A stretch of 64,000 bases of DNA from Chitinophagaceae bacterium (GCA_947504605.1 CANNJE010000002.1:24218-88217); one strand, 5' to 3'; positions 1 through 64,000 are shown, numbered from the stretch's first letter. Made by a program: numbers and translations. The notes: a model not told the origin generated them from the sequence alone.

Positions 1-1285
1 TGTAATTATAACTAAAACTAAGCATATTACTCATTTTAGTGTTAGACCAAATATAGGTTGGACTAAAACCAAAATCATTGCTCACATTTTTTATTCCATA
101 AGGATTAAGGCCACTGGCAGATTGGAAACCAAAATTATTGTAGTTAATATTTAAACTCCATTGATCATTAAACTGTGTAAACCAATTTAGGTTTCCAATA
201 AACTGATTAGCCTTTAATGTTGTATTGCTGATATTGTTTACCCGCTGTCCAAGGCTTGCCACAATGTTCATTTTGTTTTTCCATGTGTTCCATTTTGTAT
301 TGAGTAAATAATCAAATCTGTCAGGCTGCAAATAAGGATAACCAGCTGTTTGAAAACCAGCTCCAAAATATTTACTGCTTATTCCCAAATCAAAGTTTTT
401 TCCTTTTTTGCCAATGGCTGCAGTAGCAGCATAGTCCCTAACGGTTGATGTATGGGCCTTAATAAATGGATCGAATGATTTGATCAGTAGTGTAGCTGGT
501 GATGTTAAATCTCTGGTGAAAACAGATTGTGCGCCTTCCATTTTTACATACCAACCTTTTTTGAAATACACATTTGACAACAAACTTATAATAACAGCTT
601 CCTGTGGTTTAATGGTTATTGGCGGGGGTGCAGATGAGTTGACAAAATCTTTTCCCTTTGCAATATTTAAGGATATTTCATATTTTCCTTCCTTTTCTTT
701 CCCAAGTTGAAACATCCAGTTACGACGTTTATATGCACCCGCTATTGTTGGGGGACCGCTAAAATAACTTATACCTGCCTGCGAAACGCCAGTAAAAAAT
801 TTGATTCGATAGCTTTTAGGCCTAAGATCAAACCCTGCTCCAAATATTCCAATATCACCCGTACTTAACTCGCTGTATTTTAAATATTGAGTACCCAGTT
901 GTAATTCTGCCCATTTATATTTAGGGTTCACGGCAATATTATTTACCGGGTTAGTAATCCATTGTTTAAAATCCTGCTTTGGACCACCAGGAATAAAGCC
1001 ACTGTATGGCCCAGCAAAATTGGTGGGCAATGCTGCCATACTAATATTAAAAGGCAGCGAAAAATTTTTGTCAAATTGAAAGTTGGGCATAAAATTAAAG
1101 CGAACCTGGTTCCATGGTCGGCGTGGAGTGTAACCCATCCAGCCTGAAGGATTTCTATTTAAACCATACCCTTCATACGTAACCCCCATGGTTCCGCTTA
1201 CAGAAAAATCCGGCTTTTTCGTTTGTGCATAAGCCGCAGTATTCAGTAAAATAAAACCAGTTAAAATGATTTTTATTTTATTCAT
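1..1285 (-). CDS. Secreted outer-membrane beta-barrel-like protein, C-terminus truncated by window edge
   Basis: Open minus-strand frame from ATG at 1285 (MNKIKIILTGFILLNTAAYAQTKKPDFSVSGTMGVTYEGYGLNRNPSGW...) running off the left edge; signal peptide, alternating aromatic/polar strands; directly downstream of the 1294-6813 gene. Missing from the ORF track because it has no stop in the window. Confidence 0.75.
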   Translation of the reverse strand, partial: MNKIKIILTGFILLNTAAYAQTKKPDFSVSGTMGVTYEGYGLNRNPSGWMGYTPRRPWNQVRFNFMPNFQFDKNFSLPFNISMAALPTNFAGPYSGFIPGGPKQDFKQWITNPVNNIAVNPKYKWAELQLGTQYLKYSELSTGDIGIFGAGFDLRPKSYRIKFFTGVSQAGISYFSGPPTIAGAYKRRNWMFQLGKEKEGKYEISLNIAKGKDFVNSSAPPPITIKPQEAVIISLLSNVYFKKGWYVKMEGAQSVFTRDLTSPATLLIKSFDPFIKAHTSTVRDYAATAAIGKKGKNFDLGISSKYFGAGFQTAGYPYLQPDRFDYLLNTKWNTWKNKMNIVASLGQRVNNISNTTLKANQFIGNLNWFTQFNDQWSLNINYNNFGFQSASGLNPYGIKNVSNDFGFSPTYIWSNTKMSNMLSFSYNY

Positions 1286-1293
1286 AAAAAAAG

Positions 1294-4200
1294 TTATTTC
1301 TTTTTAATTACAAAGTCAAAACATTTTATCACTTCACATTCTTTACAATCATTGTCACGGAAAGTAAACTTCACACAAATCCTTCCTTTTAATTCGCAAC
1401 AATCTATGGCTGGTACCGGCGGCAAAATAAAATTGATGCCGATATTGGTATTGTTGGGAATAGGAATATTGGTTCCATTGTTCCAAACTATTTCCCGAGG
1501 GTTTTGGTATGCACCTGTACCGCTTCCATTAAATGAAGGAACCGACGTGCCGCCATACATAGTTATTTTTGGAGGTGCTGAGCCAATATTTGTTGCTGAT
1601 GCTGTACTGGCCCATGTGAAAGGAAGATTCACACATTTCAAACATTCTTTGCCAAAATTATCGGTGATGGTATAGCTGGTTACATTGGCTCTTACTTCGG
1701 TAATATTGGCTGTACTTAATCCACTAATGCTGAAATTTTCTGTGAGCAATGTTGCATTGGGAATTTGTATATAATTATATGTTACGGCACTCGTATCTGC
1801 TTTTATCTCGTAAGGGCAGCAAGGCAAAGAATCGCAGTTGGTAACAAATTTTATTACACAGCTATCACAAATTTTAGTGCCACACCAGCCATACATAGTT
1901 ACGGTATAAGTACCCGTTTGACTAGGCGTAAATGTTAGTGGCAAATTGCCGCTGGTTGTGCCTGAAGGCTGCTGCAATGTATATGTAACTGCCCCGTTAC
2001 AGGTTTCATCTGCACAGAGATAATTAGCATTTAATGTGATGGGTGTTTTACATTTTACTTCAATAGACTTATTCTTATCACAATTAATTTTCTTATTCAC
2101 ATTGTCAATTGTATAAGTTTTCTCTCCCCATTTACTTCCCTTACAATCGCAGGTACTGCACTTCACTTCAAACTTAATTACACAACTGTCGCAAATTTTA
2201 TCACCACACCATCCATACATTTTAAGCACATAAACACCTGTTAATGCAGGGGTAAATGTAAACGGCGCAGTACCGGTAATAGCCGGGCCACTGGGTGGTT
2301 GCAGGCTGTAGGTTACTTTAGGCGGGCAGGTAGTATCTTTACAATTATAGTTTGCATTAATGGTATAGGACTGAAAACAGTTTAATTTATAACTGTTATT
2401 ACACTCAAGTTTTTGAGTTGCTTCAACATTTGCATTTACTGCAATTGCTTCATCTTTTTCTACCGGCGTTTTCCCTTTCGTTTTTAAATTAATTTCGCCC
2501 CAATGGCTTTCTTTGCAATCACATTCGCCGCAATGTTTGATAAACAAATCGTATTTGCCGGATTTGCTTGCACAGGTATCTCCAATAAAATTTACTACAA
2601 TATAAATTTGATGTTGGCCTAACGATAAGAGGGCAAGATTCAAACCCGGCCCGGTAGAATGATAAACCCCATCAACAAACCATTGAATTACATACACTCC
2701 GTTATAAGTTTGTCCGGGACCTAAAGGTAGTGGCGGAATTAATTTTATAGTATCGCATAAAGTATCGCAGCCAATAGGGAACAAATCAACATATGGTCGT
2801 TTTTTAATGCTAACCATATTACTGTTTGCAAAACATCCGCTTACAGGATCTACCACAGTTACAAAATAATTTCCTGCCTGTGCAGTGGTCATTGTTTGCC
2901 CACTGGCTCCGTTACTCCATTGATAAATATAATTGGGGTTTGCTGGTAATGCCGTTGCAGTGTAGGTATGGCTGATTCCTTCGCACAAATAACCGATAGG
3001 CGCAATGGTTACTGTTGGGTTATTGTAAACATATACACAGAAAGTATCTTTTGCAATACAGCCCGTAGTAATATCTGTAACAGTTAAAATAAACTGGTAA
3101 GTACCCGAAGCATTCACCGTTACATTAGCATCGTATTGTGTATTGTTTGGAGTAAATGTAGCTGCAGGGGTTACTGTCCATGAATAAGTATAATTCGGAT
3201 CGTTTAAACTATTGTATAAATAAATACTTCCGCTGCCGCTGATGCATTGAATCGTTTGGCCTTTAATATCTGCAATGGGTAATGGGTGATGCCAGATATG
3301 CATTTTGTTAGACTGTGCAACACATCCTGTACCATTACTAACAATCACATAATACTCTCCTACCTGGTTTGTGCTATAGGTAGCACTTGTAGCACCGCTA
3401 ATTGGATTGCCATTAAAATACCATTGATAGGTTCCAAAGACGGCAGGAGTTGTGGTTAAAGTAAAACTACTGCCAGGACAAATGTATTTATCAGTAGGAA
3501 TGCTCACCGTTAATTTAGGTAAGATGGTAACTGTTTGACTATTGGTGGCCACACAACCTAATTGGTTTGTTACAGTTAAGGTTACCACACTTGTATTGGG
3601 TGGTGGTGCAGCAAACGTATGTGTTGTTGTTTGCAGGTTGGATTGATAGCCATCGCCAAAATTCCAGTTATAAGTATTGGTTGCAGCACCAGCTGTTGTA
3701 AAAGGAGCAGCCGTGCCTGCACAAATAGGAGTGGGTGGCGTAAAAGATGCTGTTGGAATATTAATCGTTACAGGATAAGTAACAGATGCTGTGCATCCGC
3801 TGCAGGATGATGTAACGGTCAGGGTTATGTTATAAGTACCCGAAACGATGGCAGTAAATACCGGGTTGGCTGCAGCAGGATTATTAAAACTTGCGCCTGC
3901 TGCACCTGTATATGTCCATGCGTGAGAAAGGATACTGCAACCCAAACTTGGTAAGGTGCTTGACAGATCCGATAATGTAACCTGGCCGCAATTTATGTTA
4001 GTTCCAAAATTGGCAGCCACCGGAACAATGTACCGGATCGTATCCAGCAAAGGACAAATATGTGGCGTAGGCGGTGGCGGGCAGTTGGATAACATGGAAG
4101 CAGTTACAATATAAATGCCAGGTAAGGTATATGCATGAGGAGCTGTAAATACGGTGCCGGTCATTCCTCCAAACGGGGTTGTTATTACAGGAGACCCATC

Positions 4201-6813
4201 CCCAAAATTCCAGAACACACCGGCATTTGGTGAGTTAGGTGGCGTAAAAGTATAGGTAGCATTAAAGATTACATTATTGCATGGATTACTGGGCGCATTA
4301 ATTACAATACCATAAGCAAGGGGTGCATCTTCATCTGTGATATTATATGATGGCCCCGCAAGGTCTTCGTTAAAAACTTTTGTTTCAATAAAACAAGACC
4401 CGTTGCAGGGAGAGAAATAAATGTTGATTGCATTAGAAGTGTCTTTACAATTACCGCAGGAAATAATTACAGAATAGGAACCCACTGCTGTAACATTTAA
4501 AGAAGGGCTGTTACTGCCAACGGGTGAACCTGCATTATACCATTGATAAGAGTAGGTGCAGGTAATATTAGACATTACTGTTGCAACCAGGTTCACATTA
4601 ATAGGATCTCCGGGGCAATAAGTATTATAATTATCTGCGGTAATATTTACGGTAGATACAAATGTATTGGGCACAAACACACTTGCCGAACCTGTGCAAC
4701 CCGTTCCTTTTACTTTATAAAATCCGGGAAGGGTGGCAGTATAAGTTGGCGTGGGTGTGCTGGTTATAAACACGCCGTTTAAATACCAGGAGTAAGGAGC
4801 TGTTGTTGGCGCTGTTGTAAGTGTTACTCCGGTTGTGCAAAGATTTCCTGTTGCGTTTAAAGTACCGTTTGGCGGATTGTTTACCGTAACGGTTAATGAA
4901 CTTGATTGGCCACAGGCTGTAACCGTTATCACACAGGTGGCTATTGCTGCGCCACCATTCCATTGCACATTAATACTGTTAGCAGATACAGGAATGATAG
5001 TTCCCAAAGCATTACTTAACGTCCAAGTGTAGCCGCCGGGAGGTACGGGGCCGGCAATCGTATAAGTTTCAGTGGCGTCAATACATACATTGATGTTACC
5101 TGTTGGTGCAGGGGGCGCACCCACTACCGAAACGTTGATAGTTTTGGGATTACAGGTACAGCCATTCACAGTTTGAGAAACACTGATGGTTCCGTTGGAG
5201 GTAAATTTTACCAACACAGAATCCTTATGTGCCCCCATGTATTGTATAATTGTTCCGTTGGTAACCGTCCAGTTAAATACACCCGCATTCATATTACTGC
5301 TAATGCTGTATGCCACCGTTTGATTGGCACAAACAATGATTGGCCCAATAATGCTGTTAAGTTTAGGAGTATCCAGTACTATCACATTTAATATAGCCGG
5401 CGATGAACAATAATTGGCAGGCGTTTGTGGCGTGGCAGTTATAGCATAATTTCCAACACTGGTCCATGTTATTTGTTGGCCGTTTAAACCCACAGGAGAA
5501 TTTGTAAATCCAGTATTGGGTAAAAATGTCCATGTCTGCACATTGCCATTGGCAAAATACGTGGCTGTCTTTCCCACACAAATTGGAGAGAGTCCATTTA
5601 ATGTAAATGGAGGTTTTATATTAATTTGGATAGTATCTGCGCCACTGCAACCGCTGTAAGGGTTGGTATAATTACAAATTAAATTGTAAGGTCCGCCAAC
5701 CAGGTTATTCCAGGTGATGTTGATTACATTATGGTTGCTGTCGTAACCGGCAATAGTGCCTCCACCACTTAATGTCCAGTTGTAAAACGTGCCAGGCAAT
5801 GCAGGCAGCGAGTAAGATGTGCTGGAACCTGGGCAAACAACTGTGGGTCCCTGTATTGGTAAATTGGGATACAATACAGGAACATTTAAAGTGGCCGTAT
5901 TGCCGCATGTGCCGGGGCAGTTAGCATTTAATGTAACACTGGTTGGATAAGCACTTGGCTGGTTCCATACAACCGTAACGCAGGTAGATCCTTGTCCGGA
6001 AACAATGGAGCCGCCACTTATCACCCAGTTTAATCCTGTGCAGCCGGTTGCGCTGGTACAATATTTTATGGTATCTCCCGCACAGAGCATTTTGCGGCAA
6101 TCATTTGTAAATATATCAATGCCTTTTTTGTTGCTTACGTTAAAGGTTACCATGGCGGTATCTTTGCAGCCACAGTCTCTTGTATCGCCGTTGCTACCCG
6201 ACACCGTGTTGGAAACGGTTAATATAACAGTATTCAAACCGGGAGGGAAAGCATGAGCAGGAGGATTTTGCAATGTTGAATAAGTGCCATCTCCAAAATC
6301 CCAATAATAGCTGGTAGCACCTACAGAACTGGCGCCGCTAAAATTAACCGGCGCCCCGGCACAAACAGGAACAGGGCTAAAAGTAATGCCCGCAGTTGGG
6401 CCATCTATTAAACAAACTTTTTTTGATATGGTATCTCTGCATTTTCCATCGGCACTGGTTATAATCACTTGCAAAAATCCAAGAGAACCATTGCCCCAAT
6501 TGATTGTTTTAGGATTGACAGGCAATGCTACCGGAGTCCCGCCAATTACTGTCCAGTTATAGGTAAACCCGGGTAAATATGGAACTATTAAATACTGCTG
6601 CGATTGGTTTTTGCAGGCAATCATGGTTGGCGCAGACCCTCCGGCATTTCCCCCTACAGGGTCCTGGTGATCCTGTTTGCAAGCAAGATCATTGCAAGGC
6701 TGAATGCGATTGGTAACCAATTCAAATTTGGGGCAACAACCAACAGGTTGTGTTTGTGCATTTGTTATTATAAATGCAAACAATAAAATAACGATGGTGA
6801 GTAATTTCTTCAT
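1294..6813 (-). CDS. 1839-aa secreted PKD/Ig-like repeat protein with Cys-rich C-terminal modules
   Basis: Signal peptide MKKLLTIVILLFAFIITNAQ; repeated PKD-like motifs (YYWDFGDGTYSTLQNPPAHAF, FWNFGDGSPV, YNWNFGDGYQSN); tandem Cys-rich units ending GWCGxKICDSCVIKF. Confidence 0.88.
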   Translation of the reverse strand: MKKLLTIVILLFAFIITNAQTQPVGCCPKFELVTNRIQPCNDLACKQDHQDPVGGNAGGSAPTMIACKNQSQQYLIVPYLPGFTYNWTVIGGTPVALPVNPKTINWGNGSLGFLQVIITSADGKCRDTISKKVCLIDGPTAGITFSPVPVCAGAPVNFSGASSVGATSYYWDFGDGTYSTLQNPPAHAFPPGLNTVILTVSNTVSGSNGDTRDCGCKDTAMVTFNVSNKKGIDIFTNDCRKMLCAGDTIKYCTSATGCTGLNWVISGGSIVSGQGSTCVTVVWNQPSAYPTSVTLNANCPGTCGNTATLNVPVLYPNLPIQGPTVVCPGSSTSYSLPALPGTFYNWTLSGGGTIAGYDSNHNVINITWNNLVGGPYNLICNYTNPYSGCSGADTIQINIKPPFTLNGLSPICVGKTATYFANGNVQTWTFLPNTGFTNSPVGLNGQQITWTSVGNYAITATPQTPANYCSSPAILNVIVLDTPKLNSIIGPIIVCANQTVAYSISSNMNAGVFNWTVTNGTIIQYMGAHKDSVLVKFTSNGTISVSQTVNGCTCNPKTINVSVVGAPPAPTGNINVCIDATETYTIAGPVPPGGYTWTLSNALGTIIPVSANSINVQWNGGAAIATCVITVTACGQSSSLTVTVNNPPNGTLNATGNLCTTGVTLTTAPTTAPYSWYLNGVFITSTPTPTYTATLPGFYKVKGTGCTGSASVFVPNTFVSTVNITADNYNTYCPGDPINVNLVATVMSNITCTYSYQWYNAGSPVGSNSPSLNVTAVGSYSVIISCGNCKDTSNAINIYFSPCNGSCFIETKVFNEDLAGPSYNITDEDAPLAYGIVINAPSNPCNNVIFNATYTFTPPNSPNAGVFWNFGDGSPVITTPFGGMTGTVFTAPHAYTLPGIYIVTASMLSNCPPPPTPHICPLLDTIRYIVPVAANFGTNINCGQVTLSDLSSTLPSLGCSILSHAWTYTGAAGASFNNPAAANPVFTAIVSGTYNITLTVTSSCSGCTASVTYPVTINIPTASFTPPTPICAGTAAPFTTAGAATNTYNWNFGDGYQSNLQTTTHTFAAPPPNTSVVTLTVTNQLGCVATNSQTVTILPKLTVSIPTDKYICPGSSFTLTTTPAVFGTYQWYFNGNPISGATSATYSTNQVGEYYVIVSNGTGCVAQSNKMHIWHHPLPIADIKGQTIQCISGSGSIYLYNSLNDPNYTYSWTVTPAATFTPNNTQYDANVTVNASGTYQFILTVTDITTGCIAKDTFCVYVYNNPTVTIAPIGYLCEGISHTYTATALPANPNYIYQWSNGASGQTMTTAQAGNYFVTVVDPVSGCFANSNMVSIKKRPYVDLFPIGCDTLCDTIKLIPPLPLGPGQTYNGVYVIQWFVDGVYHSTGPGLNLALLSLGQHQIYIVVNFIGDTCASKSGKYDLFIKHCGECDCKESHWGEINLKTKGKTPVEKDEAIAVNANVEATQKLECNNSYKLNCFQSYTINANYNCKDTTCPPKVTYSLQPPSGPAITGTAPFTFTPALTGVYVLKMYGWCGDKICDSCVIKFEVKCSTCDCKGSKWGEKTYTIDNVNKKINCDKNKSIEVKCKTPITLNANYLCADETCNGAVTYTLQQPSGTTSGNLPLTFTPSQTGTYTVTMYGWCGTKICDSCVIKFVTNCDSLPCCPYEIKADTSAVTYNYIQIPNATLLTENFSISGLSTANITEVRANVTSYTITDNFGKECLKCVNLPFTWASTASATNIGSAPPKITMYGGTSVPSFNGSGTGAYQNPREIVWNNGTNIPIPNNTNIGINFILPPVPAIDCCELKGRICVKFTFRDNDCKECEVIKCFDFVIKKK

Positions 6814-6818
6814 GGCAA

Positions 6819-8417
6819 TTATTTTGGATTGTTTTGGTTATCGTTACCGGTACCAGTTTTTGAACAGCCTTCTTTTTTCTTTTCGTAACAAACCAGTTTA
6901 TTGCAACTGGTACAATCCGTAAATTCTATTTTGTATCGGATGCAGTACCGGAATACGGCACTGCAACAGGGGGTTAATTGTGGAGTGGTTATATTAAAAT
7001 TGAGCGTTTGTTGTGGCCCATTCCATTGAATGCTGTTGCTGCCGTTTGTAAAATGGCCGTAGGTGGATGCATCTTTATTACAGGGAATACAAAAATCATT
7101 TTCGGGTACCATTTCAAAATAAACCAAATCAGCCTGAATACTTTTTATTGTTTTAGCAGGTGAGGTTGTAATGCTAACCGGCTGGTTAAATGAAAGAATA
7201 TTATTACTAAAATTTATTGTTGAAGGTGCAGGAGCATTTAATGTAAAATATTTTTCATCACAGTCTGTACAGACGCAATGCAGGGTATCCCAGGCTGTTT
7301 CATTGTTGATATTATCAGGGTCGGTTGGCCAGATAGCATCCACAATAAACTTGATGGTCTTCATACTATCTACACAGTTTATAGAAGCTGTAAATACCTG
7401 CGATGAATTAGCCGCTATAGTATTGGGCAATAGAGGCACTGTTGGTGTTAGTGTTGTTAAGGGCCCTGTTCCATTTACCCTGTATTTTATAGCTGTAACC
7501 TGAGCTGGATTTGTAAGATGTTGATTGTTTACTTTGATGTAAATATTTTGTTTGCCATTGATGCAACAGCTGATATCAATACTATCAATTTTTGTATTGA
7601 TATTATCATCTAATATTTTAAAACTGTACGTTTCGCTGTTGCCATTATTTCTTCCAATTGGTTTTTCCTCTTTGGTTAATGCCTGAACCTGCCAGATAAA
7701 ATCGCAGAGATAGGGAGGTTTACAAGGGCCAATTTCCAAATTGCTAACCATTGCCTGCGTGATATTTTGTACGTCTTTAGTAACTAACGGAGCATTGCTT
7801 TTCATGGCCTGGACGCCTGATTGACCCTGCATCAGTTGCCAAATTTTTAAACGATATGCAACTGGCTCTTTCGGTTTAGGTACTAAAGGGGTCCATCGAA
7901 ACATGATTGGTTTCAACAACTCTTTTTTATTGATGGATTTACCATTTTCTGGCGTAATCAAGGTGGGCGGGGCAAAGTCTTCTGCTTTTGCCGTTTCTAC
8001 TTTAAAATCTTTACACAATTCATTACTAATAGCAATACGATCGAGGTTAAAAAACTGAACACAAATTTGATAGTTGCCATCTTTAAGTGCCGGACAATTA
8101 CCCAGCATCCCTGTAAGTTCATTAGTTGTAAAAGTTTTTACATTAAATGAACCAATCGTGCCTGCATAAGAGGGATTGTTGCCGCAAATGATCGCGCCAT
8201 TACTTTTGATTTGTATAACTAACTTTGGTTCCTTCAATTGCACTGTGGGCAACTTTTGGGAAGTGAGTATAAGTGCTGCGGGCACTTTATTCCAGTCGTC
8301 AATCTTTGACGGTAAAATATTTTTTACCTGAAAGTTTATAATTTTTATCTGTTGTTCCTGACTATGTACCCCTGTACAAAGGGATGCCAAAAATAACAGT
8401 AGCAGTAGCTTTTTCAT
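6819..8417 (-). CDS. Secreted TANFOR-like / FN3-like domain protein
   Basis: Start re-set to the internal Met (MKKLLLLLFLASLCTGVHSQ). DGNYQICVQFFNLDRIAISNELCKDFKV...PPTLITPENGKSI...IMFRWTPL resembles TANFOR-type proteins from memory. 5 nt upstream of the next gene. Confidence 0.65.
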   Translation of the reverse strand: MKKLLLLLFLASLCTGVHSQEQQIKIINFQVKNILPSKIDDWNKVPAALILTSQKLPTVQLKEPKLVIQIKSNGAIICGNNPSYAGTIGSFNVKTFTTNELTGMLGNCPALKDGNYQICVQFFNLDRIAISNELCKDFKVETAKAEDFAPPTLITPENGKSINKKELLKPIMFRWTPLVPKPKEPVAYRLKIWQLMQGQSGVQAMKSNAPLVTKDVQNITQAMVSNLEIGPCKPPYLCDFIWQVQALTKEEKPIGRNNGNSETYSFKILDDNINTKIDSIDISCCINGKQNIYIKVNNQHLTNPAQVTAIKYRVNGTGPLTTLTPTVPLLPNTIAANSSQVFTASINCVDSMKTIKFIVDAIWPTDPDNINNETAWDTLHCVCTDCDEKYFTLNAPAPSTINFSNNILSFNQPVSITTSPAKTIKSIQADLVYFEMVPENDFCIPCNKDASTYGHFTNGSNSIQWNGPQQTLNFNITTPQLTPCCSAVFRYCIRYKIEFTDCTSCNKLVCYEKKKEGCSKTGTGNDNQNNPK

Positions 8418-8714
8418 ATTTAGCAAATTTGGGTAACAATGATTGCGGCCGATTATGCACAACAATCATCATCATAACACAATATACCTTAATTTAAATT
8501 GGGAGTGATTAAAATTAATCGATTGATTCTTTGTTTAAACCCTACTGTTTTCTGATTTTTAATTTTTTACAACCACAGTAATTTTTTAATTTGTCTTTTT
8601 TATTTATTTATTTAAAAATAAATGCATTTTAGAATAGGATAGCTGAAAATAGTTAAAAATTGCCCGTACATTTAGGGCTGTTAATTTTATATTTGCCAAA
8701 TAAAGAAAAAACTT

Positions 8715-9830
8715 ATGAAGTTTATCGTTTCGTCTTCGGCCTTACTTAAACAACTGCAGCAAATAAGCGGTGTTATTAATGCCAACACTGTTCTTCCTAT
8801 TTTAGAGGATTTTTTATTTGAAATAGAAAAAAATAAGCTCACTGTGGTGGCCACAGATCTGGAAACCGTAATGAAAGTACATTTGGATATTGAAGCCAAG
8901 GACAGCGGAAAAGTATGTATTCCAGCTAAAATATTGTTAGACTCTCTAAAAAATATTCCGGAGCAGCCGCTTACTTTTAATATTGACAAAAATTTTGGCG
9001 TAGAAATTACCAGCGACAATGGTAAGTATAAAGTAATGGGTGAAAATCCTGATAACTTCCCAAAAGAGCCAGCTGCCGATGATGCCAACAGTTTTACGAT
9101 GACATCTACAGCCCTGGTAACAGCGATCAATAAAGCCATTTTTGCTGTAAGCAGCGATGATCTTCGCCCTGCTATGACCGGCGTATTTTTTGAACTCGAT
9201 ACCAAAGGACTGAGCTTTGTAGCAACGGATGCACACAGGCTGGTAAAATATACCCGCAGTGATGTAAGCTGCCCACAGAAAGATTCTTTTATCGTTCCTA
9301 AAAAACCTTTGCAACTTTTAAAAACAGCATTGCCCGATAATCAGGACGAACTAAATGTTTCTTACAATGGTAATCACCTATTTGTAAAACATGGCGGCAC
9401 AGAATTGGTATGTCGTTTAATTGACGCTCGTTTCCCTGATTATAAAGTAGTAATTCCCGTAGACAATCCTTATAAAATGACTGTAAACCGCTCTGCTTTC
9501 CAAAATGCATTGCGCAGGGTGAGTGTATTTAGTAATAAGAGCACCAACCAGGTAGCATTAAGCATAAGTGGAAGTGAACTGCAGCTGGCCAGCCAGGATG
9601 TTGACTTTAGTTTTGAAGGAAACGAACGCATGGCCTGCCAGTATGATGGCGAAGACCTACAAATTGCCTTTAACGCAAAATTCTTAATTGAAATGCTGAA
9701 TGGCGCTGATACTGACGATATCAATATGGAATTAAGCACGCCCACAAAAGCGGGCATCATCAAGCCAACAGAACAGGGGGAAGGTGAAGAGTTACTGATG
9801 CTGGTAATGCCGCTGATGTTGAATAATTAA
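8715..9830 (+). CDS. dnaN: DNA polymerase III subunit beta (sliding clamp)
   Basis: 371 aa; MKFIVSSSALLKQLQQISGVINANTVLPILEDFLFEI...FVATDAHRLVKY...LLMLVMPLMLNN, typical DnaN. Confidence 0.97.
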   Translation: MKFIVSSSALLKQLQQISGVINANTVLPILEDFLFEIEKNKLTVVATDLETVMKVHLDIEAKDSGKVCIPAKILLDSLKNIPEQPLTFNIDKNFGVEITSDNGKYKVMGENPDNFPKEPAADDANSFTMTSTALVTAINKAIFAVSSDDLRPAMTGVFFELDTKGLSFVATDAHRLVKYTRSDVSCPQKDSFIVPKKPLQLLKTALPDNQDELNVSYNGNHLFVKHGGTELVCRLIDARFPDYKVVIPVDNPYKMTVNRSAFQNALRRVSVFSNKSTNQVALSISGSELQLASQDVDFSFEGNERMACQYDGEDLQIAFNAKFLIEMLNGADTDDINMELSTPTKAGIIKPTEQGEGEELLMLVMPLMLNN

Positions 9831-9850
9831 TTTACCGATTTCGAAGATAA

Positions 9851-9885
9851 AAAAGCGCTTTCATGTTGTGAAAGCGCTTTTTTAT
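9851..9885 (+). terminator. Rho-independent terminator after dnaN
   Basis: aaagcgctttca-tgttg-tgaaagcgctttttt hairpin plus T-run 20 nt after the dnaN stop. Confidence 0.85.
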
Positions 9886-9977
9886 TATTTTAAAGCAAGT
9901 TCCTTATGAATCTGTGTATGTAATTTTACTTTATAATTTTTTTATCACAAAAAGTGACCAAGTTTTAAAATAATTCC

Positions 9978-10385
9978 ATGAATTTTAAACAAATAGCATC
10001 TTACGACAATTTTATGTTAGCCAACATGACGCTAGGCCTATTGCAGGAATATGAAATCAATTGTCATTTAAAAGATGAAAATACCATTACAATAGATCCA
10101 TTGTTAAGTCCCGCTATAGGAGGAATTAAACTGATGGTAGATGAAGCCGATTTTCAAAAAGCACTAACCCTAATTAAAAAAGCAGAGGAGGAATACCTTA
10201 GTGAAATTCCATGCCCAAACTGTAAAAGTCTTTCATTAACAATAGAAGAAAAAACAAATAAGCCCGATAGTTTTTGGGGTAGTTTAAAGAATCTGATTGC
10301 ATATGGCCAAACTGAAACTTATACAAAAAACTATCGCTGCAAAAATTGCAAAAGGCTGTTTTCAGAACTTCCTTCCAGCTTTTAA
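9978..10385 (+). CDS. DUF2007-like protein with C-terminal zinc-ribbon-like CxxC motifs
   Basis: MNFKQIASYDNFMLANMTLGLLQEYEINCHLKDENT... then CPNCKS...CKNCKRLF. Confidence 0.7.
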   Translation: MNFKQIASYDNFMLANMTLGLLQEYEINCHLKDENTITIDPLLSPAIGGIKLMVDEADFQKALTLIKKAEEEYLSEIPCPNCKSLSLTIEEKTNKPDSFWGSLKNLIAYGQTETYTKNYRCKNCKRLFSELPSSF

Positions 10386-10421
10386 GATATTTCTTCAATC
10401 AAAAGAGTATATTTTTGATCT

Positions 10422-11147
10422 ATGAAGAAAATTGCCATGATTCCGGCACGTTATGCTGCCACCAGATTTCCTTTTAAACTGATGCAACCGCTGGGCAATA
10501 AAACAGTCATTCGCCAAACTTATGACAACACGGTTGCTACCGGATTGTTTGATGATGTATATGTAGTAACAGATCATGAAATCATATTTAATGAAATTAT
10601 TTCCAATGGAGGTAAAGCCATCATGAGCCAGCAATCTCACGAAAGTGGCAGCGACAGGATTGCGGAAGCTATTGCGGAGATGGAGGTGGATATTGTTTTA
10701 AATGTACAAGGAGATGAACCCTTCGTAAAAAAAGAACCCTTATTTAAATTATTACAGGCTTTTGACGATGCAAGTGTACAGGTGGCATCTCTGATGAAAA
10801 AATTTACAGATTTTGCTTTAGTAAACAATCCTAATTATGTAAAAGTGGTGGTTGATCACAACAATGATTCTTTATTATTTAGTCGCAGTGTAATTCCTTT
10901 TCAAAGAGATGAAAAAATAATGGCAAATTATTTTGAGCACATTGGGGTATATGCTTATAGAAAAGAGGTCCTGATTCAATTTACTCAATGGCCTGCTGCC
11001 AAAATAGAGCAGATAGAAAAACTCGAACAACTGCGCTATCTGCAAAACGGCATCCGTATCCGCATGATAGAAACCAACGAAATAAGTGCCAAAATTGATG
11101 TGCCGGAAGATCTTGCAATTGCTGAAGCCATTTTACAATCTTTGTAA
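10422..11147 (+). CDS. kdsB: 3-deoxy-manno-octulosonate cytidylyltransferase
   Basis: MIPARYAATRFPFKLMQPLGNKTVIRQTYDN...NVQGDEPFV...KIEQIEKLEQLRYLQNG. Confidence 0.95.
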   Translation: MKKIAMIPARYAATRFPFKLMQPLGNKTVIRQTYDNTVATGLFDDVYVVTDHEIIFNEIISNGGKAIMSQQSHESGSDRIAEAIAEMEVDIVLNVQGDEPFVKKEPLFKLLQAFDDASVQVASLMKKFTDFALVNNPNYVKVVVDHNNDSLLFSRSVIPFQRDEKIMANYFEHIGVYAYRKEVLIQFTQWPAAKIEQIEKLEQLRYLQNGIRIRMIETNEISAKIDVPEDLAIAEAILQSL

Positions 11148-11213
11148 AGTATTTTTTTTGTAATATTTTACAGCAGCACCTACAACAGTATATTAGAAAG
11201 GAGGCATTGTGTT

Positions 11214-12491
11214 TTATTTAAACACATAATATAAAACACCATTCAAATCGTCGGTAAAGAAAAATGAATGGTCATTGTTCATTAGAATATCACAGGGCCG
11301 TCCATGGCGGTCTGCATCGGTTTTCCCTGTAAGAAATCCACTCACAATTTCAGTATAATTATTATTGGCTTCAACTCTAACAATAGCATTGCCTCTTTGC
11401 CTCCACACACTTGTACTGCCATGAAGACATACGAATACTGAATTTTTTAAACGGACATCGTCAAAATTTTTAAGGTACTCAAACCCCAATGGTGCACTAT
11501 GTGCTTTAAATCCGAGAAATGCTTTTGGAGGTTCTTTAACCCATTCAGCCCTTGCAGAATCTTTAAACTGTTCATCGGAAAAAATATTTTGTTGATACTG
11601 AAAATAAAATGGCCAGCCATAAAATCCGTTTCGATCTACCTGCTGAAAAACATCTTCCGGTTTATCCGGACCAATCAAATCTCTACCCATGCCTGTTGCC
11701 CAGAGTTGATTTCCAATCCATTTTAACCCTACACTATTTCTTAACCCTCTTGCATAAAATTGAACATCTGTTCCGTCGGGATTCATTTCAAGAACAGTTG
11801 CCCTTAATGCTTCTTTTTCAATACAGGCGTTACAGCTGCTACCAACAGCAACATATAATTTATCGTTCTTAAATGAAATACTTCTTGTTAGATGCCATCC
11901 GCCATATTTATAACTCAACCCATGATCTGGGAATACAGCAATGGTTTGGCCGCTGTCTTTGGGCTGCAGATCTCCATTCGCATATTTATAGCGACGAAGC
12001 CTGCCCGTTTCTGCTATATAAATATAATTTTTGTAAAACGCCACTTGGTTAGGATTATGAAGTTTATCCAAATAAGTAATAACATTTAGGAATCGTTTTT
12101 CTTTTTCGTTCCAGTTTTCAAATATTATTACCCGGCCTTTATGGTTGTCGCTTCTATCGTACATGTCTGTTGCAAACAAACGACCATCTGGGCTTTTTGC
12201 CAAAAACCGCAATCTTTTTTGTAAACCAGCGGCCACATTTATTTGATACCCTTCCGGTATGTTCAGGTAAAAAGATTTTCCGTCTGGCAGCTGTACTAGA
12301 TGTTGCTGAAGCCTTATTTTTATAGACGCTGTATTGATTGTATCAATACCTGTATTTACAATACTGTCTTTCCAAAAAATTTGATTCTCTAAAATTGAAT
12401 CCTTTTTTGAGGGCAACTTTTCTTCTGATCGATTATTGCAACTCAAACAAACCAGTAGCACAAAAAAAAATCGGGTCATATCACTTAACAT
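11214..12491 (-). CDS. PQQ/sorbosone-dehydrogenase-like beta-propeller lipoprotein
   Basis: Lipobox FFFVLLVCLSCNN; AETGRLRRYKY, VAVGSSCNAC, GLRNSVGLKW, RHGRPCDIL motifs. Confidence 0.75.
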   Translation of the reverse strand: MLSDMTRFFFVLLVCLSCNNRSEEKLPSKKDSILENQIFWKDSIVNTGIDTINTASIKIRLQQHLVQLPDGKSFYLNIPEGYQINVAAGLQKRLRFLAKSPDGRLFATDMYDRSDNHKGRVIIFENWNEKEKRFLNVITYLDKLHNPNQVAFYKNYIYIAETGRLRRYKYANGDLQPKDSGQTIAVFPDHGLSYKYGGWHLTRSISFKNDKLYVAVGSSCNACIEKEALRATVLEMNPDGTDVQFYARGLRNSVGLKWIGNQLWATGMGRDLIGPDKPEDVFQQVDRNGFYGWPFYFQYQQNIFSDEQFKDSARAEWVKEPPKAFLGFKAHSAPLGFEYLKNFDDVRLKNSVFVCLHGSTSVWRQRGNAIVRVEANNNYTEIVSGFLTGKTDADRHGRPCDILMNNDHSFFFTDDLNGVLYYVFK

Positions 12492-13632
12492 TTATTAAGC
12501 GGTTAGCGGCTTCTTGTAATGTTTCTTCTTTTTTCGCAAAGCAAAAACGCAGTACTTTATTTTCTATTGCAATATTATAAAATGCAGATACTGGAATCGT
12601 GGCAACGCCATATTCCTTAATAAGCCTTACCGCCAATTCTTTTTCAGTCTCTTCACTAATACCATCATAGCTGTATAGCTGAAAATAACTTCCATAAGAA
12701 GGTAAAGGTTTAAACTTGGTAGCTTTCATTGCTTCCATAAAATAATCTCTTTTCCCCTGCAAAAATTTTCCTAGTCCTAGGTAGGCTTCCTTATTTTTTA
12801 TATATGCCGCCAGTGCAAACTGAGTTGGACTGTTACAGGTAAAACAATTAAACTGGTGCACTTTTCTAAATTCCTTCATCAAAGAAGGAGGCGCAATACA
12901 ATAACCCATTTTCCATCCAGTACAGTGATAGGTTTTACCAAATGAAAAACACACAAAACTTCGTTCATACAATTCCGGGTATTTTAAAACAGACAAGTGT
13001 TCTTTATTATCAAATACAAGGTGTTCGTAAACTTCATCGCTGATAATAAAAATGCCTGTACCCAAAACCAATTCCGAAAGTTTTTTTAAATCGGCATCTT
13101 GCAGCAAAGCGCCCGAAGGGTTGTGAGGAGAGTTGATGATGATTGCCTTTGTCTTGGCATTTATCTTTTCTTTTACAAGATCCCAGTTTATGCTATAATC
13201 GGGATAAGAAAGAGAAATAGGGACTGCCACTCCGCCATTTATTTCAATATTGGGAATATAACTGTCGTATGCAGGTTCAAATACAATTACTTCATCGCCT
13301 TTTTGTAATATGGTTGTAAACGCAGTATAAATAGCATAAGTTCCTCCGGGGGTTACGGTAATTTCATCGTTTGCGTCTATATCTGTATTATACAATTCCT
13401 TTACCTTTTCGGCTAAACCTTCCCGTAATGCAGGTAATCCATTCATGTGCACGTACTGGTTATGCCCTTTTTGCATCGCTTCATTTACCAGATCTGTTAT
13501 TGCACTATCCATTAAAAAGTCGGGGAAACCCTGGCCAAGATTGATAGCTTTATACTGCTGAGCCAGCACACTCATTTCTGTAAAAATAGTAGTACCTACG
13601 TTGGGAAGTTTGCTTTGTATAGTTGGTTTCAA
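12481..13632 (-). CDS. PLP-dependent (methionine-type) aminotransferase, class I/II
   Basis: INLGQGFPDF, SPHNPSGALL, SFGKTYHCTGWKMGYCIAP; overlaps the following minus-strand gene by 11 nt. Confidence 0.9.
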   Translation of the reverse strand: MKPTIQSKLPNVGTTIFTEMSVLAQQYKAINLGQGFPDFLMDSAITDLVNEAMQKGHNQYVHMNGLPALREGLAEKVKELYNTDIDANDEITVTPGGTYAIYTAFTTILQKGDEVIVFEPAYDSYIPNIEINGGVAVPISLSYPDYSINWDLVKEKINAKTKAIIINSPHNPSGALLQDADLKKLSELVLGTGIFIISDEVYEHLVFDNKEHLSVLKYPELYERSFVCFSFGKTYHCTGWKMGYCIAPPSLMKEFRKVHQFNCFTCNSPTQFALAAYIKNKEAYLGLGKFLQGKRDYFMEAMKATKFKPLPSYGSYFQLYSYDGISEETEKELAVRLIKEYGVATIPVSAFYNIAIENKVLRFCFAKKEETLQEAANRLINVK

Positions 13633-13747
13633 ATTGAAAAGGCTTTAAATGCCTTATCAAAAATAATGGTTACTCGTTAAAACCAGTTATCCTAGAAGTA
13701 TTTATATGTTGTTCCGGTATACGCTAGTGGGTGTGTTTGTATTTTGC

Positions 13748-14830
13748 TTATAAAAATTTATCTCCTTTGCTTCTTTTAATTTCTGCCACATATTCTTTTA
13801 TTTCCTGCTCTTTTTCTTTTTTGCAAATGAGTAAAACATCATTTGTATCTACTACTATAAAATCATCCAGCCCTTGCAACACAAGCAATTTATTGTTCCC
13901 AGCATGCACCATATTTTTGGTAGCATCAATCACCACTACATTTTCTCCTGTAACAGCGTTTCCCAGGTAATCTTTTTCGATGGTATCATATGTACTTTTC
14001 CACGTACCCAAATCACTCCAACCAAAATCTGAAGGAATTACATATACATTTTCCGCCTTTTCCATAATGCCATAATCTATTGAGATGTTTACACATTGTG
14101 GATATATTCTTTCCAGCGCTTCTGCTTCTTTTTCGGTGTTAAAAAGATTTTTTTCGATATCAAATACCTCATGCATTTCGGGCAACAAAAGCTCAAATGC
14201 TTTAATAATATTTTTTACCTGCCACACAAATATACCTGCGTTCCATAAAAAATCTCCGCTAGTGATAAATGTTTTAGCCAGTTCTAAATCGGGTTTTTCT
14301 GTGAATATTTTTACCTTAAAAACGTTTTCGCTTGCCGCAAATGATTCGTATTGTATATAACCATAGCCCGTGTTGGGATGATTGGGTTTTATGCCCAATG
14401 TAACAAGTGCCTTAACGTGCGAGGTAAAGTGTAAAGCGTCCTCACAGGTTTTTTTAAAACTATCTCTTTCTGTTATCAAATGATCGGCAGGTGCGCATAT
14501 TAAATTAGCGTTGGGATTTAACTGCATTAGTTTGTAAGAGATATAGGCAATGCAGGCTGCGGTATTTTTTCTGGAAGGCTCACATAAAATATTATCGGGA
14601 TTGATTTCCGGTAGCTGATTAATAACAATCTCTTTGTATTGCAGAGAGGTAACGATATAAATATTTTCGGCAGGAATAAATTTAGCAAACCGATCGTAAG
14701 TAGCCTGAATTAAAGTGCGGCCGATGTTTAAAATATCCAAAAATTGTTTGGGGAAATCTGTGCGACTCATAGGCCAGAAACGGCTTCCTATACCGCCTGC
14801 CATAATGGCTATGTAATGATTCTTATTCAT
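13748..14830 (-). CDS. manC: Mannose-1-phosphate guanylyltransferase
   Basis: IMAGGIGSRFWPMSRTDFPKQFLD, CAPADHLI, FTEKPDLELAK, DFGWSDLGTW. Confidence 0.92.
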   Translation of the reverse strand: MNKNHYIAIMAGGIGSRFWPMSRTDFPKQFLDILNIGRTLIQATYDRFAKFIPAENIYIVTSLQYKEIVINQLPEINPDNILCEPSRKNTAACIAYISYKLMQLNPNANLICAPADHLITERDSFKKTCEDALHFTSHVKALVTLGIKPNHPNTGYGYIQYESFAASENVFKVKIFTEKPDLELAKTFITSGDFLWNAGIFVWQVKNIIKAFELLLPEMHEVFDIEKNLFNTEKEAEALERIYPQCVNISIDYGIMEKAENVYVIPSDFGWSDLGTWKSTYDTIEKDYLGNAVTGENVVVIDATKNMVHAGNNKLLVLQGLDDFIVVDTNDVLLICKKEKEQEIKEYVAEIKRSKGDKFL

Positions 14831-14869
14831 GATTAGATGGATGTCCCTAATTTAAAAGCTAAAATAAAT

Positions 14870-15835
14870 TTATATAATTCCTTCCCTTACCATATCCTGC
14901 AGGTGAAGAATACCAATATACTTTTTGTTTGTTATTGCTACAAGCTGGTTGATATTGTGTTGCCGCATTTTTTCCAGAGCAATTACTGCCAGCTCCTCTG
15001 CTTCTATTGTTTTAGGCGTATTACTCATAATATCGTTTGCCGTAAGATTTATAAAAGAATCATATTTTTCGAGCATCCTTCTTATATCTCCATCTGTAAT
15101 AATTCCTATTACTTCTTCATTTTCATTTAAAACAGCTACAGCTCCCAGTCTTTTTCGGGTAATTTCCAGAATTGTTTCTTTTATTGATGCGCCTGATTGT
15201 ACACTGGGTTTTTCATGATGCATTACCAGATCCGCTACCCGTAAATATAATTTTTTACCCAATGCTCCTCCTGGATGATATTTGGCAAAGTCGGTAGATT
15301 TAAACCCCTTTGTTTCCATAAGACAAACGGCCAAAGCGTCGCCCATTACCATTTGTGCGGTAGTGCTGGTTGTGGGAGCAAGGTTATTGGGGCATGCTTC
15401 CTGTGTAACAGTTGTATTTATAATGATATCACTTTGCTGGGCAAGGTAAGATTGCATATTGCCCACCATCCCAATAAGGGTATTTCCAAAATTTTTTAGC
15501 AATGGTGCCAGTACTTTTATCTCGGGACTATCACCACTTTTGCTGATTACCATTACAATATCATCGGGCTGAACCATACCCAGATCACCATGTATGGCAT
15601 CTGCCGCATGCATAAAAAGCGCAGGTGTTCCTGTGCTATTCATCGTAGCCGCAATCTTTTGAGCAACAATGGCACTTTTACCTATTCCACTTATTACCAG
15701 CCGTCCCTTGCTTTCGGCAAGTAATTGAACTGCTTTTTCAAATGATTCATCAATAAAACCACTAAGACTGGCAATGGAAGTAGCCTGAAGGTCAATACTT
15801 TTTAAAGCGCTCGATATAATAGGATGTTTATTCAT
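14870..15835 (-). CDS. kdsD: KpsF/GutQ family D-arabinose-5-phosphate isomerase with CBS pair
   Basis: LVISGIGKSAIVAQKIAATMNSTGTPALFMHAADAIHGDLG; C-terminal CBS domains (GIITDGDIRRML). Confidence 0.92.
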   Translation of the reverse strand: MNKHPIISSALKSIDLQATSIASLSGFIDESFEKAVQLLAESKGRLVISGIGKSAIVAQKIAATMNSTGTPALFMHAADAIHGDLGMVQPDDIVMVISKSGDSPEIKVLAPLLKNFGNTLIGMVGNMQSYLAQQSDIIINTTVTQEACPNNLAPTTSTTAQMVMGDALAVCLMETKGFKSTDFAKYHPGGALGKKLYLRVADLVMHHEKPSVQSGASIKETILEITRKRLGAVAVLNENEEVIGIITDGDIRRMLEKYDSFINLTANDIMSNTPKTIEAEELAVIALEKMRQHNINQLVAITNKKYIGILHLQDMVREGII

Positions 15836-16122
15836 TTTTTCTACGGCGCAAACCTACTTTAATTCATTCACAATGCAAAGAATAGAAATGTCAAAATAAG
15901 GGTACACATTAGCGCTTATGTGAAATAAATTTTTATTATAACTGTCAATTTTTAGTTATCTTAATAGGGAATTAACAGCTCTTCATAAGAAATGTTAAGA
16001 AATGATAACGATTCTAATCTGTTTGACATTACAAAACGTTTGAATTAACTTCGCTTCCCTTTATGAAAAAACCATGGTACTTGGTATTGAATCATGTACT
16101 TTAACGAGATAGAGCATTAATT

Positions 16123-18417
16123 ATGGCTACCACAAAATCGGCATCTGGCACTGCAAAAAAAGTTGCTAGTAAAAAAAGCAGTTCCCTCAACAGTTCTGCA
16201 AAAAAAGTTACCCTTCCTATTAATACAGATCTTGCAGCACAACTGCAGGAGCAGTTTGGATTCGATGGATTTAAAGATCCACAGGAAGCCATTATACAAA
16301 CTCTGTTATCGGGCAGAGATACTTTTGTAATCATGCCTACAGGCGGTGGCAAAAGTCTTTGTTACCAATTGCCGGCTGTAATAAGTCCGGGGGTTGCTAT
16401 TGTGGTTTCTCCTCTTATTGCATTGATGAAAAATCAGGTAGACCTTGTTAGAAGTTATAGCAGCAAAGATGATGTAGCACATTTTTTAAACAGCACGCTC
16501 AACAAAGGACAACAAAAAATTGTAAAAGACGACCTGGTTGCAGGCCGTACCAAATTACTTTATGTAGCTCCGGAAACTTTGACCAAGGAAGAAAATATCG
16601 ATTTTTTTCGTGAGCTTGAAATATCCTTTTTTGCTGTAGATGAAGCGCATTGTATTTCTGAATGGGGCCACGATTTTAGACCAGAATACCGCCGGCTAAA
16701 AGAAATGATGGATATGATTAATCCCACTATACCTATCATTGCCCTCACTGCAACTGCAACACCTAAAGTGCAAAGTGATATTTTAAAAAATCTTGGCCTA
16801 AGGAGTCCCGAAATATTTATTTCTTCTTTTAACCGCCCTAACCTTTATTATGAAGTATTGCCAAAGGTAAATCTTGATCAAACAAATAAAAGTATTGTAA
16901 GATTTATACAGCAACATAAAAACAAAAGCGGAATAATATATACCCTTAACCGCAAAACCACAGAAGAACTAGCGGCAATGCTTAATGCCAATGGTATTAG
17001 TGCTGTTGCCTACCATGCTGGGCTAGAAGCTAAGTTAAGAGCCCGCAGACAGGACCAATTCCTTAATGAAGAAGTACATGTAATTGTTGCTACTATTGCT
17101 TTTGGAATGGGCATCGATAAACCAGATGTTCGTTTTGTTATTCATTATAACATTCCGAAGTCTATAGAAAATTATTATCAGGAAACTGGCCGTGCTGGAA
17201 GAGATGGTATGGAAGGAAAATGTATTCTTTATTATTCACACAAAGATGTAAGCAAGCTAGAACATCTGATGCGGGACAAACCACTGAGCGAAAGAGAAGT
17301 CGGAGCTCAATTAATTAATGAAACTGTTTCTTATGCCGAAAGCAGTGTGTGTCGCCGCAAAACATTGTTGTATTATTTTGGCGAAGAATTTAATGATGAA
17401 AAAAGTTGTGGCCATTGCGACAACTGCCTGAATCCAAAAGAAAAAATTGAAGCAAAAGCGGATGCTATTACTGTTTTAAAAACAGTGAAAGCCCTCGGCG
17501 AACAATTTGCTATTGAATATGTACTGCTAATACTTACTGGTAAAGCAACCCCACAAGTACAAATGTTCCGTCACGAAGCATTAGAGGTATTTGCTTCAGG
17601 CAATGATAAAGAACCACATTTTTGGAGCAGTTTGATTCGTCAAATGTTACTGGAAGGATTGCTGGAAAAAGATATCGTTGAATATGGCCTATTGAAGTTT
17701 ACTAAAAAAGGGGAAGCCTTTTTAAAGAAACCAACTAGTTTTAAAATCGTACTTAATAATTTATTTGAAGATGCCAACGCTGATGATGAAGCCAACGAAC
17801 CTATAGGAGAGGCCAGTGGTGCAACAGATGAAAAACTTTTACAACTGTTGAAAGACCTTCGTAAAAAAGTTGCAAAAGAAAAAAATCTTCCGCCATTCGT
17901 TATTTTCCTTGAAAGTTCTTTAGAAGATATGGCCACTATGTATCCTACTTCGATGACTGAATTGGAAAAAATAAGTGGCGTAAGTAAAGGCAAATCTCTT
18001 CGGTATGGTAAACCTTTTCTTGATACTATTACAATGTATGTTGAAGAAAATGATATTATCAAACCCGATGATTTTGTGATGAAAAGTGTTGCCAATCGCA
18101 ACAACAATAAAATATTTATTATTCAAAATGTAGATAAAAAAATTCCGCTGGAAACGATTGCAAAAACAAAAGACCTTCGGATTGATGAACTTTTGGAAGA
18201 AATGGAAACCATTGTAGCAAGCGGCACCAAACTTAATCTAAACTATGCCATCGATGAAATGGTGGATGAGTATGATCAGGAAGAGATTATTGAATACTTT
18301 AAAAGTTGCGAAACCTCTTCTTTACAGGTGGCACAGGAAGAACTTGCAGATAGCGATTTTAACTGGGAACAGTTAAAATTAATGCGTATTAAGTTTTTGT
18401 GTGAATACGGAAACTAG
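16123..18417 (+). CDS. recQ: ATP-dependent DNA helicase RecQ
   Basis: FVIMPTGGGKSLCYQLPA, DEAHCISEWGHDFRPEYRRL, QETGRAGRDG, zinc-binding CGHCDNC; Lys/Ser/Ala-rich N-terminal extension. Confidence 0.95.
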   Translation: MATTKSASGTAKKVASKKSSSLNSSAKKVTLPINTDLAAQLQEQFGFDGFKDPQEAIIQTLLSGRDTFVIMPTGGGKSLCYQLPAVISPGVAIVVSPLIALMKNQVDLVRSYSSKDDVAHFLNSTLNKGQQKIVKDDLVAGRTKLLYVAPETLTKEENIDFFRELEISFFAVDEAHCISEWGHDFRPEYRRLKEMMDMINPTIPIIALTATATPKVQSDILKNLGLRSPEIFISSFNRPNLYYEVLPKVNLDQTNKSIVRFIQQHKNKSGIIYTLNRKTTEELAAMLNANGISAVAYHAGLEAKLRARRQDQFLNEEVHVIVATIAFGMGIDKPDVRFVIHYNIPKSIENYYQETGRAGRDGMEGKCILYYSHKDVSKLEHLMRDKPLSEREVGAQLINETVSYAESSVCRRKTLLYYFGEEFNDEKSCGHCDNCLNPKEKIEAKADAITVLKTVKALGEQFAIEYVLLILTGKATPQVQMFRHEALEVFASGNDKEPHFWSSLIRQMLLEGLLEKDIVEYGLLKFTKKGEAFLKKPTSFKIVLNNLFEDANADDEANEPIGEASGATDEKLLQLLKDLRKKVAKEKNLPPFVIFLESSLEDMATMYPTSMTELEKISGVSKGKSLRYGKPFLDTITMYVEENDIIKPDDFVMKSVANRNNNKIFIIQNVDKKIPLETIAKTKDLRIDELLEEMETIVASGTKLNLNYAIDEMVDEYDQEEIIEYFKSCETSSLQVAQEELADSDFNWEQLKLMRIKFLCEYGN

Positions 18418-18456
18418 GCCTATAAGAAAGGTTTTTATTTGAGCGCAGTTCGAAAT

Positions 18457-18489
18457 AATGCCAATTCTCTTTTAGAATTGGCATTTACT
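18457..18489 (+). terminator. Hairpin terminator after recQ
   Basis: aatgccaattct-ctttt-agaattggcatt, 12-bp perfect stem. Confidence 0.6.
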
Positions 18490-18557
18490 TTGATACTATT
18501 ATAATTCTTTTTAAAGCCCTTAAATACTACTATATTTTAAACATAAATCAAATTAAT

Positions 18558-19598
18558 ATGAGCAATATTCATGCATATGCAACAACAGCTGCCAATGCAG
18601 CTTTAGCTCCCTTCGAAATAACTCGCAGAGAGCCCGGAAGTCATGATGTACAGATAGAAATTCTGTATTGTGGCGTTTGCCATTCTGATATTCATCAGGC
18701 ACGGAACGAGTGGGGCAATTCTATTTATCCAATGGTACCCGGACATGAGATTGTGGGAAGAGTAACTGCAGTGGGAGATCATGTAAAAAAATTCAAAGTT
18801 GGAGATATGGCAGGTGTTGGTTGCCTCATAGATTCCTGTCGAACCTGCCCACAGTGTGCAGCCGGTGACGAACAGTTTTGCGAAAATGGTTCTACTGGAA
18901 CTTATAATGGTATTGATAAAAATGGAGAAATAACTTATGGTGGCTACAGTAAACAAATTGTAGTAGACGAAAACTTTACTTTACTCATTCCTGCAAATCT
19001 TGATATCAAAGCGGTAGCGCCATTACTATGTGCAGGTATTACTACATACTCACCCTTGCGCAGATGGAAAGTTGGTCCGGGGCAAAAAGTTGCTATTGTT
19101 GGTTTAGGTGGTCTTGGTCATATGGCTGTTAAACTTGCGGCTGCTTTTGGTGCAGAAGTAACAGTACTAAGTACATCCGATAATAAAGAAGTGGATGCCA
19201 AAAGATTGGGAGCCCATCATTTTGTAAATAGTCGCAATGCAGAAAAAATGAAATCCCTCGCTGGTCATTTTGATTTTATCTTAAACACCGTTTCTGCTAA
19301 AAACGATTACAATGCTTTGTTGGGCTTATTACATACCAATGGAAGTATGGTGCTTGTAGGTGCTCCTGCAGAACCATCACAAATAAGCGGATTCTCATTA
19401 ATTATGGGCAGGCGTTCTATTGCAGGTTCATTAATAGGAGGATTAGCCGAAACTCAGGAAATGCTTGATTTTTGCGGAAAACACAATATTACCAGTGATG
19501 TAGAAATGATATCAATAGATAAAATAAATGAAGCATATGAGCGCATTCTTAATGCAGATGTTAAGTACAGGTTTGTGATTGATATGGCTAGCTTATAA
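18558..19598 (+). CDS. NAD(P)-dependent zinc alcohol dehydrogenase (YahK/AdhA type)
   Basis: CGVCHSDIHQARNEWG, GHEIVGRV, CRTCPQCAAGDEQFC, GLGGLGHMAVKLA. Confidence 0.92.
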   Translation: MSNIHAYATTAANAALAPFEITRREPGSHDVQIEILYCGVCHSDIHQARNEWGNSIYPMVPGHEIVGRVTAVGDHVKKFKVGDMAGVGCLIDSCRTCPQCAAGDEQFCENGSTGTYNGIDKNGEITYGGYSKQIVVDENFTLLIPANLDIKAVAPLLCAGITTYSPLRRWKVGPGQKVAIVGLGGLGHMAVKLAAAFGAEVTVLSTSDNKEVDAKRLGAHHFVNSRNAEKMKSLAGHFDFILNTVSAKNDYNALLGLLHTNGSMVLVGAPAEPSQISGFSLIMGRRSIAGSLIGGLAETQEMLDFCGKHNITSDVEMISIDKINEAYERILNADVKYRFVIDMASL

Positions 19599-19779
19599 GT
19601 TAAGTGATGTGGGAGAGGCGATGTGGATAAGCAACTTGTAAAAATTGATTTTAGCCCACATCGCCTCTCTTGAATCTTTTATTGGTAATTGACAATCTAT
19701 CTTCTAAAAAACTTTCTTATTTAAACAAAATCCCCTTATTTTTGCAACCCCGAAAGGGAATTGTACCAAAAGGTATGAT

Positions 19780-19852
19780 GGTGCGGTAGCTCAGTTGGTA
19801 GAGCAATGGACTGAAAATCCATGTGTCGCCGGTTCAATCCCGGCCCACACCA
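19780..19852 (+). tRNA. tRNA-Phe (anticodon GAA)
   Basis: Cloverleaf: acceptor ggtgcgg/ccacacc (one C-A mismatch), D arm gctcagttggtagagc, anticodon arm atgga-ctGAAaa-tccat, T arm gccgg-ttcaatc-ccggc; CCA not encoded. Confidence 0.93.
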
Positions 19853-19866
19853 CAGTTTTAAAATAG

Positions 19867-19892
19867 CCCCGACAGTAATGTTGGGGTTTTTT
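19867..19892 (+). terminator. Terminator after tRNA-Phe
   Basis: ccccgaca-gtaa-tgttgggg followed by TTTTTT. Confidence 0.75.
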
Positions 19893-19977
19893 ATTGCTTT
19901 TATTTCCCTGTTATTGCGCTCTTAACAATAGTTTATCAATCTTCCATATTTCTTTTTCCCCTGCCGGGCATCATATA

Positions 19978-20328
19978 ATGGAGCACTATAACAGCTCCAA
20001 AATGAAAAATAGTACCACTAATCAGGAAATTTTACTGCTGCCGGCTACCAGTTTCTTTAATAAGGACTGGTGTGAAAAAAGTAATCCTGAAAATTCAAAA
20101 AAACTTTCTCAAAAAGAGCAGCTCATTCAGCTTTGCTGGAATGGTGTGTTACCAGAACTTTTGCCGGAGATATGTGAAACCACTAATGAGGCAAAACCAC
20201 TTACACTTTGGGAAATAAACGAAACAGATAAACTGCTTGATTTGAGACTAGGAGAGTTGAATGAATTGATGAACAATGAGTGGTCAATCAATCCATATGT
20301 TTTTATGGCAATGGCAACCTTGAATTAA
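19978..20328 (+). CDS. Hypothetical protein
   Basis: ORF 19894..20328; internal ATG at 19978 (MEHYNSSKMKNSTTNQEILL) is a more protein-like start. No family recognised. Confidence 0.5.
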   Translation: MEHYNSSKMKNSTTNQEILLLPATSFFNKDWCEKSNPENSKKLSQKEQLIQLCWNGVLPELLPEICETTNEAKPLTLWEINETDKLLDLRLGELNELMNNEWSINPYVFMAMATLN

Positions 20329-20428
20329 AATAAACAGAAAAATAATTTTTTAAAATAAAAAAGGGAAGTCTAATAGATTTCCCTTTCTTATTTTGATGGA
20401 TCGAATATGTTATAAAAATATTGCCCAC

Positions 20429-21712
20429 TTAAACATCTAATACCATAACAGGTTCTATATCTTCTATAGGCATTTTTAATTCTACAACTTGTTTATATCT
20501 AACCATGTCAATGGCATTTTCACTTTTTGCAATTAAAACGGTAGCAACAGCATTGCCAATAAAATTAATAACAGCTCTTCCCTCGCTCATAAATCGGTCA
20601 ACCCCAATAAGCAATGCAAGCCCTTCCACCGGAATTACTTTTAAAGCCGTGAGGGTGGAAGCGAGCACAATAAATCCACTGCCGGCAACACCTGCAGCAC
20701 CTTTGCTTGTAAGCAACAAAATTCCTATTATGGTTAATTGCTGACCCAATGATAGGTCTATATTAAAGACTTGTGCCAAAAAAATAATACTCATACTTAA
20801 GTAAATGGTAGTGCCATCCAGGTTAAAACTATATCCGGTAGGTATTACCAATCCTACCACTTCTTTTTCACAACCAGCATCCGTTAATTTTTGCATTACT
20901 GATGGCAACACAGCTTCACTGCTACTGGCACCAATTACAACTAATATTTCTTCTTTAATATATCCCAGTAATTTCCATAAACTGATTTTGTAATAACGGC
21001 ACAGCAGATTTAACCCTACAAATATGAAAAGAAAACCGGTAATATAGAATGTGAGCATTAGCTTACCAAGTATTGCAAGTGTGCCAAAGCCAAACTTTCC
21101 AATTGTATAAGCCATTCCTCCAAAAGCGCCTATAGGGCTAAGTTTCATAATGACTTTAAGTACATTAAAAAGCACTTTGTTTATTTTGTCAAAACTTACC
21201 AATACCGTTTGCCCGGAAGTTCCCATCATTTTTAGTCCGATAGCAAACAACACACTAAAAAACAACACCTGAAGAATATCCCCCTTCGCAAAAGCCTCCA
21301 CTACATTTGATGGAACAATATGCGAGAAAAATTCTCCCCATTTTATCTCTGACGCCTGTTTACTGAATTCTGCAACTTTTTCTGTAGAGGTATTGGAAAA
21401 ATTGATACCCGCACCCGGCCTCACTAAATTTGCTGTTACCAATCCAATTATTAATGCGAGCGTTGTTACTACTTCAAAATAAATCAAAGATTTCAATCCG
21501 ACTCTCCCTACCTTTTTCATATCACCGGCACCGGCGATTCCCGAAACAATGGTAAAAAAAATAACAGGAGCTATTACCATCCTGATCATATTAATAAATG
21601 TATCGCTTATCAGTTTTGCTGCCGAAAAAAAAGTTGGAAAAAGCCATCCCACCAAAATTCCCAGCAGGATACCAATGATGACTTGTATGTAAAGAATTTT
21701 TAAATATTTCAT
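20429..21712 (-). CDS. Dicarboxylate/amino acid:cation symporter (DctA/GltP family)
   Basis: GASSSEAVLPSVMQKL, GYSFNLDGTTIYLSM, GVAGSGFIVLASTL motifs. Confidence 0.92.
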   Translation of the reverse strand: MKYLKILYIQVIIGILLGILVGWLFPTFFSAAKLISDTFINMIRMVIAPVIFFTIVSGIAGAGDMKKVGRVGLKSLIYFEVVTTLALIIGLVTANLVRPGAGINFSNTSTEKVAEFSKQASEIKWGEFFSHIVPSNVVEAFAKGDILQVLFFSVLFAIGLKMMGTSGQTVLVSFDKINKVLFNVLKVIMKLSPIGAFGGMAYTIGKFGFGTLAILGKLMLTFYITGFLFIFVGLNLLCRYYKISLWKLLGYIKEEILVVIGASSSEAVLPSVMQKLTDAGCEKEVVGLVIPTGYSFNLDGTTIYLSMSIIFLAQVFNIDLSLGQQLTIIGILLLTSKGAAGVAGSGFIVLASTLTALKVIPVEGLALLIGVDRFMSEGRAVINFIGNAVATVLIAKSENAIDMVRYKQVVELKMPIEDIEPVMVLDV

Positions 21713-21732
21713 TGTTCCATTTCTGATTTGAA

Positions 21733-22968
21733 TTATCCGGTTGATTGTTTCTGCATAGTTGAAATGCGTTTACTTATTTCCATACAAGCCCTGCTATTAT
21801 GATAAGGGCATTTCCAGAACCCCGCTTTCTCTTTGTCCATTGCAGAACCATCTTCTTTTAAACCCCAATACCATTCTCCATTTACCCTATCTAAAATATT
21901 ATTTTTTATATAATCCCAACTATTTTGCGAATGTTGAAGATATATTGAATTACCCGAAACCTGGTAAGCATTAAAGAATCCCACCATTGCTTCCGCCTGA
22001 GGCCACCAATGTTTTTCTTTATTATAATGCCGACTAACGCTGTCGTATTCATACCACATTCCACCATCTTTATCAACGCCCGAAAGGGCCGCATTGGCCA
22101 TTTCGACTGCATTATTTTCAAAAAATAATTTATTAGACTTATTTCCCAGCAATTCAGATGCTTCAAATAAAAGCCAAGATGCTTCTATATCATGCCCATA
22201 AGAAATAATCTTCGAACGAACTTCCAATGTTTCTGAGAAAAATAAATGTTGATGAGACTGCGGAGAAATAATATTTTTTTGGAACGTTTTTAATAACGAA
22301 TTAATTGCATCTGCAAGAGAATCAGTTTGCCAAACTTTATAAAGATTTGTATAAGCTTCCAGAATATGCAGGTGCGTATTCATTGTTTTTTTTTCGTTGG
22401 CATCTTTTTCACTTAAACGCAGATCTGCTATTGAATCCCAGTTACGGCTAAATGCTTCAAAATAACCCCCATGTTCAGGATCGTAACTGTACTTTTCAAG
22501 AAGCTGAAATAATTCGATAGCCAATTCTAAAGATTGCTCATCTCCTGTTGCAAGATAATATTCTGTGAAACCATAAATACAAAACGCAATTCCATACACT
22601 TGCTTTTTATCTTGATGTATTTGTCCTTTATAATCCACTGACCAGTACATTCCGCCATAAACAGGATCAAGAAAAAAGGTTTTGATATAATTAAATGCAC
22701 GGTCAGCAAATAACAGATATTCTTTATTCCCTGTATGCAAATAGGCTGCAGAAAATGTCCAGAGTATACGGCTGTTTAAAACCAGTCCCCTGGGTGCTCT
22801 TTTTTGTATGATATTCCTAGCATCAATTTCTCCATAAAAACCACCCCCTTCTTCATCAGGTAAATTTTTCATCCACCATTTAAGAATGGACTGAAGTTCC
22901 TGTTCTGCTTCGTAACGGTATAACCTCAACTTTTCTTCAGGTCCAATATGTAATGCTGAGTACTCCAC
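21733..22968 (-). CDS. N-acylglucosamine/cellobiose 2-epimerase family (AGE)
   Basis: GGFYGEID, RILWTFSAAY, YGIAFCIYGFTEY, SYGHDIEASWLL, KHWWPQAEAMVGF, KCPYHNSRACMEI. Confidence 0.9.
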   Translation of the reverse strand: MEYSALHIGPEEKLRLYRYEAEQELQSILKWWMKNLPDEEGGGFYGEIDARNIIQKRAPRGLVLNSRILWTFSAAYLHTGNKEYLLFADRAFNYIKTFFLDPVYGGMYWSVDYKGQIHQDKKQVYGIAFCIYGFTEYYLATGDEQSLELAIELFQLLEKYSYDPEHGGYFEAFSRNWDSIADLRLSEKDANEKKTMNTHLHILEAYTNLYKVWQTDSLADAINSLLKTFQKNIISPQSHQHLFFSETLEVRSKIISYGHDIEASWLLFEASELLGNKSNKLFFENNAVEMANAALSGVDKDGGMWYEYDSVSRHYNKEKHWWPQAEAMVGFFNAYQVSGNSIYLQHSQNSWDYIKNNILDRVNGEWYWGLKEDGSAMDKEKAGFWKCPYHNSRACMEISKRISTMQKQSTG

Positions 22969-23003
22969 ACTATTGATTACAGGTTTATTAAATGATGTTA
23001 AGT

Positions 23004-24185
23004 TTAACCGTTTAGAGGTTGATGTTCCTTGTTCTTTTCTATTATACCAGTAATAGTTGTTACTGAAGCTGCAGAACGTAAACCATCTTCAGGATTATTT
23101 ATCAAATAGTCTACCAGCTGATCTACTGTAGTAGTTGCAACATGCATTCTTGTATCGGATGAAGCATAATAAATATGTATAGTTCCATCTTCGTTTTTTA
23201 TCCAACCATTACAAAACAATACATTGGATACATCGCCCACTCTTTCTATCCCTTCAGGAGCCATAAAATAACCAGCAGGCTTATGGGTTACTTTTGTCAA
23301 ATCCTTTAAATCGGTCATAAAAAGATACAAAACATACCTGAGTCCTGCCGCTGTGTTTCGTACACCATGCGCCATATGCATCCAGCCCTGTGTTGTTTTT
23401 ATTGGTGCCGGCCCAAGGCCATTTTTTAATTCATATACGGTATGATATATCTTTTTGTCAACCAATACTTCTTCCTTAATAATTGCATTTGTAATATCGT
23501 CTGCAAGGCCAAAACCAATACCTCCGCCAGCATCAATAAAACCATCCTGCGGTCTTGTATAAAATGCATATTTCCCTTCTACGAATTCAGGATGAAGTAC
23601 TACATTTCTTTGCTGCGCAGAAGGCGTTAGCAAATCATTCAAGCGTTCCCAGTTCAATAAATCTTTTGTTCTTGCAATACCACATTGTGCCACTGCAGAA
23701 GATTGATCCGATTCTGGCACACCCGTTTTTTTTCTTTCTGTACAAAACAATCCATAGATCCATCCATCTTCATGTTCTACAAGGCGAATATCATAAATAT
23801 TGGTATCAGGAAATTCTGTTTCAGGCATTAAAATCGGGTAATCCCAAAATCTGAAATTATCTATGCCGTTAGGACTTTCTGCAATTGCAAAAAAAGATTT
23901 TCGGTCTACCCCTTCTACTCTTGCCATCAGCAGATATTTTCCCTGCCACTTAATAGCCCCGGCATTTAATACAGCGTTTATTCCAAACCTTTGCATCAAA
24001 TAGGGATTGCTATTAAAGTCAAAATCATATCTCCAGTTAAGAGGTATATGCGCTGCCGTGAGCACAGGATTTTGATAACGGGTATACAACCCGTTGTCTT
24101 CCTGTGTATGTTCATTCATTTTTGTAAACAGTTTTTCCTGCTCCAGTTTCAGTTTTGACAACCGATCTTCAAACCCATTTTTCAT
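23004..24185 (-). CDS. GH130 beta-1,4-mannosylglucose phosphorylase-like
   Basis: YQNPVLTAAHIPLNWRYDFD, AGAIKWQGKYLLMARVEGVDRKSFFAIAES, GPAPIKTTQGWMHMAHG. Confidence 0.9.
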   Translation of the reverse strand: MKNGFEDRLSKLKLEQEKLFTKMNEHTQEDNGLYTRYQNPVLTAAHIPLNWRYDFDFNSNPYLMQRFGINAVLNAGAIKWQGKYLLMARVEGVDRKSFFAIAESPNGIDNFRFWDYPILMPETEFPDTNIYDIRLVEHEDGWIYGLFCTERKKTGVPESDQSSAVAQCGIARTKDLLNWERLNDLLTPSAQQRNVVLHPEFVEGKYAFYTRPQDGFIDAGGGIGFGLADDITNAIIKEEVLVDKKIYHTVYELKNGLGPAPIKTTQGWMHMAHGVRNTAAGLRYVLYLFMTDLKDLTKVTHKPAGYFMAPEGIERVGDVSNVLFCNGWIKNEDGTIHIYYASSDTRMHVATTTVDQLVDYLINNPEDGLRSAASVTTITGIIEKNKEHQPLNG

Positions 24186-24204
24186 ACATAAATTTTTAAA
24201 TCCG

Positions 24205-26034
24205 CTAATCTTCCAGTTTGTCCCACCAGGTACGCTTAAGAATAAGTATAATGATCAATAAAATGATTACAGTTATTAATAATGGTAGTTTCATCCACAA
24301 TACCACATACATTGGTAAAATAGTAAGACAACATTGGGCAATTATACCAAGCACCACATTAAACATATCCAGCTTAAAACGTTTGTTAGGTTCAAATGCC
24401 GGATCATCTTTTATCACTAATTCGTGAACTGGTTTCCAAAAACCCCAAGGTTTAACTGTTTTATAAAACGATTTTAATGTTGCTTCATCTGTAGGAGCTG
24501 CGGTAAAAGTTCCAATAATACATCCTGCAATAGAAATAAGAAATAAAACAGGCCATATATACAGGAAAAGTCCATCATAGGTTTTTAGAAATACAAGAGC
24601 TGCAATAATACCGCTGGCCATACCCCAAAAAAATCCATTGGCATTAAAACGCCACCAATACCATTTAAACAAATTAGCTGCTATATATCCGCCGTACAAT
24701 CCTCCTACAATCCATTGAAGCACGCTATTAACATCTTTTGCAAAAAAACCAAGTACAATACCAATTATAACCACCAGTATTCCTACAATATAATTGGCAT
24801 GGATAATTTTTTTTGTGCTCGCATTTGGATTAATGTATTTGAGGTAAACATCGTTTACAATATATGCCTGAGCAGCATTAAGTGTACCCGAAAATGTGCC
24901 CATAAACGCTCCCAACAATCCGGTTAATACCAGTCCCAAAACCCCTACAGGAAGAAAGTGATTGATAGCCGCTGGTAATATTTTTTCAAAATCAGTACCC
25001 TCTGGTGTAGAAAGGTTTAATTGTTTGTAATATAAAATAGCTAAGACTGTTATTCCGATGATCATTGAATAGCGTATAGGCAATAAGATAATGGATACAA
25101 AACCTGTCATCTTACTTGCATCTTTTGGAGACCTTGTAGACAATACCTTTTGCATATCGTAATTGGGAGCAGGACCAGCAAGACTTGCAAAAATACCTTT
25201 GAACAACATCATCATAAAAAAGATACCAAACAAACTATATCCATCATCCTCTATTTTTTTATTAGCATCGGGTAAAATATTGGTCCAGTCAAGATTTAGA
25301 TTCCAACCAAAAAACGGGTCATGCCAACCTTCTGGAACCAGCAATTGATTGCCATTTTGGTGCAGATTAACCATTGCAATACCTGCAATAGACATACAGG
25401 CAACTGTCATAATTATATACTTGATAACATCACCCAATACTATACTGTGTAGGCCACCCAATATGGAATAGAACATGGCAAATAATGTAAACACAATGCC
25501 ATAAAAATGTGCAGCATATTTAGGGGCTATTTCAAAAGGAACATACCCTTTTACCAGATCCCATGGTACAAATATTTCTATAAATTTTCCAAGACCTATA
25601 AATCCATATGCCAAAAATCCAAAGCAGCCAATAAGTGCAAAAATCACTACTACATTGTGCGAGCCTTTTACCCCTTTTCCAGCATTTCCAAAACGAGTGG
25701 CCAGCCATTCTGCGCCTGTATTTGCATTGGAGCGCCTGAGCCATTTGGATAAAAACATCATCATAAAAACCTGGTTAAAAACTGGCCATAACCAAGGTAT
25801 CCACATACTTTTCATGCCGTATACAACACATAAAGCAACCATCCACATAGTGCCGCTAATATCAAACATATCACTGGCATCGCTAAGACCAAGCATATAC
25901 CAAGGAAGTTTTTTACCTCCCATAAGATAACTCTCTTTGTTTTGTTTTGCCCGTTTGCGCATATAGAATCCGATGAACACCATCGTAACCAAATAGGCAA
26001 TTACAATTAATATATCTAATAATTGAAGTTTCAT
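24205..26034 (-). CDS. Sodium:solute (sugar) symporter, SSS family
   Basis: 609 aa multi-TM; GFYMRKRAKQNKESYLMGGKKLPW, SDASDMFDISGTMWMV, ATRFG. Confidence 0.88.
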   Translation of the reverse strand: MKLQLLDILIVIAYLVTMVFIGFYMRKRAKQNKESYLMGGKKLPWYMLGLSDASDMFDISGTMWMVALCVVYGMKSMWIPWLWPVFNQVFMMMFLSKWLRRSNANTGAEWLATRFGNAGKGVKGSHNVVVIFALIGCFGFLAYGFIGLGKFIEIFVPWDLVKGYVPFEIAPKYAAHFYGIVFTLFAMFYSILGGLHSIVLGDVIKYIIMTVACMSIAGIAMVNLHQNGNQLLVPEGWHDPFFGWNLNLDWTNILPDANKKIEDDGYSLFGIFFMMMLFKGIFASLAGPAPNYDMQKVLSTRSPKDASKMTGFVSIILLPIRYSMIIGITVLAILYYKQLNLSTPEGTDFEKILPAAINHFLPVGVLGLVLTGLLGAFMGTFSGTLNAAQAYIVNDVYLKYINPNASTKKIIHANYIVGILVVIIGIVLGFFAKDVNSVLQWIVGGLYGGYIAANLFKWYWWRFNANGFFWGMASGIIAALVFLKTYDGLFLYIWPVLFLISIAGCIIGTFTAAPTDEATLKSFYKTVKPWGFWKPVHELVIKDDPAFEPNKRFKLDMFNVVLGIIAQCCLTILPMYVVLWMKLPLLITVIILLIIILILKRTWWDKLED

Positions 26035-26046
26035 GTTAGCACAGGA

Positions 26047-27186
26047 TTATTGATAAATTTTTTGTTTTCCCAGCTTTTTTTCGAACATGATTGTAGGATT
26101 TCTATAAAACCCTTTAAAATCTTTCTCTGATACCTGTCCGGGATAAGGGGCATAATAATGCATTTTTTTTGTTGAAGGCATCCAGCCATGATTACGCCAT
26201 ACCAACACATAAGAAAGTGGAAAATCTTTTATTATCGGCCAAAGCGTTTCTGTCCACCAGGTCCTGTCGGGTATTGCTTCAAACCCTGTTTCTGCCAATG
26301 CGGCAACCTTATTTTTTTGAGCGGCAATCTTTGTGAGAATCGTTAACTGGTTTCTCATTTTAGCCATGAATTTTTCACGCTGTTCTTTTTTTTCTCCGAA
26401 TTGATACATATCAAAACTTACCAGATCCACCATATCATCTCCAGGATAACGTTCTAAGAAAGAAACCTCGTTATCAAAATCTGCAGTATTGTAAACATAA
26501 ATAAGGTGGTGAATATTTTTTTCTTTTTGCAAATACTTAATGGTGAACTGCCACAATTTTTTAATGTCTTCTGGAGAACTTACATTCTTACACCACCAGA
26601 ACCAATTACCTGTTAACTCATGAAAAGGACGAAATAAAACGGGTATCATTTCTCCATTACTTCCTTTGAGTCCATTCATAAATACAGCCACCTTATCAAG
26701 CCAGCCTTTATACATTTCATGTTTAATTCCTCCTGGCAAAACAGAAGCTACGGCACCGGCAGTTGTGTCCCACGCAGAGCCTCCGGATAAGGGGTTTCGA
26801 AGATGCCAACTAATGGTAATGGCTGCGCCTCTTTTGTAACCGTCCTTAATGTATTGCTGCATTTTATTAAAAGGCACCCCATCAATATTTTTTAATGAAT
26901 CAAGTTCTATATGCGCAATATCCCAGCCGTATAGACCAGGGTTATCATTCACCATACTTTTAATATCGCTTTTGCCGGGCACATATTTCCACCCTACTCC
27001 ATATGCAAGTGCATCCTGATGTCCGAAAATGATTTGTTGTTTGCTAAGCGTATATAATTTTTTGTACAACGCCTTAGTTTCAGCAGTTGCATTTACATCT
27101 GAGCATACCTGTGCCTGTGTATTGTGAGACAATAGCACAAATAATAACATGTAAGTATAACGGCAAACTGCAGTAGCGTTTTTCAT
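26047..27186 (-). CDS. GH26 beta-mannanase, secreted
   Basis: IIFGHQDALAYG, ITISWHLRNPLSGG, PVLFRPFHELTGNWFWW (acid/base Glu), ALAETGFE (nucleophile Glu). Confidence 0.92.
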   Translation of the reverse strand: MKNATAVCRYTYMLLFVLLSHNTQAQVCSDVNATAETKALYKKLYTLSKQQIIFGHQDALAYGVGWKYVPGKSDIKSMVNDNPGLYGWDIAHIELDSLKNIDGVPFNKMQQYIKDGYKRGAAITISWHLRNPLSGGSAWDTTAGAVASVLPGGIKHEMYKGWLDKVAVFMNGLKGSNGEMIPVLFRPFHELTGNWFWWCKNVSSPEDIKKLWQFTIKYLQKEKNIHHLIYVYNTADFDNEVSFLERYPGDDMVDLVSFDMYQFGEKKEQREKFMAKMRNQLTILTKIAAQKNKVAALAETGFEAIPDRTWWTETLWPIIKDFPLSYVLVWRNHGWMPSTKKMHYYAPYPGQVSEKDFKGFYRNPTIMFEKKLGKQKIYQ

Positions 27187-27229
27187 ATTTGATTTATATT
27201 CAAAAGCATTTATTTTATAACGATCATAT

Positions 27230-28267
27230 TTAAATCAAGCCCAAATCGTCAATATAAATCTCCTGTAATATTGCACTAAATTCCTGCATTGTAACCGACG
27301 AGAGTGTAACAGGGTTGCCTAAATTGGTTAGCGGAATTTGAACATCAATCCATTTGCCTACTTCTGTAATAGTATAGGTATATCCGGATGCGCTTACACC
27401 ATTAAAATAAATTTTTACCTTTTTACCTAATGATGTTGGGCTTGCATATAGAGAAAATTTAAGTGCCGTAAATCCTGCTATACTTACAGATGGTGTAGCT
27501 TTAGAAAGTCTTAACGCTCCAAACGATGCGGTATAGTTTGTTTTTATTGACATCGCACCACGCTTTACCGGAGTTGTATTCGTTAATAGTGCTGTTGCGC
27601 TAAAAGAAGTATTGCTCCATGTCGTTGTTAGTGCATCATCATATATCAAATAACGAAAGCCAAAAGCATTGTTGGATTTTACAGTGCCGCTTGGTGTAGT
27701 AACAAAAATATACCCGTAAGTTACACCTGCAGGGACCGTTACTTTTACTTGTGTTTTAGTACTAGAGATAATAGTGGCTTCAATCGTTTCAAATTTCACA
27801 CTACTTACACCTGCAAAATAATCACCGGAGATCGTTACTGTGATTCCTTCTGCTCCAGCTCCGGGGTCAAAAGAAGTAATGACTGGCGCAGGTTGTAAAA
27901 TTCTGAAATTATAAATAGCGGTGCCGTATTTAGTAGTTACTGTAATTGGATTATTAGCAGGATCGGGAAGCGTTGCAGGTATCTTTACGGTTACAGTGCT
28001 ATCGTCTGCATAAATCAATGAATCGGCAGCCAGCACTGTGTTAAAATCTACTTTAAATGTAGTAGCCAGATGCTTGCCCTTTATGATAATCCAATCGCCA
28101 TATTGTACAGCCGACAATGCAATATCCCTGTTGGTAAGATCCGTTACTGCAGATATCTCTGGTGGTAATTTATCGTCTCCGCTACCATTTACTTTGTCTT
28201 TTTTACAAGACACTAATATAAGAAGCAAACCAGCAATGATTATAAATGGAAAGAAATTCTTTTTCAT
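27230..28267 (-). CDS. IPT/TIG-domain surface glycan-binding lipoprotein (SusE-position)
   Basis: Lipobox LLILVSCKKD; two IPT-like repeats (PVITSFDPGAGAEGITVTISGDYFAGVSSVKF) and a C-terminal jelly-roll-like region; next to susD. Confidence 0.8.
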   Translation of the reverse strand: MKKNFFPFIIIAGLLLILVSCKKDKVNGSGDDKLPPEISAVTDLTNRDIALSAVQYGDWIIIKGKHLATTFKVDFNTVLAADSLIYADDSTVTVKIPATLPDPANNPITVTTKYGTAIYNFRILQPAPVITSFDPGAGAEGITVTISGDYFAGVSSVKFETIEATIISSTKTQVKVTVPAGVTYGYIFVTTPSGTVKSNNAFGFRYLIYDDALTTTWSNTSFSATALLTNTTPVKRGAMSIKTNYTASFGALRLSKATPSVSIAGFTALKFSLYASPTSLGKKVKIYFNGVSASGYTYTITEVGKWIDVQIPLTNLGNPVTLSSVTMQEFSAILQEIYIDDLGLI

Positions 28268-28298
28268 ATAAAATATTAATATAGATGAATGTTAATTA

Positions 28299-29915
28299 TT
28301 ACCAACCAGGATTATTGGCTGTAATAGCCTGGTTAGAATTTAATTCGCTTAAAGGAATTGGCAACAAAAGATTTTTAAGGCTTCTCACTTTTGAAATATT
28401 ATTTTGACCGGCAGATATTTTATTCATAACCTGCAGATAAATACCCCATCTCATAAGATCAAAACGACGAATGCTTTCCAAAGAAAACTCTCTTGCTCTT
28501 TCTGCAATTACAAAACTGCGGAATTGCTCTTGGTTCATTCCAGCTGGAGCAATAGTAGCACTAGCCCTGTTTCTAACTGCATTCAAATAAGTATACGATT
28601 CTGTTGTTGGGCCATCGTTAGCTTCATTTGCCGCCTCGGCATAGGTTAGCAACACTTCCGAATATCTCATCAGTGGGAAAAATGCATCACTATTGGCTAC
28701 AGAAGGATCGGCAACATCTGCATACTTGATTACATATGCCCTGTTATCCGTTGTTCCATTGTTGGCATAAGTAATACCATTCACAACTTTGTATAGTGCC
28801 TGCTGCCAAGAGGGGTAATAATATTTAACTCCTGTATTGGTAGAGTAATTATGAGCAACGCCATCCAACACCCTCTTATCCTGATCTTCATAATCCATAT
28901 AGTGATTATTGGTAGCCCAAACAGCTCCTCTGCCAAAAGTAGAATATGCAGAAAAATAAATACTAAGATTGTTTACAAAGGCGGAACCTGCAAGAGATTG
29001 TAATTCCCACATATGCTCCTGCTTGTTTCTTCCAGCCTTACTCCATAAATCTTTCCAGCTTGTAAACAAAGAATAATCACCGCTCGTAATTACTTCCAGC
29101 GCTTTATCTCTTGCTAGTCCAAAATAAGTTTTACTGTTTAAACCTTCCAATCCTGCTACAACAGTTTTTGGATAAATATAATAACCATTATCCAGACCGC
29201 CACGAACAGATACATTACCAGATGTTGCTCCGGAAGCCATTGTTAAATATGTTTTTGCTAATAATCCTTTTGCCAATCCTCTTGTGGCATGACCTGGGTC
29301 TCCAGCTTTTACATGATTGACAGGAAGCAGCATCGTTTCTGCTTTTTTCAGATCATCAATTATCACACCGTACACATCTTTTACAGAACCTCTTGGAATA
29401 TTTGCATTCGGATTTATAGATAGTGATTGTAATCGAATAGGTACTCCTCCATATAATTGTACCAACTGAAGATAAGACCAAGCTCTCAAGTAATAAGCTT
29501 CCCCCAAAATTCTTGTTTTGATGGTAGTGTCAATATTTTCATTGATTTTTTCTACATTTTCCAATACGGTATTTGCCCTTGCTATAATTGCATAACAACC
29601 TACCCAGGGACCATTAACTCCCCAATAACCCTGAGGGTTACCTGCTCCTGATGTTCCCAAAAACCAGTCTACGCCAGATACTTGATCATCATCCAACACC
29701 GTCAAATTCCACATCGGTTGTAAATAAAGATCGTACGTGTACAATGCATTATAAACACCATTGATGGCAGCTTTTGCATCGCTTTCATTTTTATAAAAAT
29801 TGTCTGGTGAAAGAAATGAATACGGATGTTCTTCCAGTTGTTTTTTGCAGGACAAGGTGAGCAGTACCACAAGTGGCAGTGCCAGTATCCATATTGTTTT
29901 ATTAATAGATCGCAT
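28299..29915 (-). CDS. RagB/SusD family outer-membrane lipoprotein
   Basis: VLLTLSCKKQLEEHPYSFLSPDNFYKNESDAKAAINGVYNAL; LRYSEVLLTYAEAANEAN; RAREFSLESIRRFDLMRWG. Confidence 0.95.
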   Translation of the reverse strand: MRSINKTIWILALPLVVLLTLSCKKQLEEHPYSFLSPDNFYKNESDAKAAINGVYNALYTYDLYLQPMWNLTVLDDDQVSGVDWFLGTSGAGNPQGYWGVNGPWVGCYAIIARANTVLENVEKINENIDTTIKTRILGEAYYLRAWSYLQLVQLYGGVPIRLQSLSINPNANIPRGSVKDVYGVIIDDLKKAETMLLPVNHVKAGDPGHATRGLAKGLLAKTYLTMASGATSGNVSVRGGLDNGYYIYPKTVVAGLEGLNSKTYFGLARDKALEVITSGDYSLFTSWKDLWSKAGRNKQEHMWELQSLAGSAFVNNLSIYFSAYSTFGRGAVWATNNHYMDYEDQDKRVLDGVAHNYSTNTGVKYYYPSWQQALYKVVNGITYANNGTTDNRAYVIKYADVADPSVANSDAFFPLMRYSEVLLTYAEAANEANDGPTTESYTYLNAVRNRASATIAPAGMNQEQFRSFVIAERAREFSLESIRRFDLMRWGIYLQVMNKISAGQNNISKVRSLKNLLLPIPLSELNSNQAITANNPGW

Positions 29916-29944
29916 AATTGAATTATTTTATTTTTAAACTTTAT

Positions 29945-32900
29945 TTAAAAGCTACAACGAACGGTAAAATTGTACGTTCTAGAATTAGGATATCCACCCA
30001 GATCAACACCAAACAATGCAGGATTGTCTCCATAACTGTTTATCTCTGGATCAAAGCCTGTATAATTTGTAAATGTGTACAAATTATTTACACCGGCAGA
30101 TATACGAATAGAAGAAACGCCTTTAATGATGGTTCCTGGAATGTTATAACCAAGTGTTATGTTTTTGATTCGTACAAAACTTCCATCTTCAATAAATCTT
30201 TTTGAAAAAGGAAGTGTTCTCCAAAACTGACGAATCGCTTTTGGGCCGGTAGCCAAAGAATTGTCTTTTCCATCTACCCATGCTCCAGACAACATTGCTT
30301 CACTAATATTTTTAGATGTTCCAAGATTGGCGTTAAAACGAGTATTCATGTTAATGACGTCATTTCCCTGTACACCATTAATAAAAATACTCAGGTCAAA
30401 TTTTTTGTATTGAAAATTATTTGTAAACCCGAAAGTATAATCAGGATTTACATCTCCAATAATGGTACGATCACTGATAGAAATAGATGTTGGGTCGGCA
30501 TCCAGATTACGGTATTTTATTTCGCCAACCATTCTCCTTATTATTGGAAATGGTTGACTAGAATAAACCTGTGAATTACGAACTTCTGCTTCATTGTCAA
30601 AATATCCATCTTCTACATAACCATATAATGCACCAATTGGCTGACCGGCAACCTGTATAAAAGGAGCATCTCCAGTAGAAATATTTCCGGCATATTGTTC
30701 TTTAATACCATCGCCCAGGCTCAGAATTTTATTCCTGTTAAAGGCTATATTGAAATTACTCTTCCATTGAAAATCTTTTTTGTTGATGACACTTCCATCA
30801 AGAGAAATTTCTAACCCCTTGTTTTCTACTGTTCCAGAATTACGTAACTGGCGCTGAAAACCTGTAGAAGCGGGTGTTGTTACATATTGAAGCAAATCAT
30901 TTGTTTTTTTCTTATAAAGATCTACATGAAGATTAAACCTTCCTTTCAACAGACCTAAATCGAGTCCTGCATTATAAGCGGATGTTGTTTCCCATCTTAA
31001 AGCTGCGTTGGCTGGGCCAGAATAGATATCATCAGCCAATCCTGTTTGTAAACCTCCATTAAACGGATAGTTATAAACAGCCAGCTTAGAAAGCGATGCA
31101 TAAGAACCAATGCCCTGATTACCAGTTTGGCCATAACTTAAACGGAAAATAAGATTGCTTATAGCCGAAATATTGTTCATAAAGGATTCTTTATGGGCTT
31201 TCCAGGCAAGTCCAGCAGAAGGGAAACCAGCCCATTTATTATCCTTACCAAACTTACTAGACCCATCCTGACGATAGGAAAGCGTTAGGAGATATTTATC
31301 ATTAAACCCATAATTAACCCTACCTAGGAATGATATAAGTGTAGACTGATAACGATTGGTAATTATCGGCAAAATCTGCTCTGCAGATTGCAGGTTTTCA
31401 TTTTGTAATAAATCGTTGGGGAAAGTTTTTGCTTCTGCTCTTTTTGACTGTCCGTTGGTTCGCTCAAATGTAGAAGCTCCTGTTACATTTATACTATGTT
31501 TCTCTGTTTTTTTATTAAAAGACAAAATACTTTCGGATACATAACTGGTCCATAAATTATCAGATTTTAATCCCCAGCCTTTTACACTAAATCCTTCATA
31601 AACGGTTCGTGGATAATATTGATCTCTCGTAGAAGAACCATAATTAAAACCAAGGTTTTGTCTGAACTTGAAATTTTTATTAAGTGTTGCCTCGATAAAA
31701 TTGGATGAAAAAATATTAAGCCCGTTTACTTTATTTAATACATCGTCTGTGTATATTTTTGGATTGGTAATAAAGAAACCTTCGCCGGTTCCGTCATACT
31801 CCTCAACAGTATCAATGGTTGCCGGATAAGTAAGTGCCGAACGAATAACACCAGCGCTTGCTGCATCTGATTTATCTGTTCCTGTTTTTACCCCATTGGT
31901 CACAGAGTTTGAAATGGTAGTATTTGTTCCAGCCTTGAATATTTTACTCAGGTTACGGCTCAGGCCAAAACTTAACCCAATCTTACGATAATCAGAATGA
32001 TTAATAATACCGTCCTGATTAATATAATTCAAAGAAAGGCTATGGGTTCCGGCATCAGAACCGCCAGATATATTTACCGCATATTGCTGATACAATCCTT
32101 TTCTAAAAATCTCATCCTGCCAGCTATGGGTATCGTTTTCATATTTAGTAAGATCCTGATAAGGAAGTGAGTAGTTGGTACCATCATACTTATTTGAATT
32201 GGCATAAGATACATTTTGATACACCGCATAAGCATACGGACTAAGCATCTTAAGCTTTTTAGACACTTCAGAAATCCCAATGTTCATAGACATCTCTACT
32301 TTGTCTTTTCCGCTGCGCCCCTTTCGGGTTGTGATCAACACAACACCATTTGCACCCCTTGAGCCATAAATCGCAGTGGCAGATGCATCTTTTAATATAT
32401 CGATTGATTCAATATCATTGGGATTGATGAAAGAAAGTACATTTAGCGTTTGTTTTTCGTCTTCACCGATGGATGATGGAGTAGATCCGCTATTACTGTT
32501 GTTAAATGGAACACCATCTATAACATACAATGGTTCTGTTCCACCCAAAAAAGAATTGGATCCACGAACCCTAATACTTAATCCGGCGCCGGGTGCCCCG
32601 TCATTTTGTGTAACATTTACACCAGCAAGTTTTCCCTGCATTGCTTGTAATACATTGGTTGGATTGTCTCTGATAAGTTCTTCCCTGGTAAGACGTTGTA
32701 CAGCACCTGTTGCGTCGGCCTTTTTTATTATACCATAACCAACTACAATAACATCTGCGAGGTTAGCAATTGTGCGTTTTAATGTAATAGAAAAAATATT
32801 TCTGTTGCCAACAGTAATTTCGCTACTCTCCATACCCACATAAGACACTACAAGAACTTTTGCAGCAGCTGGTAGATCGAATGAAAATTTACCCTCTGCA

Positions 32901-33064
32901 TTTGTAAGGGTTGATGCGTTGGTATTCTTAACCGTAACGCTGGCTCCGGAAAGAAGATCACCCTTATCATCAGTAACCTTTCCGGAAACACGCCTGCTTT
33001 GTGCAAAACTGCACAAACTGGTCAAAGCAAAGACCATCAAGCAATAAAAAAATTTTTTTTTCAT
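29945..33064 (-). CDS. SusC/RagA TonB-linked outer-membrane protein
   Basis: Carboxypeptidase-like domain, plug (VIVVGYG...LRDNPTNVLQAMQGKLAGV; SIDILKDASATAIYGSRGANGVVLITTRKG), beta-barrel. Start set at the internal Met (MKKKFFYCLMVFALTSLCSFAQ). Confidence 0.95.
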   Translation of the reverse strand: MKKKFFYCLMVFALTSLCSFAQSRRVSGKVTDDKGDLLSGASVTVKNTNASTLTNAEGKFSFDLPAAAKVLVVSYVGMESSEITVGNRNIFSITLKRTIANLADVIVVGYGIIKKADATGAVQRLTREELIRDNPTNVLQAMQGKLAGVNVTQNDGAPGAGLSIRVRGSNSFLGGTEPLYVIDGVPFNNSNSGSTPSSIGEDEKQTLNVLSFINPNDIESIDILKDASATAIYGSRGANGVVLITTRKGRSGKDKVEMSMNIGISEVSKKLKMLSPYAYAVYQNVSYANSNKYDGTNYSLPYQDLTKYENDTHSWQDEIFRKGLYQQYAVNISGGSDAGTHSLSLNYINQDGIINHSDYRKIGLSFGLSRNLSKIFKAGTNTTISNSVTNGVKTGTDKSDAASAGVIRSALTYPATIDTVEEYDGTGEGFFITNPKIYTDDVLNKVNGLNIFSSNFIEATLNKNFKFRQNLGFNYGSSTRDQYYPRTVYEGFSVKGWGLKSDNLWTSYVSESILSFNKKTEKHSINVTGASTFERTNGQSKRAEAKTFPNDLLQNENLQSAEQILPIITNRYQSTLISFLGRVNYGFNDKYLLTLSYRQDGSSKFGKDNKWAGFPSAGLAWKAHKESFMNNISAISNLIFRLSYGQTGNQGIGSYASLSKLAVYNYPFNGGLQTGLADDIYSGPANAALRWETTSAYNAGLDLGLLKGRFNLHVDLYKKKTNDLLQYVTTPASTGFQRQLRNSGTVENKGLEISLDGSVINKKDFQWKSNFNIAFNRNKILSLGDGIKEQYAGNISTGDAPFIQVAGQPIGALYGYVEDGYFDNEAEVRNSQVYSSQPFPIIRRMVGEIKYRNLDADPTSISISDRTIIGDVNPDYTFGFTNNFQYKKFDLSIFINGVQGNDVINMNTRFNANLGTSKNISEAMLSGAWVDGKDNSLATGPKAIRQFWRTLPFSKRFIEDGSFVRIKNITLGYNIPGTIIKGVSSIRISAGVNNLYTFTNYTGFDPEINSYGDNPALFGVDLGGYPNSRTYNFTVRCSF

Positions 33065-33266
33065 ATAGCAGCAATATTTTCTCAAAAATATGTTTTTATA
33101 TAACCTCAAGCATAATACTATATTATCTATTTATTGTACTATATAACATTAATACAACTATTTCTAAGAAAGTGCTTCTTTTATAACATCATTAAATAAT
33201 AGGTTTTATCAAATTATTTAATACTTTTATAAAGCTTTATAAAATGATATTATTTTATCCCAAATT

Positions 33267-34145
33267 ATGAATGGCAATCTATTAAAGGAAATAACACCTC
33301 TTATGGCAAGCGATTGCTTTACCATATTTGAGCGTACAAAAAAAGAGTTTGACTTTCCACTACACTATCATGAAGAAATGGAACTAAACTTTATTATTAA
33401 TGCCAAAGGTGCCAAAAGGGTTGTAGGGGATCATATGTCAGAAATTGATGAAACTGAATTAGTGCTGATTGGTTCTAACCTGCCACATTTTTGGAAAACA
33501 CATCAATGTAAGAGTAAGGACATTCAAGAAATTACAATACAGTTTCATAAAGATCTTTTTGATGATAAAATGCTTAGGCGAAATCAGCTGCATTTTATTA
33601 GAGACATGTTTGAAAATGCAAAACGGGGTATATTATTCTCAAAAGAAACTACTGGGCAACTTAGCGCCCGCTTAAAACAATTACGCACCAAACAAGGCTT
33701 TGACTCTGTTCTTGAACTCATGTCGATACTACACGACCTTTCTATTTCAAGAAATATGCGCATACTATCAGACGCTACATTTAGTAATTTACAACCCAGC
33801 TATAACAGCCGTCGTGTTGAGAAAGTAATGGAGTACCTGAACAAAAATTTTGACAAACCTGTTACACTGGCAGACGCAGCAAAAATTGCGAGTATGACAC
33901 AGGTATCCTTCAGCCGCTTTTTTAAAATGCATACAGGAATCAGTTTTATGGATAGCCTCCTGGATATTAGGCTGGGGCATGCTTCCAGGCTTTTAATTGA
34001 TACCAATCAACCCGTTTCTGAAGTGGCTTATAATTGTGGCTTCAATAATATTTCTAACTTCAACCGGCTCTTCAAAAAGAAAAAGGATTGTACACCAAAA
34101 GAGTTTAGAGAGGATTACAGTTACGAAAACAGGGTATTTATTTAA
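33267..34145 (+). CDS. AraC family transcriptional regulator (cupin sensor + HTH)
   Basis: N-term FPLHYHEEMELNFIINAKG; C-term HTH (VTLADAAKIASMTQVSFSRFFKMHTGISFMDSLLDIRLGHA...VAYNCGFNNISNFNRLFKKKKDCTPKEFR). Confidence 0.93.
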   Translation: MNGNLLKEITPLMASDCFTIFERTKKEFDFPLHYHEEMELNFIINAKGAKRVVGDHMSEIDETELVLIGSNLPHFWKTHQCKSKDIQEITIQFHKDLFDDKMLRRNQLHFIRDMFENAKRGILFSKETTGQLSARLKQLRTKQGFDSVLELMSILHDLSISRNMRILSDATFSNLQPSYNSRRVEKVMEYLNKNFDKPVTLADAAKIASMTQVSFSRFFKMHTGISFMDSLLDIRLGHASRLLIDTNQPVSEVAYNCGFNNISNFNRLFKKKKDCTPKEFREDYSYENRVFI

Positions 34146-34177
34146 GTTTTAAAAATTTCAACCAAAAGAACAAACCG

Positions 34178-34837
34178 ATGAGACCTATTTTTAAATTATT
34201 TATTGCCTTATTAATTGTTTTAAACGTTGGTTCGCAGAGCCTTGCTCAACCTTTTATTAAAGAAGTGAACTACTTTAAAAAGCTAGACTCGCTTAAAACA
34301 CCTCCGGCAAATCCAATTTTATTTATTGGCAGTTCTTCTTTTACCAACTGGAAAGATGTAAATGATTATTATCCATCTTACACTATTCTTAACCGTGCGT
34401 TTGGCGGTTCTTCTTTACCACATTTAATATTGTATGCAGAAGAGGTGATTTTTAAATACAATCCTAAACAGATTGTAATTTATTGTGGCGAAAATGATCT
34501 GACCGGCGGTAATATTACAGCAGAAATAATTTTTGATCGCTTTAAAGAATTACATACACTCATCAGAAGCAGGCTACCAAAGGTTTCCATCGTATATGTA
34601 TCTATGAAACCAAGTCCTAGTAGAGAAAAATACCTCCCAATAATGATTAAAGCAAACAGCCTGATCAAAAAATTTATTAAAAAGAAAAAGAAAACAGCAT
34701 TTGTTGATGTTTACCATCACATGTTTACCAATGAAGGAAAGATGATGACCGATATTTTTCTGGGAGATAATCTGCACATGAATAAAAAAGGTTATGCTAT
34801 TTGGCAGCCACTTATTGAGCCGTTTTTATTAAAATAA
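34178..34837 (+). CDS. SGNH/GDSL-type hydrolase, secreted
   Basis: Signal peptide; FIGSSSFTNWKD, FGGSSLPHL, YCGENDL, DNLHMNKKGYAIW. Confidence 0.85.
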   Translation: MRPIFKLFIALLIVLNVGSQSLAQPFIKEVNYFKKLDSLKTPPANPILFIGSSSFTNWKDVNDYYPSYTILNRAFGGSSLPHLILYAEEVIFKYNPKQIVIYCGENDLTGGNITAEIIFDRFKELHTLIRSRLPKVSIVYVSMKPSPSREKYLPIMIKANSLIKKFIKKKKKTAFVDVYHHMFTNEGKMMTDIFLGDNLHMNKKGYAIWQPLIEPFLLK

Positions 34838-34854
34838 TCAGACCAATATTTGTT

Positions 34855-35922
34855 ATGAAATTTATTAGCCTCTTAGTTTTGGTTATCTGCTTTCAAAATG
34901 CAACCGCCAGCGTTAATTCTGACAGCAGTTTTTTCCGTGCCGATCATCCGAATATTCAATTTACAGGAAGAGTAGATTTTTCCGACATTACAAAGCCTAC
35001 TTTCTGGGCTCCAGGTGTTTACATCAGCATTCGGTTTAATGGCACTTACTGTATTGCTGAACTGAATGATGAGGAACGCTGGGGGAAATCGCATAATTAT
35101 ATTGAAGTAAAAGTAGATAACCAACCAGCATACAGAATTCAAACAAAAGGAAAAAATAACAGGATTGTGCTGGCCAGCGGATTAAAAAAAGGAAATCACA
35201 ACATTGTTATTTGCAAGAATACAGAAGCGGAGATCGGGTATTTGCAACTTGTTGGTTTTACTTGCAAAAAATTGTTATCTCCTCCTAAAAAACTATCAAG
35301 AAAAATTGAATTTATAGGAAACTCCATTACCTGTGGAATGGGTAATGACGATTCTGCCGTTCCCTGCAACAGCAAAGAATGGTACGACCAGCATAATGCC
35401 TATATGGCGTACGGTCCCTTGACCGCAAGAAACCTTAAAGCTCAATGGCAACTTTCTTCTGTATCAGGAATTGGATTGATACACAGTTGTTGTAATAAAA
35501 CCAGCGTTATGCCGCAGGTTTTTGACAAAATTAATATGACAGAAAATACACTGCCCTGGAATTTTAAAAATTACCAACCCGATGTTTTAACTGTTTGCCT
35601 AGGGCAAAATGATGGCATACAGGATTCAACAGCATTTTGTAATGCTTATATAAAATTCCTTACCAGTATCAGAAGTTATTATCCCAAAACAAGGATCGTA
35701 CTTCTATCAAGTCCCATGGCTGGCCCCGGGCTTGACAGCGTTTTAAAAAAATACATTTTAGCTGTAAAATTATCAATGCTTATTAGCGGCGACAAAATGG
35801 TTACGTCTTATTTTTTTTCACAACGTTACTATAAGGGCTGCGATTCACATCCAAATGCGGAAGAACACCTGGAGATGGCTAAAGAGCTAAGTTTGTTTTT
35901 ACAAAAAAGGATGAATTGGTGA
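34855..35922 (+). CDS. CE2-like acetylesterase (beta-sandwich + SGNH domain)
   Basis: Signal peptide; N-terminal beta-rich domain, then IEFIGNSITCGMGNDD, YMAYGPLTARNL, GLGQNDG-like VCLGQNDG, DSHPNAEEHLEMA. Confidence 0.82.
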   Translation: MKFISLLVLVICFQNATASVNSDSSFFRADHPNIQFTGRVDFSDITKPTFWAPGVYISIRFNGTYCIAELNDEERWGKSHNYIEVKVDNQPAYRIQTKGKNNRIVLASGLKKGNHNIVICKNTEAEIGYLQLVGFTCKKLLSPPKKLSRKIEFIGNSITCGMGNDDSAVPCNSKEWYDQHNAYMAYGPLTARNLKAQWQLSSVSGIGLIHSCCNKTSVMPQVFDKINMTENTLPWNFKNYQPDVLTVCLGQNDGIQDSTAFCNAYIKFLTSIRSYYPKTRIVLLSSPMAGPGLDSVLKKYILAVKLSMLISGDKMVTSYFFSQRYYKGCDSHPNAEEHLEMAKELSLFLQKRMNW

Positions 35923-36000
35923 TATAAATGAACAAAAAATCTCCATCTCCATTGCTTTAATTAATTTACAGCTTTATTCATTTTAGCATTCCGCATACAA

Positions 36001-36693
36001 ATGACAGATACCGGCATTTATTACCCCGAAAATATGGAAGCTCAGCTTCTTGACATTTTACTATCAAAAGGGTGGTATCGAATGGGGCAGGGGGTTTTCA
36101 CCACAAAATATATAATACAGGAAAATATTCCATATAGGGTCTTTTGGTTAAGGTATAATCTTAACAAGGTCATATTGGGTAAAAAGCAACAAAAGCTGTT
36201 GCAAAAAAATAAAATATTCAACAGTAATATTATTCCATTCAAAATAACAGATGAACTGGAAAAATTGTATGCGTTGTATAAAACAGAAATTGATTTTGAA
36301 CCTGCTTCATCAGTTACCGAATGGATGTTGGAGGAAAAAGAAAACAATGTATATGACAGCTGGATCATTGAGATCAGAGACAATGGATTGCTAATTGCTG
36401 CTGGAATTTTTGATAAAGGCAAAAACAGTATTGCAGGCATCATGAACTTTTATCATCCAGACTACAAAAAATACAGTCTGGGTAAATATCTTATGTTATT
36501 AAAAATAGCATTTGCCAAAGATGCGGGAAACCAATGGTACTATCCCGGCTATCTCGTTTACGGGTATCCTAAATTTGACTATAAAGTTTTTGCAGATAGA
36601 TCATCTATCGAAACTTTTTTACCGGAGTTAAATCAATGGTGTTTATATGACCCCGCTGTGCTTAGAAAATTTAGAAATAATGAAATATTTTAA
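36001..36693 (+). CDS. Arginyl/leucyl-tRNA-protein transferase-like protein (ATE_C-type GNAT fold)
   Basis: GWYRMGQGVFT near the N-terminus and SIAGIMNFYHPDYKKYSLGKYLMLLKIAFAKDAGNQWYYPGYLVYGYPKFDYK resembling the C-terminal domain of Ate/Bpt. Confidence 0.6.
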   Translation: MTDTGIYYPENMEAQLLDILLSKGWYRMGQGVFTTKYIIQENIPYRVFWLRYNLNKVILGKKQQKLLQKNKIFNSNIIPFKITDELEKLYALYKTEIDFEPASSVTEWMLEEKENNVYDSWIIEIRDNGLLIAAGIFDKGKNSIAGIMNFYHPDYKKYSLGKYLMLLKIAFAKDAGNQWYYPGYLVYGYPKFDYKVFADRSSIETFLPELNQWCLYDPAVLRKFRNNEIF

Positions 36694-36850
36694 AGTATAG
36701 ACAACAAATCCGTTTAAACCCCTGCAAAACAACCACCGAAAACATTGAAGTCAAATAGCAGGGAATTTTGCTATTGAATGTTGTTATTATTCTTTTTAGT
36801 TCGGGTGTATATTGAAGCCTTATATAATTTTCAATTAAAAGGAATGGTCA

Positions 36851-37612
36851 TTAAAGTAATTGCAATTTTTTATTGCTAAGATCGGGTGTGTAATAAAAGA
36901 ACAAGCGGAATGTGTGGTTTTTGTCATATTGAAAGCCGGATGCTTTTTGCTGAAACAGCAGCATATAACCCGTGTCAAAACTGAGCGATTTGCTTATGGG
37001 TTGTTTTACCCCTAGAAAGATTCTGTTTTGATCAAATGTATTATAAACCACTTCTTTTCCAAACTGCATTGCCAGCTCATCAGATAATATCACTGAAGGA
37101 TAATGAGGGTTTTTAAATACAGGTATGTTTAAACTCATCAGGTACCTTATCCTGTCTGTAAATTTATATTCGTGTATAAACTGATCATTTACAATTTTTT
37201 CCTGCCAGCGTTGTTCATTTCTTAACCGATTTAATAGGCCCACTTTACCCACTTTTGTTATTATTTGAATTTGCTGATAAAAACGATGCTCCTCTGCATA
37301 ATGTTGCCAAGCTGCTTTTGTTGGGGCCACCCACATATTTCCATATCCAATAGCGGCTGTAATGTTTTCTTTAATCCAGTAATCCAATCCAACTCTTGCA
37401 AAATAAAAGCCCGGGTCTCCTAAAAAATGCTTGCTTCTCATATGAAGGTCTGCTATAATTCCTATTTTTTTATTGAGCCGAATGGTACTGTTAATACTAA
37501 CCCAGCTTTGGCTTTGTTCGTTTATTTCTTTAGCTGGTGTTTGGGCAGCTATTTTTGTTTGGAATAGGGTTAAAAATATAATGAGGACAAAAATATTTTG
37601 TAGATTTTTCAT
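36851..37612 (-). CDS. DUF2490-like outer-membrane beta-barrel protein
   Basis: QSWVSINSTIRLNKKIGIIADLHMRSK...RLRNEQRW...DTGYMLLFQQKASG. Confidence 0.75.
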   Translation of the reverse strand: MKNLQNIFVLIIFLTLFQTKIAAQTPAKEINEQSQSWVSINSTIRLNKKIGIIADLHMRSKHFLGDPGFYFARVGLDYWIKENITAAIGYGNMWVAPTKAAWQHYAEEHRFYQQIQIITKVGKVGLLNRLRNEQRWQEKIVNDQFIHEYKFTDRIRYLMSLNIPVFKNPHYPSVILSDELAMQFGKEVVYNTFDQNRIFLGVKQPISKSLSFDTGYMLLFQQKASGFQYDKNHTFRLFFYYTPDLSNKKLQLL

Positions 37613-37701
37613 TTTTATTTTGTTCTGTTAAAACCCGGTTATCCTTGGTTACACTATAATAGCTTATCAAGATTTCTGGGTGTTACAAAAGGAACATACA
37701 A

Positions 37702-39369
37702 TCAGGTAAAAAACAATATCAACAATTGCGCAGCCAGTATGCGGAGTATCATTGTGAGTGGATATACCGTTGCATAGGTTGATGATGGAATATCGTTGCC
37801 TGCCATTTTTAATGCAAAAGCCAATGCCGGAGGATCTGTACAGGCTCCTGCGAGTAATCCACAAAGTTCAAAATAGGTTTTCCTGAAAAATTTGGATGCA
37901 ATAACACCTACTATTAACAAGGGAACCGTTGTAATAGTTATGCCCATTAAGATCCATTGGTATCCGCTGCCATCAGTAAATGCAGAAGACAGGTTGTGTC
38001 CACTGCTTAATCCAACACTAGCAAGGAACAGGGCTATTCCAATTTCTCTTACAATTAGATTTGCACTGTTGGTTGTATAATTATTCAGGTAAAGATGATT
38101 ACCAAAACGGCTTAAAAAAAGTGCCACAATCAATGGCCCACCAGCCATTCCTATTTTAACAGCTACTGGCACACTCGGAATATAAAATGGAATACTTCCT
38201 AAAACAACCCCCAAAACGATTCCAATAAATATGGGTCCCAAATCTGGCGCTTCCAGTCTTTTTAAAGAATTACCCACAACCTCTGCCAATTGATTGATGT
38301 TTTCTTCTATACCCACTACGGTAATAGTGTCGCCTAGTTGTAAAAAAATATTTCCATGTGCCACCATTTCTATTCCAGCCCTTTTTATCCTGGTTATAGT
38401 TAGGGATTCCTGATGCAATTCTGGAATATCACCTAAACGCCTGTGCGTTATGTCTTTCCTTGTTACTATTATCTGACGGGAAATTAAGTCACTGGATGGT
38501 TCTGTTCTCAGATTCATATCACTTACTGTACCTACCAATAATTTTACTTTTTCCATTATTTTTTTCGTCGCTACAAACTGCATCACATCTCCCTCGCTCA
38601 ATACGGTGTCTGGCGTAGGTGTTATAATAGATCCTTTATGAAACATACGGGATATGATCACCGGCTCGTTCAACATTTTAAATATCTGCCTAAGCGGCTG
38701 TCCTATCAACTGTTTGTTTTCAAGTATGATATGAATAGAAATCGGTCGGTTTGACTGTATAAAACCAAGCTTGCGGTGCAATTCCTGCTCGTCTGCAATA
38801 TTTACTCCTAGGATTTTTCTTAATAATACCAATGATAAAATAATGCCAATAACGGCAAAAGGATAAGCCACTGCGTAGGCTAGTGTTATAATTGAATTGT
38901 CTACCCCTGTAACCTGCAAGTCTTTTACCGCAGCCTGTGCAGCGGCAAGGCCTGGCGTATTGGTAACAGCACCACTCATTACGCCTGCCATGATGGAAAT
39001 ATGATTTCCGGAAGTATAAAAAAAGATAATTGTAATAAACACACCAAGCAACACAACTGAAGCGGCCAAACTATTGTTGCCCAATGCACTTTTTTTGAGA
39101 GATGCAAAAAAGCCTGGACCAACCTGAAGCCCAACTGAATAAACAAAAAGTATTAACCCAAATTCTTTTACAAAATGTTCTGTTTCTTTATTAATAGTGA
39201 TACCAAAAAATGAAACAAGTAAACCAATAAAAAGCACCCAGGTGATACCAAAAGAAATTCCAAAAATTTTTAATTTCCCAAATGCTATACCTGTTGCAAT
39301 TACTAAAGAATAAATGATAACGGATTGTGCTACGGATTGCTCCGTAAATAACTGTATAAACCAGTTCAT
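37702..39369 (-). CDS. AspT/YidE-family putative transporter with two TrkA-C domains
   Basis: 555 aa; duplicated membrane domains flanking TrkA_C-like regions (LGDIPELHQESLTITRIKRAG...LQLGDTITVVG); GALTNTPGLAAA-like motif. Confidence 0.85.
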   Translation of the reverse strand: MNWFIQLFTEQSVAQSVIIYSLVIATGIAFGKLKIFGISFGITWVLFIGLLVSFFGITINKETEHFVKEFGLILFVYSVGLQVGPGFFASLKKSALGNNSLAASVVLLGVFITIIFFYTSGNHISIMAGVMSGAVTNTPGLAAAQAAVKDLQVTGVDNSIITLAYAVAYPFAVIGIILSLVLLRKILGVNIADEQELHRKLGFIQSNRPISIHIILENKQLIGQPLRQIFKMLNEPVIISRMFHKGSIITPTPDTVLSEGDVMQFVATKKIMEKVKLLVGTVSDMNLRTEPSSDLISRQIIVTRKDITHRRLGDIPELHQESLTITRIKRAGIEMVAHGNIFLQLGDTITVVGIEENINQLAEVVGNSLKRLEAPDLGPIFIGIVLGVVLGSIPFYIPSVPVAVKIGMAGGPLIVALFLSRFGNHLYLNNYTTNSANLIVREIGIALFLASVGLSSGHNLSSAFTDGSGYQWILMGITITTVPLLIVGVIASKFFRKTYFELCGLLAGACTDPPALAFALKMAGNDIPSSTYATVYPLTMILRILAAQLLILFFT

Positions 39370-39612
39370 AGTTTATTAAATTTTACCCTTCCTATTTAAA
39401 CAAAAAGGATGAACGATAGCTGTGAATATAGATCAAATTAAAAAATTTATTTCGTAAGTTTTAATTTGACCTATAATAAATACATACAGCAAGCAATCGA
39501 AAAAAACAAGCAATCGTTAAGGCATTGCACCAAAAAATGCAAATATTTTTATAAAGTTACAGCAGGTAATTATAGCAAATACATTACCAAAGTACCTATT
39601 TTAATATTACAG

Positions 39613-41472
39613 CTATACATGTTCTGGTTGTAATGACCAATGTTCCGGAGAACGCCATAAAGCACTTAGCAGTAACTCTCTCATAAAATAAAATTCTTTT
39701 GGAAGTTTATCATACAGTTTAGCAAACAACTCTTCATGAGACAACAATTCCTGTTTCCATGGCTCACGGTCTATGGTGGTTATTTTTGCAAAATCTTCTT
39801 CAGTAAAATTTTCTATCCCTGTCCAATCCATATCCTCGTAACGAGGCATCCATCCAATAGGAGATTCAACCGCACTTGCTCCGCCATGAACCCTTTGAAC
39901 GATCCATTTCAATACCCTCATATTTTCTCCAAAGCCAGGCCACAGAAACTTACCGTTTTCATCTTTTCTAAACCAGTTTACACTAAATACACGTGGGGGA
40001 TTAGGAAGATCGCGGCCAAATTGTAACCAATGGTTTACATAATCGCCCATATTATATCCCATAAAAGGCAACATTGCAAAAGGATCACGTCTTACTTTTC
40101 CTACTTCACCGAATGCGGCAGCGGTGGTTTCGCTACCCATCGTTGCGGCGGTATAAACACCAAAGTTCCAGTTAAATGATTGGCAAACCAATGGTACTGC
40201 TGCGCTTCTTCTGCCTCCAAAAATAAAGGCAGCAATAGGAACTCCATTTGCATTATTCCATTCGCTGTCTATTGCAGGGTTTTGGTATGCTGGGGCAGTA
40301 AATCTGCTATTGGGATGTGCTGCCGGGGCACCGGTTGTAGAATCATAAGGTTTTCCATGCCAGTCAATCAATCCTTCGGGGATTTCTTTGGTCATCCCTT
40401 CCCACCAAACATCACCATCTTTAGTAACCGCAACATTGGTAAAAATAGTATTGGCCTTGATACTTTCCATTGCATTAGGATTGGTTTGATAGTTAGTTCC
40501 GGGTGCAACACCAAAATAACCAGCTTCAGGGTTGATAGCATATAAACTGCCATCTTCTCCTTTATGAATCCAAGCAATATCATCTCCCACAGTTGTAACT
40601 TTCCAGTCTTCCAAACCTTTGGCAGGAATCATCATAGAAAAGTTGGTTTTTCCACATGCGCTTGGGAAAGCCGCCGCGATATATGTTTTTTCTTTTTGTG
40701 GAGATTCTACCCCCAAAATAAGCATATGTTCTGCAAGCCAGCCCTCCTCTCTTCCCATTACAGACGCAATACGAAGTGCAAAACATTTTTTTCCCATTAA
40801 GGCGTTTCCGCCATAACCGCTACCATAAGATATAATCAACCTTTCTTCGGGAAAATGGGAAATATATTTTGTTGTAGGATTATTAGGCCATTTAGAATCT
40901 TTTTCAGATGGATTAATGGGCGCCCCCACTGTATGTAAACATTTTACATACTCGTTCCTTTTGAGGTAAGGATAAATAGATTCGCCCATTCGTGTCATGA
41001 TATACATATTCACCACCACATATTCTGAATCTGTTAACTGAACACCATACCTGGAAAAGGGTGATCCTATTGGCCCCATACAGAATGGAATTACATATAG
41101 TGTTCTCCCTGTCATTGAATCGTTCATTAACTCATTCAATTTTTGTTTCATTGAATTTGGATCCATCCAGTTATTTGTAGGACCGGCATCTTCTTTTCTA
41201 CGACTGCAAATAAAAGTTTTGTCTTCTACTCTTGCTACATCACTTGGATCAGAAAAACAAGCAAAACTATTAGGACGTTTTTCCTGATTTAATTTTAAAA
41301 AAGTTCCCTTTTTAACCAATAATTCGCAAAGGTTATCATACTCCTGCTTCGTTCCATCACACCAATGAATATTGGTTGCATTACATTGATTAGCTATAGC
41401 GTTTACCCACCCCTCTAACTCTGATTTTACAGGAGAAGATTCATAAAAAGGAAATTTACTTTTGTGACTCAT
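39613..41472 (-). CDS. pckG: Phosphoenolpyruvate carboxykinase (GTP)
   Basis: [13 protein letters not shown] (kinase-1a P-loop), [38 protein letters not shown]. Confidence 0.96.
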
Positions 41473-41993
41473 TTTATAATTTTTAATAAATTAATTAGTT
41501 TTTGATTTTATTATACAAATTTTCATCATATTGAAATAATGAAACATGATAAAAGTCAGTTTTTTTTTGATTGGCATACATATTTGGTTAACCATAATTC
41601 TTGTAGTTTCAGTCTTTTTAACCGCCTAAGGCTTACTCAATTTATAGAACTTTTGCTTACCCACACCAAAACAACAAAGTAAATCCCGCAATCAATTATT
41701 CACATTTTTTCGTTTTTAAAACGAATATTTCATCTACACTAAAATAGTACAATCTTTATAGAAACTACCTTTTTATACATGAAAAAAAATCTTTCTGAAT
41801 TGATTGTTTCATTTTGCTTTAAATGTGAAGAAATTGACTTTAGTACAATGCCAAGCCAGTAGTGATTGAGCGGGCTATTGAGGAGGCTAGATTAGGGTTA
41901 TTAAGGAGATTGGGGTTCTAATTAATGAGTGTGAAGATTACTTGTTCCTCTATTCAGAATATTGGATTCTAAAAAGAGGGGATACTCTTAGTG

Positions 41994-42031
41994 TAAATAA
42001 AAAGGGCTGCAATTGCAGCCCTTTTTATTTA
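41994..42031. terminator. 38-bp perfect palindrome, probable terminator for the 42041-42514 gene
   Basis: taaataaaaagggctgcaattgcagccctttttattta is its own reverse complement; flanking T-run. Confidence 0.75.
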
Positions 42032-42040
42032 ATGTTTGTT

Positions 42041-42514
42041 TTAATTATTTCGGGTGTAATATCCATTATTGGAAGTTGTCCCCTTTCTTTGCTCCTGGCC
42101 AATATAGTTGTTTACTCTCTGACCATTGGCTCTGTAACTCACGGTAGAATTACCTCTAAATAAACCGCTTCTGCGAAATTTTGCAGACCAAATTCCACGA
42201 TCGGAAGTCCAGTTTATAAATTTAGCATTGGGATAGTCTCTGTTAAAAGCATCGCTAACTCTGCGTGGGAGATTTCCAAAATTTCGGTTGTCATACCTAT
42301 TTTTGTTCCGCTGGTTGTTCTGGTTTTGCCATTGCCCTTCATCGTTATCATTCCTTCGATCGTTTTCGTTTCGACATTCGCCATTTCGATCATTGTTGTA
42401 TTTTGTTTCGTGTTTTCCCTTTTTTCTTTTTTCGTTGTTATGGTCATCATTGTGTTGGGCCATGGTGCCTAAGCTAATGGCTGCTGCGAGAGATAATAGT
42501 AGTACTTTTTTCAT
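42041..42514 (-). CDS. Secreted Asn/Arg/Lys-rich low-complexity protein with PepSY-like C-terminus
   Basis: Signal peptide MKKVLLLSLAAAISLGTMAQ; charged N-rich spacer; LPRRVSDAFNRDYPNAKFINWTSDRGIWSAKF resembles PepSY-like secreted proteins. Confidence 0.7.
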   Translation of the reverse strand: MKKVLLLSLAAAISLGTMAQHNDDHNNEKRKKGKHETKYNNDRNGECRNENDRRNDNDEGQWQNQNNQRNKNRYDNRNFGNLPRRVSDAFNRDYPNAKFINWTSDRGIWSAKFRRSGLFRGNSTVSYRANGQRVNNYIGQEQRKGTTSNNGYYTRNN

Positions 42515-42646
42515 GATGCTGTGATTTAGTTAACAACAATATTGTCAAAACCATGCCATCAAGAATTAAAATTTTCTTAAAGGAATCGAAACGGCCTTTT
42601 ATTGGCTATCTTTTAACGTTGCAAATGAGTAGACGGGGTGGGGTAA

Positions 42647-43075
42647 TTATTTTAATAACAACTTTGCAAACTTATTCAGTTCGTCTTTTTCAGACTGGTT
42701 CAACAAATCGTTTTTATCCATTTTCATTTTAAAAAAAAGCACCCTTTTGTGTCCGGGGTATTTTTGTAAGATGGCTTCGATTAAACCAAAACTGGTTTCA
42801 TCTTTTAATTCAGGAATAGCTATAATCGTGGGTTGTGACCTATGATTGGTATGTTTTTTTAAAATGATGGCTTCTAGTGTAGCTAATTTTCCGGGTGCAA
42901 CATCTGTGAATTTTGTTGCCTTACCAAGCAATCCCTCCAGTTGTTTTTTACTAAGTCCACCCCGCTCTTGGTATTGTTGCAAAAGGCTTATACAAAATAT
43001 ATCTTCTGGCCTTGCCTTTATTACGGCTTTTAGCAGATCGGAAATAATGTCAATATCTGGATTTATGCGGTTCAT
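42647..43075 (-). CDS. Hypothetical protein
   Basis: 142 aa ORF co-oriented with and 5 nt from the next gene. Confidence 0.65.
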   Translation of the reverse strand: MNRINPDIDIISDLLKAVIKARPEDIFCISLLQQYQERGGLSKKQLEGLLGKATKFTDVAPGKLATLEAIILKKHTNHRSQPTIIAIPELKDETSFGLIEAILQKYPGHKRVLFFKMKMDKNDLLNQSEKDELNKFAKLLLK

Positions 43076-43080
43076 GGTTT

Positions 43081-43476
43081 TTATTTTCCTAATTGGCCTT
43101 TGTAACGTGCAATGGCATTCTGAGCTTCAATTAACTTCAATTTAATAGTATGCAGCTCTGGTTGGGTTATCTGTAGTTGCGCCTCTGTTTCCTCATTGCT
43201 TTTTTGTAGTAAAAGGATGTCTTCGTCCTGTCTTTTAATATGCTGCTGGGCTTCCTGTAATTTTTTCATCAAGCCCATCTCAATTGCCTGTCTCAACTGA
43301 AAAAGCGTTGCATTCTCTTTTTTTAAGGTGTCTTTCATCAGTTTTTCACTTTCTAAAAACCCCTGAACACTTTTAAGTTCCTTTTTTAGCCTGCCGATAT
43401 TTACAATATGTATAACAAAGGCAATACTAAAGCCAATAACAAAACATACTGCGGCTATGATATATACTTGTGTCAA
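43081..43476 (-). CDS. N-terminal TM, coiled-coil hypothetical protein
   Basis: One TM segment then a Glu/Lys/Gln-rich heptad-like helix. Confidence 0.65.
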   Translation of the reverse strand: MTQVYIIAAVCFVIGFSIAFVIHIVNIGRLKKELKSVQGFLESEKLMKDTLKKENATLFQLRQAIEMGLMKKLQEAQQHIKRQDEDILLLQKSNEETEAQLQITQPELHTIKLKLIEAQNAIARYKGQLGK

Positions 43477-43614
43477 TTTAGATTTATTTAGGCTGCAAAA
43501 TATTTCATTTATAAAAGAAATACGGCATCTATTTTGCTTTTTTGCTTTTTTAAGGCTTTTTTATGCTTAACCAAAAAATGAGTAGGTTTGTCATTACAAA
43601 AAATCGATTGAATT

Positions 43615-45777
43615 ATGAAGAAGTTATTTGTTACGCTTGTACTTGCTGCAAGCCTCTTAAAAGCCCATGCTGATGAAGGGATGTGGCTGCCAATGCTGCT
43701 TGGTCAGCAGGTCTACAATGACATGGTAAAAAAAGGATTAAAACTTACCAAAGAACAATTGTATTCCATCAATAAATCATCTCTAAAAGACGCCATACTT
43801 ATTTTTGGTGGTGGTTGCACGGGAGAAATTGTAAGCAACCAAGGACTTATTTTTACAAATCATCATTGTGGATATGATGCCATTGCCAGTGCCAGCAGTG
43901 TGCAAAACAATTACCTAAGGGATGGTTTTTATGCTTACAATAAAGACCAGGAAATAAAATCAAGGCTAACTGTACAGTTTCTTGATAAAATCATTGATGT
44001 AACCAAAGAGGTTGAAGAAGGTTTAAAAGGGTTATCATGGGCAGACCGTGTAAAAAAATTACCCGAGGTTTATAAAAGTATTACTGATAAGGTTGCTGAT
44101 AAAGAAAATGGCAAAGCTGGAAGAATTTACAGCATGTTCAAAGACAATCAGTATATCATGTATGTATACCAAACTTACAGAGACATTAGACTGGTAGGTG
44201 CGCCTCCAGAAAGTGTTGGAAAATTTGGTGGTGATACAGACAACTGGGAATGGCCCCGTCATACTGGCGATTTTTCTATATTCAGGGTATATGCTACAAC
44301 AGATGGCAAACCGGCTGAGTATAGCAAAGAAAATGTTCCACTAAAACCCAAACATTTTTTACCTGTAAGCCTTAAGGGAGTTAAAGACGGCGATTATGCC
44401 ATGATTTATGGCTACCCCGGCGGAACCAACCGTTACGAAACCAGTTATGGTATTAAATTAAAAAATGAAGTAGATAATCCTGCACTGGTTGCATTAAGAG
44501 ATATGCGTTTAAAGTTTATGCATGAGCAAATGATCAAAGACCCTGCAGTAAAACTAAAGCTTGCCAGCAGCTATGCAGGTATTGCCAACTATTGGAAATT
44601 CTTTGAGGGCGAAACAAAACAACTGATCAAATTTAAAACCTACGAAGCGAAACAACAATACGAACAAAAGTTTGCAAGTTGGGCAAAAGGCAAAGGCGAT
44701 TATGAGCATATATTAAATGATTATGATAAGGCTTATGCCGCATGGACTCCATACAGCAAACACCGTCAATATCTTAGAGAAGGTATCCTTGGTTCTCCGT
44801 TGTCTGCTTTTTCTTCTTCATTAATGGGACTTGAAGCTACTATGGTTAAACAGGGTTCCAGCTCTGCTGATATTAAAAAAGCTGCTGACGCCGCAGATAA
44901 CCAACGCAAAGCTTTCCTTGAAGGCGAAGACCTGCCAAGCGATGTAAAAATATTGGCGGCTGTAGCACAAGCTTTTTACAACGATATTGATAAAAGTCAA
45001 CATCCGATTGGATTCTATGAAAAACTAAAGGCTGCATATGGTGATCTAAAAGACGAGGCTACTTATAAAAAATGGGCTGCCGATGTTTTTGCAAACAGTA
45101 TGGTTTTAAATGATACTAAATGGAGTGCTTTTATATCAAATCCTGACGCAAATTCACTTCAGGCAGATCCAGCATTTGATTTTGCAGCATCATTTGTAAA
45201 AAATTACAATACAAAATATGCTCCTTTATTCACAGAGTTTAATAATAAAAACAATGAGTTAGGCCGCAGTTATATGAAGGGTATTATGGAAATGAATCCT
45301 GCAGCAGTAAGTAAAATGTATCCTGATGCCAATTTTAGCATGAGGGTAAGTTTTGGTAATGTAAAAAGTTACAAACCTCGTGATGCTGTACAATATGATT
45401 ATATAACTACCAGCAAAGGAATTTTAGAAAAATACAAAGCAGGCGATTATGAATATGATCTTCCTGCAAATCAAATTGAATTATTAAAGAAAAAAGACTT
45501 TGGCCAATATGTAGATAAAAGCCGAAATGATCTTGTTATAGGTTTTATTACCACGAATGATATTACCGGAGGTAACAGTGGTAGCCCTGTTATAGATGGT
45601 AATGGTAATCTTATTGGCCTTGCTTTTGACGGCAACTATGAGGCGCTAAGCCACAAGATTGCTTTTGACAAAGATTTGAACCGCACCATTAATGTTGATA
45701 TCCGTTATGTATTATGGTGTATTGATAAATTGGGTGGTGCAAAAAATATCATCAACGAATTAAAACTAGTTCGGTAA
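43615..45777 (+). CDS. S46 family dipeptidyl-peptidase (DPP7/DPP11 type)
   Basis: DEGMWLP, GGGCTGEIVSNQGLIFTNHHCGYDAI, FGGDTDNWEWPRHTGDFSIFRVYA, TGGNSGSPVIDGNGNLIGLAFDGNYEA. Confidence 0.95.
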   Translation: MKKLFVTLVLAASLLKAHADEGMWLPMLLGQQVYNDMVKKGLKLTKEQLYSINKSSLKDAILIFGGGCTGEIVSNQGLIFTNHHCGYDAIASASSVQNNYLRDGFYAYNKDQEIKSRLTVQFLDKIIDVTKEVEEGLKGLSWADRVKKLPEVYKSITDKVADKENGKAGRIYSMFKDNQYIMYVYQTYRDIRLVGAPPESVGKFGGDTDNWEWPRHTGDFSIFRVYATTDGKPAEYSKENVPLKPKHFLPVSLKGVKDGDYAMIYGYPGGTNRYETSYGIKLKNEVDNPALVALRDMRLKFMHEQMIKDPAVKLKLASSYAGIANYWKFFEGETKQLIKFKTYEAKQQYEQKFASWAKGKGDYEHILNDYDKAYAAWTPYSKHRQYLREGILGSPLSAFSSSLMGLEATMVKQGSSSADIKKAADAADNQRKAFLEGEDLPSDVKILAAVAQAFYNDIDKSQHPIGFYEKLKAAYGDLKDEATYKKWAADVFANSMVLNDTKWSAFISNPDANSLQADPAFDFAASFVKNYNTKYAPLFTEFNNKNNELGRSYMKGIMEMNPAAVSKMYPDANFSMRVSFGNVKSYKPRDAVQYDYITTSKGILEKYKAGDYEYDLPANQIELLKKKDFGQYVDKSRNDLVIGFITTNDITGGNSGSPVIDGNGNLIGLAFDGNYEALSHKIAFDKDLNRTINVDIRYVLWCIDKLGGAKNIINELKLVR

Positions 45778-45798
45778 TTTATACAGGCTAATAAATAA

Positions 45799-45831
45799 AA
45801 AAACTTCCTGCCAAAAACAGGAAGTTTTTTT
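45799..45831 (+). terminator. Rho-independent terminator after the S46 peptidase
   Basis: aaacttcctg-ccaaaaa-caggaagttt followed by T-run. Confidence 0.8.
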
Positions 45832-45873
45832 ATTTAACTATTTAGTCTTTACCTTGATTTTCAAAAAAACTGT

Positions 45874-46389
45874 ATGGCCATTAATATTATAGAATTTAAA
45901 GCTCGTGTAATAGACCCTGAAAATATTGAACGAATATTGCAAACAAAAAAACCTGTTTTTGCTGGGCAAGACAGGCAAATTGATACTTATTTTAATGTTA
46001 GTGACGGTAGGTTAAAATTAAGGGAGGGTTCTATCGAAAGCGCACTTATTTGGTATGATAGGCCCAATGATGCAGGATGTAAACAATCGCAAGTTCTGCT
46101 GCACAAATATGAATCCAGTTCTGGACTCAAAGAAATTCTTATAAAACTACACGGAATAAAAGTTGTAGTTGATAAAAAGCGGCGTATATATTTTATAGAC
46201 AATGTAAAATTTCACTTTGATGAGGTAGAAGGTTTAGGAAAATTTATTGAAGTAGAAGCTATTGACAATAGTGGAGAATTGGGGCTTGGGAAAATTCAGG
46301 AACAATGTGATTTTTATGCTAACCTGTTTGAAATAAAGCCTTCGGAATATATTGCTGTATCGTATAGTGATTTATTATTAAAAAAATAA
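45874..46389 (+). CDS. CYTH / class IV adenylate cyclase-like protein
   Basis: IEFKARV...DTYFNVSDGRLKLREG...YFIDNVKFHFDEVEGLGKFIEVEAID. Confidence 0.8.
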   Translation: MAINIIEFKARVIDPENIERILQTKKPVFAGQDRQIDTYFNVSDGRLKLREGSIESALIWYDRPNDAGCKQSQVLLHKYESSSGLKEILIKLHGIKVVVDKKRRIYFIDNVKFHFDEVEGLGKFIEVEAIDNSGELGLGKIQEQCDFYANLFEIKPSEYIAVSYSDLLLKK

Positions 46390-46390
46390 A

Positions 46391-46936
46391 ATGCAAAACT
46401 CTTTTCCTGTACTACAAACAGAAAGACTCCTGCTGAGAGAAATTCTGCAAGAGGATATCCATGATATTTTCAAAGGGTTCTCTCACCCAGATGTAATCAA
46501 ATATTTTGGAATTTCCTTTCATACGCTCGAAGCCACGCAGGAACAAATGGACTGGTATGCCAATATGATAAAAAATGATACTGGTCGCTGCTGGGCAATC
46601 TGTTCTCTAGATAACAATATTTTTTATGGTGTATGCACTCTCAATTTCTGGAAAAAAGAACACAGGAAAGTAGAAACCGGGTATTGGATATTTCCGGAGT
46701 ATTGGGGAAAGGGAATTGTACCGGAAGCATTGAATAAAATTTTTGAATATGGATTTAATGAAATGGACTTACACCGTATTGCAGCTGAGGTAGAAGATAA
46801 TAATCCTGCAAGTATTGCAGTTTTAAAAAAATTGGGTTTTGTTTATGAGGGAACGCTGAAAGAATGCGAAATAAAGGAGGGTAGATTTATTAATCTCGAA
46901 ATATATGCGCTACTTAAAAAAGATAAAAACGTTTAA
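46391..46936 (+). CDS. GNAT family N-acetyltransferase (RimJ/RimL type)
   Basis: LQTERLLLREI, VETGYWIFPEYWGKGIVPEAL, HRIAAEVEDNNPASIAVLKKLGFVYEGTL. Confidence 0.92.
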   Translation: MQNSFPVLQTERLLLREILQEDIHDIFKGFSHPDVIKYFGISFHTLEATQEQMDWYANMIKNDTGRCWAICSLDNNIFYGVCTLNFWKKEHRKVETGYWIFPEYWGKGIVPEALNKIFEYGFNEMDLHRIAAEVEDNNPASIAVLKKLGFVYEGTLKECEIKEGRFINLEIYALLKKDKNV

Positions 46937-46965
46937 TATTTTTTTTCTAAGCCTTATTAATTGAA

Positions 46966-47001
46966 AAGCCTGGCATTTGGGTTTAGCAAAATGCCAGGCT
47001 T
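46966..47001. terminator. Bidirectional terminator between convergent genes
   Basis: aagcctggcattt ... aaatgccaggctt, 13-bp stem. Confidence 0.75.
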
Positions 47002-47027
47002 CTTTATTTATATTTTGATAATGCTGC

Positions 47028-47309
47028 TTAAATTGTTTTCTCTGAAATAAATACACCTGCTGCTGAAAAGTAGGCCTGCCAACGTTGGCTTCCAATAAAA
47101 AATTTAACCTTATAGGTATTGCCGTTTTCTAGTTCCCACTCAATTTGACCGGTAGCCGCAGGATACTTAGCGGTAAAAGCAGTCATTACTGCAGACGGCA
47201 CTTGCGAACTGTTAATACTTATACTGGTGCTAGAACTATTATCTTCCTTAGAACAGGTAGAGCTCATGGTTATAGTGCTCACCAAAAGAATAAACAATAA
47301 CTTTTTCAT
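47028..47309 (-). CDS. Small secreted PepSY-like lipoprotein
   Basis: Lipobox STITMSSTCSKED; VPSAVMTAFTAKYPAATGQIEWELENGNTYKVKF. Confidence 0.7.
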   Translation of the reverse strand: MKKLLFILLVSTITMSSTCSKEDNSSSTSISINSSQVPSAVMTAFTAKYPAATGQIEWELENGNTYKVKFFIGSQRWQAYFSAAGVFISEKTI

Positions 47310-47526
47310 GTTGAACTATTTTTTGTGTTTAATAAATTTTGAAAGCTAAGATAGTGACAATCTACAAAAAAATATACAAAATTGCTAAGATTGGATTATC
47401 GTGATCTAAAGAGGATTTTAAATTTTATTTGAAGCGTTTATAAATTCGTTTTGCGAATAACTGTTGTATTATTTCTACCCTTATTTTAAATTAAGATTTA
47501 TGTACCTTACAATAACAAATGAACAT

Positions 47527-48279
47527 ATGGAAACAAACAAAGAATTAAAACTGGCGGTATTGATAGATGCCGATAATGTTCCTTATTCAAATATTAAAGG
47601 TATGCTGGAAGAAATAGCAAGGTATGGCACCCCTACTTTTAAAAGAATTTATGGCGACTGGACCAAACCAACTTTAGGTGGATGGAAAACCGTTTTACTT
47701 GAAAACGCCATTACACCTGTGCAGCAATACAGTTATACAAGTGGGAAAAACTCTTCCGATTCTGCTCTGATTATAGATGCAATGGATATTTTATACACAG
47801 GTCAAATTGATGGTTTTTGTATCATTAGTAGCGACAGCGATTTTACCCGTTTGGCAACAAGGCTTAGAGAAGCTGGAAAAAAAGTATTTGGCATTGGAGA
47901 GAAAAAAACACCTTATGCTTTTATAGCGGCCTGCAATAAATTTATCTTTATCGAAATTTTACAGAAAGAAAATAAAGATGATATCCCCGAAAAAACAGGC
48001 CCTAAAAAAACAACTAAAAAACCCACAGAATCTGCGGGTCTAAATAAAACTTTAAGAAAACTAATCGTTAGCAGTATCAATGATCTTGCGGAAGAAGATG
48101 GATGGGTTTTTCTTAGTTCTTTGGGAAATCATATCATCAAAAAAGAACCTTCTTTTGATCCTCGTAATTATGGTTTCAAAAAACTTGTAGACATCATCAG
48201 AAATATTTCAGAAATAGCCATTGAAGAAAGGGCAAGCGGAAAAAACAGTATTGCGCATTTGTATGTGCGGGTAAAATAA
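47527..48279 (+). CDS. NYN (LabA/PIN-like) domain protein with C-terminal OST-HTH/LOTUS domain
   Basis: LAVLIDADNVPYSNIKGMLEEIARYG, IDAMDILYTGQIDGFCIISSDSDFTRLATRLREAGKKVFGIGE; C-term GWVFLSSLGNHIIKKEPSFDPRNYGFKKLVDII. Confidence 0.88.
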   Translation: METNKELKLAVLIDADNVPYSNIKGMLEEIARYGTPTFKRIYGDWTKPTLGGWKTVLLENAITPVQQYSYTSGKNSSDSALIIDAMDILYTGQIDGFCIISSDSDFTRLATRLREAGKKVFGIGEKKTPYAFIAACNKFIFIEILQKENKDDIPEKTGPKKTTKKPTESAGLNKTLRKLIVSSINDLAEEDGWVFLSSLGNHIIKKEPSFDPRNYGFKKLVDIIRNISEIAIEERASGKNSIAHLYVRVK

Positions 48280-48302
48280 GTTCCAATTAGAAAATAAAAA
48301 TA

Positions 48303-48602
48303 TTGCTACATTTTAAAAAATACATCGCTCCCTATTTTGAGCTTTTGGTTTGGACTACGGGATTAGTTTGGCTAGCCTGCATCAACCCGGCTGAAACAAA
48401 CCATTTTTCTTTATGTGTATTTAAATGGATTGGACTTCCTTTTTGTCCCGGTTGCGGTTTGGGACATTCGGTATCTTGGTTGTTTCGTGGAGAGCTGAAC
48501 CAATCTTTACAGGCACACCCGTTAGGAATTTTTGCTTTAGGTGTTTTACTTTACAGAATTTATACATTAATAAAAAACAGTTTTATTATCTTACCAACGT
48601 AA
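48303..48602 (+). CDS. DUF2752-like membrane protein (TTG start)
   Basis: FCPGCGLGHSVSWLFRGELNQSLQAHPLG is typical of DUF2752. Confidence 0.75.
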   Translation: MLHFKKYIAPYFELLVWTTGLVWLACINPAETNHFSLCVFKWIGLPFCPGCGLGHSVSWLFRGELNQSLQAHPLGIFALGVLLYRIYTLIKNSFIILPT

Positions 48603-48612
48603 AAATAATATT

Positions 48613-48999
48613 ATGCAAACAGCTGGCAATAACAGTGGTATCAATCCCACATTAATGAGTCAATTATATGATACGACTCCCGAAGAGCTTATACAAATAG
48701 ATATGGTTACCAAAAGTTTTTCCAACGAACAGTTGCAACAATTTATAATGATATACCGAACCAAAAGAAAAGATGAGCAAACGATTTTATTAACCTGCCT
48801 TTTGGGCCTTGTCTTTTTTTCGGGCATACATCGTTTTTTGATGGGGCAAATAGGAATGGGGATTCTTTATCTATTTACCGGTGGACTTTGTCTTATTGGT
48901 ACTATCGTTGATGCTATCAATCACAAAAAACTTACACTAGAGTTTAATCAAAAAATGATTGCAGAAACGTTGACAATGATGAATATGTTTAAAAGATAA
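48613..48999 (+). CDS. TM2 domain-containing protein
   Basis: GLVFFSGIHRFLMGQIGMGILYLFTGGLCLIGTIVDAI. Confidence 0.85.
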   Translation: MQTAGNNSGINPTLMSQLYDTTPEELIQIDMVTKSFSNEQLQQFIMIYRTKRKDEQTILLTCLLGLVFFSGIHRFLMGQIGMGILYLFTGGLCLIGTIVDAINHKKLTLEFNQKMIAETLTMMNMFKR

Positions 49000-49162
49000 T
49001 CAAAATAACAGCACACTCTATACAGTCTACTTTTCTAAGATATGGGTATAAAGCTCATATCTAAGATTTAAAGCCTATCTTCGCCCGAGTTCATTTATTC
49101 CGCGGCATTATCAGCCAGTATTATTCTCCGAAATATATGCTTAACCGCATACTCGTTTTTTA

Positions 49163-50509
49163 ATGATGAAGTTTTGCTTCATTCCCGCACTAAATTTTAA
49201 AAAATACAATTTGTTATTTACAGACTTAAACATCATTAAGCCCATATTAGATGCGCTTAACGAAGAAGGCTATTCAAAGCCTACGCCTATTCAGGAAGCA
49301 GCCATACCACACGTAATGGCTCAAAAAGATTTGCTGGGTTGTGCCCAAACAGGTACAGGAAAAACAGCCGCTTTTGCCATTCCAATGCTGCAATTACTGG
49401 CCAAACCAAAAACAATGGCCAGCAGTGGGGCAAGACCAATTCGTGCGCTTATTCTAACACCAACCCGTGAACTTGCTATACAAATTCAGGAAAGCTTTAA
49501 TGCCTACGGACGTCACTTGCGTTTAAAAAACCTAGTAATCTTTGGTGGCGTAAACCAGGGGCCACAGGTAGATGCGCTTAAAAGAGGCGTTGATATTTTA
49601 GTGGCAACACCAGGGCGCCTTCTTGATCTTTGCAGCCAGGGTTTGGTTCGTTTAAATGAAGTAGAAATCTTCGTACTAGATGAGGCAGACCGTATGCTCG
49701 ATATGGGATTTGTACATGATGTAAAAAGAATTATCACTAAAATTCCCGCAAAAAGACAAACCCTGTTTTTTTCTGCAACGATGCCTCCGGAAATTCAGTC
49801 ACTTGCTAATAGTATTTTACACGAGCCGGTAAAAGTATCTGTTACTCCGCCAAGTACAACAGCCAATAGTATTGAGCAATGGTTGTATTATGTAACCAAA
49901 GAAAACAAAAGAGCTTTACTGGAACATATTTTAAAAGATCAGGATATAGAAACAGCATTGGTTTTTACCCGTACCAAACATGGTGCAGATAAAGTGGTTA
50001 AAGACCTTCACAAGATTGGCATCAGTGCAGAAGCCATTCATGGCAACAAATCACAAAATGCCAGACAACGTGCATTAAGCAATTTTAAAAGTCGCACCAC
50101 CCGTATATTGGTAGCTACTGATATTGCTGCTCGTGGTATTGATATCGATGACCTAACTCATGTGATTAATTACGAGATTCCTGAAATACCAGAAACCTAT
50201 GTTCATCGCATTGGCCGTACGGGCAGAGCCGGCGCAAGTGGAATTTCTTTAACTTTTTGCGAAGCAGAAGAAACCGCTGATCTGAGAGATATTCAAAAAT
50301 TAATTGGTAAGGCTATTCCGCTACAAAGCAACCATCCATATCATACTACGTTTACACAAATATTAAGCAGACCTCCTCAGGGACAAAACAAGCAGCAGAG
50401 ACCCCAAAGGAATTCTCAAGGCCATTCTCAACCGGGTAATAGAAAACCACAGGTAAAGCATGGTGGCGCTGGTGGAGACAGAAAAAAATCGGGAAGAAGA
50501 GAGTTTTAA
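49163..50509 (+). CDS. DEAD-box RNA helicase (RhlE-like)
   Basis: GCAQTGTGKTAAFAIP, PTRELAIQI, VLDEADRMLDMGF, SAT, HRIGRTGRAG; basic Q/R/G-rich C-tail. Real start may be TTG at about 49209. Confidence 0.94.
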   Translation: MMKFCFIPALNFKKYNLLFTDLNIIKPILDALNEEGYSKPTPIQEAAIPHVMAQKDLLGCAQTGTGKTAAFAIPMLQLLAKPKTMASSGARPIRALILTPTRELAIQIQESFNAYGRHLRLKNLVIFGGVNQGPQVDALKRGVDILVATPGRLLDLCSQGLVRLNEVEIFVLDEADRMLDMGFVHDVKRIITKIPAKRQTLFFSATMPPEIQSLANSILHEPVKVSVTPPSTTANSIEQWLYYVTKENKRALLEHILKDQDIETALVFTRTKHGADKVVKDLHKIGISAEAIHGNKSQNARQRALSNFKSRTTRILVATDIAARGIDIDDLTHVINYEIPEIPETYVHRIGRTGRAGASGISLTFCEAEETADLRDIQKLIGKAIPLQSNHPYHTTFTQILSRPPQGQNKQQRPQRNSQGHSQPGNRKPQVKHGGAGGDRKKSGRREF

Positions 50510-50529
50510 TTTTATATAATTCGTTTTTT

Positions 50530-50571
50530 AAAAAGCACAGGTATTCGAAAAGAATGCTTGTGCTTTTTTAT
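50530..50571. terminator. Terminator after the DEAD-box helicase
   Basis: aaaagcacaggtattc ... gaatgcttgtgctttttt hairpin. Confidence 0.7.
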
Positions 50572-50595
50572 TTCTAACATGAAGGTGAATTTTAT

Positions 50596-51435
50596 TTAGT
50601 CAAACATTCCCATTTGAGAGACGTTAATTTTTGTTTTTATTTTTTTTGATTTTGCTATTTCTGGTCTTGTTTTTTCAATGCTAAAAACTTGGGTGGCCTC
50701 ATACCTTGATGCTACAATTATTTTTGTGTTCAAGGAATGGTTTTCAAATAGCCGCTGCACCAGAATTGGGTCATTGTTGTCTTTAGATAAATGAGATAAA
50801 AACAAGTGGCTCATAAAAGATGGTCGATGGGTGGTGAATATTTCCAACGCTTGTTTGTTGGATAAATGGCCCCGGCCACCCCTGATGCGGTTCTTTAAAT
50901 AAATTGGATAATGCCCGTTTTCAAACATCGTTTCATCATAGTTGGCTTCCAAAAAAGCAGCATGGCAAAGATTAAAATGTTTGGTTACATTACTGCAGGC
51001 TGCTCCAATGTCAGTAAACACTCCTACATTAAGCCCATTGCAGCTAATGATAAAACTGTGCGGATCGGCCGCATCGTGCTTTTTTGTAAATGAGGTTATT
51101 TCCAGTGTTCCAATTTTTACATTTTGCTTCGTGTCTATCCACTGCAAGGTTTCTGTGGGTAATTGTAAACCACTTTTTATATATGTGCCTTGAGAAATAT
51201 ATACAGGCAAATCATATTTAGACGCAATAACCTGCAACCCCTTAATATGATCAGTATGCTCATGAGAAATAAAAACAGCTTTTACTTTTTGCATTGTTAA
51301 GCCAAGAGAAAACATTCTCTTCTCTGTTTCTTTACAGCTAATTCCGGTATCTACCAATACAGCATCAGTATCATTCCCGATATAATAACAGTTTCCATTA
51401 CTACCCGAATTAAGTGATGTTATTTGTAACGCCAT
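50596..51435 (-). CDS. MBL-fold metallohydrolase (YycJ/WalJ-like)
   Basis: SLNSGSNGNCYYIGND, VFISHEHTDHIKGL, GRGHLSNKQALEI, LFLSHLSKDNNDP. Confidence 0.88.
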   Translation of the reverse strand: MALQITSLNSGSNGNCYYIGNDTDAVLVDTGISCKETEKRMFSLGLTMQKVKAVFISHEHTDHIKGLQVIASKYDLPVYISQGTYIKSGLQLPTETLQWIDTKQNVKIGTLEITSFTKKHDAADPHSFIISCNGLNVGVFTDIGAACSNVTKHFNLCHAAFLEANYDETMFENGHYPIYLKNRIRGGRGHLSNKQALEIFTTHRPSFMSHLFLSHLSKDNNDPILVQRLFENHSLNTKIIVASRYEATQVFSIEKTRPEIAKSKKIKTKINVSQMGMFD

Positions 51436-51486
51436 TGAGGTACAAAGAAAATCTATTTTAGGTAAGGCAAACAGATTATTCTATTT

Positions 51487-52578
51487 TTAAAACCAGCCTC
51501 TTCTTTTAAAAATAATAATCATCCATATAGGAACAATAAGCATTAGGGCCACCGAAATGAAAAACCCCCATTGATTATGCAAGAGAGGAATGATATCGAA
51601 GTTCATTCCGAAAATACCGCCAATTACGGTTGCGGGAGCCAGCAAACAGGTAACGATAGCCATTACCTTCATTACTTCGTTTAGTTTTAGATTCACATTA
51701 TTAAGGTAAAGATCCTGAAGGCTCATCATCATATCCCGGTAGTTTTCTGCAAGATCATGTGCCTGCACAATATGGTCATACACATCTTTAAAATATTTTT
51801 CTGTTCTTTCTTCTATAAGTTCGCTCTCGCTTCTTAAAATACCATTTACCAGTTCTCGTACAGGGCTCACATTTCTTTTTAAAAAGATCAATTCTTTTCT
51901 CAGCCTATTTATTTGTGCTAAACTTCTGTTGTTGGGCCTTCTGATAATCTCTTCTTCCAGTTGTTCAATTCGATCCCCCAGTTTTTCCATCACCACATAA
52001 AAATTATCTACCACCATATCAATAAGGCTGTAGTATAAAAAATCACAACCCGACATCCGTACTTTACTTCCTGATAATTTTAGCTTGTCCCTCACTGGAT
52101 TAAAAAGATCCCGACTAACATCTTCCTGAAAACTGATTACAAAATTTTTTCCCAATATAATACTTACTTGTTCCGTTTCTACCGAAGAATCTTTTTCATT
52201 GAAATACAACATATTCATCAGGCAAAACAACAAGCCGTTGATCTCGTCCATCTTAGGGCGTTGACCAATGCTTAATATATCTTCTATAAGCAATGGGTGA
52301 ACCGCAAAATGAGTACATAGTTTTTCTACATCTTCTTTTCGAAGCCCATCTACATTAATCCAAGAGTTGGTAGGCGTATTCAAATATGGAAAACAATCGT
52401 TCACATCTTTAAGCGTATGAGAATCTACCTTGTCGTTGTTATATTCATATAACATAATAGACGATTCTGCAGTTGGAACACGGTCAGGTAAAACCGTTGG
52501 ATTGACATGCAATACTTTTTTGGTACGAAGCAACTCTAAAGGATTGAGTATATATTCAAGATATTTTTTTCCGGGCAT
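51487..52578 (-). CDS. corA: Magnesium/cobalt transporter CorA
   Basis: C-terminal TM pair with GMN signature (IGGIFGMNFDIIPLL). Confidence 0.93.
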   Translation of the reverse strand: MPGKKYLEYILNPLELLRTKKVLHVNPTVLPDRVPTAESSIMLYEYNNDKVDSHTLKDVNDCFPYLNTPTNSWINVDGLRKEDVEKLCTHFAVHPLLIEDILSIGQRPKMDEINGLLFCLMNMLYFNEKDSSVETEQVSIILGKNFVISFQEDVSRDLFNPVRDKLKLSGSKVRMSGCDFLYYSLIDMVVDNFYVVMEKLGDRIEQLEEEIIRRPNNRSLAQINRLRKELIFLKRNVSPVRELVNGILRSESELIEERTEKYFKDVYDHIVQAHDLAENYRDMMMSLQDLYLNNVNLKLNEVMKVMAIVTCLLAPATVIGGIFGMNFDIIPLLHNQWGFFISVALMLIVPIWMIIIFKRRGWF

Positions 52579-52631
52579 AAGTTGTATTTGTGGAGGTAAA
52601 TTTAATTAATAATATAGATGGCAGAAATAAA

Positions 52632-52657
52632 AAAACCGCAACAGAATTGCGGTTTTA
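52632..52657 (-). terminator. Hairpin between corA and the DUF4440-like gene
   Basis: aaaccgcaa-cagaa-ttgcggttt. Confidence 0.6.
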
Positions 52658-52680
52658 ATTATTTAAATATTTAGACTATA

Positions 52681-53181
52681 CTATTTCACGGGAACCGATG
52701 GTGGTGGAAGGGGCGAAGCATCGCTGTTCCAAATATCTCTGTACATTTTCCAAATTCCTTTTTCCTGTTTCCACAATACAATAAATTTCCCTTTTTCCAA
52801 TTTATTTCCGGCGCTGTCTAACATTACATAGGTTCCGGTTTCTGCTACCACTTCCGGTCCACCAACAACATCTTCTGTTGTAAGGGTAGCACCCCGTATA
52901 CCCATAGCATAGCCACCATTAAAAAAAGCAGTAATAGCAGCTGTACCACACATTCGAGGAAAATTTGGAGCATTGATACATGCATCTATGGCATAACATG
53001 CTGCAAACGCAGTGCTATCTCCTGTAGCCCAAGATTTTCCAAAAAGCTCGTTACTACTTGCTATCTGTGCTTTTGCAGAGTCGAGTGTAAAAGACTTTAC
53101 TTCAATTTTTTCGCTGGCAGTGTTACAGGAAAAAAGAAACATCATTGAGGGTAGCATAAATACTGAAAGGATTTTTTTCAT
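52681..53181 (-). CDS. SnoaL/DUF4440-like secreted lipoprotein
   Basis: Start reset to MKKILSVFMLPSMMFLFSCN; GDSTAFAACYAIDACINAPNFPRMCGTAAITAFF, KGKFIVLWKQEKGIWKMYRDIWNSD. Confidence 0.8.
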   Translation of the reverse strand: MKKILSVFMLPSMMFLFSCNTASEKIEVKSFTLDSAKAQIASSNELFGKSWATGDSTAFAACYAIDACINAPNFPRMCGTAAITAFFNGGYAMGIRGATLTTEDVVGGPEVVAETGTYVMLDSAGNKLEKGKFIVLWKQEKGIWKMYRDIWNSDASPLPPPSVPVK

Positions 53182-53307
53182 GTTTTTTTTCTTAGTAAAA
53201 TAGACAATGGTTTTTGAAATTGCAAGCTTCTTACGAAATTTCTTTTGCAAAAAAAAACTCCATGTAAAATATCACAAGGAGTTTTTATAAAAAATATGGG
53301 TTGTTTT

Positions 53308-54750
53308 TTAGAACGCTGCGCTCTTAGGGAAACGTGGAAAAGGAATTACATCCCTAATATTAGTCATGCCGGTTACAAACAATACCAGTCTTTCAAAACC
53401 AAGGCCAAATCCAGCATGTGGGCAGGCACCAAAACGACGGGTATCCAAATACCAATCAAGTTCTTCTGCAGGAATATGCATCTCTTCCATACGCTTCAAT
53501 AGTTTGTCCATTCTTTCTTCTCTTTGAGAACCACCCACAATTTCTCCAATGCCTGGGGCAAGTATATCCATAGCTGCAACAGTTTTTCCATCATCGTTTT
53601 GGCGCATGTAAAACGCTTTGATATCTTTTGGATAATCAGTAAGAATAACCGGTTTTTTAAAATGTTTTTCTACCAAGTATCTTTCGTGCTCACTCTGCAA
53701 GTCAATTCCCCAGCCTTCTACCAAATATTGAAATTTCTTTTTCTTGTTGTGATTGCTTTCTCTCAGAATTTCTATGGCTTCGGTATAAGTAATGCGTTCA
53801 AAATCGTTTTTAACTACAAATTCGAGTTTTTCAATCAGGTCCATTTCGCTTCGTTCGTTTTGTGGTTTGGCCTTTTCTTCTTCAACCAGCCTTTGTGCTA
53901 AAAACTCCAAATCTTCTTTATTATGTTCCATTGCATAACCAATGATATACTTAATAAAGTCTTCGGCAAGATTCATATTATCTTCTAGATCTGCAAACGC
54001 AACCTCCGGTTCTATCATCCAGAACTCTGCAAGATGACGGGTTGTATTGCTGTTTTCGGCACGAAAAGTTGGACCAAAAGTGTAAATATCACTAAAAGCC
54101 ATTGCTGCTAACTCTCCCTCCAACTGACCGCTCACAGTAAGATTGGTGCTGCGACCAAAAAAATCATCTTTAAAATTAATGGTTCCATCTTCATTTTTTG
54201 GAGCTGTACCATCCAATGGTAAAGTTGTTACCTGAAACATTTCGCCGGCGCCTTCTGCATCACTTCCGGTTATGATAGGAGTATGCATATACACAAACCC
54301 ACGATCATTGTAAAATTTATGAATAGCAAATGCCAAAGAATGTCTAACCCTGAAAATAGCACCAAATGTATTGGTACGAAAACGCAGATGAGCAATTTCT
54401 CTTAAAAATTCAAGACTATGTTTTTTAGGTTGTAATGGAAATTTTTCTGCGTCACTGTCGCCCAAAATTTCTATTGATGTAGCTTGTAATTCTACTTTTT
54501 GTCCTTTCCCAAGCGATGCTATCACTTTTCCTGTGGCTTTTATACAAGCTCCTGTGGTAATCCTTTTTAGAGTCGTTTCGTCTAAAAGGCCAAGGGCAGC
54601 CATTACCTGTAAATTATTATTGGTACTGCCATCGTTAAGTGCAATAAACTGATTGTTGCGAAATGTGCGTACCCAACCCATTACTGTAGCTTCGTAATCT
54701 GTTGCATCGTTCTGCAACAGCGCTTTTATTTTTATTCGTTTGTTGAACAT
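53308..54750 (-). CDS. asnS: Asparagine-tRNA ligase
   Basis: [76 protein letters not shown]. Start reset to [13 protein letters not shown]. Confidence 0.96.
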
Positions 54751-54855
54751 AGAAAAAATTATTGGCAGCAAAGATAGAAATATCAAGGCACAGATGCCAA
54801 AACTCATCCGATATAATTAGGTAACAATGAATGGATGAGTAGCAATATTATTTTC

Positions 54856-55740
54856 TCATAAAATCTCCCATATGTGTTTATGTATATTTTGTGCGATTTT
54901 TTCAGTTGGCACATCATTCTCGTCGCCACCAAAAGGGTCTTCTATTTCTTCTGCAATCAATTCCAAACTGGCTAATACATAAAATATAAAGGCCACTACG
55001 GGAATTACATAATATCCCATACTGAAAACATAACCAAAGGGAAGGCTCATGATATAGAAGAAAATGAATTTTTTTATAAAAACACTATAAGAATAAGGAA
55101 TCGGTGTATTTTTTATTCTTTCGCATGCACCACATATATCGGTAAACGATTGCAGTTCATTGTTTAGATAGTATAAATGTTCTGCTTTAAGAATCCCTCT
55201 TTGTTGTAAATTATGAATATGTCTATACATCAGGAGCGATAGTTGATTGGGAATATGTTTTTCTTCGTCCAGGTCTTTTAATAAATGGCCGTGCTGCTCA
55301 TCCTCAAATAAAGCCAGCCTTGTTTTTTCTTTATGTAAATGATTGTGCAAAGCTTGCGCATAAGCTGGAATTATTTTTTTAAAAAATTCCAGTTCTTCTT
55401 TTTCTGTTTCCGGAATAATTGCAGCAATTTTTTGCGCAAGGTTTCTGCTATTATTTGTGAGTGATCCCCATAATTTTCTACCTTCCCACCATCGGTCATA
55501 AGCTGTATTTGTTCTAAAAACCAATAACATAGAAATAGCAAAACCAAGGAGGCTATGCATCAGTGGAATATTTTTCACTTTACTAAATTCTGTTAACTCC
55601 CAATATTCGAGCTCGAGCCAAGCGATGGCTCCACTATAAATAGCGATGGCCAGTAAAAGAGGGGCTAGTTTACGAAACGTATCTGCTTTATGAAATCTAA
55701 AAATAAAGGTGAACCACTCTTTTGGATTATAAGAAATCAT
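54856..55740 (-). CDS. Bestrophin-family (UPF0187) anion channel-like protein
   Basis: LLGFAISMLLVFRTNTAYDRWWEGRKLWGSLTNNSRNLA; EEIEDPFGGDENDVP. Confidence 0.92.
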   Translation of the reverse strand: MISYNPKEWFTFIFRFHKADTFRKLAPLLLAIAIYSGAIAWLELEYWELTEFSKVKNIPLMHSLLGFAISMLLVFRTNTAYDRWWEGRKLWGSLTNNSRNLAQKIAAIIPETEKEELEFFKKIIPAYAQALHNHLHKEKTRLALFEDEQHGHLLKDLDEEKHIPNQLSLLMYRHIHNLQQRGILKAEHLYYLNNELQSFTDICGACERIKNTPIPYSYSVFIKKFIFFYIMSLPFGYVFSMGYYVIPVVAFIFYVLASLELIAEEIEDPFGGDENDVPTEKIAQNIHKHIWEIL

Positions 55741-55748
55741 ACTTGTTT

Positions 55749-56252
55749 TTAATTTACAGGTTTGTATTTTGAAAAATTATCCTTACTCCATGTTCCCGGC
55801 TGCATATGGCTTCCTTCTTTTAGGTTGATGTTTACAAATTTTATTCCAGCCACTTCTGTAAGGTTTAAGACCACGTCAGCCAGATACATTTCTGCTCCTG
55901 TTGTTCCTATTGCCTCTGTTAAATATTCACTGTCTTTTACTTCAGTATAAATTGTATCACCACTAATTTTTATTTTTTCTAACACTATATTTTCGTTCAA
56001 CTCGTTTAAACCTTTAATTAGACTATCCGCATTTAAAATCTCGGGCACCAACTCGTGGTTTTTTGATTTTGTATAATCAAAAGAACTCTTCCAAACATAC
56101 AGTTTGGATTCAGGGTTATATATATTCAGGGGTTTAAGGTTTTCGGTACTATCGGTAATAATTTGGGAAGCTATTGTATTATCCGGTTTTTTTTCGTTCC
56201 TATTACAAGAAATAAAAATGATGGTCAGTATTATAAAAAACAGTCTTTTCAT
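55749..56252 (-). CDS. Hypothetical lipoprotein
   Basis: Lipobox LTIIFISCNRNEKK; stop 9 nt before the start of the bestrophin-like gene. Confidence 0.75.
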   Translation of the reverse strand: MKRLFFIILTIIFISCNRNEKKPDNTIASQIITDSTENLKPLNIYNPESKLYVWKSSFDYTKSKNHELVPEILNADSLIKGLNELNENIVLEKIKISGDTIYTEVKDSEYLTEAIGTTGAEMYLADVVLNLTEVAGIKFVNINLKEGSHMQPGTWSKDNFSKYKPVN

Positions 56253-56462
56253 ACATTAACTTTTTAAGGGTAGGTGAAAATTAAAATATAACACAGCAAA
56301 TATCGGAACAACATAAGAAATGAATTGCTAAATTTGAAACAGCGTGGGGCTTAAAGACAAACGCTACAAAATAGCAAATTAGAAAATATTCCACCAAGGA
56401 AAGTTGGTCAGGAATTGTTTAAGGGGATGTTCATAAGTAAATTAAATGGCTTCATTATTATT

Positions 56463-56579
56463 TTAGCAACTACCTAGAGCCCACCAAATAATTAAAAATA
56501 CAATTATGGTGCTTAGGCACCCTCCCCCTAATTTTTTTGCACCATAGCCCGCAATTAATGACCTTATCAGCTTATTCAT
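56463..56579 (-). CDS. 38-aa putative small membrane protein (absent from the ORF track)
   Basis: ATG...TAA frame translating to MNKLIRSLIAGYGAKKLGGGCLSTIIVFLIIWWALGSC; single hydrophobic helix. Confidence 0.6.
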   Translation of the reverse strand: MNKLIRSLIAGYGAKKLGGGCLSTIIVFLIIWWALGSC

Positions 56580-56688
56580 ATTGTTTTTTATTTATTTACA
56601 CTATTAAAAGATCGTGCCGAAGATAAATTCTTCACAATAACATACATGATTGGATAAGTTTTATACTTTTACAAAAAATAAAGCTTTT

Positions 56689-57015
56689 ATGAAACTTTTT
56701 GTAGCAGGTCTTCCCTATGATCTTGATGATGCAGAACTGGAAGAAATATTTGAAAAATTTGGCACCGTAACTTCTGCAAAGGTAGCCATTGATCGTGAAA
56801 CCGGTAAAAGCAGAGCTTTTGGTTTTGTGGAAATGCCAGATCGTGCAGAAGGCACCGATGCTATGGAAAGCATGAACGGTATTTCTTTGGGCAAAAAACC
56901 ACTTGTAATAAAAGAAGCCGAAGAGCGTAGTGGACCACCATCTGGCGGTGGTGGTAATCGTGGAAATAGCGGCAGTGGTGGATTTAATAATGATAGAAGT
57001 AGAGGACGTTATTAA
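56689..57015 (+). CDS. RRM-domain RNA-binding protein with Gly-rich tail
   Basis: MKLFVAGLPYDLDDAELEEIFEKFGTVTSAKVAIDRETGKSRAFGFVEMPD; tail GGGGNRGNSGSGGFNNDRSRGRY. Confidence 0.93.
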   Translation: MKLFVAGLPYDLDDAELEEIFEKFGTVTSAKVAIDRETGKSRAFGFVEMPDRAEGTDAMESMNGISLGKKPLVIKEAEERSGPPSGGGGNRGNSGSGGFNNDRSRGRY

Positions 57016-57022
57016 AATATTT

Positions 57023-57053
57023 AAAGAGGGTAAAATGGTTTACCCTCTTTTTT
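57023..57053. terminator. Terminator after the RRM gene
   Basis: agagggtaaa-atgg-tttaccctcttttttt. Confidence 0.75.
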
Positions 57054-57570
57054 ATATTCTCTGGAGAGGTTTTTTGTAAACCGGCACCGTACTACAGGGT
57101 TCACCGTACATAATACTTTTAGCTACCGGTCTTAACTTTTTTGTAATCTCTACAAATGCTGATTCCGTTACCGGCAATTCTCCACAACCTTTTATAACGA
57201 CTTTTTTATCTTCAAAATCGTCTACATTAATTGCCGCTATATTTTTTTTAAGAATTGTTTTAACCGCTTCTTCTTTGTTTCCAAATACAATTTCTTTAGC
57301 CAAAGGTTGCAATGCGCTAGCAGCAAGCATATATGCCCACATAGGAATTACAGCATCTGCACTACAGGTAAGTGCAACAATTTTATTTTCAAATACAGAA
57401 AGGTCTAATTCCTTTAGCGATTCCCTAAAATCTTTTTCTTTTAAAATCAACCCCATAAAAAGATAATCTTTCATGTCAAAAACTATGATAGTCTCTTTGG
57501 GATAATAATCTTCAAGGTTCAGGGTTACAATTCCGCTGTCTGCTACTTTATTTACAAAGGTTTCGCTCAT
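57052..57570 (-). CDS. DUF2480-like protein
   Basis: 172 aa; IVTLNLEDYYPKETIIVFDMKDYLFMGLILKEKDFRESLKELD...KGCGELPVTESAFVEITKKLRPVAKSIMYGEPCSTVPVYKK. Confidence 0.75.
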   Translation of the reverse strand: MSETFVNKVADSGIVTLNLEDYYPKETIIVFDMKDYLFMGLILKEKDFRESLKELDLSVFENKIVALTCSADAVIPMWAYMLAASALQPLAKEIVFGNKEEAVKTILKKNIAAINVDDFEDKKVVIKGCGELPVTESAFVEITKKLRPVAKSIMYGEPCSTVPVYKKPLQRI

Positions 57571-57586
57571 AATACAAAACTAAAAC

Positions 57587-57621
57587 AAAAAAGCCGGCCC
57601 TTTTGTAAGGACCGGCTTTTG
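57587..57621 (-). terminator. Terminator after the PPIase gene
   Basis: aaaagccgg-cccttttgtaagga-ccggctttt. Confidence 0.6.
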
Positions 57622-57643
57622 TATGTTCGTTTTAAGGAAAATT

Positions 57644-59773
57644 TTAAAATAATTTGCTACGACTATCTTTAATAGTAGCTTGTTTTCTCAAACCCTCATA
57701 CCAATTATTAGTTTGACTACGAATAGCAGATAACCTGGTAGTTGCTTGCTGAGCTGCCATTTCTGGAGCGTCTGCTGGTTTAGATTTTACACTGTTTACT
57801 TTTAAAACATAAACCCCGCTGTTTCCCGAAATGGGGGCCGTTGGTTTAGCTTGGTTGTCTTTGTTAAATGATGCGCCCAATAGTTTTGGTTCAACACCTA
57901 AACCATTAATGATTTGTGCATTAAGGGTAATAGAAGAGTCAGCTCCAGCCTGTAAAATTTGTTTATTATAAGCTGCTGCCGCTGTTTCCAATGTTGGAGT
58001 AACTCCAAGTTTTGTTTTTATAATTTCGGCTTTTTTCTCATTTCTAATGATTGCTTCAGCACCGCTTCTTGCCGTTTCTGCATCCTGAACACCCTCTTCT
58101 AAAACTTTTTCTAAAACAGCTACAACAAACTCGTCGGCTATACTGAAGGGTTCGCTTACTTCACCTTTCTTAGCTTCAAATGCCCAACGAACCAATTGTC
58201 TTGCTTCTTGCAAGTTGCCTACACTATAATCATTTTCTTTAAGTGGCAATGGATTTTGAATCATTTTTAAACCATTGGCTTGAATATATTTAGACAATTC
58301 TGTACTGCTTTTTACGGCAGAAGCTTTGGTTGCAAGCAAACTTGCACTGTTTACGGTTAAATCACTTGAAGTGATTTCTTTTGCAACAAATGCTATTTTA
58401 TATGCAGGTTTAAAATCTTTCTGATTGGTAATTTCAATTACATGATATCCATATTGTGTTCTTACCACATCTTTAGAACCTACTGGTTTGTTAAATGTAA
58501 AGTCATTGAATTCGGGAACCATAGCACCATAAGCAAATGTTCCAAGGTCACCACCTTTGTCTTTACTTCCATCAGATGAATATTTTAAAGCAAGAGCTGC
58601 AAAATCAGCGCCACCTTTAATTGCATTTAATAAACTGTCCGCTAATTTTTTTGCTGTTGTATCTGCATTTATCTGCTCTCCTGTTTGAGGGTTTACGGTA
58701 GGTATTAATATATGACGGGCTTTAACACTATCTGGTAGTTGTTTGCTTCCAAGCATTTTAGCCACTACATATGATTCTCCATCTACATAAGGACCATAAA
58801 CTGTACCTTCTGGAAGTTTTGCAATTGAATCAGTTTGGCTTGACTGAATTTTTGATTTTGGTAAATAAGTATTTTGAAAATCTATTACCGAAGTATTTCT
58901 TGCAACAAAAGATTGAGCGTTTGTATCTGCAGTAAAAGATGTTTTAATATTTTCTACCATCTCTCTTACCCTATTGCTGTCTTCTTTGCTTGGTAATTGG
59001 CTAAAACTTACATAAGAAATTACCCTTCCTGCTTCTTGTTTAAATAATTCTTTGTGCTTTTTTACATATTCGTTAATATCTGCATCTTTTACCTGAACAG
59101 CGCTGTCGGATATTTCACTATAAGGTACCGCTACATAAGATATTTCTGCAAAATTCTTTGCTTCAGCAATTTCTTTTTCCTGCATCCATTTTGGATAATA
59201 TGCACTTGCGCTTAAAAGACCACTATATTTAGCAACAATAGCAGATAGTTTTAACGGATTGATAATTTCGTTATTTACCGCTTCCTTTTGTTCGCCTTTT
59301 AGTTTTTTAATATTACGCAAAGCTTCCTGTGCTTTTGTCATATCTAATTTTCCGGTAGCCGGGTCTGTCATCCCTTGCTGTTGCATAAACGGATTATTAG
59401 GATCGCTACTTAATAATATAGAAGATAGTTCAGCTGGAGAAAAAGAAATTCCAAGTTTATCAGCTTCCTCAAAAAATATTTTTTCTGCAACAATCTGATT
59501 CCAAACCTGCTCTCTGATTTGGTTTACTTTTATACCATTGGGACGTTGTCCACTTCTTTGTTCTTCCTGGGCTTCAGCCTGGTTCATACGTTTATTAAAC
59601 TCAGAAAGCGGAACAGCTTCTCCATTTACTTTACCTACACTCTGTGATAAAGATCCAAACAAACGGTTGTTACCTTGTTTAGCATCCATTAAAACAAAAC
59701 CAATAAGGCATAATACGATTACACCAACTGTAATGGCTGCTCCTTTATCACGAATACTTTGAATAATTTGCAT
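57644..59773 (-). CDS. PpiD-like peptidylprolyl isomerase (SurA-N + parvulin domains)
   Basis: N-terminal TM anchor (GAAITVGVIVLCLIGFVLMDA); parvulin KARHILIPTVNPQTG...GGDLGTFAYGAMVPEFNDFTF...QYGYHVIEI. Confidence 0.93.
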   Translation of the reverse strand: MQIIQSIRDKGAAITVGVIVLCLIGFVLMDAKQGNNRLFGSLSQSVGKVNGEAVPLSEFNKRMNQAEAQEEQRSGQRPNGIKVNQIREQVWNQIVAEKIFFEEADKLGISFSPAELSSILLSSDPNNPFMQQQGMTDPATGKLDMTKAQEALRNIKKLKGEQKEAVNNEIINPLKLSAIVAKYSGLLSASAYYPKWMQEKEIAEAKNFAEISYVAVPYSEISDSAVQVKDADINEYVKKHKELFKQEAGRVISYVSFSQLPSKEDSNRVREMVENIKTSFTADTNAQSFVARNTSVIDFQNTYLPKSKIQSSQTDSIAKLPEGTVYGPYVDGESYVVAKMLGSKQLPDSVKARHILIPTVNPQTGEQINADTTAKKLADSLLNAIKGGADFAALALKYSSDGSKDKGGDLGTFAYGAMVPEFNDFTFNKPVGSKDVVRTQYGYHVIEITNQKDFKPAYKIAFVAKEITSSDLTVNSASLLATKASAVKSSTELSKYIQANGLKMIQNPLPLKENDYSVGNLQEARQLVRWAFEAKKGEVSEPFSIADEFVVAVLEKVLEEGVQDAETARSGAEAIIRNEKKAEIIKTKLGVTPTLETAAAAYNKQILQAGADSSITLNAQIINGLGVEPKLLGASFNKDNQAKPTAPISGNSGVYVLKVNSVKSKPADAPEMAAQQATTRLSAIRSQTNNWYEGLRKQATIKDSRSKLF

Positions 59774-59819
59774 TTGATTAATTGATTAAATTTGGACGGC
59801 AAAAATAGGGGAAAAATGG

Positions 59820-60355
59820 ATATTAACACTTAATAAGTATCATGTGGATAAACATTATATTATGAGTTTCGGGGCTGATTGAAGTTAAAAGGACTTTTTA
59901 AAATTTCGAAGCTCTATTTTTTATAATATTTTGGTTATTCACAGCTATTGTTGGTAAGCCCTTTTTTATGTTAATAAGTAGGTTTAATTTGAATTTAGGC
60001 TGGGGGTAAATAGAGGGTAAAAGGAGGGTATTTTTGAAAAGGGCGAAAGGAGGGAGTGTTTCACCCATTTTATGCGGATACAATTAACATGATTTTAAAA
60101 AAAATGATCGATTTTATTATCCACCTAATAATTTATTAACCTATGTTAGTTAATTATAAATAAAATTTTAAAAATAGTAATGGTTAAGTATTTTGGTCAT
60201 TGTATGTTAGTAATAATAAATGTTAATAGCTTGTGGATGAGAGTGGATAAAACAAAAATTTTAAATTTACAATAGTTAGGAAAAGCTATATTTCCACATA
60301 TTAACAGCCCTAATAGTAATAAGGTTTATATAAATAAGTAGTATTAATACATATT
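59820..60355. other. Candidate replication-origin-like intergenic region (DnaA-box cluster, AT-rich)
   Basis: TGTGGATAA 59843-59851; TTATTCACA 59935-59943; TTATCCACC 60117-60125; TGTGGATGA 60232-60240; AGTGGATAA 60242-60250; very AT-rich; flanking genes divergent. Confidence 0.45.
60004..60054 (+). repeat. Imperfect 11-nt G-tract repeat
   Basis: gggtaaataga / gggtaaaagga / gggtatttttgaaaa / gggcgaaagga / ggg. Confidence 0.6.
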
Positions 60356-61366
60356 ATGATAGATATACACAGTGAAAAAATTAAAAAATCTATTGAGGAA
60401 AAAGGGTATCTCGATTTACCTTTAGATCCTACGCTTGATTTGTTTTTAGAAATTGAAAAATTAAAAAAAGAAAAAAATGCAGTAATCCTCGCACATTATT
60501 ATCAGGAGCCAGATATTCAAGATGTAGCAGATTATATTGGGGATAGTTTAGGGTTAGCACAAAATGCCGCAACAACAAATGCTGATATCATTGTTTTTGC
60601 GGGAGTTCATTTTATGGCTGAAACAGCAAAAATTCTTAACCCATTAAAAAAAGTATTATTACCAGATTTAAATGCTGGCTGTTCTTTAAGTGATTCTGCA
60701 CCTCCTTTATTATTTAAAGTTTTTAAAGATAAATATCCAAATCATAAGGTTATTACATATATAAATTGTAGTGCGGGTATGAAAGCTTTGAGTGATATCA
60801 TTTGCACGAGCAGTAATGCTCAAAAAATCGTTGAAAGCCTTCCTCTAAGCCAACCCATCATATTTGCTCCAGATAAGAATTTGGGTGCTTATATCAATAA
60901 ACAAACAGGTAGGAATATGTTACTTTGGAATGGTTCATGTATGGTTCATGAAATTTTTAGTTTAGAAAAAATAATTAAATTAAAAATAAGGCATCCAAAA
61001 GCAAAATTTATTGCTCACCCTGAATGTGAAGAAGCTGTATTAGCTGTTGCAGATTATATAGGGAGCACCACAGGACTTTTAAAGTTTTCCCACACAGATA
61101 CTAGCCAGGAATTTATTGTGGCTACAGAGGCTGGTATATTGCATCAGATGCAAAAGGCTAATCCTACTAAAACATTTATACCAGCTCCTCCTAATAATAG
61201 TTGTGCATGTAATGATTGCCCTTATATGAAATTAAATACCTTAGAAAAATTGTACTTGTGTTTAAAATATGAAACACCTGAAATTACAATGGAAGAAGGA
61301 TTAAGATTAGCTGCAAAGAAACCTATTGATCAAATGCTTGATATAAGTACCCGATATAATTTATAA
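60356..61366 (+). CDS. nadA: Quinolinate synthase
   Basis: [68 protein letters not shown]. Confidence 0.96.
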
Positions 61367-61389
61367 TTTTAAAATAATCAGTTAAACAT

Positions 61390-61899
61390 ATGTATAAAAA
61401 AACAGGATTAGTATTTCTAATAACTATATTTATTTTAATATCATGTAAACAACAAAAAAAAATAGATATAAGTAAAGTATTTTATATAGAGTATTTTACT
61501 ACAGACGACTCTTTGAAAAATCATTTAAATACTGTGGTTAATAATAAGGTTACTTATTATGATGAAGAAGTAAAAATATTTAGAATAATTCCAAAAGATT
61601 ATTTAACTAATGAAACGAAAGATGTTCATTTTTTATTTTCGTCTAATGAATTAAAAACTCCTATTTCAGAAAATACTCAAAAATATAGGATAGATATTAA
61701 CGATAGTTTACCTCTACGAAATACTGCTTTTGCAATTAAAAAATATAAATATCAAAATGGTAATTGGATTTTGAAATATGATTTAGGATATATTAAAGTT
61801 CAATTACTTAGATACAGATTTATATCAAATGATAAATTACGTAATGATGTTTCAATAGATATTGTAAATACTATTGCAAAGGATACTTATAGTTTTTAA
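61390..61899 (+). CDS. Hypothetical lipoprotein
   Basis: Lipobox IFILISCKQQ; no recognised family. Confidence 0.65.
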   Translation: MYKKTGLVFLITIFILISCKQQKKIDISKVFYIEYFTTDDSLKNHLNTVVNNKVTYYDEEVKIFRIIPKDYLTNETKDVHFLFSSNELKTPISENTQKYRIDINDSLPLRNTAFAIKKYKYQNGNWILKYDLGYIKVQLLRYRFISNDKLRNDVSIDIVNTIAKDTYSF

Positions 61900-61925
61900 T
61901 ACTTTTAAAATCTCGATATATATAA

Positions 61926-63176
61926 TTGTATATTTTAAGACATATACCTTTTTTACGGGCTGTATTTTTTTACAGTCTAACAGCATTTGGCGGACCTCAA
62001 GGTCATTTAGGTATGATGTTAAAAACGTTTGTAAATAAAAGAAGAGATATTACGGAACAGGAGTTGATCGAATATAATTCATTTTGTCAAATGTTACCTG
62101 GTGCATCAAGTACTCAAACCCTTACACTTATTGGATATAAACGCGGTGGAGTTATTCTTGCTTCAATTACATTAATTATTTGGTTACTGCCTGCCTGTAT
62201 TGTAATGGGAGCATTTTCTTTTCTACTTACTTTATATCCTTCCAAAAATCTTACAACCGGGTTATTAAAATTTATAGAGCCTATGGCTATTGGTTTTTTA
62301 ATATATGCAGCAGTTAAAACTTTTACTATTTCAATTAAAAATTTCATTACCCAAATAATAATGCTCATATCTATGATTATTAGTTTTTGGTTATTTAAAG
62401 CACCTTGGGTATTTCCATTATTAATTATTGTTGGTGGTTTTGCTACCAACCTAAGTGATAAAAGAATACCAAAAAAAGAAGAGGTGAAACCAAAACAAAT
62501 ACGATGGACAAATATTTGGTTGTTTGTTTTAATTTTTGCTTTAGCAGGAATATTTAGCGAACTAGCAAGAAAACAGGAATGGGAGCATCGAAAAGCATTT
62601 CATTTATTTGAAAATTTTTACAGATTTGGAAGTATCGTTTTTGGAGGAAGTGATGTTCTTTTACCATTAATGCTAGATCAATATGTTGCAAGACCACAAT
62701 CTGAAAGAGTAATAGAAAAAAATCCAAATACTATAAAAATTGAAAGAAGTGACTTACTAACCGGCTATGGAGTAGTAAGAGCAATACCTGGACCTGTTTT
62801 TTCTGTTGCTACTTTTACAGGTGGAATGGCTCTAAAAGACAAAGGGTACTTTATGCAATTAGTGGGTTGTATTATTGGTACAATTGCAATATTTCTTCCA
62901 AGTGCGTTATTAATTTTATTCTTTTTTCCTGTATGGCAATATTTAAAAAAATATGTTGTTGTTTATAGATCTCTTGAAGGAATAAATGCAGTTGTTGTAG
63001 GTGTAATGTGGGCTGGGGCTTTATATCTTTTAAGGGGTATGCCTATTAATAATTTTAGCCTCGATTTACTAATGAGTTTTATAGTAATTCTTACTACTTT
63101 TTTAATTCTATGGTTAACAAAGATACATGCACCATTAATTGTACTTGGGTGTTTACTACTCGGATGGATTTTCTAA
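61926..63176 (+). CDS. Chromate transporter family protein (two CHR domains, TTG start)
   Basis: [26 protein letters not shown]...[23 protein letters not shown]; second half [11 protein letters not shown]...[23 protein letters not shown]. Confidence 0.9.
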
Positions 63177-63749
63177 TACTGATTGATAATATTGATTGAT
63201 TTCAATTTCTTCTTTTACCTTATCAGTTACCAGGTATCGAATAGATTTTTTTTCTTTGATTAGTTTACGAATATGTGTACTAGATATTTCTAAGAGGGGA
63301 GCATCTATTATACTAAAATCTGCGTTGTGTGTTTCTGATATTAAAAATCCTGGTCTGTTATAAACAAGAATTTTAAAATTTTTTATTAATTCTGTTGCAT
63401 TTTTCCATTTATTAATATTTTGAAAACCATCACTACCCATTACAATAGTAAAATTATTTTTAGGATATTTTTCTACTAAATAAGTGAGCGTATCAATTGT
63501 ATAAGAAGGTCGGGGTAATTTAAACTCTATATTACTTGCTTTTAATTTTGGCTCTGCATCTATAGCTGTTTTAACAAGGTTTAAGCGATGTTGTTCATTT
63601 AATAAAACGGAACTATTTTTAAAAGGATTTTGTGGAGAAATAACAAACCAAATTTCATCTAATAATCCTTCGTTTATTATATGCTTTGCTATAATTAAAT
63701 GTCCAATATGAATTGGATTAAAAGAACCAAAATATAAACCAATATTCAT
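63156..63749 (-). CDS. nadD: Nicotinate-nucleotide adenylyltransferase
   Basis: [50 protein letters not shown]. Confidence 0.95.
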
Positions 63750-63768
63750 ATATTAACTAAATATTATA

Positions 63769-63996
63769 TTAAAGTTCAGTTACTAATATTTGATCTGCTT
63801 CGTTTAGCCTTAGGCTTAATTGATATCCAGCAACAGTTATTGATATAGGATCTCTAAAGGGGGCTATTTGATCAACAGTAATTTTTTCTCCCGGAACACA
63901 ACCCATTTCCATTAATTTTAAAAAAATATCATCACTCATAAACGAATGGATTATAACTGATTTTCCAATTTTTATTTCTGATAATTTTTTATACAT
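63769..63996 (-). CDS. FeoA-domain protein
   Basis: KLMEMGCVPGEKITVDQIAPFRDPISITVAGYQLSLRLNEADQI. Confidence 0.88.
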   Translation of the reverse strand: MYKKLSEIKIGKSVIIHSFMSDDIFLKLMEMGCVPGEKITVDQIAPFRDPISITVAGYQLSLRLNEADQILVTEL

Positions 63997-64000
63997 ACAC

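Follow-up and report, generated by a model that had tools for sequence, protein, structure and literature searches.

Covarying cysteine-rich C-terminal modules in adjoining exported proteins of a Chitinophagaceae operon suggest a partner-recognition domain

Type B C-terminal domains (CTDs) of the type IX secretion system (T9SS) pair cognately with PorP/SprF barrels (PMC12618676, PMC9143113). In TANFOR polymorphic toxins, the variable part can belong to the carrier itself or be encoded by the adjacent gene, and proteins encoded beside a TANFOR carrier may bind that carrier (PMC7073777). The locus described here, from a Chitinophagaceae soil/water bacterium, contains two adjoining genes for different exported proteins, A and B, that carry the same kind of cysteine-rich domain at their C-termini (the A-module and the B-module). 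The window, i.e., the whole stretch of 64,000 nucleotides that was analysed, corresponds to G000:C2:24218-88217. A and B stand at the head of a conserved operon with the order A-B-C-D; A, B and C are tightly packed on the minus strand of the window, and an apparent Sec signal peptide can be read from the sequence at the N-terminus of all four products. The features are as follows, with positions counted from the first letter of the window unless a contig is named.

Gene A, 6819..8417, minus strand: 532 aa counted from the second start; signal peptide, TANFOR-like domain, Fn3-like domain, Ig-like middle domain and C-terminal module.
TANFOR-like domain of A, 7992..8360, minus strand: residues 20-142, from hhalign.
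Fn3-like domain of A, 7602..7970, minus strand: residues 150-272, from AF2 strand order and Foldseek matches to Fn3/Ig proteins.
Ig-like middle domain of A, 7278..7595, minus strand: residues 275-380, from AF2.
A-module, 6873..7271, minus strand: residues 383-515, with 10 conserved Cys.
Gene B, 1294..6813, minus strand: 1839 aa; signal peptide, PKD/Ig-like repeats, two Cys-rich repeats and C-terminal module.
Cys-rich repeat 1 of B, 2158..2523, minus strand: residues 1431-1552, CDCKESHWGE...CVIKFEVKC, read from the sequence.
Cys-rich repeat 2 of B, 1834..2151, minus strand: residues 1555-1660, CDCKGSKWGE...CVIKFVTNC, read from the sequence.
B-module, 1297..1821, minus strand: residues 1665-1839, with 10 conserved Cys and a predicted beta-sandwich fold.
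Gene C, 1..1285 in the window and ~445 bases further outside (G000:C2:23772-25502), minus strand: 576 aa, probable outer-membrane beta-barrel.
Gene D, outside the window, after C (G000:C2:22873-23772): 299 aa, TANFOR-like.

Several PKD repeats of B exceed the Pfam cut-off (PKD_4, 91 bits, E = 5e-26; PKD, 54.5 bits), BiPBP_C is also matched in Pfam, and by its repeats B is classed as a predicted PKD-domain surface protein. The two tandem Cys-rich repeats (1834-2523, CDCKxSxWGE...CDSCVIKF) sit just before the B-module, and in some relatives similar repeats are placed after the module. AF2 models A as four beta-sandwich domains (pLDDT 84), for which Foldseek returned only generic Ig/Fn3 chains. 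The Ig-like middle domain is exchangeable between loci, and the Fn3-like domain occurs in two to four tandem copies in five loci (L107, L112, L121, L148 and L035), as if the length of a putative adaptor varied. A gene that looks dnaN-like by sequence (8715-9830) is divergent from the operon, and the same neighbour is found in L106, L109, L110, L120 and L151.

In a preliminary description, the ends of the two proteins had been proposed to share a module on the basis of common motifs, and both the motifs and the two open reading frames are present on the minus strand. In a BLASTP comparison of A and B, the match is confined to the final 35 aa (E = 0.008). Because such single-sequence comparison is too weak to settle homology, profiles and shuffled controls were used, with module borders set by hand for the alignments. 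A profile of nine A-type modules matched one of seven B-type modules over 130 columns with a probability of 98.3%, E = 1.3e-14 and a score of 90.6 (hhalign), compared to a maximum of 22.9 for shuffled columns and 31.7 for the best of 100 controls in which the Cys columns were kept fixed. Similarly, the Smith-Waterman score of the two modules was 77, versus 33.6 +/- 6.0 for shuffles (z = 7.3; 0/2000 as high), and the B-type module of G020/G008 is intermediate between the groups (E = 1.7e-17 and 5e-9). The shared module is thus real and its approximate spans hold, except that the end of A as first drawn (6819-7260) takes in a 17-aa tail, and was refined to 6873-7271.

The A- and B-modules have ten cysteine columns in common, located at residues 383, 386, 443, 446, 484, 485, 492, 502, 505 and 510 of A (P0003) and at 1665, 1666, 1724, 1727, 1805, 1806, 1813, 1823, 1826 and 1831 of B (P0002), which would suffice for five disulfides. 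AF2 predicts a compact beta-sandwich for the B-module (pLDDT 87, pTM 0.85), and the A-module, the last of the four domains modelled for A, has the same order of elements. Sequence searches of Pfam, NCBIfam and the PDB with both module alignments returned no credible relative, so that the module matches no sequence family of these libraries. A fold search with the module matched generic folds of the adhesin, pilin and cohesin-like kinds with low TM values, and no prior account of it was found in the paper library searched for TANFOR and related subjects.

The label TANFOR-like, given to A in the preliminary description, stands at the profile level only. The N-terminal domain of A and protein D align with TIGR02542 matches (hhalign E = 7e-8 and 6e-14, respectively), and the N-terminal part of A is homologous to the whole of D (E = 6e-38). 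TIGR02542 itself matches neither A nor D, has no match in the same genome or among 34 A proteins, and had its curated cut-off exceeded in none of 295 genomes. Gene C has no match in Pfam, NCBIfam or the PDB, but composition and the C-terminus make it a probable outer-membrane barrel. No toxin domain was found in A, B, C or D with Pfam and NCBIfam, and no immunity gene was found. Another locus (L041:1225-12451, G004) encodes proteins of 821 aa, 364 aa (TANFOR-like) and 2544 aa, the last of which ends in a sequence reminiscent of RHS repeats; this locus may be a related platform for a different passenger.

The distribution of the module was assessed in two ways. A barrel-guided scan of 84,980 species genomes yielded 47 loci, mostly from Chitinophagaceae (Ferruginibacter and others) but also from Flavobacterium; many of the genomes sampled are metagenome-assembled. 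Cultured bacteria with these genes include Flavobacterium muglaense, F. erciyesense and Limnovirga soli. Where A and B were both readable, both carried the module in 35 loci (the window counted), neither did in four A-B pairs, and no pair was discordant. The module-less pairs are those of L123, L124 and L131, in which no substitute module is common to the ends of A and B, and the second pair of Limnovirga soli (L136). These loci were picked via barrel C, but the pairing is also seen in an unbiased, module-only profile search of 399 genomes of the order and 395 of the class. The module was detected in 16 and 7 of these, respectively, and 15 of ~19 credible genomes have an adjoining gene pair with one module each; scoring covered the nine top candidates of each genome, such that the copies counted are a minimum. 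Four genomes that are 99-100% complete (G242, G316, G266 and G060) have an adjoining pair of module genes and no barrel C detectable genome-wide, and in G350, which also has such a pair, the sole C homologue is distant and encoded far away. The TANFOR-like domain is absent from the A-like proteins of barrel-less-type pairs. In L087-L090 and L083, these instead begin with 300-400 cysteine-poor residues that match nothing in Pfam or the PDB and look, by eye, like an outer-membrane barrel; if this were truly a barrel, these proteins would naturally combine anchor and module in one chain.

Several loci differ in layout from the window. In Limnovirga soli (L084/L136), a second A-B pair without the module lies inside the same operon (L084:12484-16334), and consists of a TANFOR-like A whose C-terminus differs and an M43 metallopeptidase as B, which would be a further kind of passenger for this platform. 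In L040:3036-9659 (= L125), a single A gene is shared by two consecutive B genes, both with a module of the B type. A response regulator of ~255 aa is encoded directly upstream of A in barrel-type and barrel-less loci alike: L105 (101-3891), L107, L112, L114, L118, L134, L148 and L087-L090. The two that were tested, from L105 and L088, are LytTR regulators adjoining a propeller-sensor histidine kinase, and therefore shared regulation is suggested.

Co-variation was measured from pairwise identities in 26 non-redundant complete loci. The A-module correlates with the B-module of the next gene at r = 0.93, and at 0.91 when the body of A is held constant (0/2000 permutations), as compared to only 0.49 with the remainder of protein A, a value that falls to -0.07 given the B-module. 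For C and D, r = 0.88. A sliding window along A shows the correlation with the B-module rising from ~0.4 to >0.8 at residues 380-400, i.e., at the module border (383). Trees give a similar picture: the A- and B-module trees have 16-18 of 23 splits in common and the C and D trees 16-17, versus 9/23 for the A TANFOR-like domain and C, three for the A-module and A TANFOR-like domain, and at most three for permuted leaves. Of 12 supported splits in the A-module tree, nine contradict the A-body tree and two the B-module tree. The common history of the A TANFOR-like domain and C is clear but moderate. The correlation is 0.89 within the main module type and 0.89 among the other types, and the pattern is kept in every subsample of 18 loci. 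In a joint tree, A- and B-modules form mirror-image clades, in which the modules of G350, G242, G316 and G060 also take mirror positions. For instance, L106 and L110 have A bodies and barrels near those of the window (0.6-0.7 similarity), but their A-modules are down to 0.06-0.07, and B is swapped for an unrelated ~1045-aa protein with an equally different module. Gene conversion between A- and B-modules is excluded, as identity is 0.199 within the same locus and 0.204 between different loci.

Such a pattern might also arise if recombination carried the 3' end of gene A together with gene B as one cassette, the N-terminal part of A supplying homology for the exchange, in which case the modules need not touch. 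The A-module is encoded beside B, with a median intergenic gap of ~11 bp across loci, and the whole body of B also correlates with the A-module (0.74). However, the correlation between the modules is still 0.87 given the B body. Moreover, correlation with the A-module grows with distance along B, from 0.67 at the N-terminus and 0.70 in the middle to 0.92 in the last 200 aa and 0.94 in the module, such that the correlation is weakest for the part of B closest to the A-module and strongest for the module at the far end. The same module types also recur in loci with unrelated B bodies: L105, L135 and L140 match L107, L108, L117 and L119 in both module types, and yet their B bodies have a similarity of 0.02-0.05. 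Additionally, the B-module and C are adjacent in most loci, and yet r = 0.45. The transfer of a single continuous stretch does not suffice to explain this pattern; because the similarity of divergent bodies saturates, the B-body test discounts it only partly, and linkage without contact is reduced to an unlikely explanation rather than fully excluded. It is less likely still that both modules dock side by side on one surface or envelope component, each adapting to it. Two homologous domains with one Cys framework would suit such an arrangement, as would an operon that holds a barrel and a TANFOR protein, but the modules are weakly correlated with C (0.44-0.45) and D (0.36-0.37), and module pairs are kept in the four nearly complete or complete genomes without detectable C. 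Docking of the modules on barrel C in particular is disfavoured by the same two observations (r ~0.45; module pairs in C-less genomes).

The module could instead be a new T9SS export or sorting signal, comparable to the type B CTDs with their PorP/SprF shuttles, as its C-terminal position, the adjoining barrel gene and the cognate-pair logic of those domains (PMC12618676, PMC9143113) would suggest; the same genome encodes T9SS cargo, with 59 Por_Secre_tail matches at E <= 0.001. Nevertheless, the module is internal in several B orthologues, where ~120 aa or a beta-lactamase-fold domain follow it. For instance, the Flavobacterium-type B of L138 (3847-9978) has a beta-lactamase/D-aminopeptidase-fold domain past the module (PF00144, E = 8e-49); the Flavobacterium-type B proteins of L130 and L142 have similar ends. 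In the distant members L085, L096 and L091, a T9SS type A CTD is present as a domain of its own after the module. These positions argue against a sorting signal, one of the roles originally proposed, and for a domain that connects proteins. Furthermore, the module co-varies with another secreted protein and not with the barrel, and the CTD models found nothing: as originally observed, neither A nor B has a canonical T9SS CTD (TIGR04183/PF18962, no match at E <= 1), none of 34 A proteins has a CTD match, and the type B model in NCBIfam (TIGR04131) matches neither A, B nor the tested relatives. A sorting signal is therefore improbable. A partnerless role as a disulfide-rich cap that merely stabilises the end of surface proteins would be in keeping with a compact beta-sandwich with ten conserved Cys and with the existence of single copies, but would leave the 35/4/0 co-occurrence and the r of 0.93 unexplained, and is very improbable.

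The reading preferred here, at a probability of roughly 0.6, is that the module serves in cognate partner recognition (docking), and that A is an exported adaptor that holds B to the cell envelope. The co-variation of the modules suggests that A meets B through them, presumably by direct contact. A would then have two specificities: its N-terminal TANFOR-like domain would pair with the probable barrel C and the short TANFOR-like D, and its C-terminal beta-sandwich, predicted to be disulfide-rich, would recognise B via the module of the same family. B would be a variable passenger, comprising a PKD/Ig stalk, DUF11 or SdrD_B repeats, or a hydrolase-fold domain, which A would tether to the envelope, most probably on the outside of the cell. 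With each new B, the A-module would be replaced too and the rest of A, C and D kept, the modules changing in pairs because matching must be maintained. Of the roles raised in the preliminary description, pairing is strongly supported by the co-occurrence, by the module correlation and by the change in covariation partner at the edge of the module. Anchoring is plausible on the indirect grounds that the operon has a probable barrel and that the TANFOR-like domain of A varies with it. The proposal that the module is dedicated to this operon is correct in part: module pairs occur in the four C-less genomes, and pairing is not its sole use, as single modules are present in a few T9SS cargo proteins.

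More broadly, and tentatively, it is quite possible that these modules represent an undescribed disulfide-rich beta-sandwich docking family, in which paralogous modules form matched heterodimers, and adhesin-like stalks or hydrolases are exchanged as passengers on a fixed outer-membrane TANFOR-barrel platform, in the manner of a plug-and-socket surface display. If so, an unnamed domain would gain a partner and a function, TANFOR-like domains would gain a working hypothesis as the link between exported proteins and an outer-membrane barrel, and Bacteroidota would have a route other than T9SS sorting domains for keeping large proteins at the envelope. Matched module pairs have been exchanged repeatedly in nature, and specificity is thus directly testable by swapping modules; a possible application would be an orthogonal docking pair for surface display.

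Among described systems, type B CTDs with PorP/SprF are the nearest functional parallel. Both are found in Bacteroidota and involve large secreted proteins in which recognition is assigned to a domain at the C-terminus and the cognate partner is encoded next door, and both would anchor to the envelope through an outer-membrane barrel, as proposed here. In contrast, the partner at this locus is a second secreted protein with a homologous module rather than a barrel, A and B have no type B CTD, and the module is sometimes internal. TANFOR polymorphic toxins (TIGR02542; PMC7073777) resemble A in having an N-terminal TANFOR-like domain on an exported carrier, but A falls below the TIGR02542 cut-off, no toxin or immunity gene was found, B is of a surface type, and the barrel C and D are absent from that paper's account (PMC7073777). 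T6SS adaptor and MIX/FIX carriers, as far as they are cited in PMC7073777, likewise have adjoining carrier and cargo genes, fused or split, although their machinery and domains are unrelated. Matched surface modules that join separate proteins, as proposed here, are also the principle of cohesin-dockerin pairs. Dockerin is a small calcium-binding helical domain, whereas here both partners would come from one beta-sandwich family. A cohesin (5nrk, TMt 0.53) is among the better fold matches of the module, for which TM on the target is at most 0.53, but there is no sequence relation: searches for cohesin membership gave no PDB sequence match and no strong structural match.
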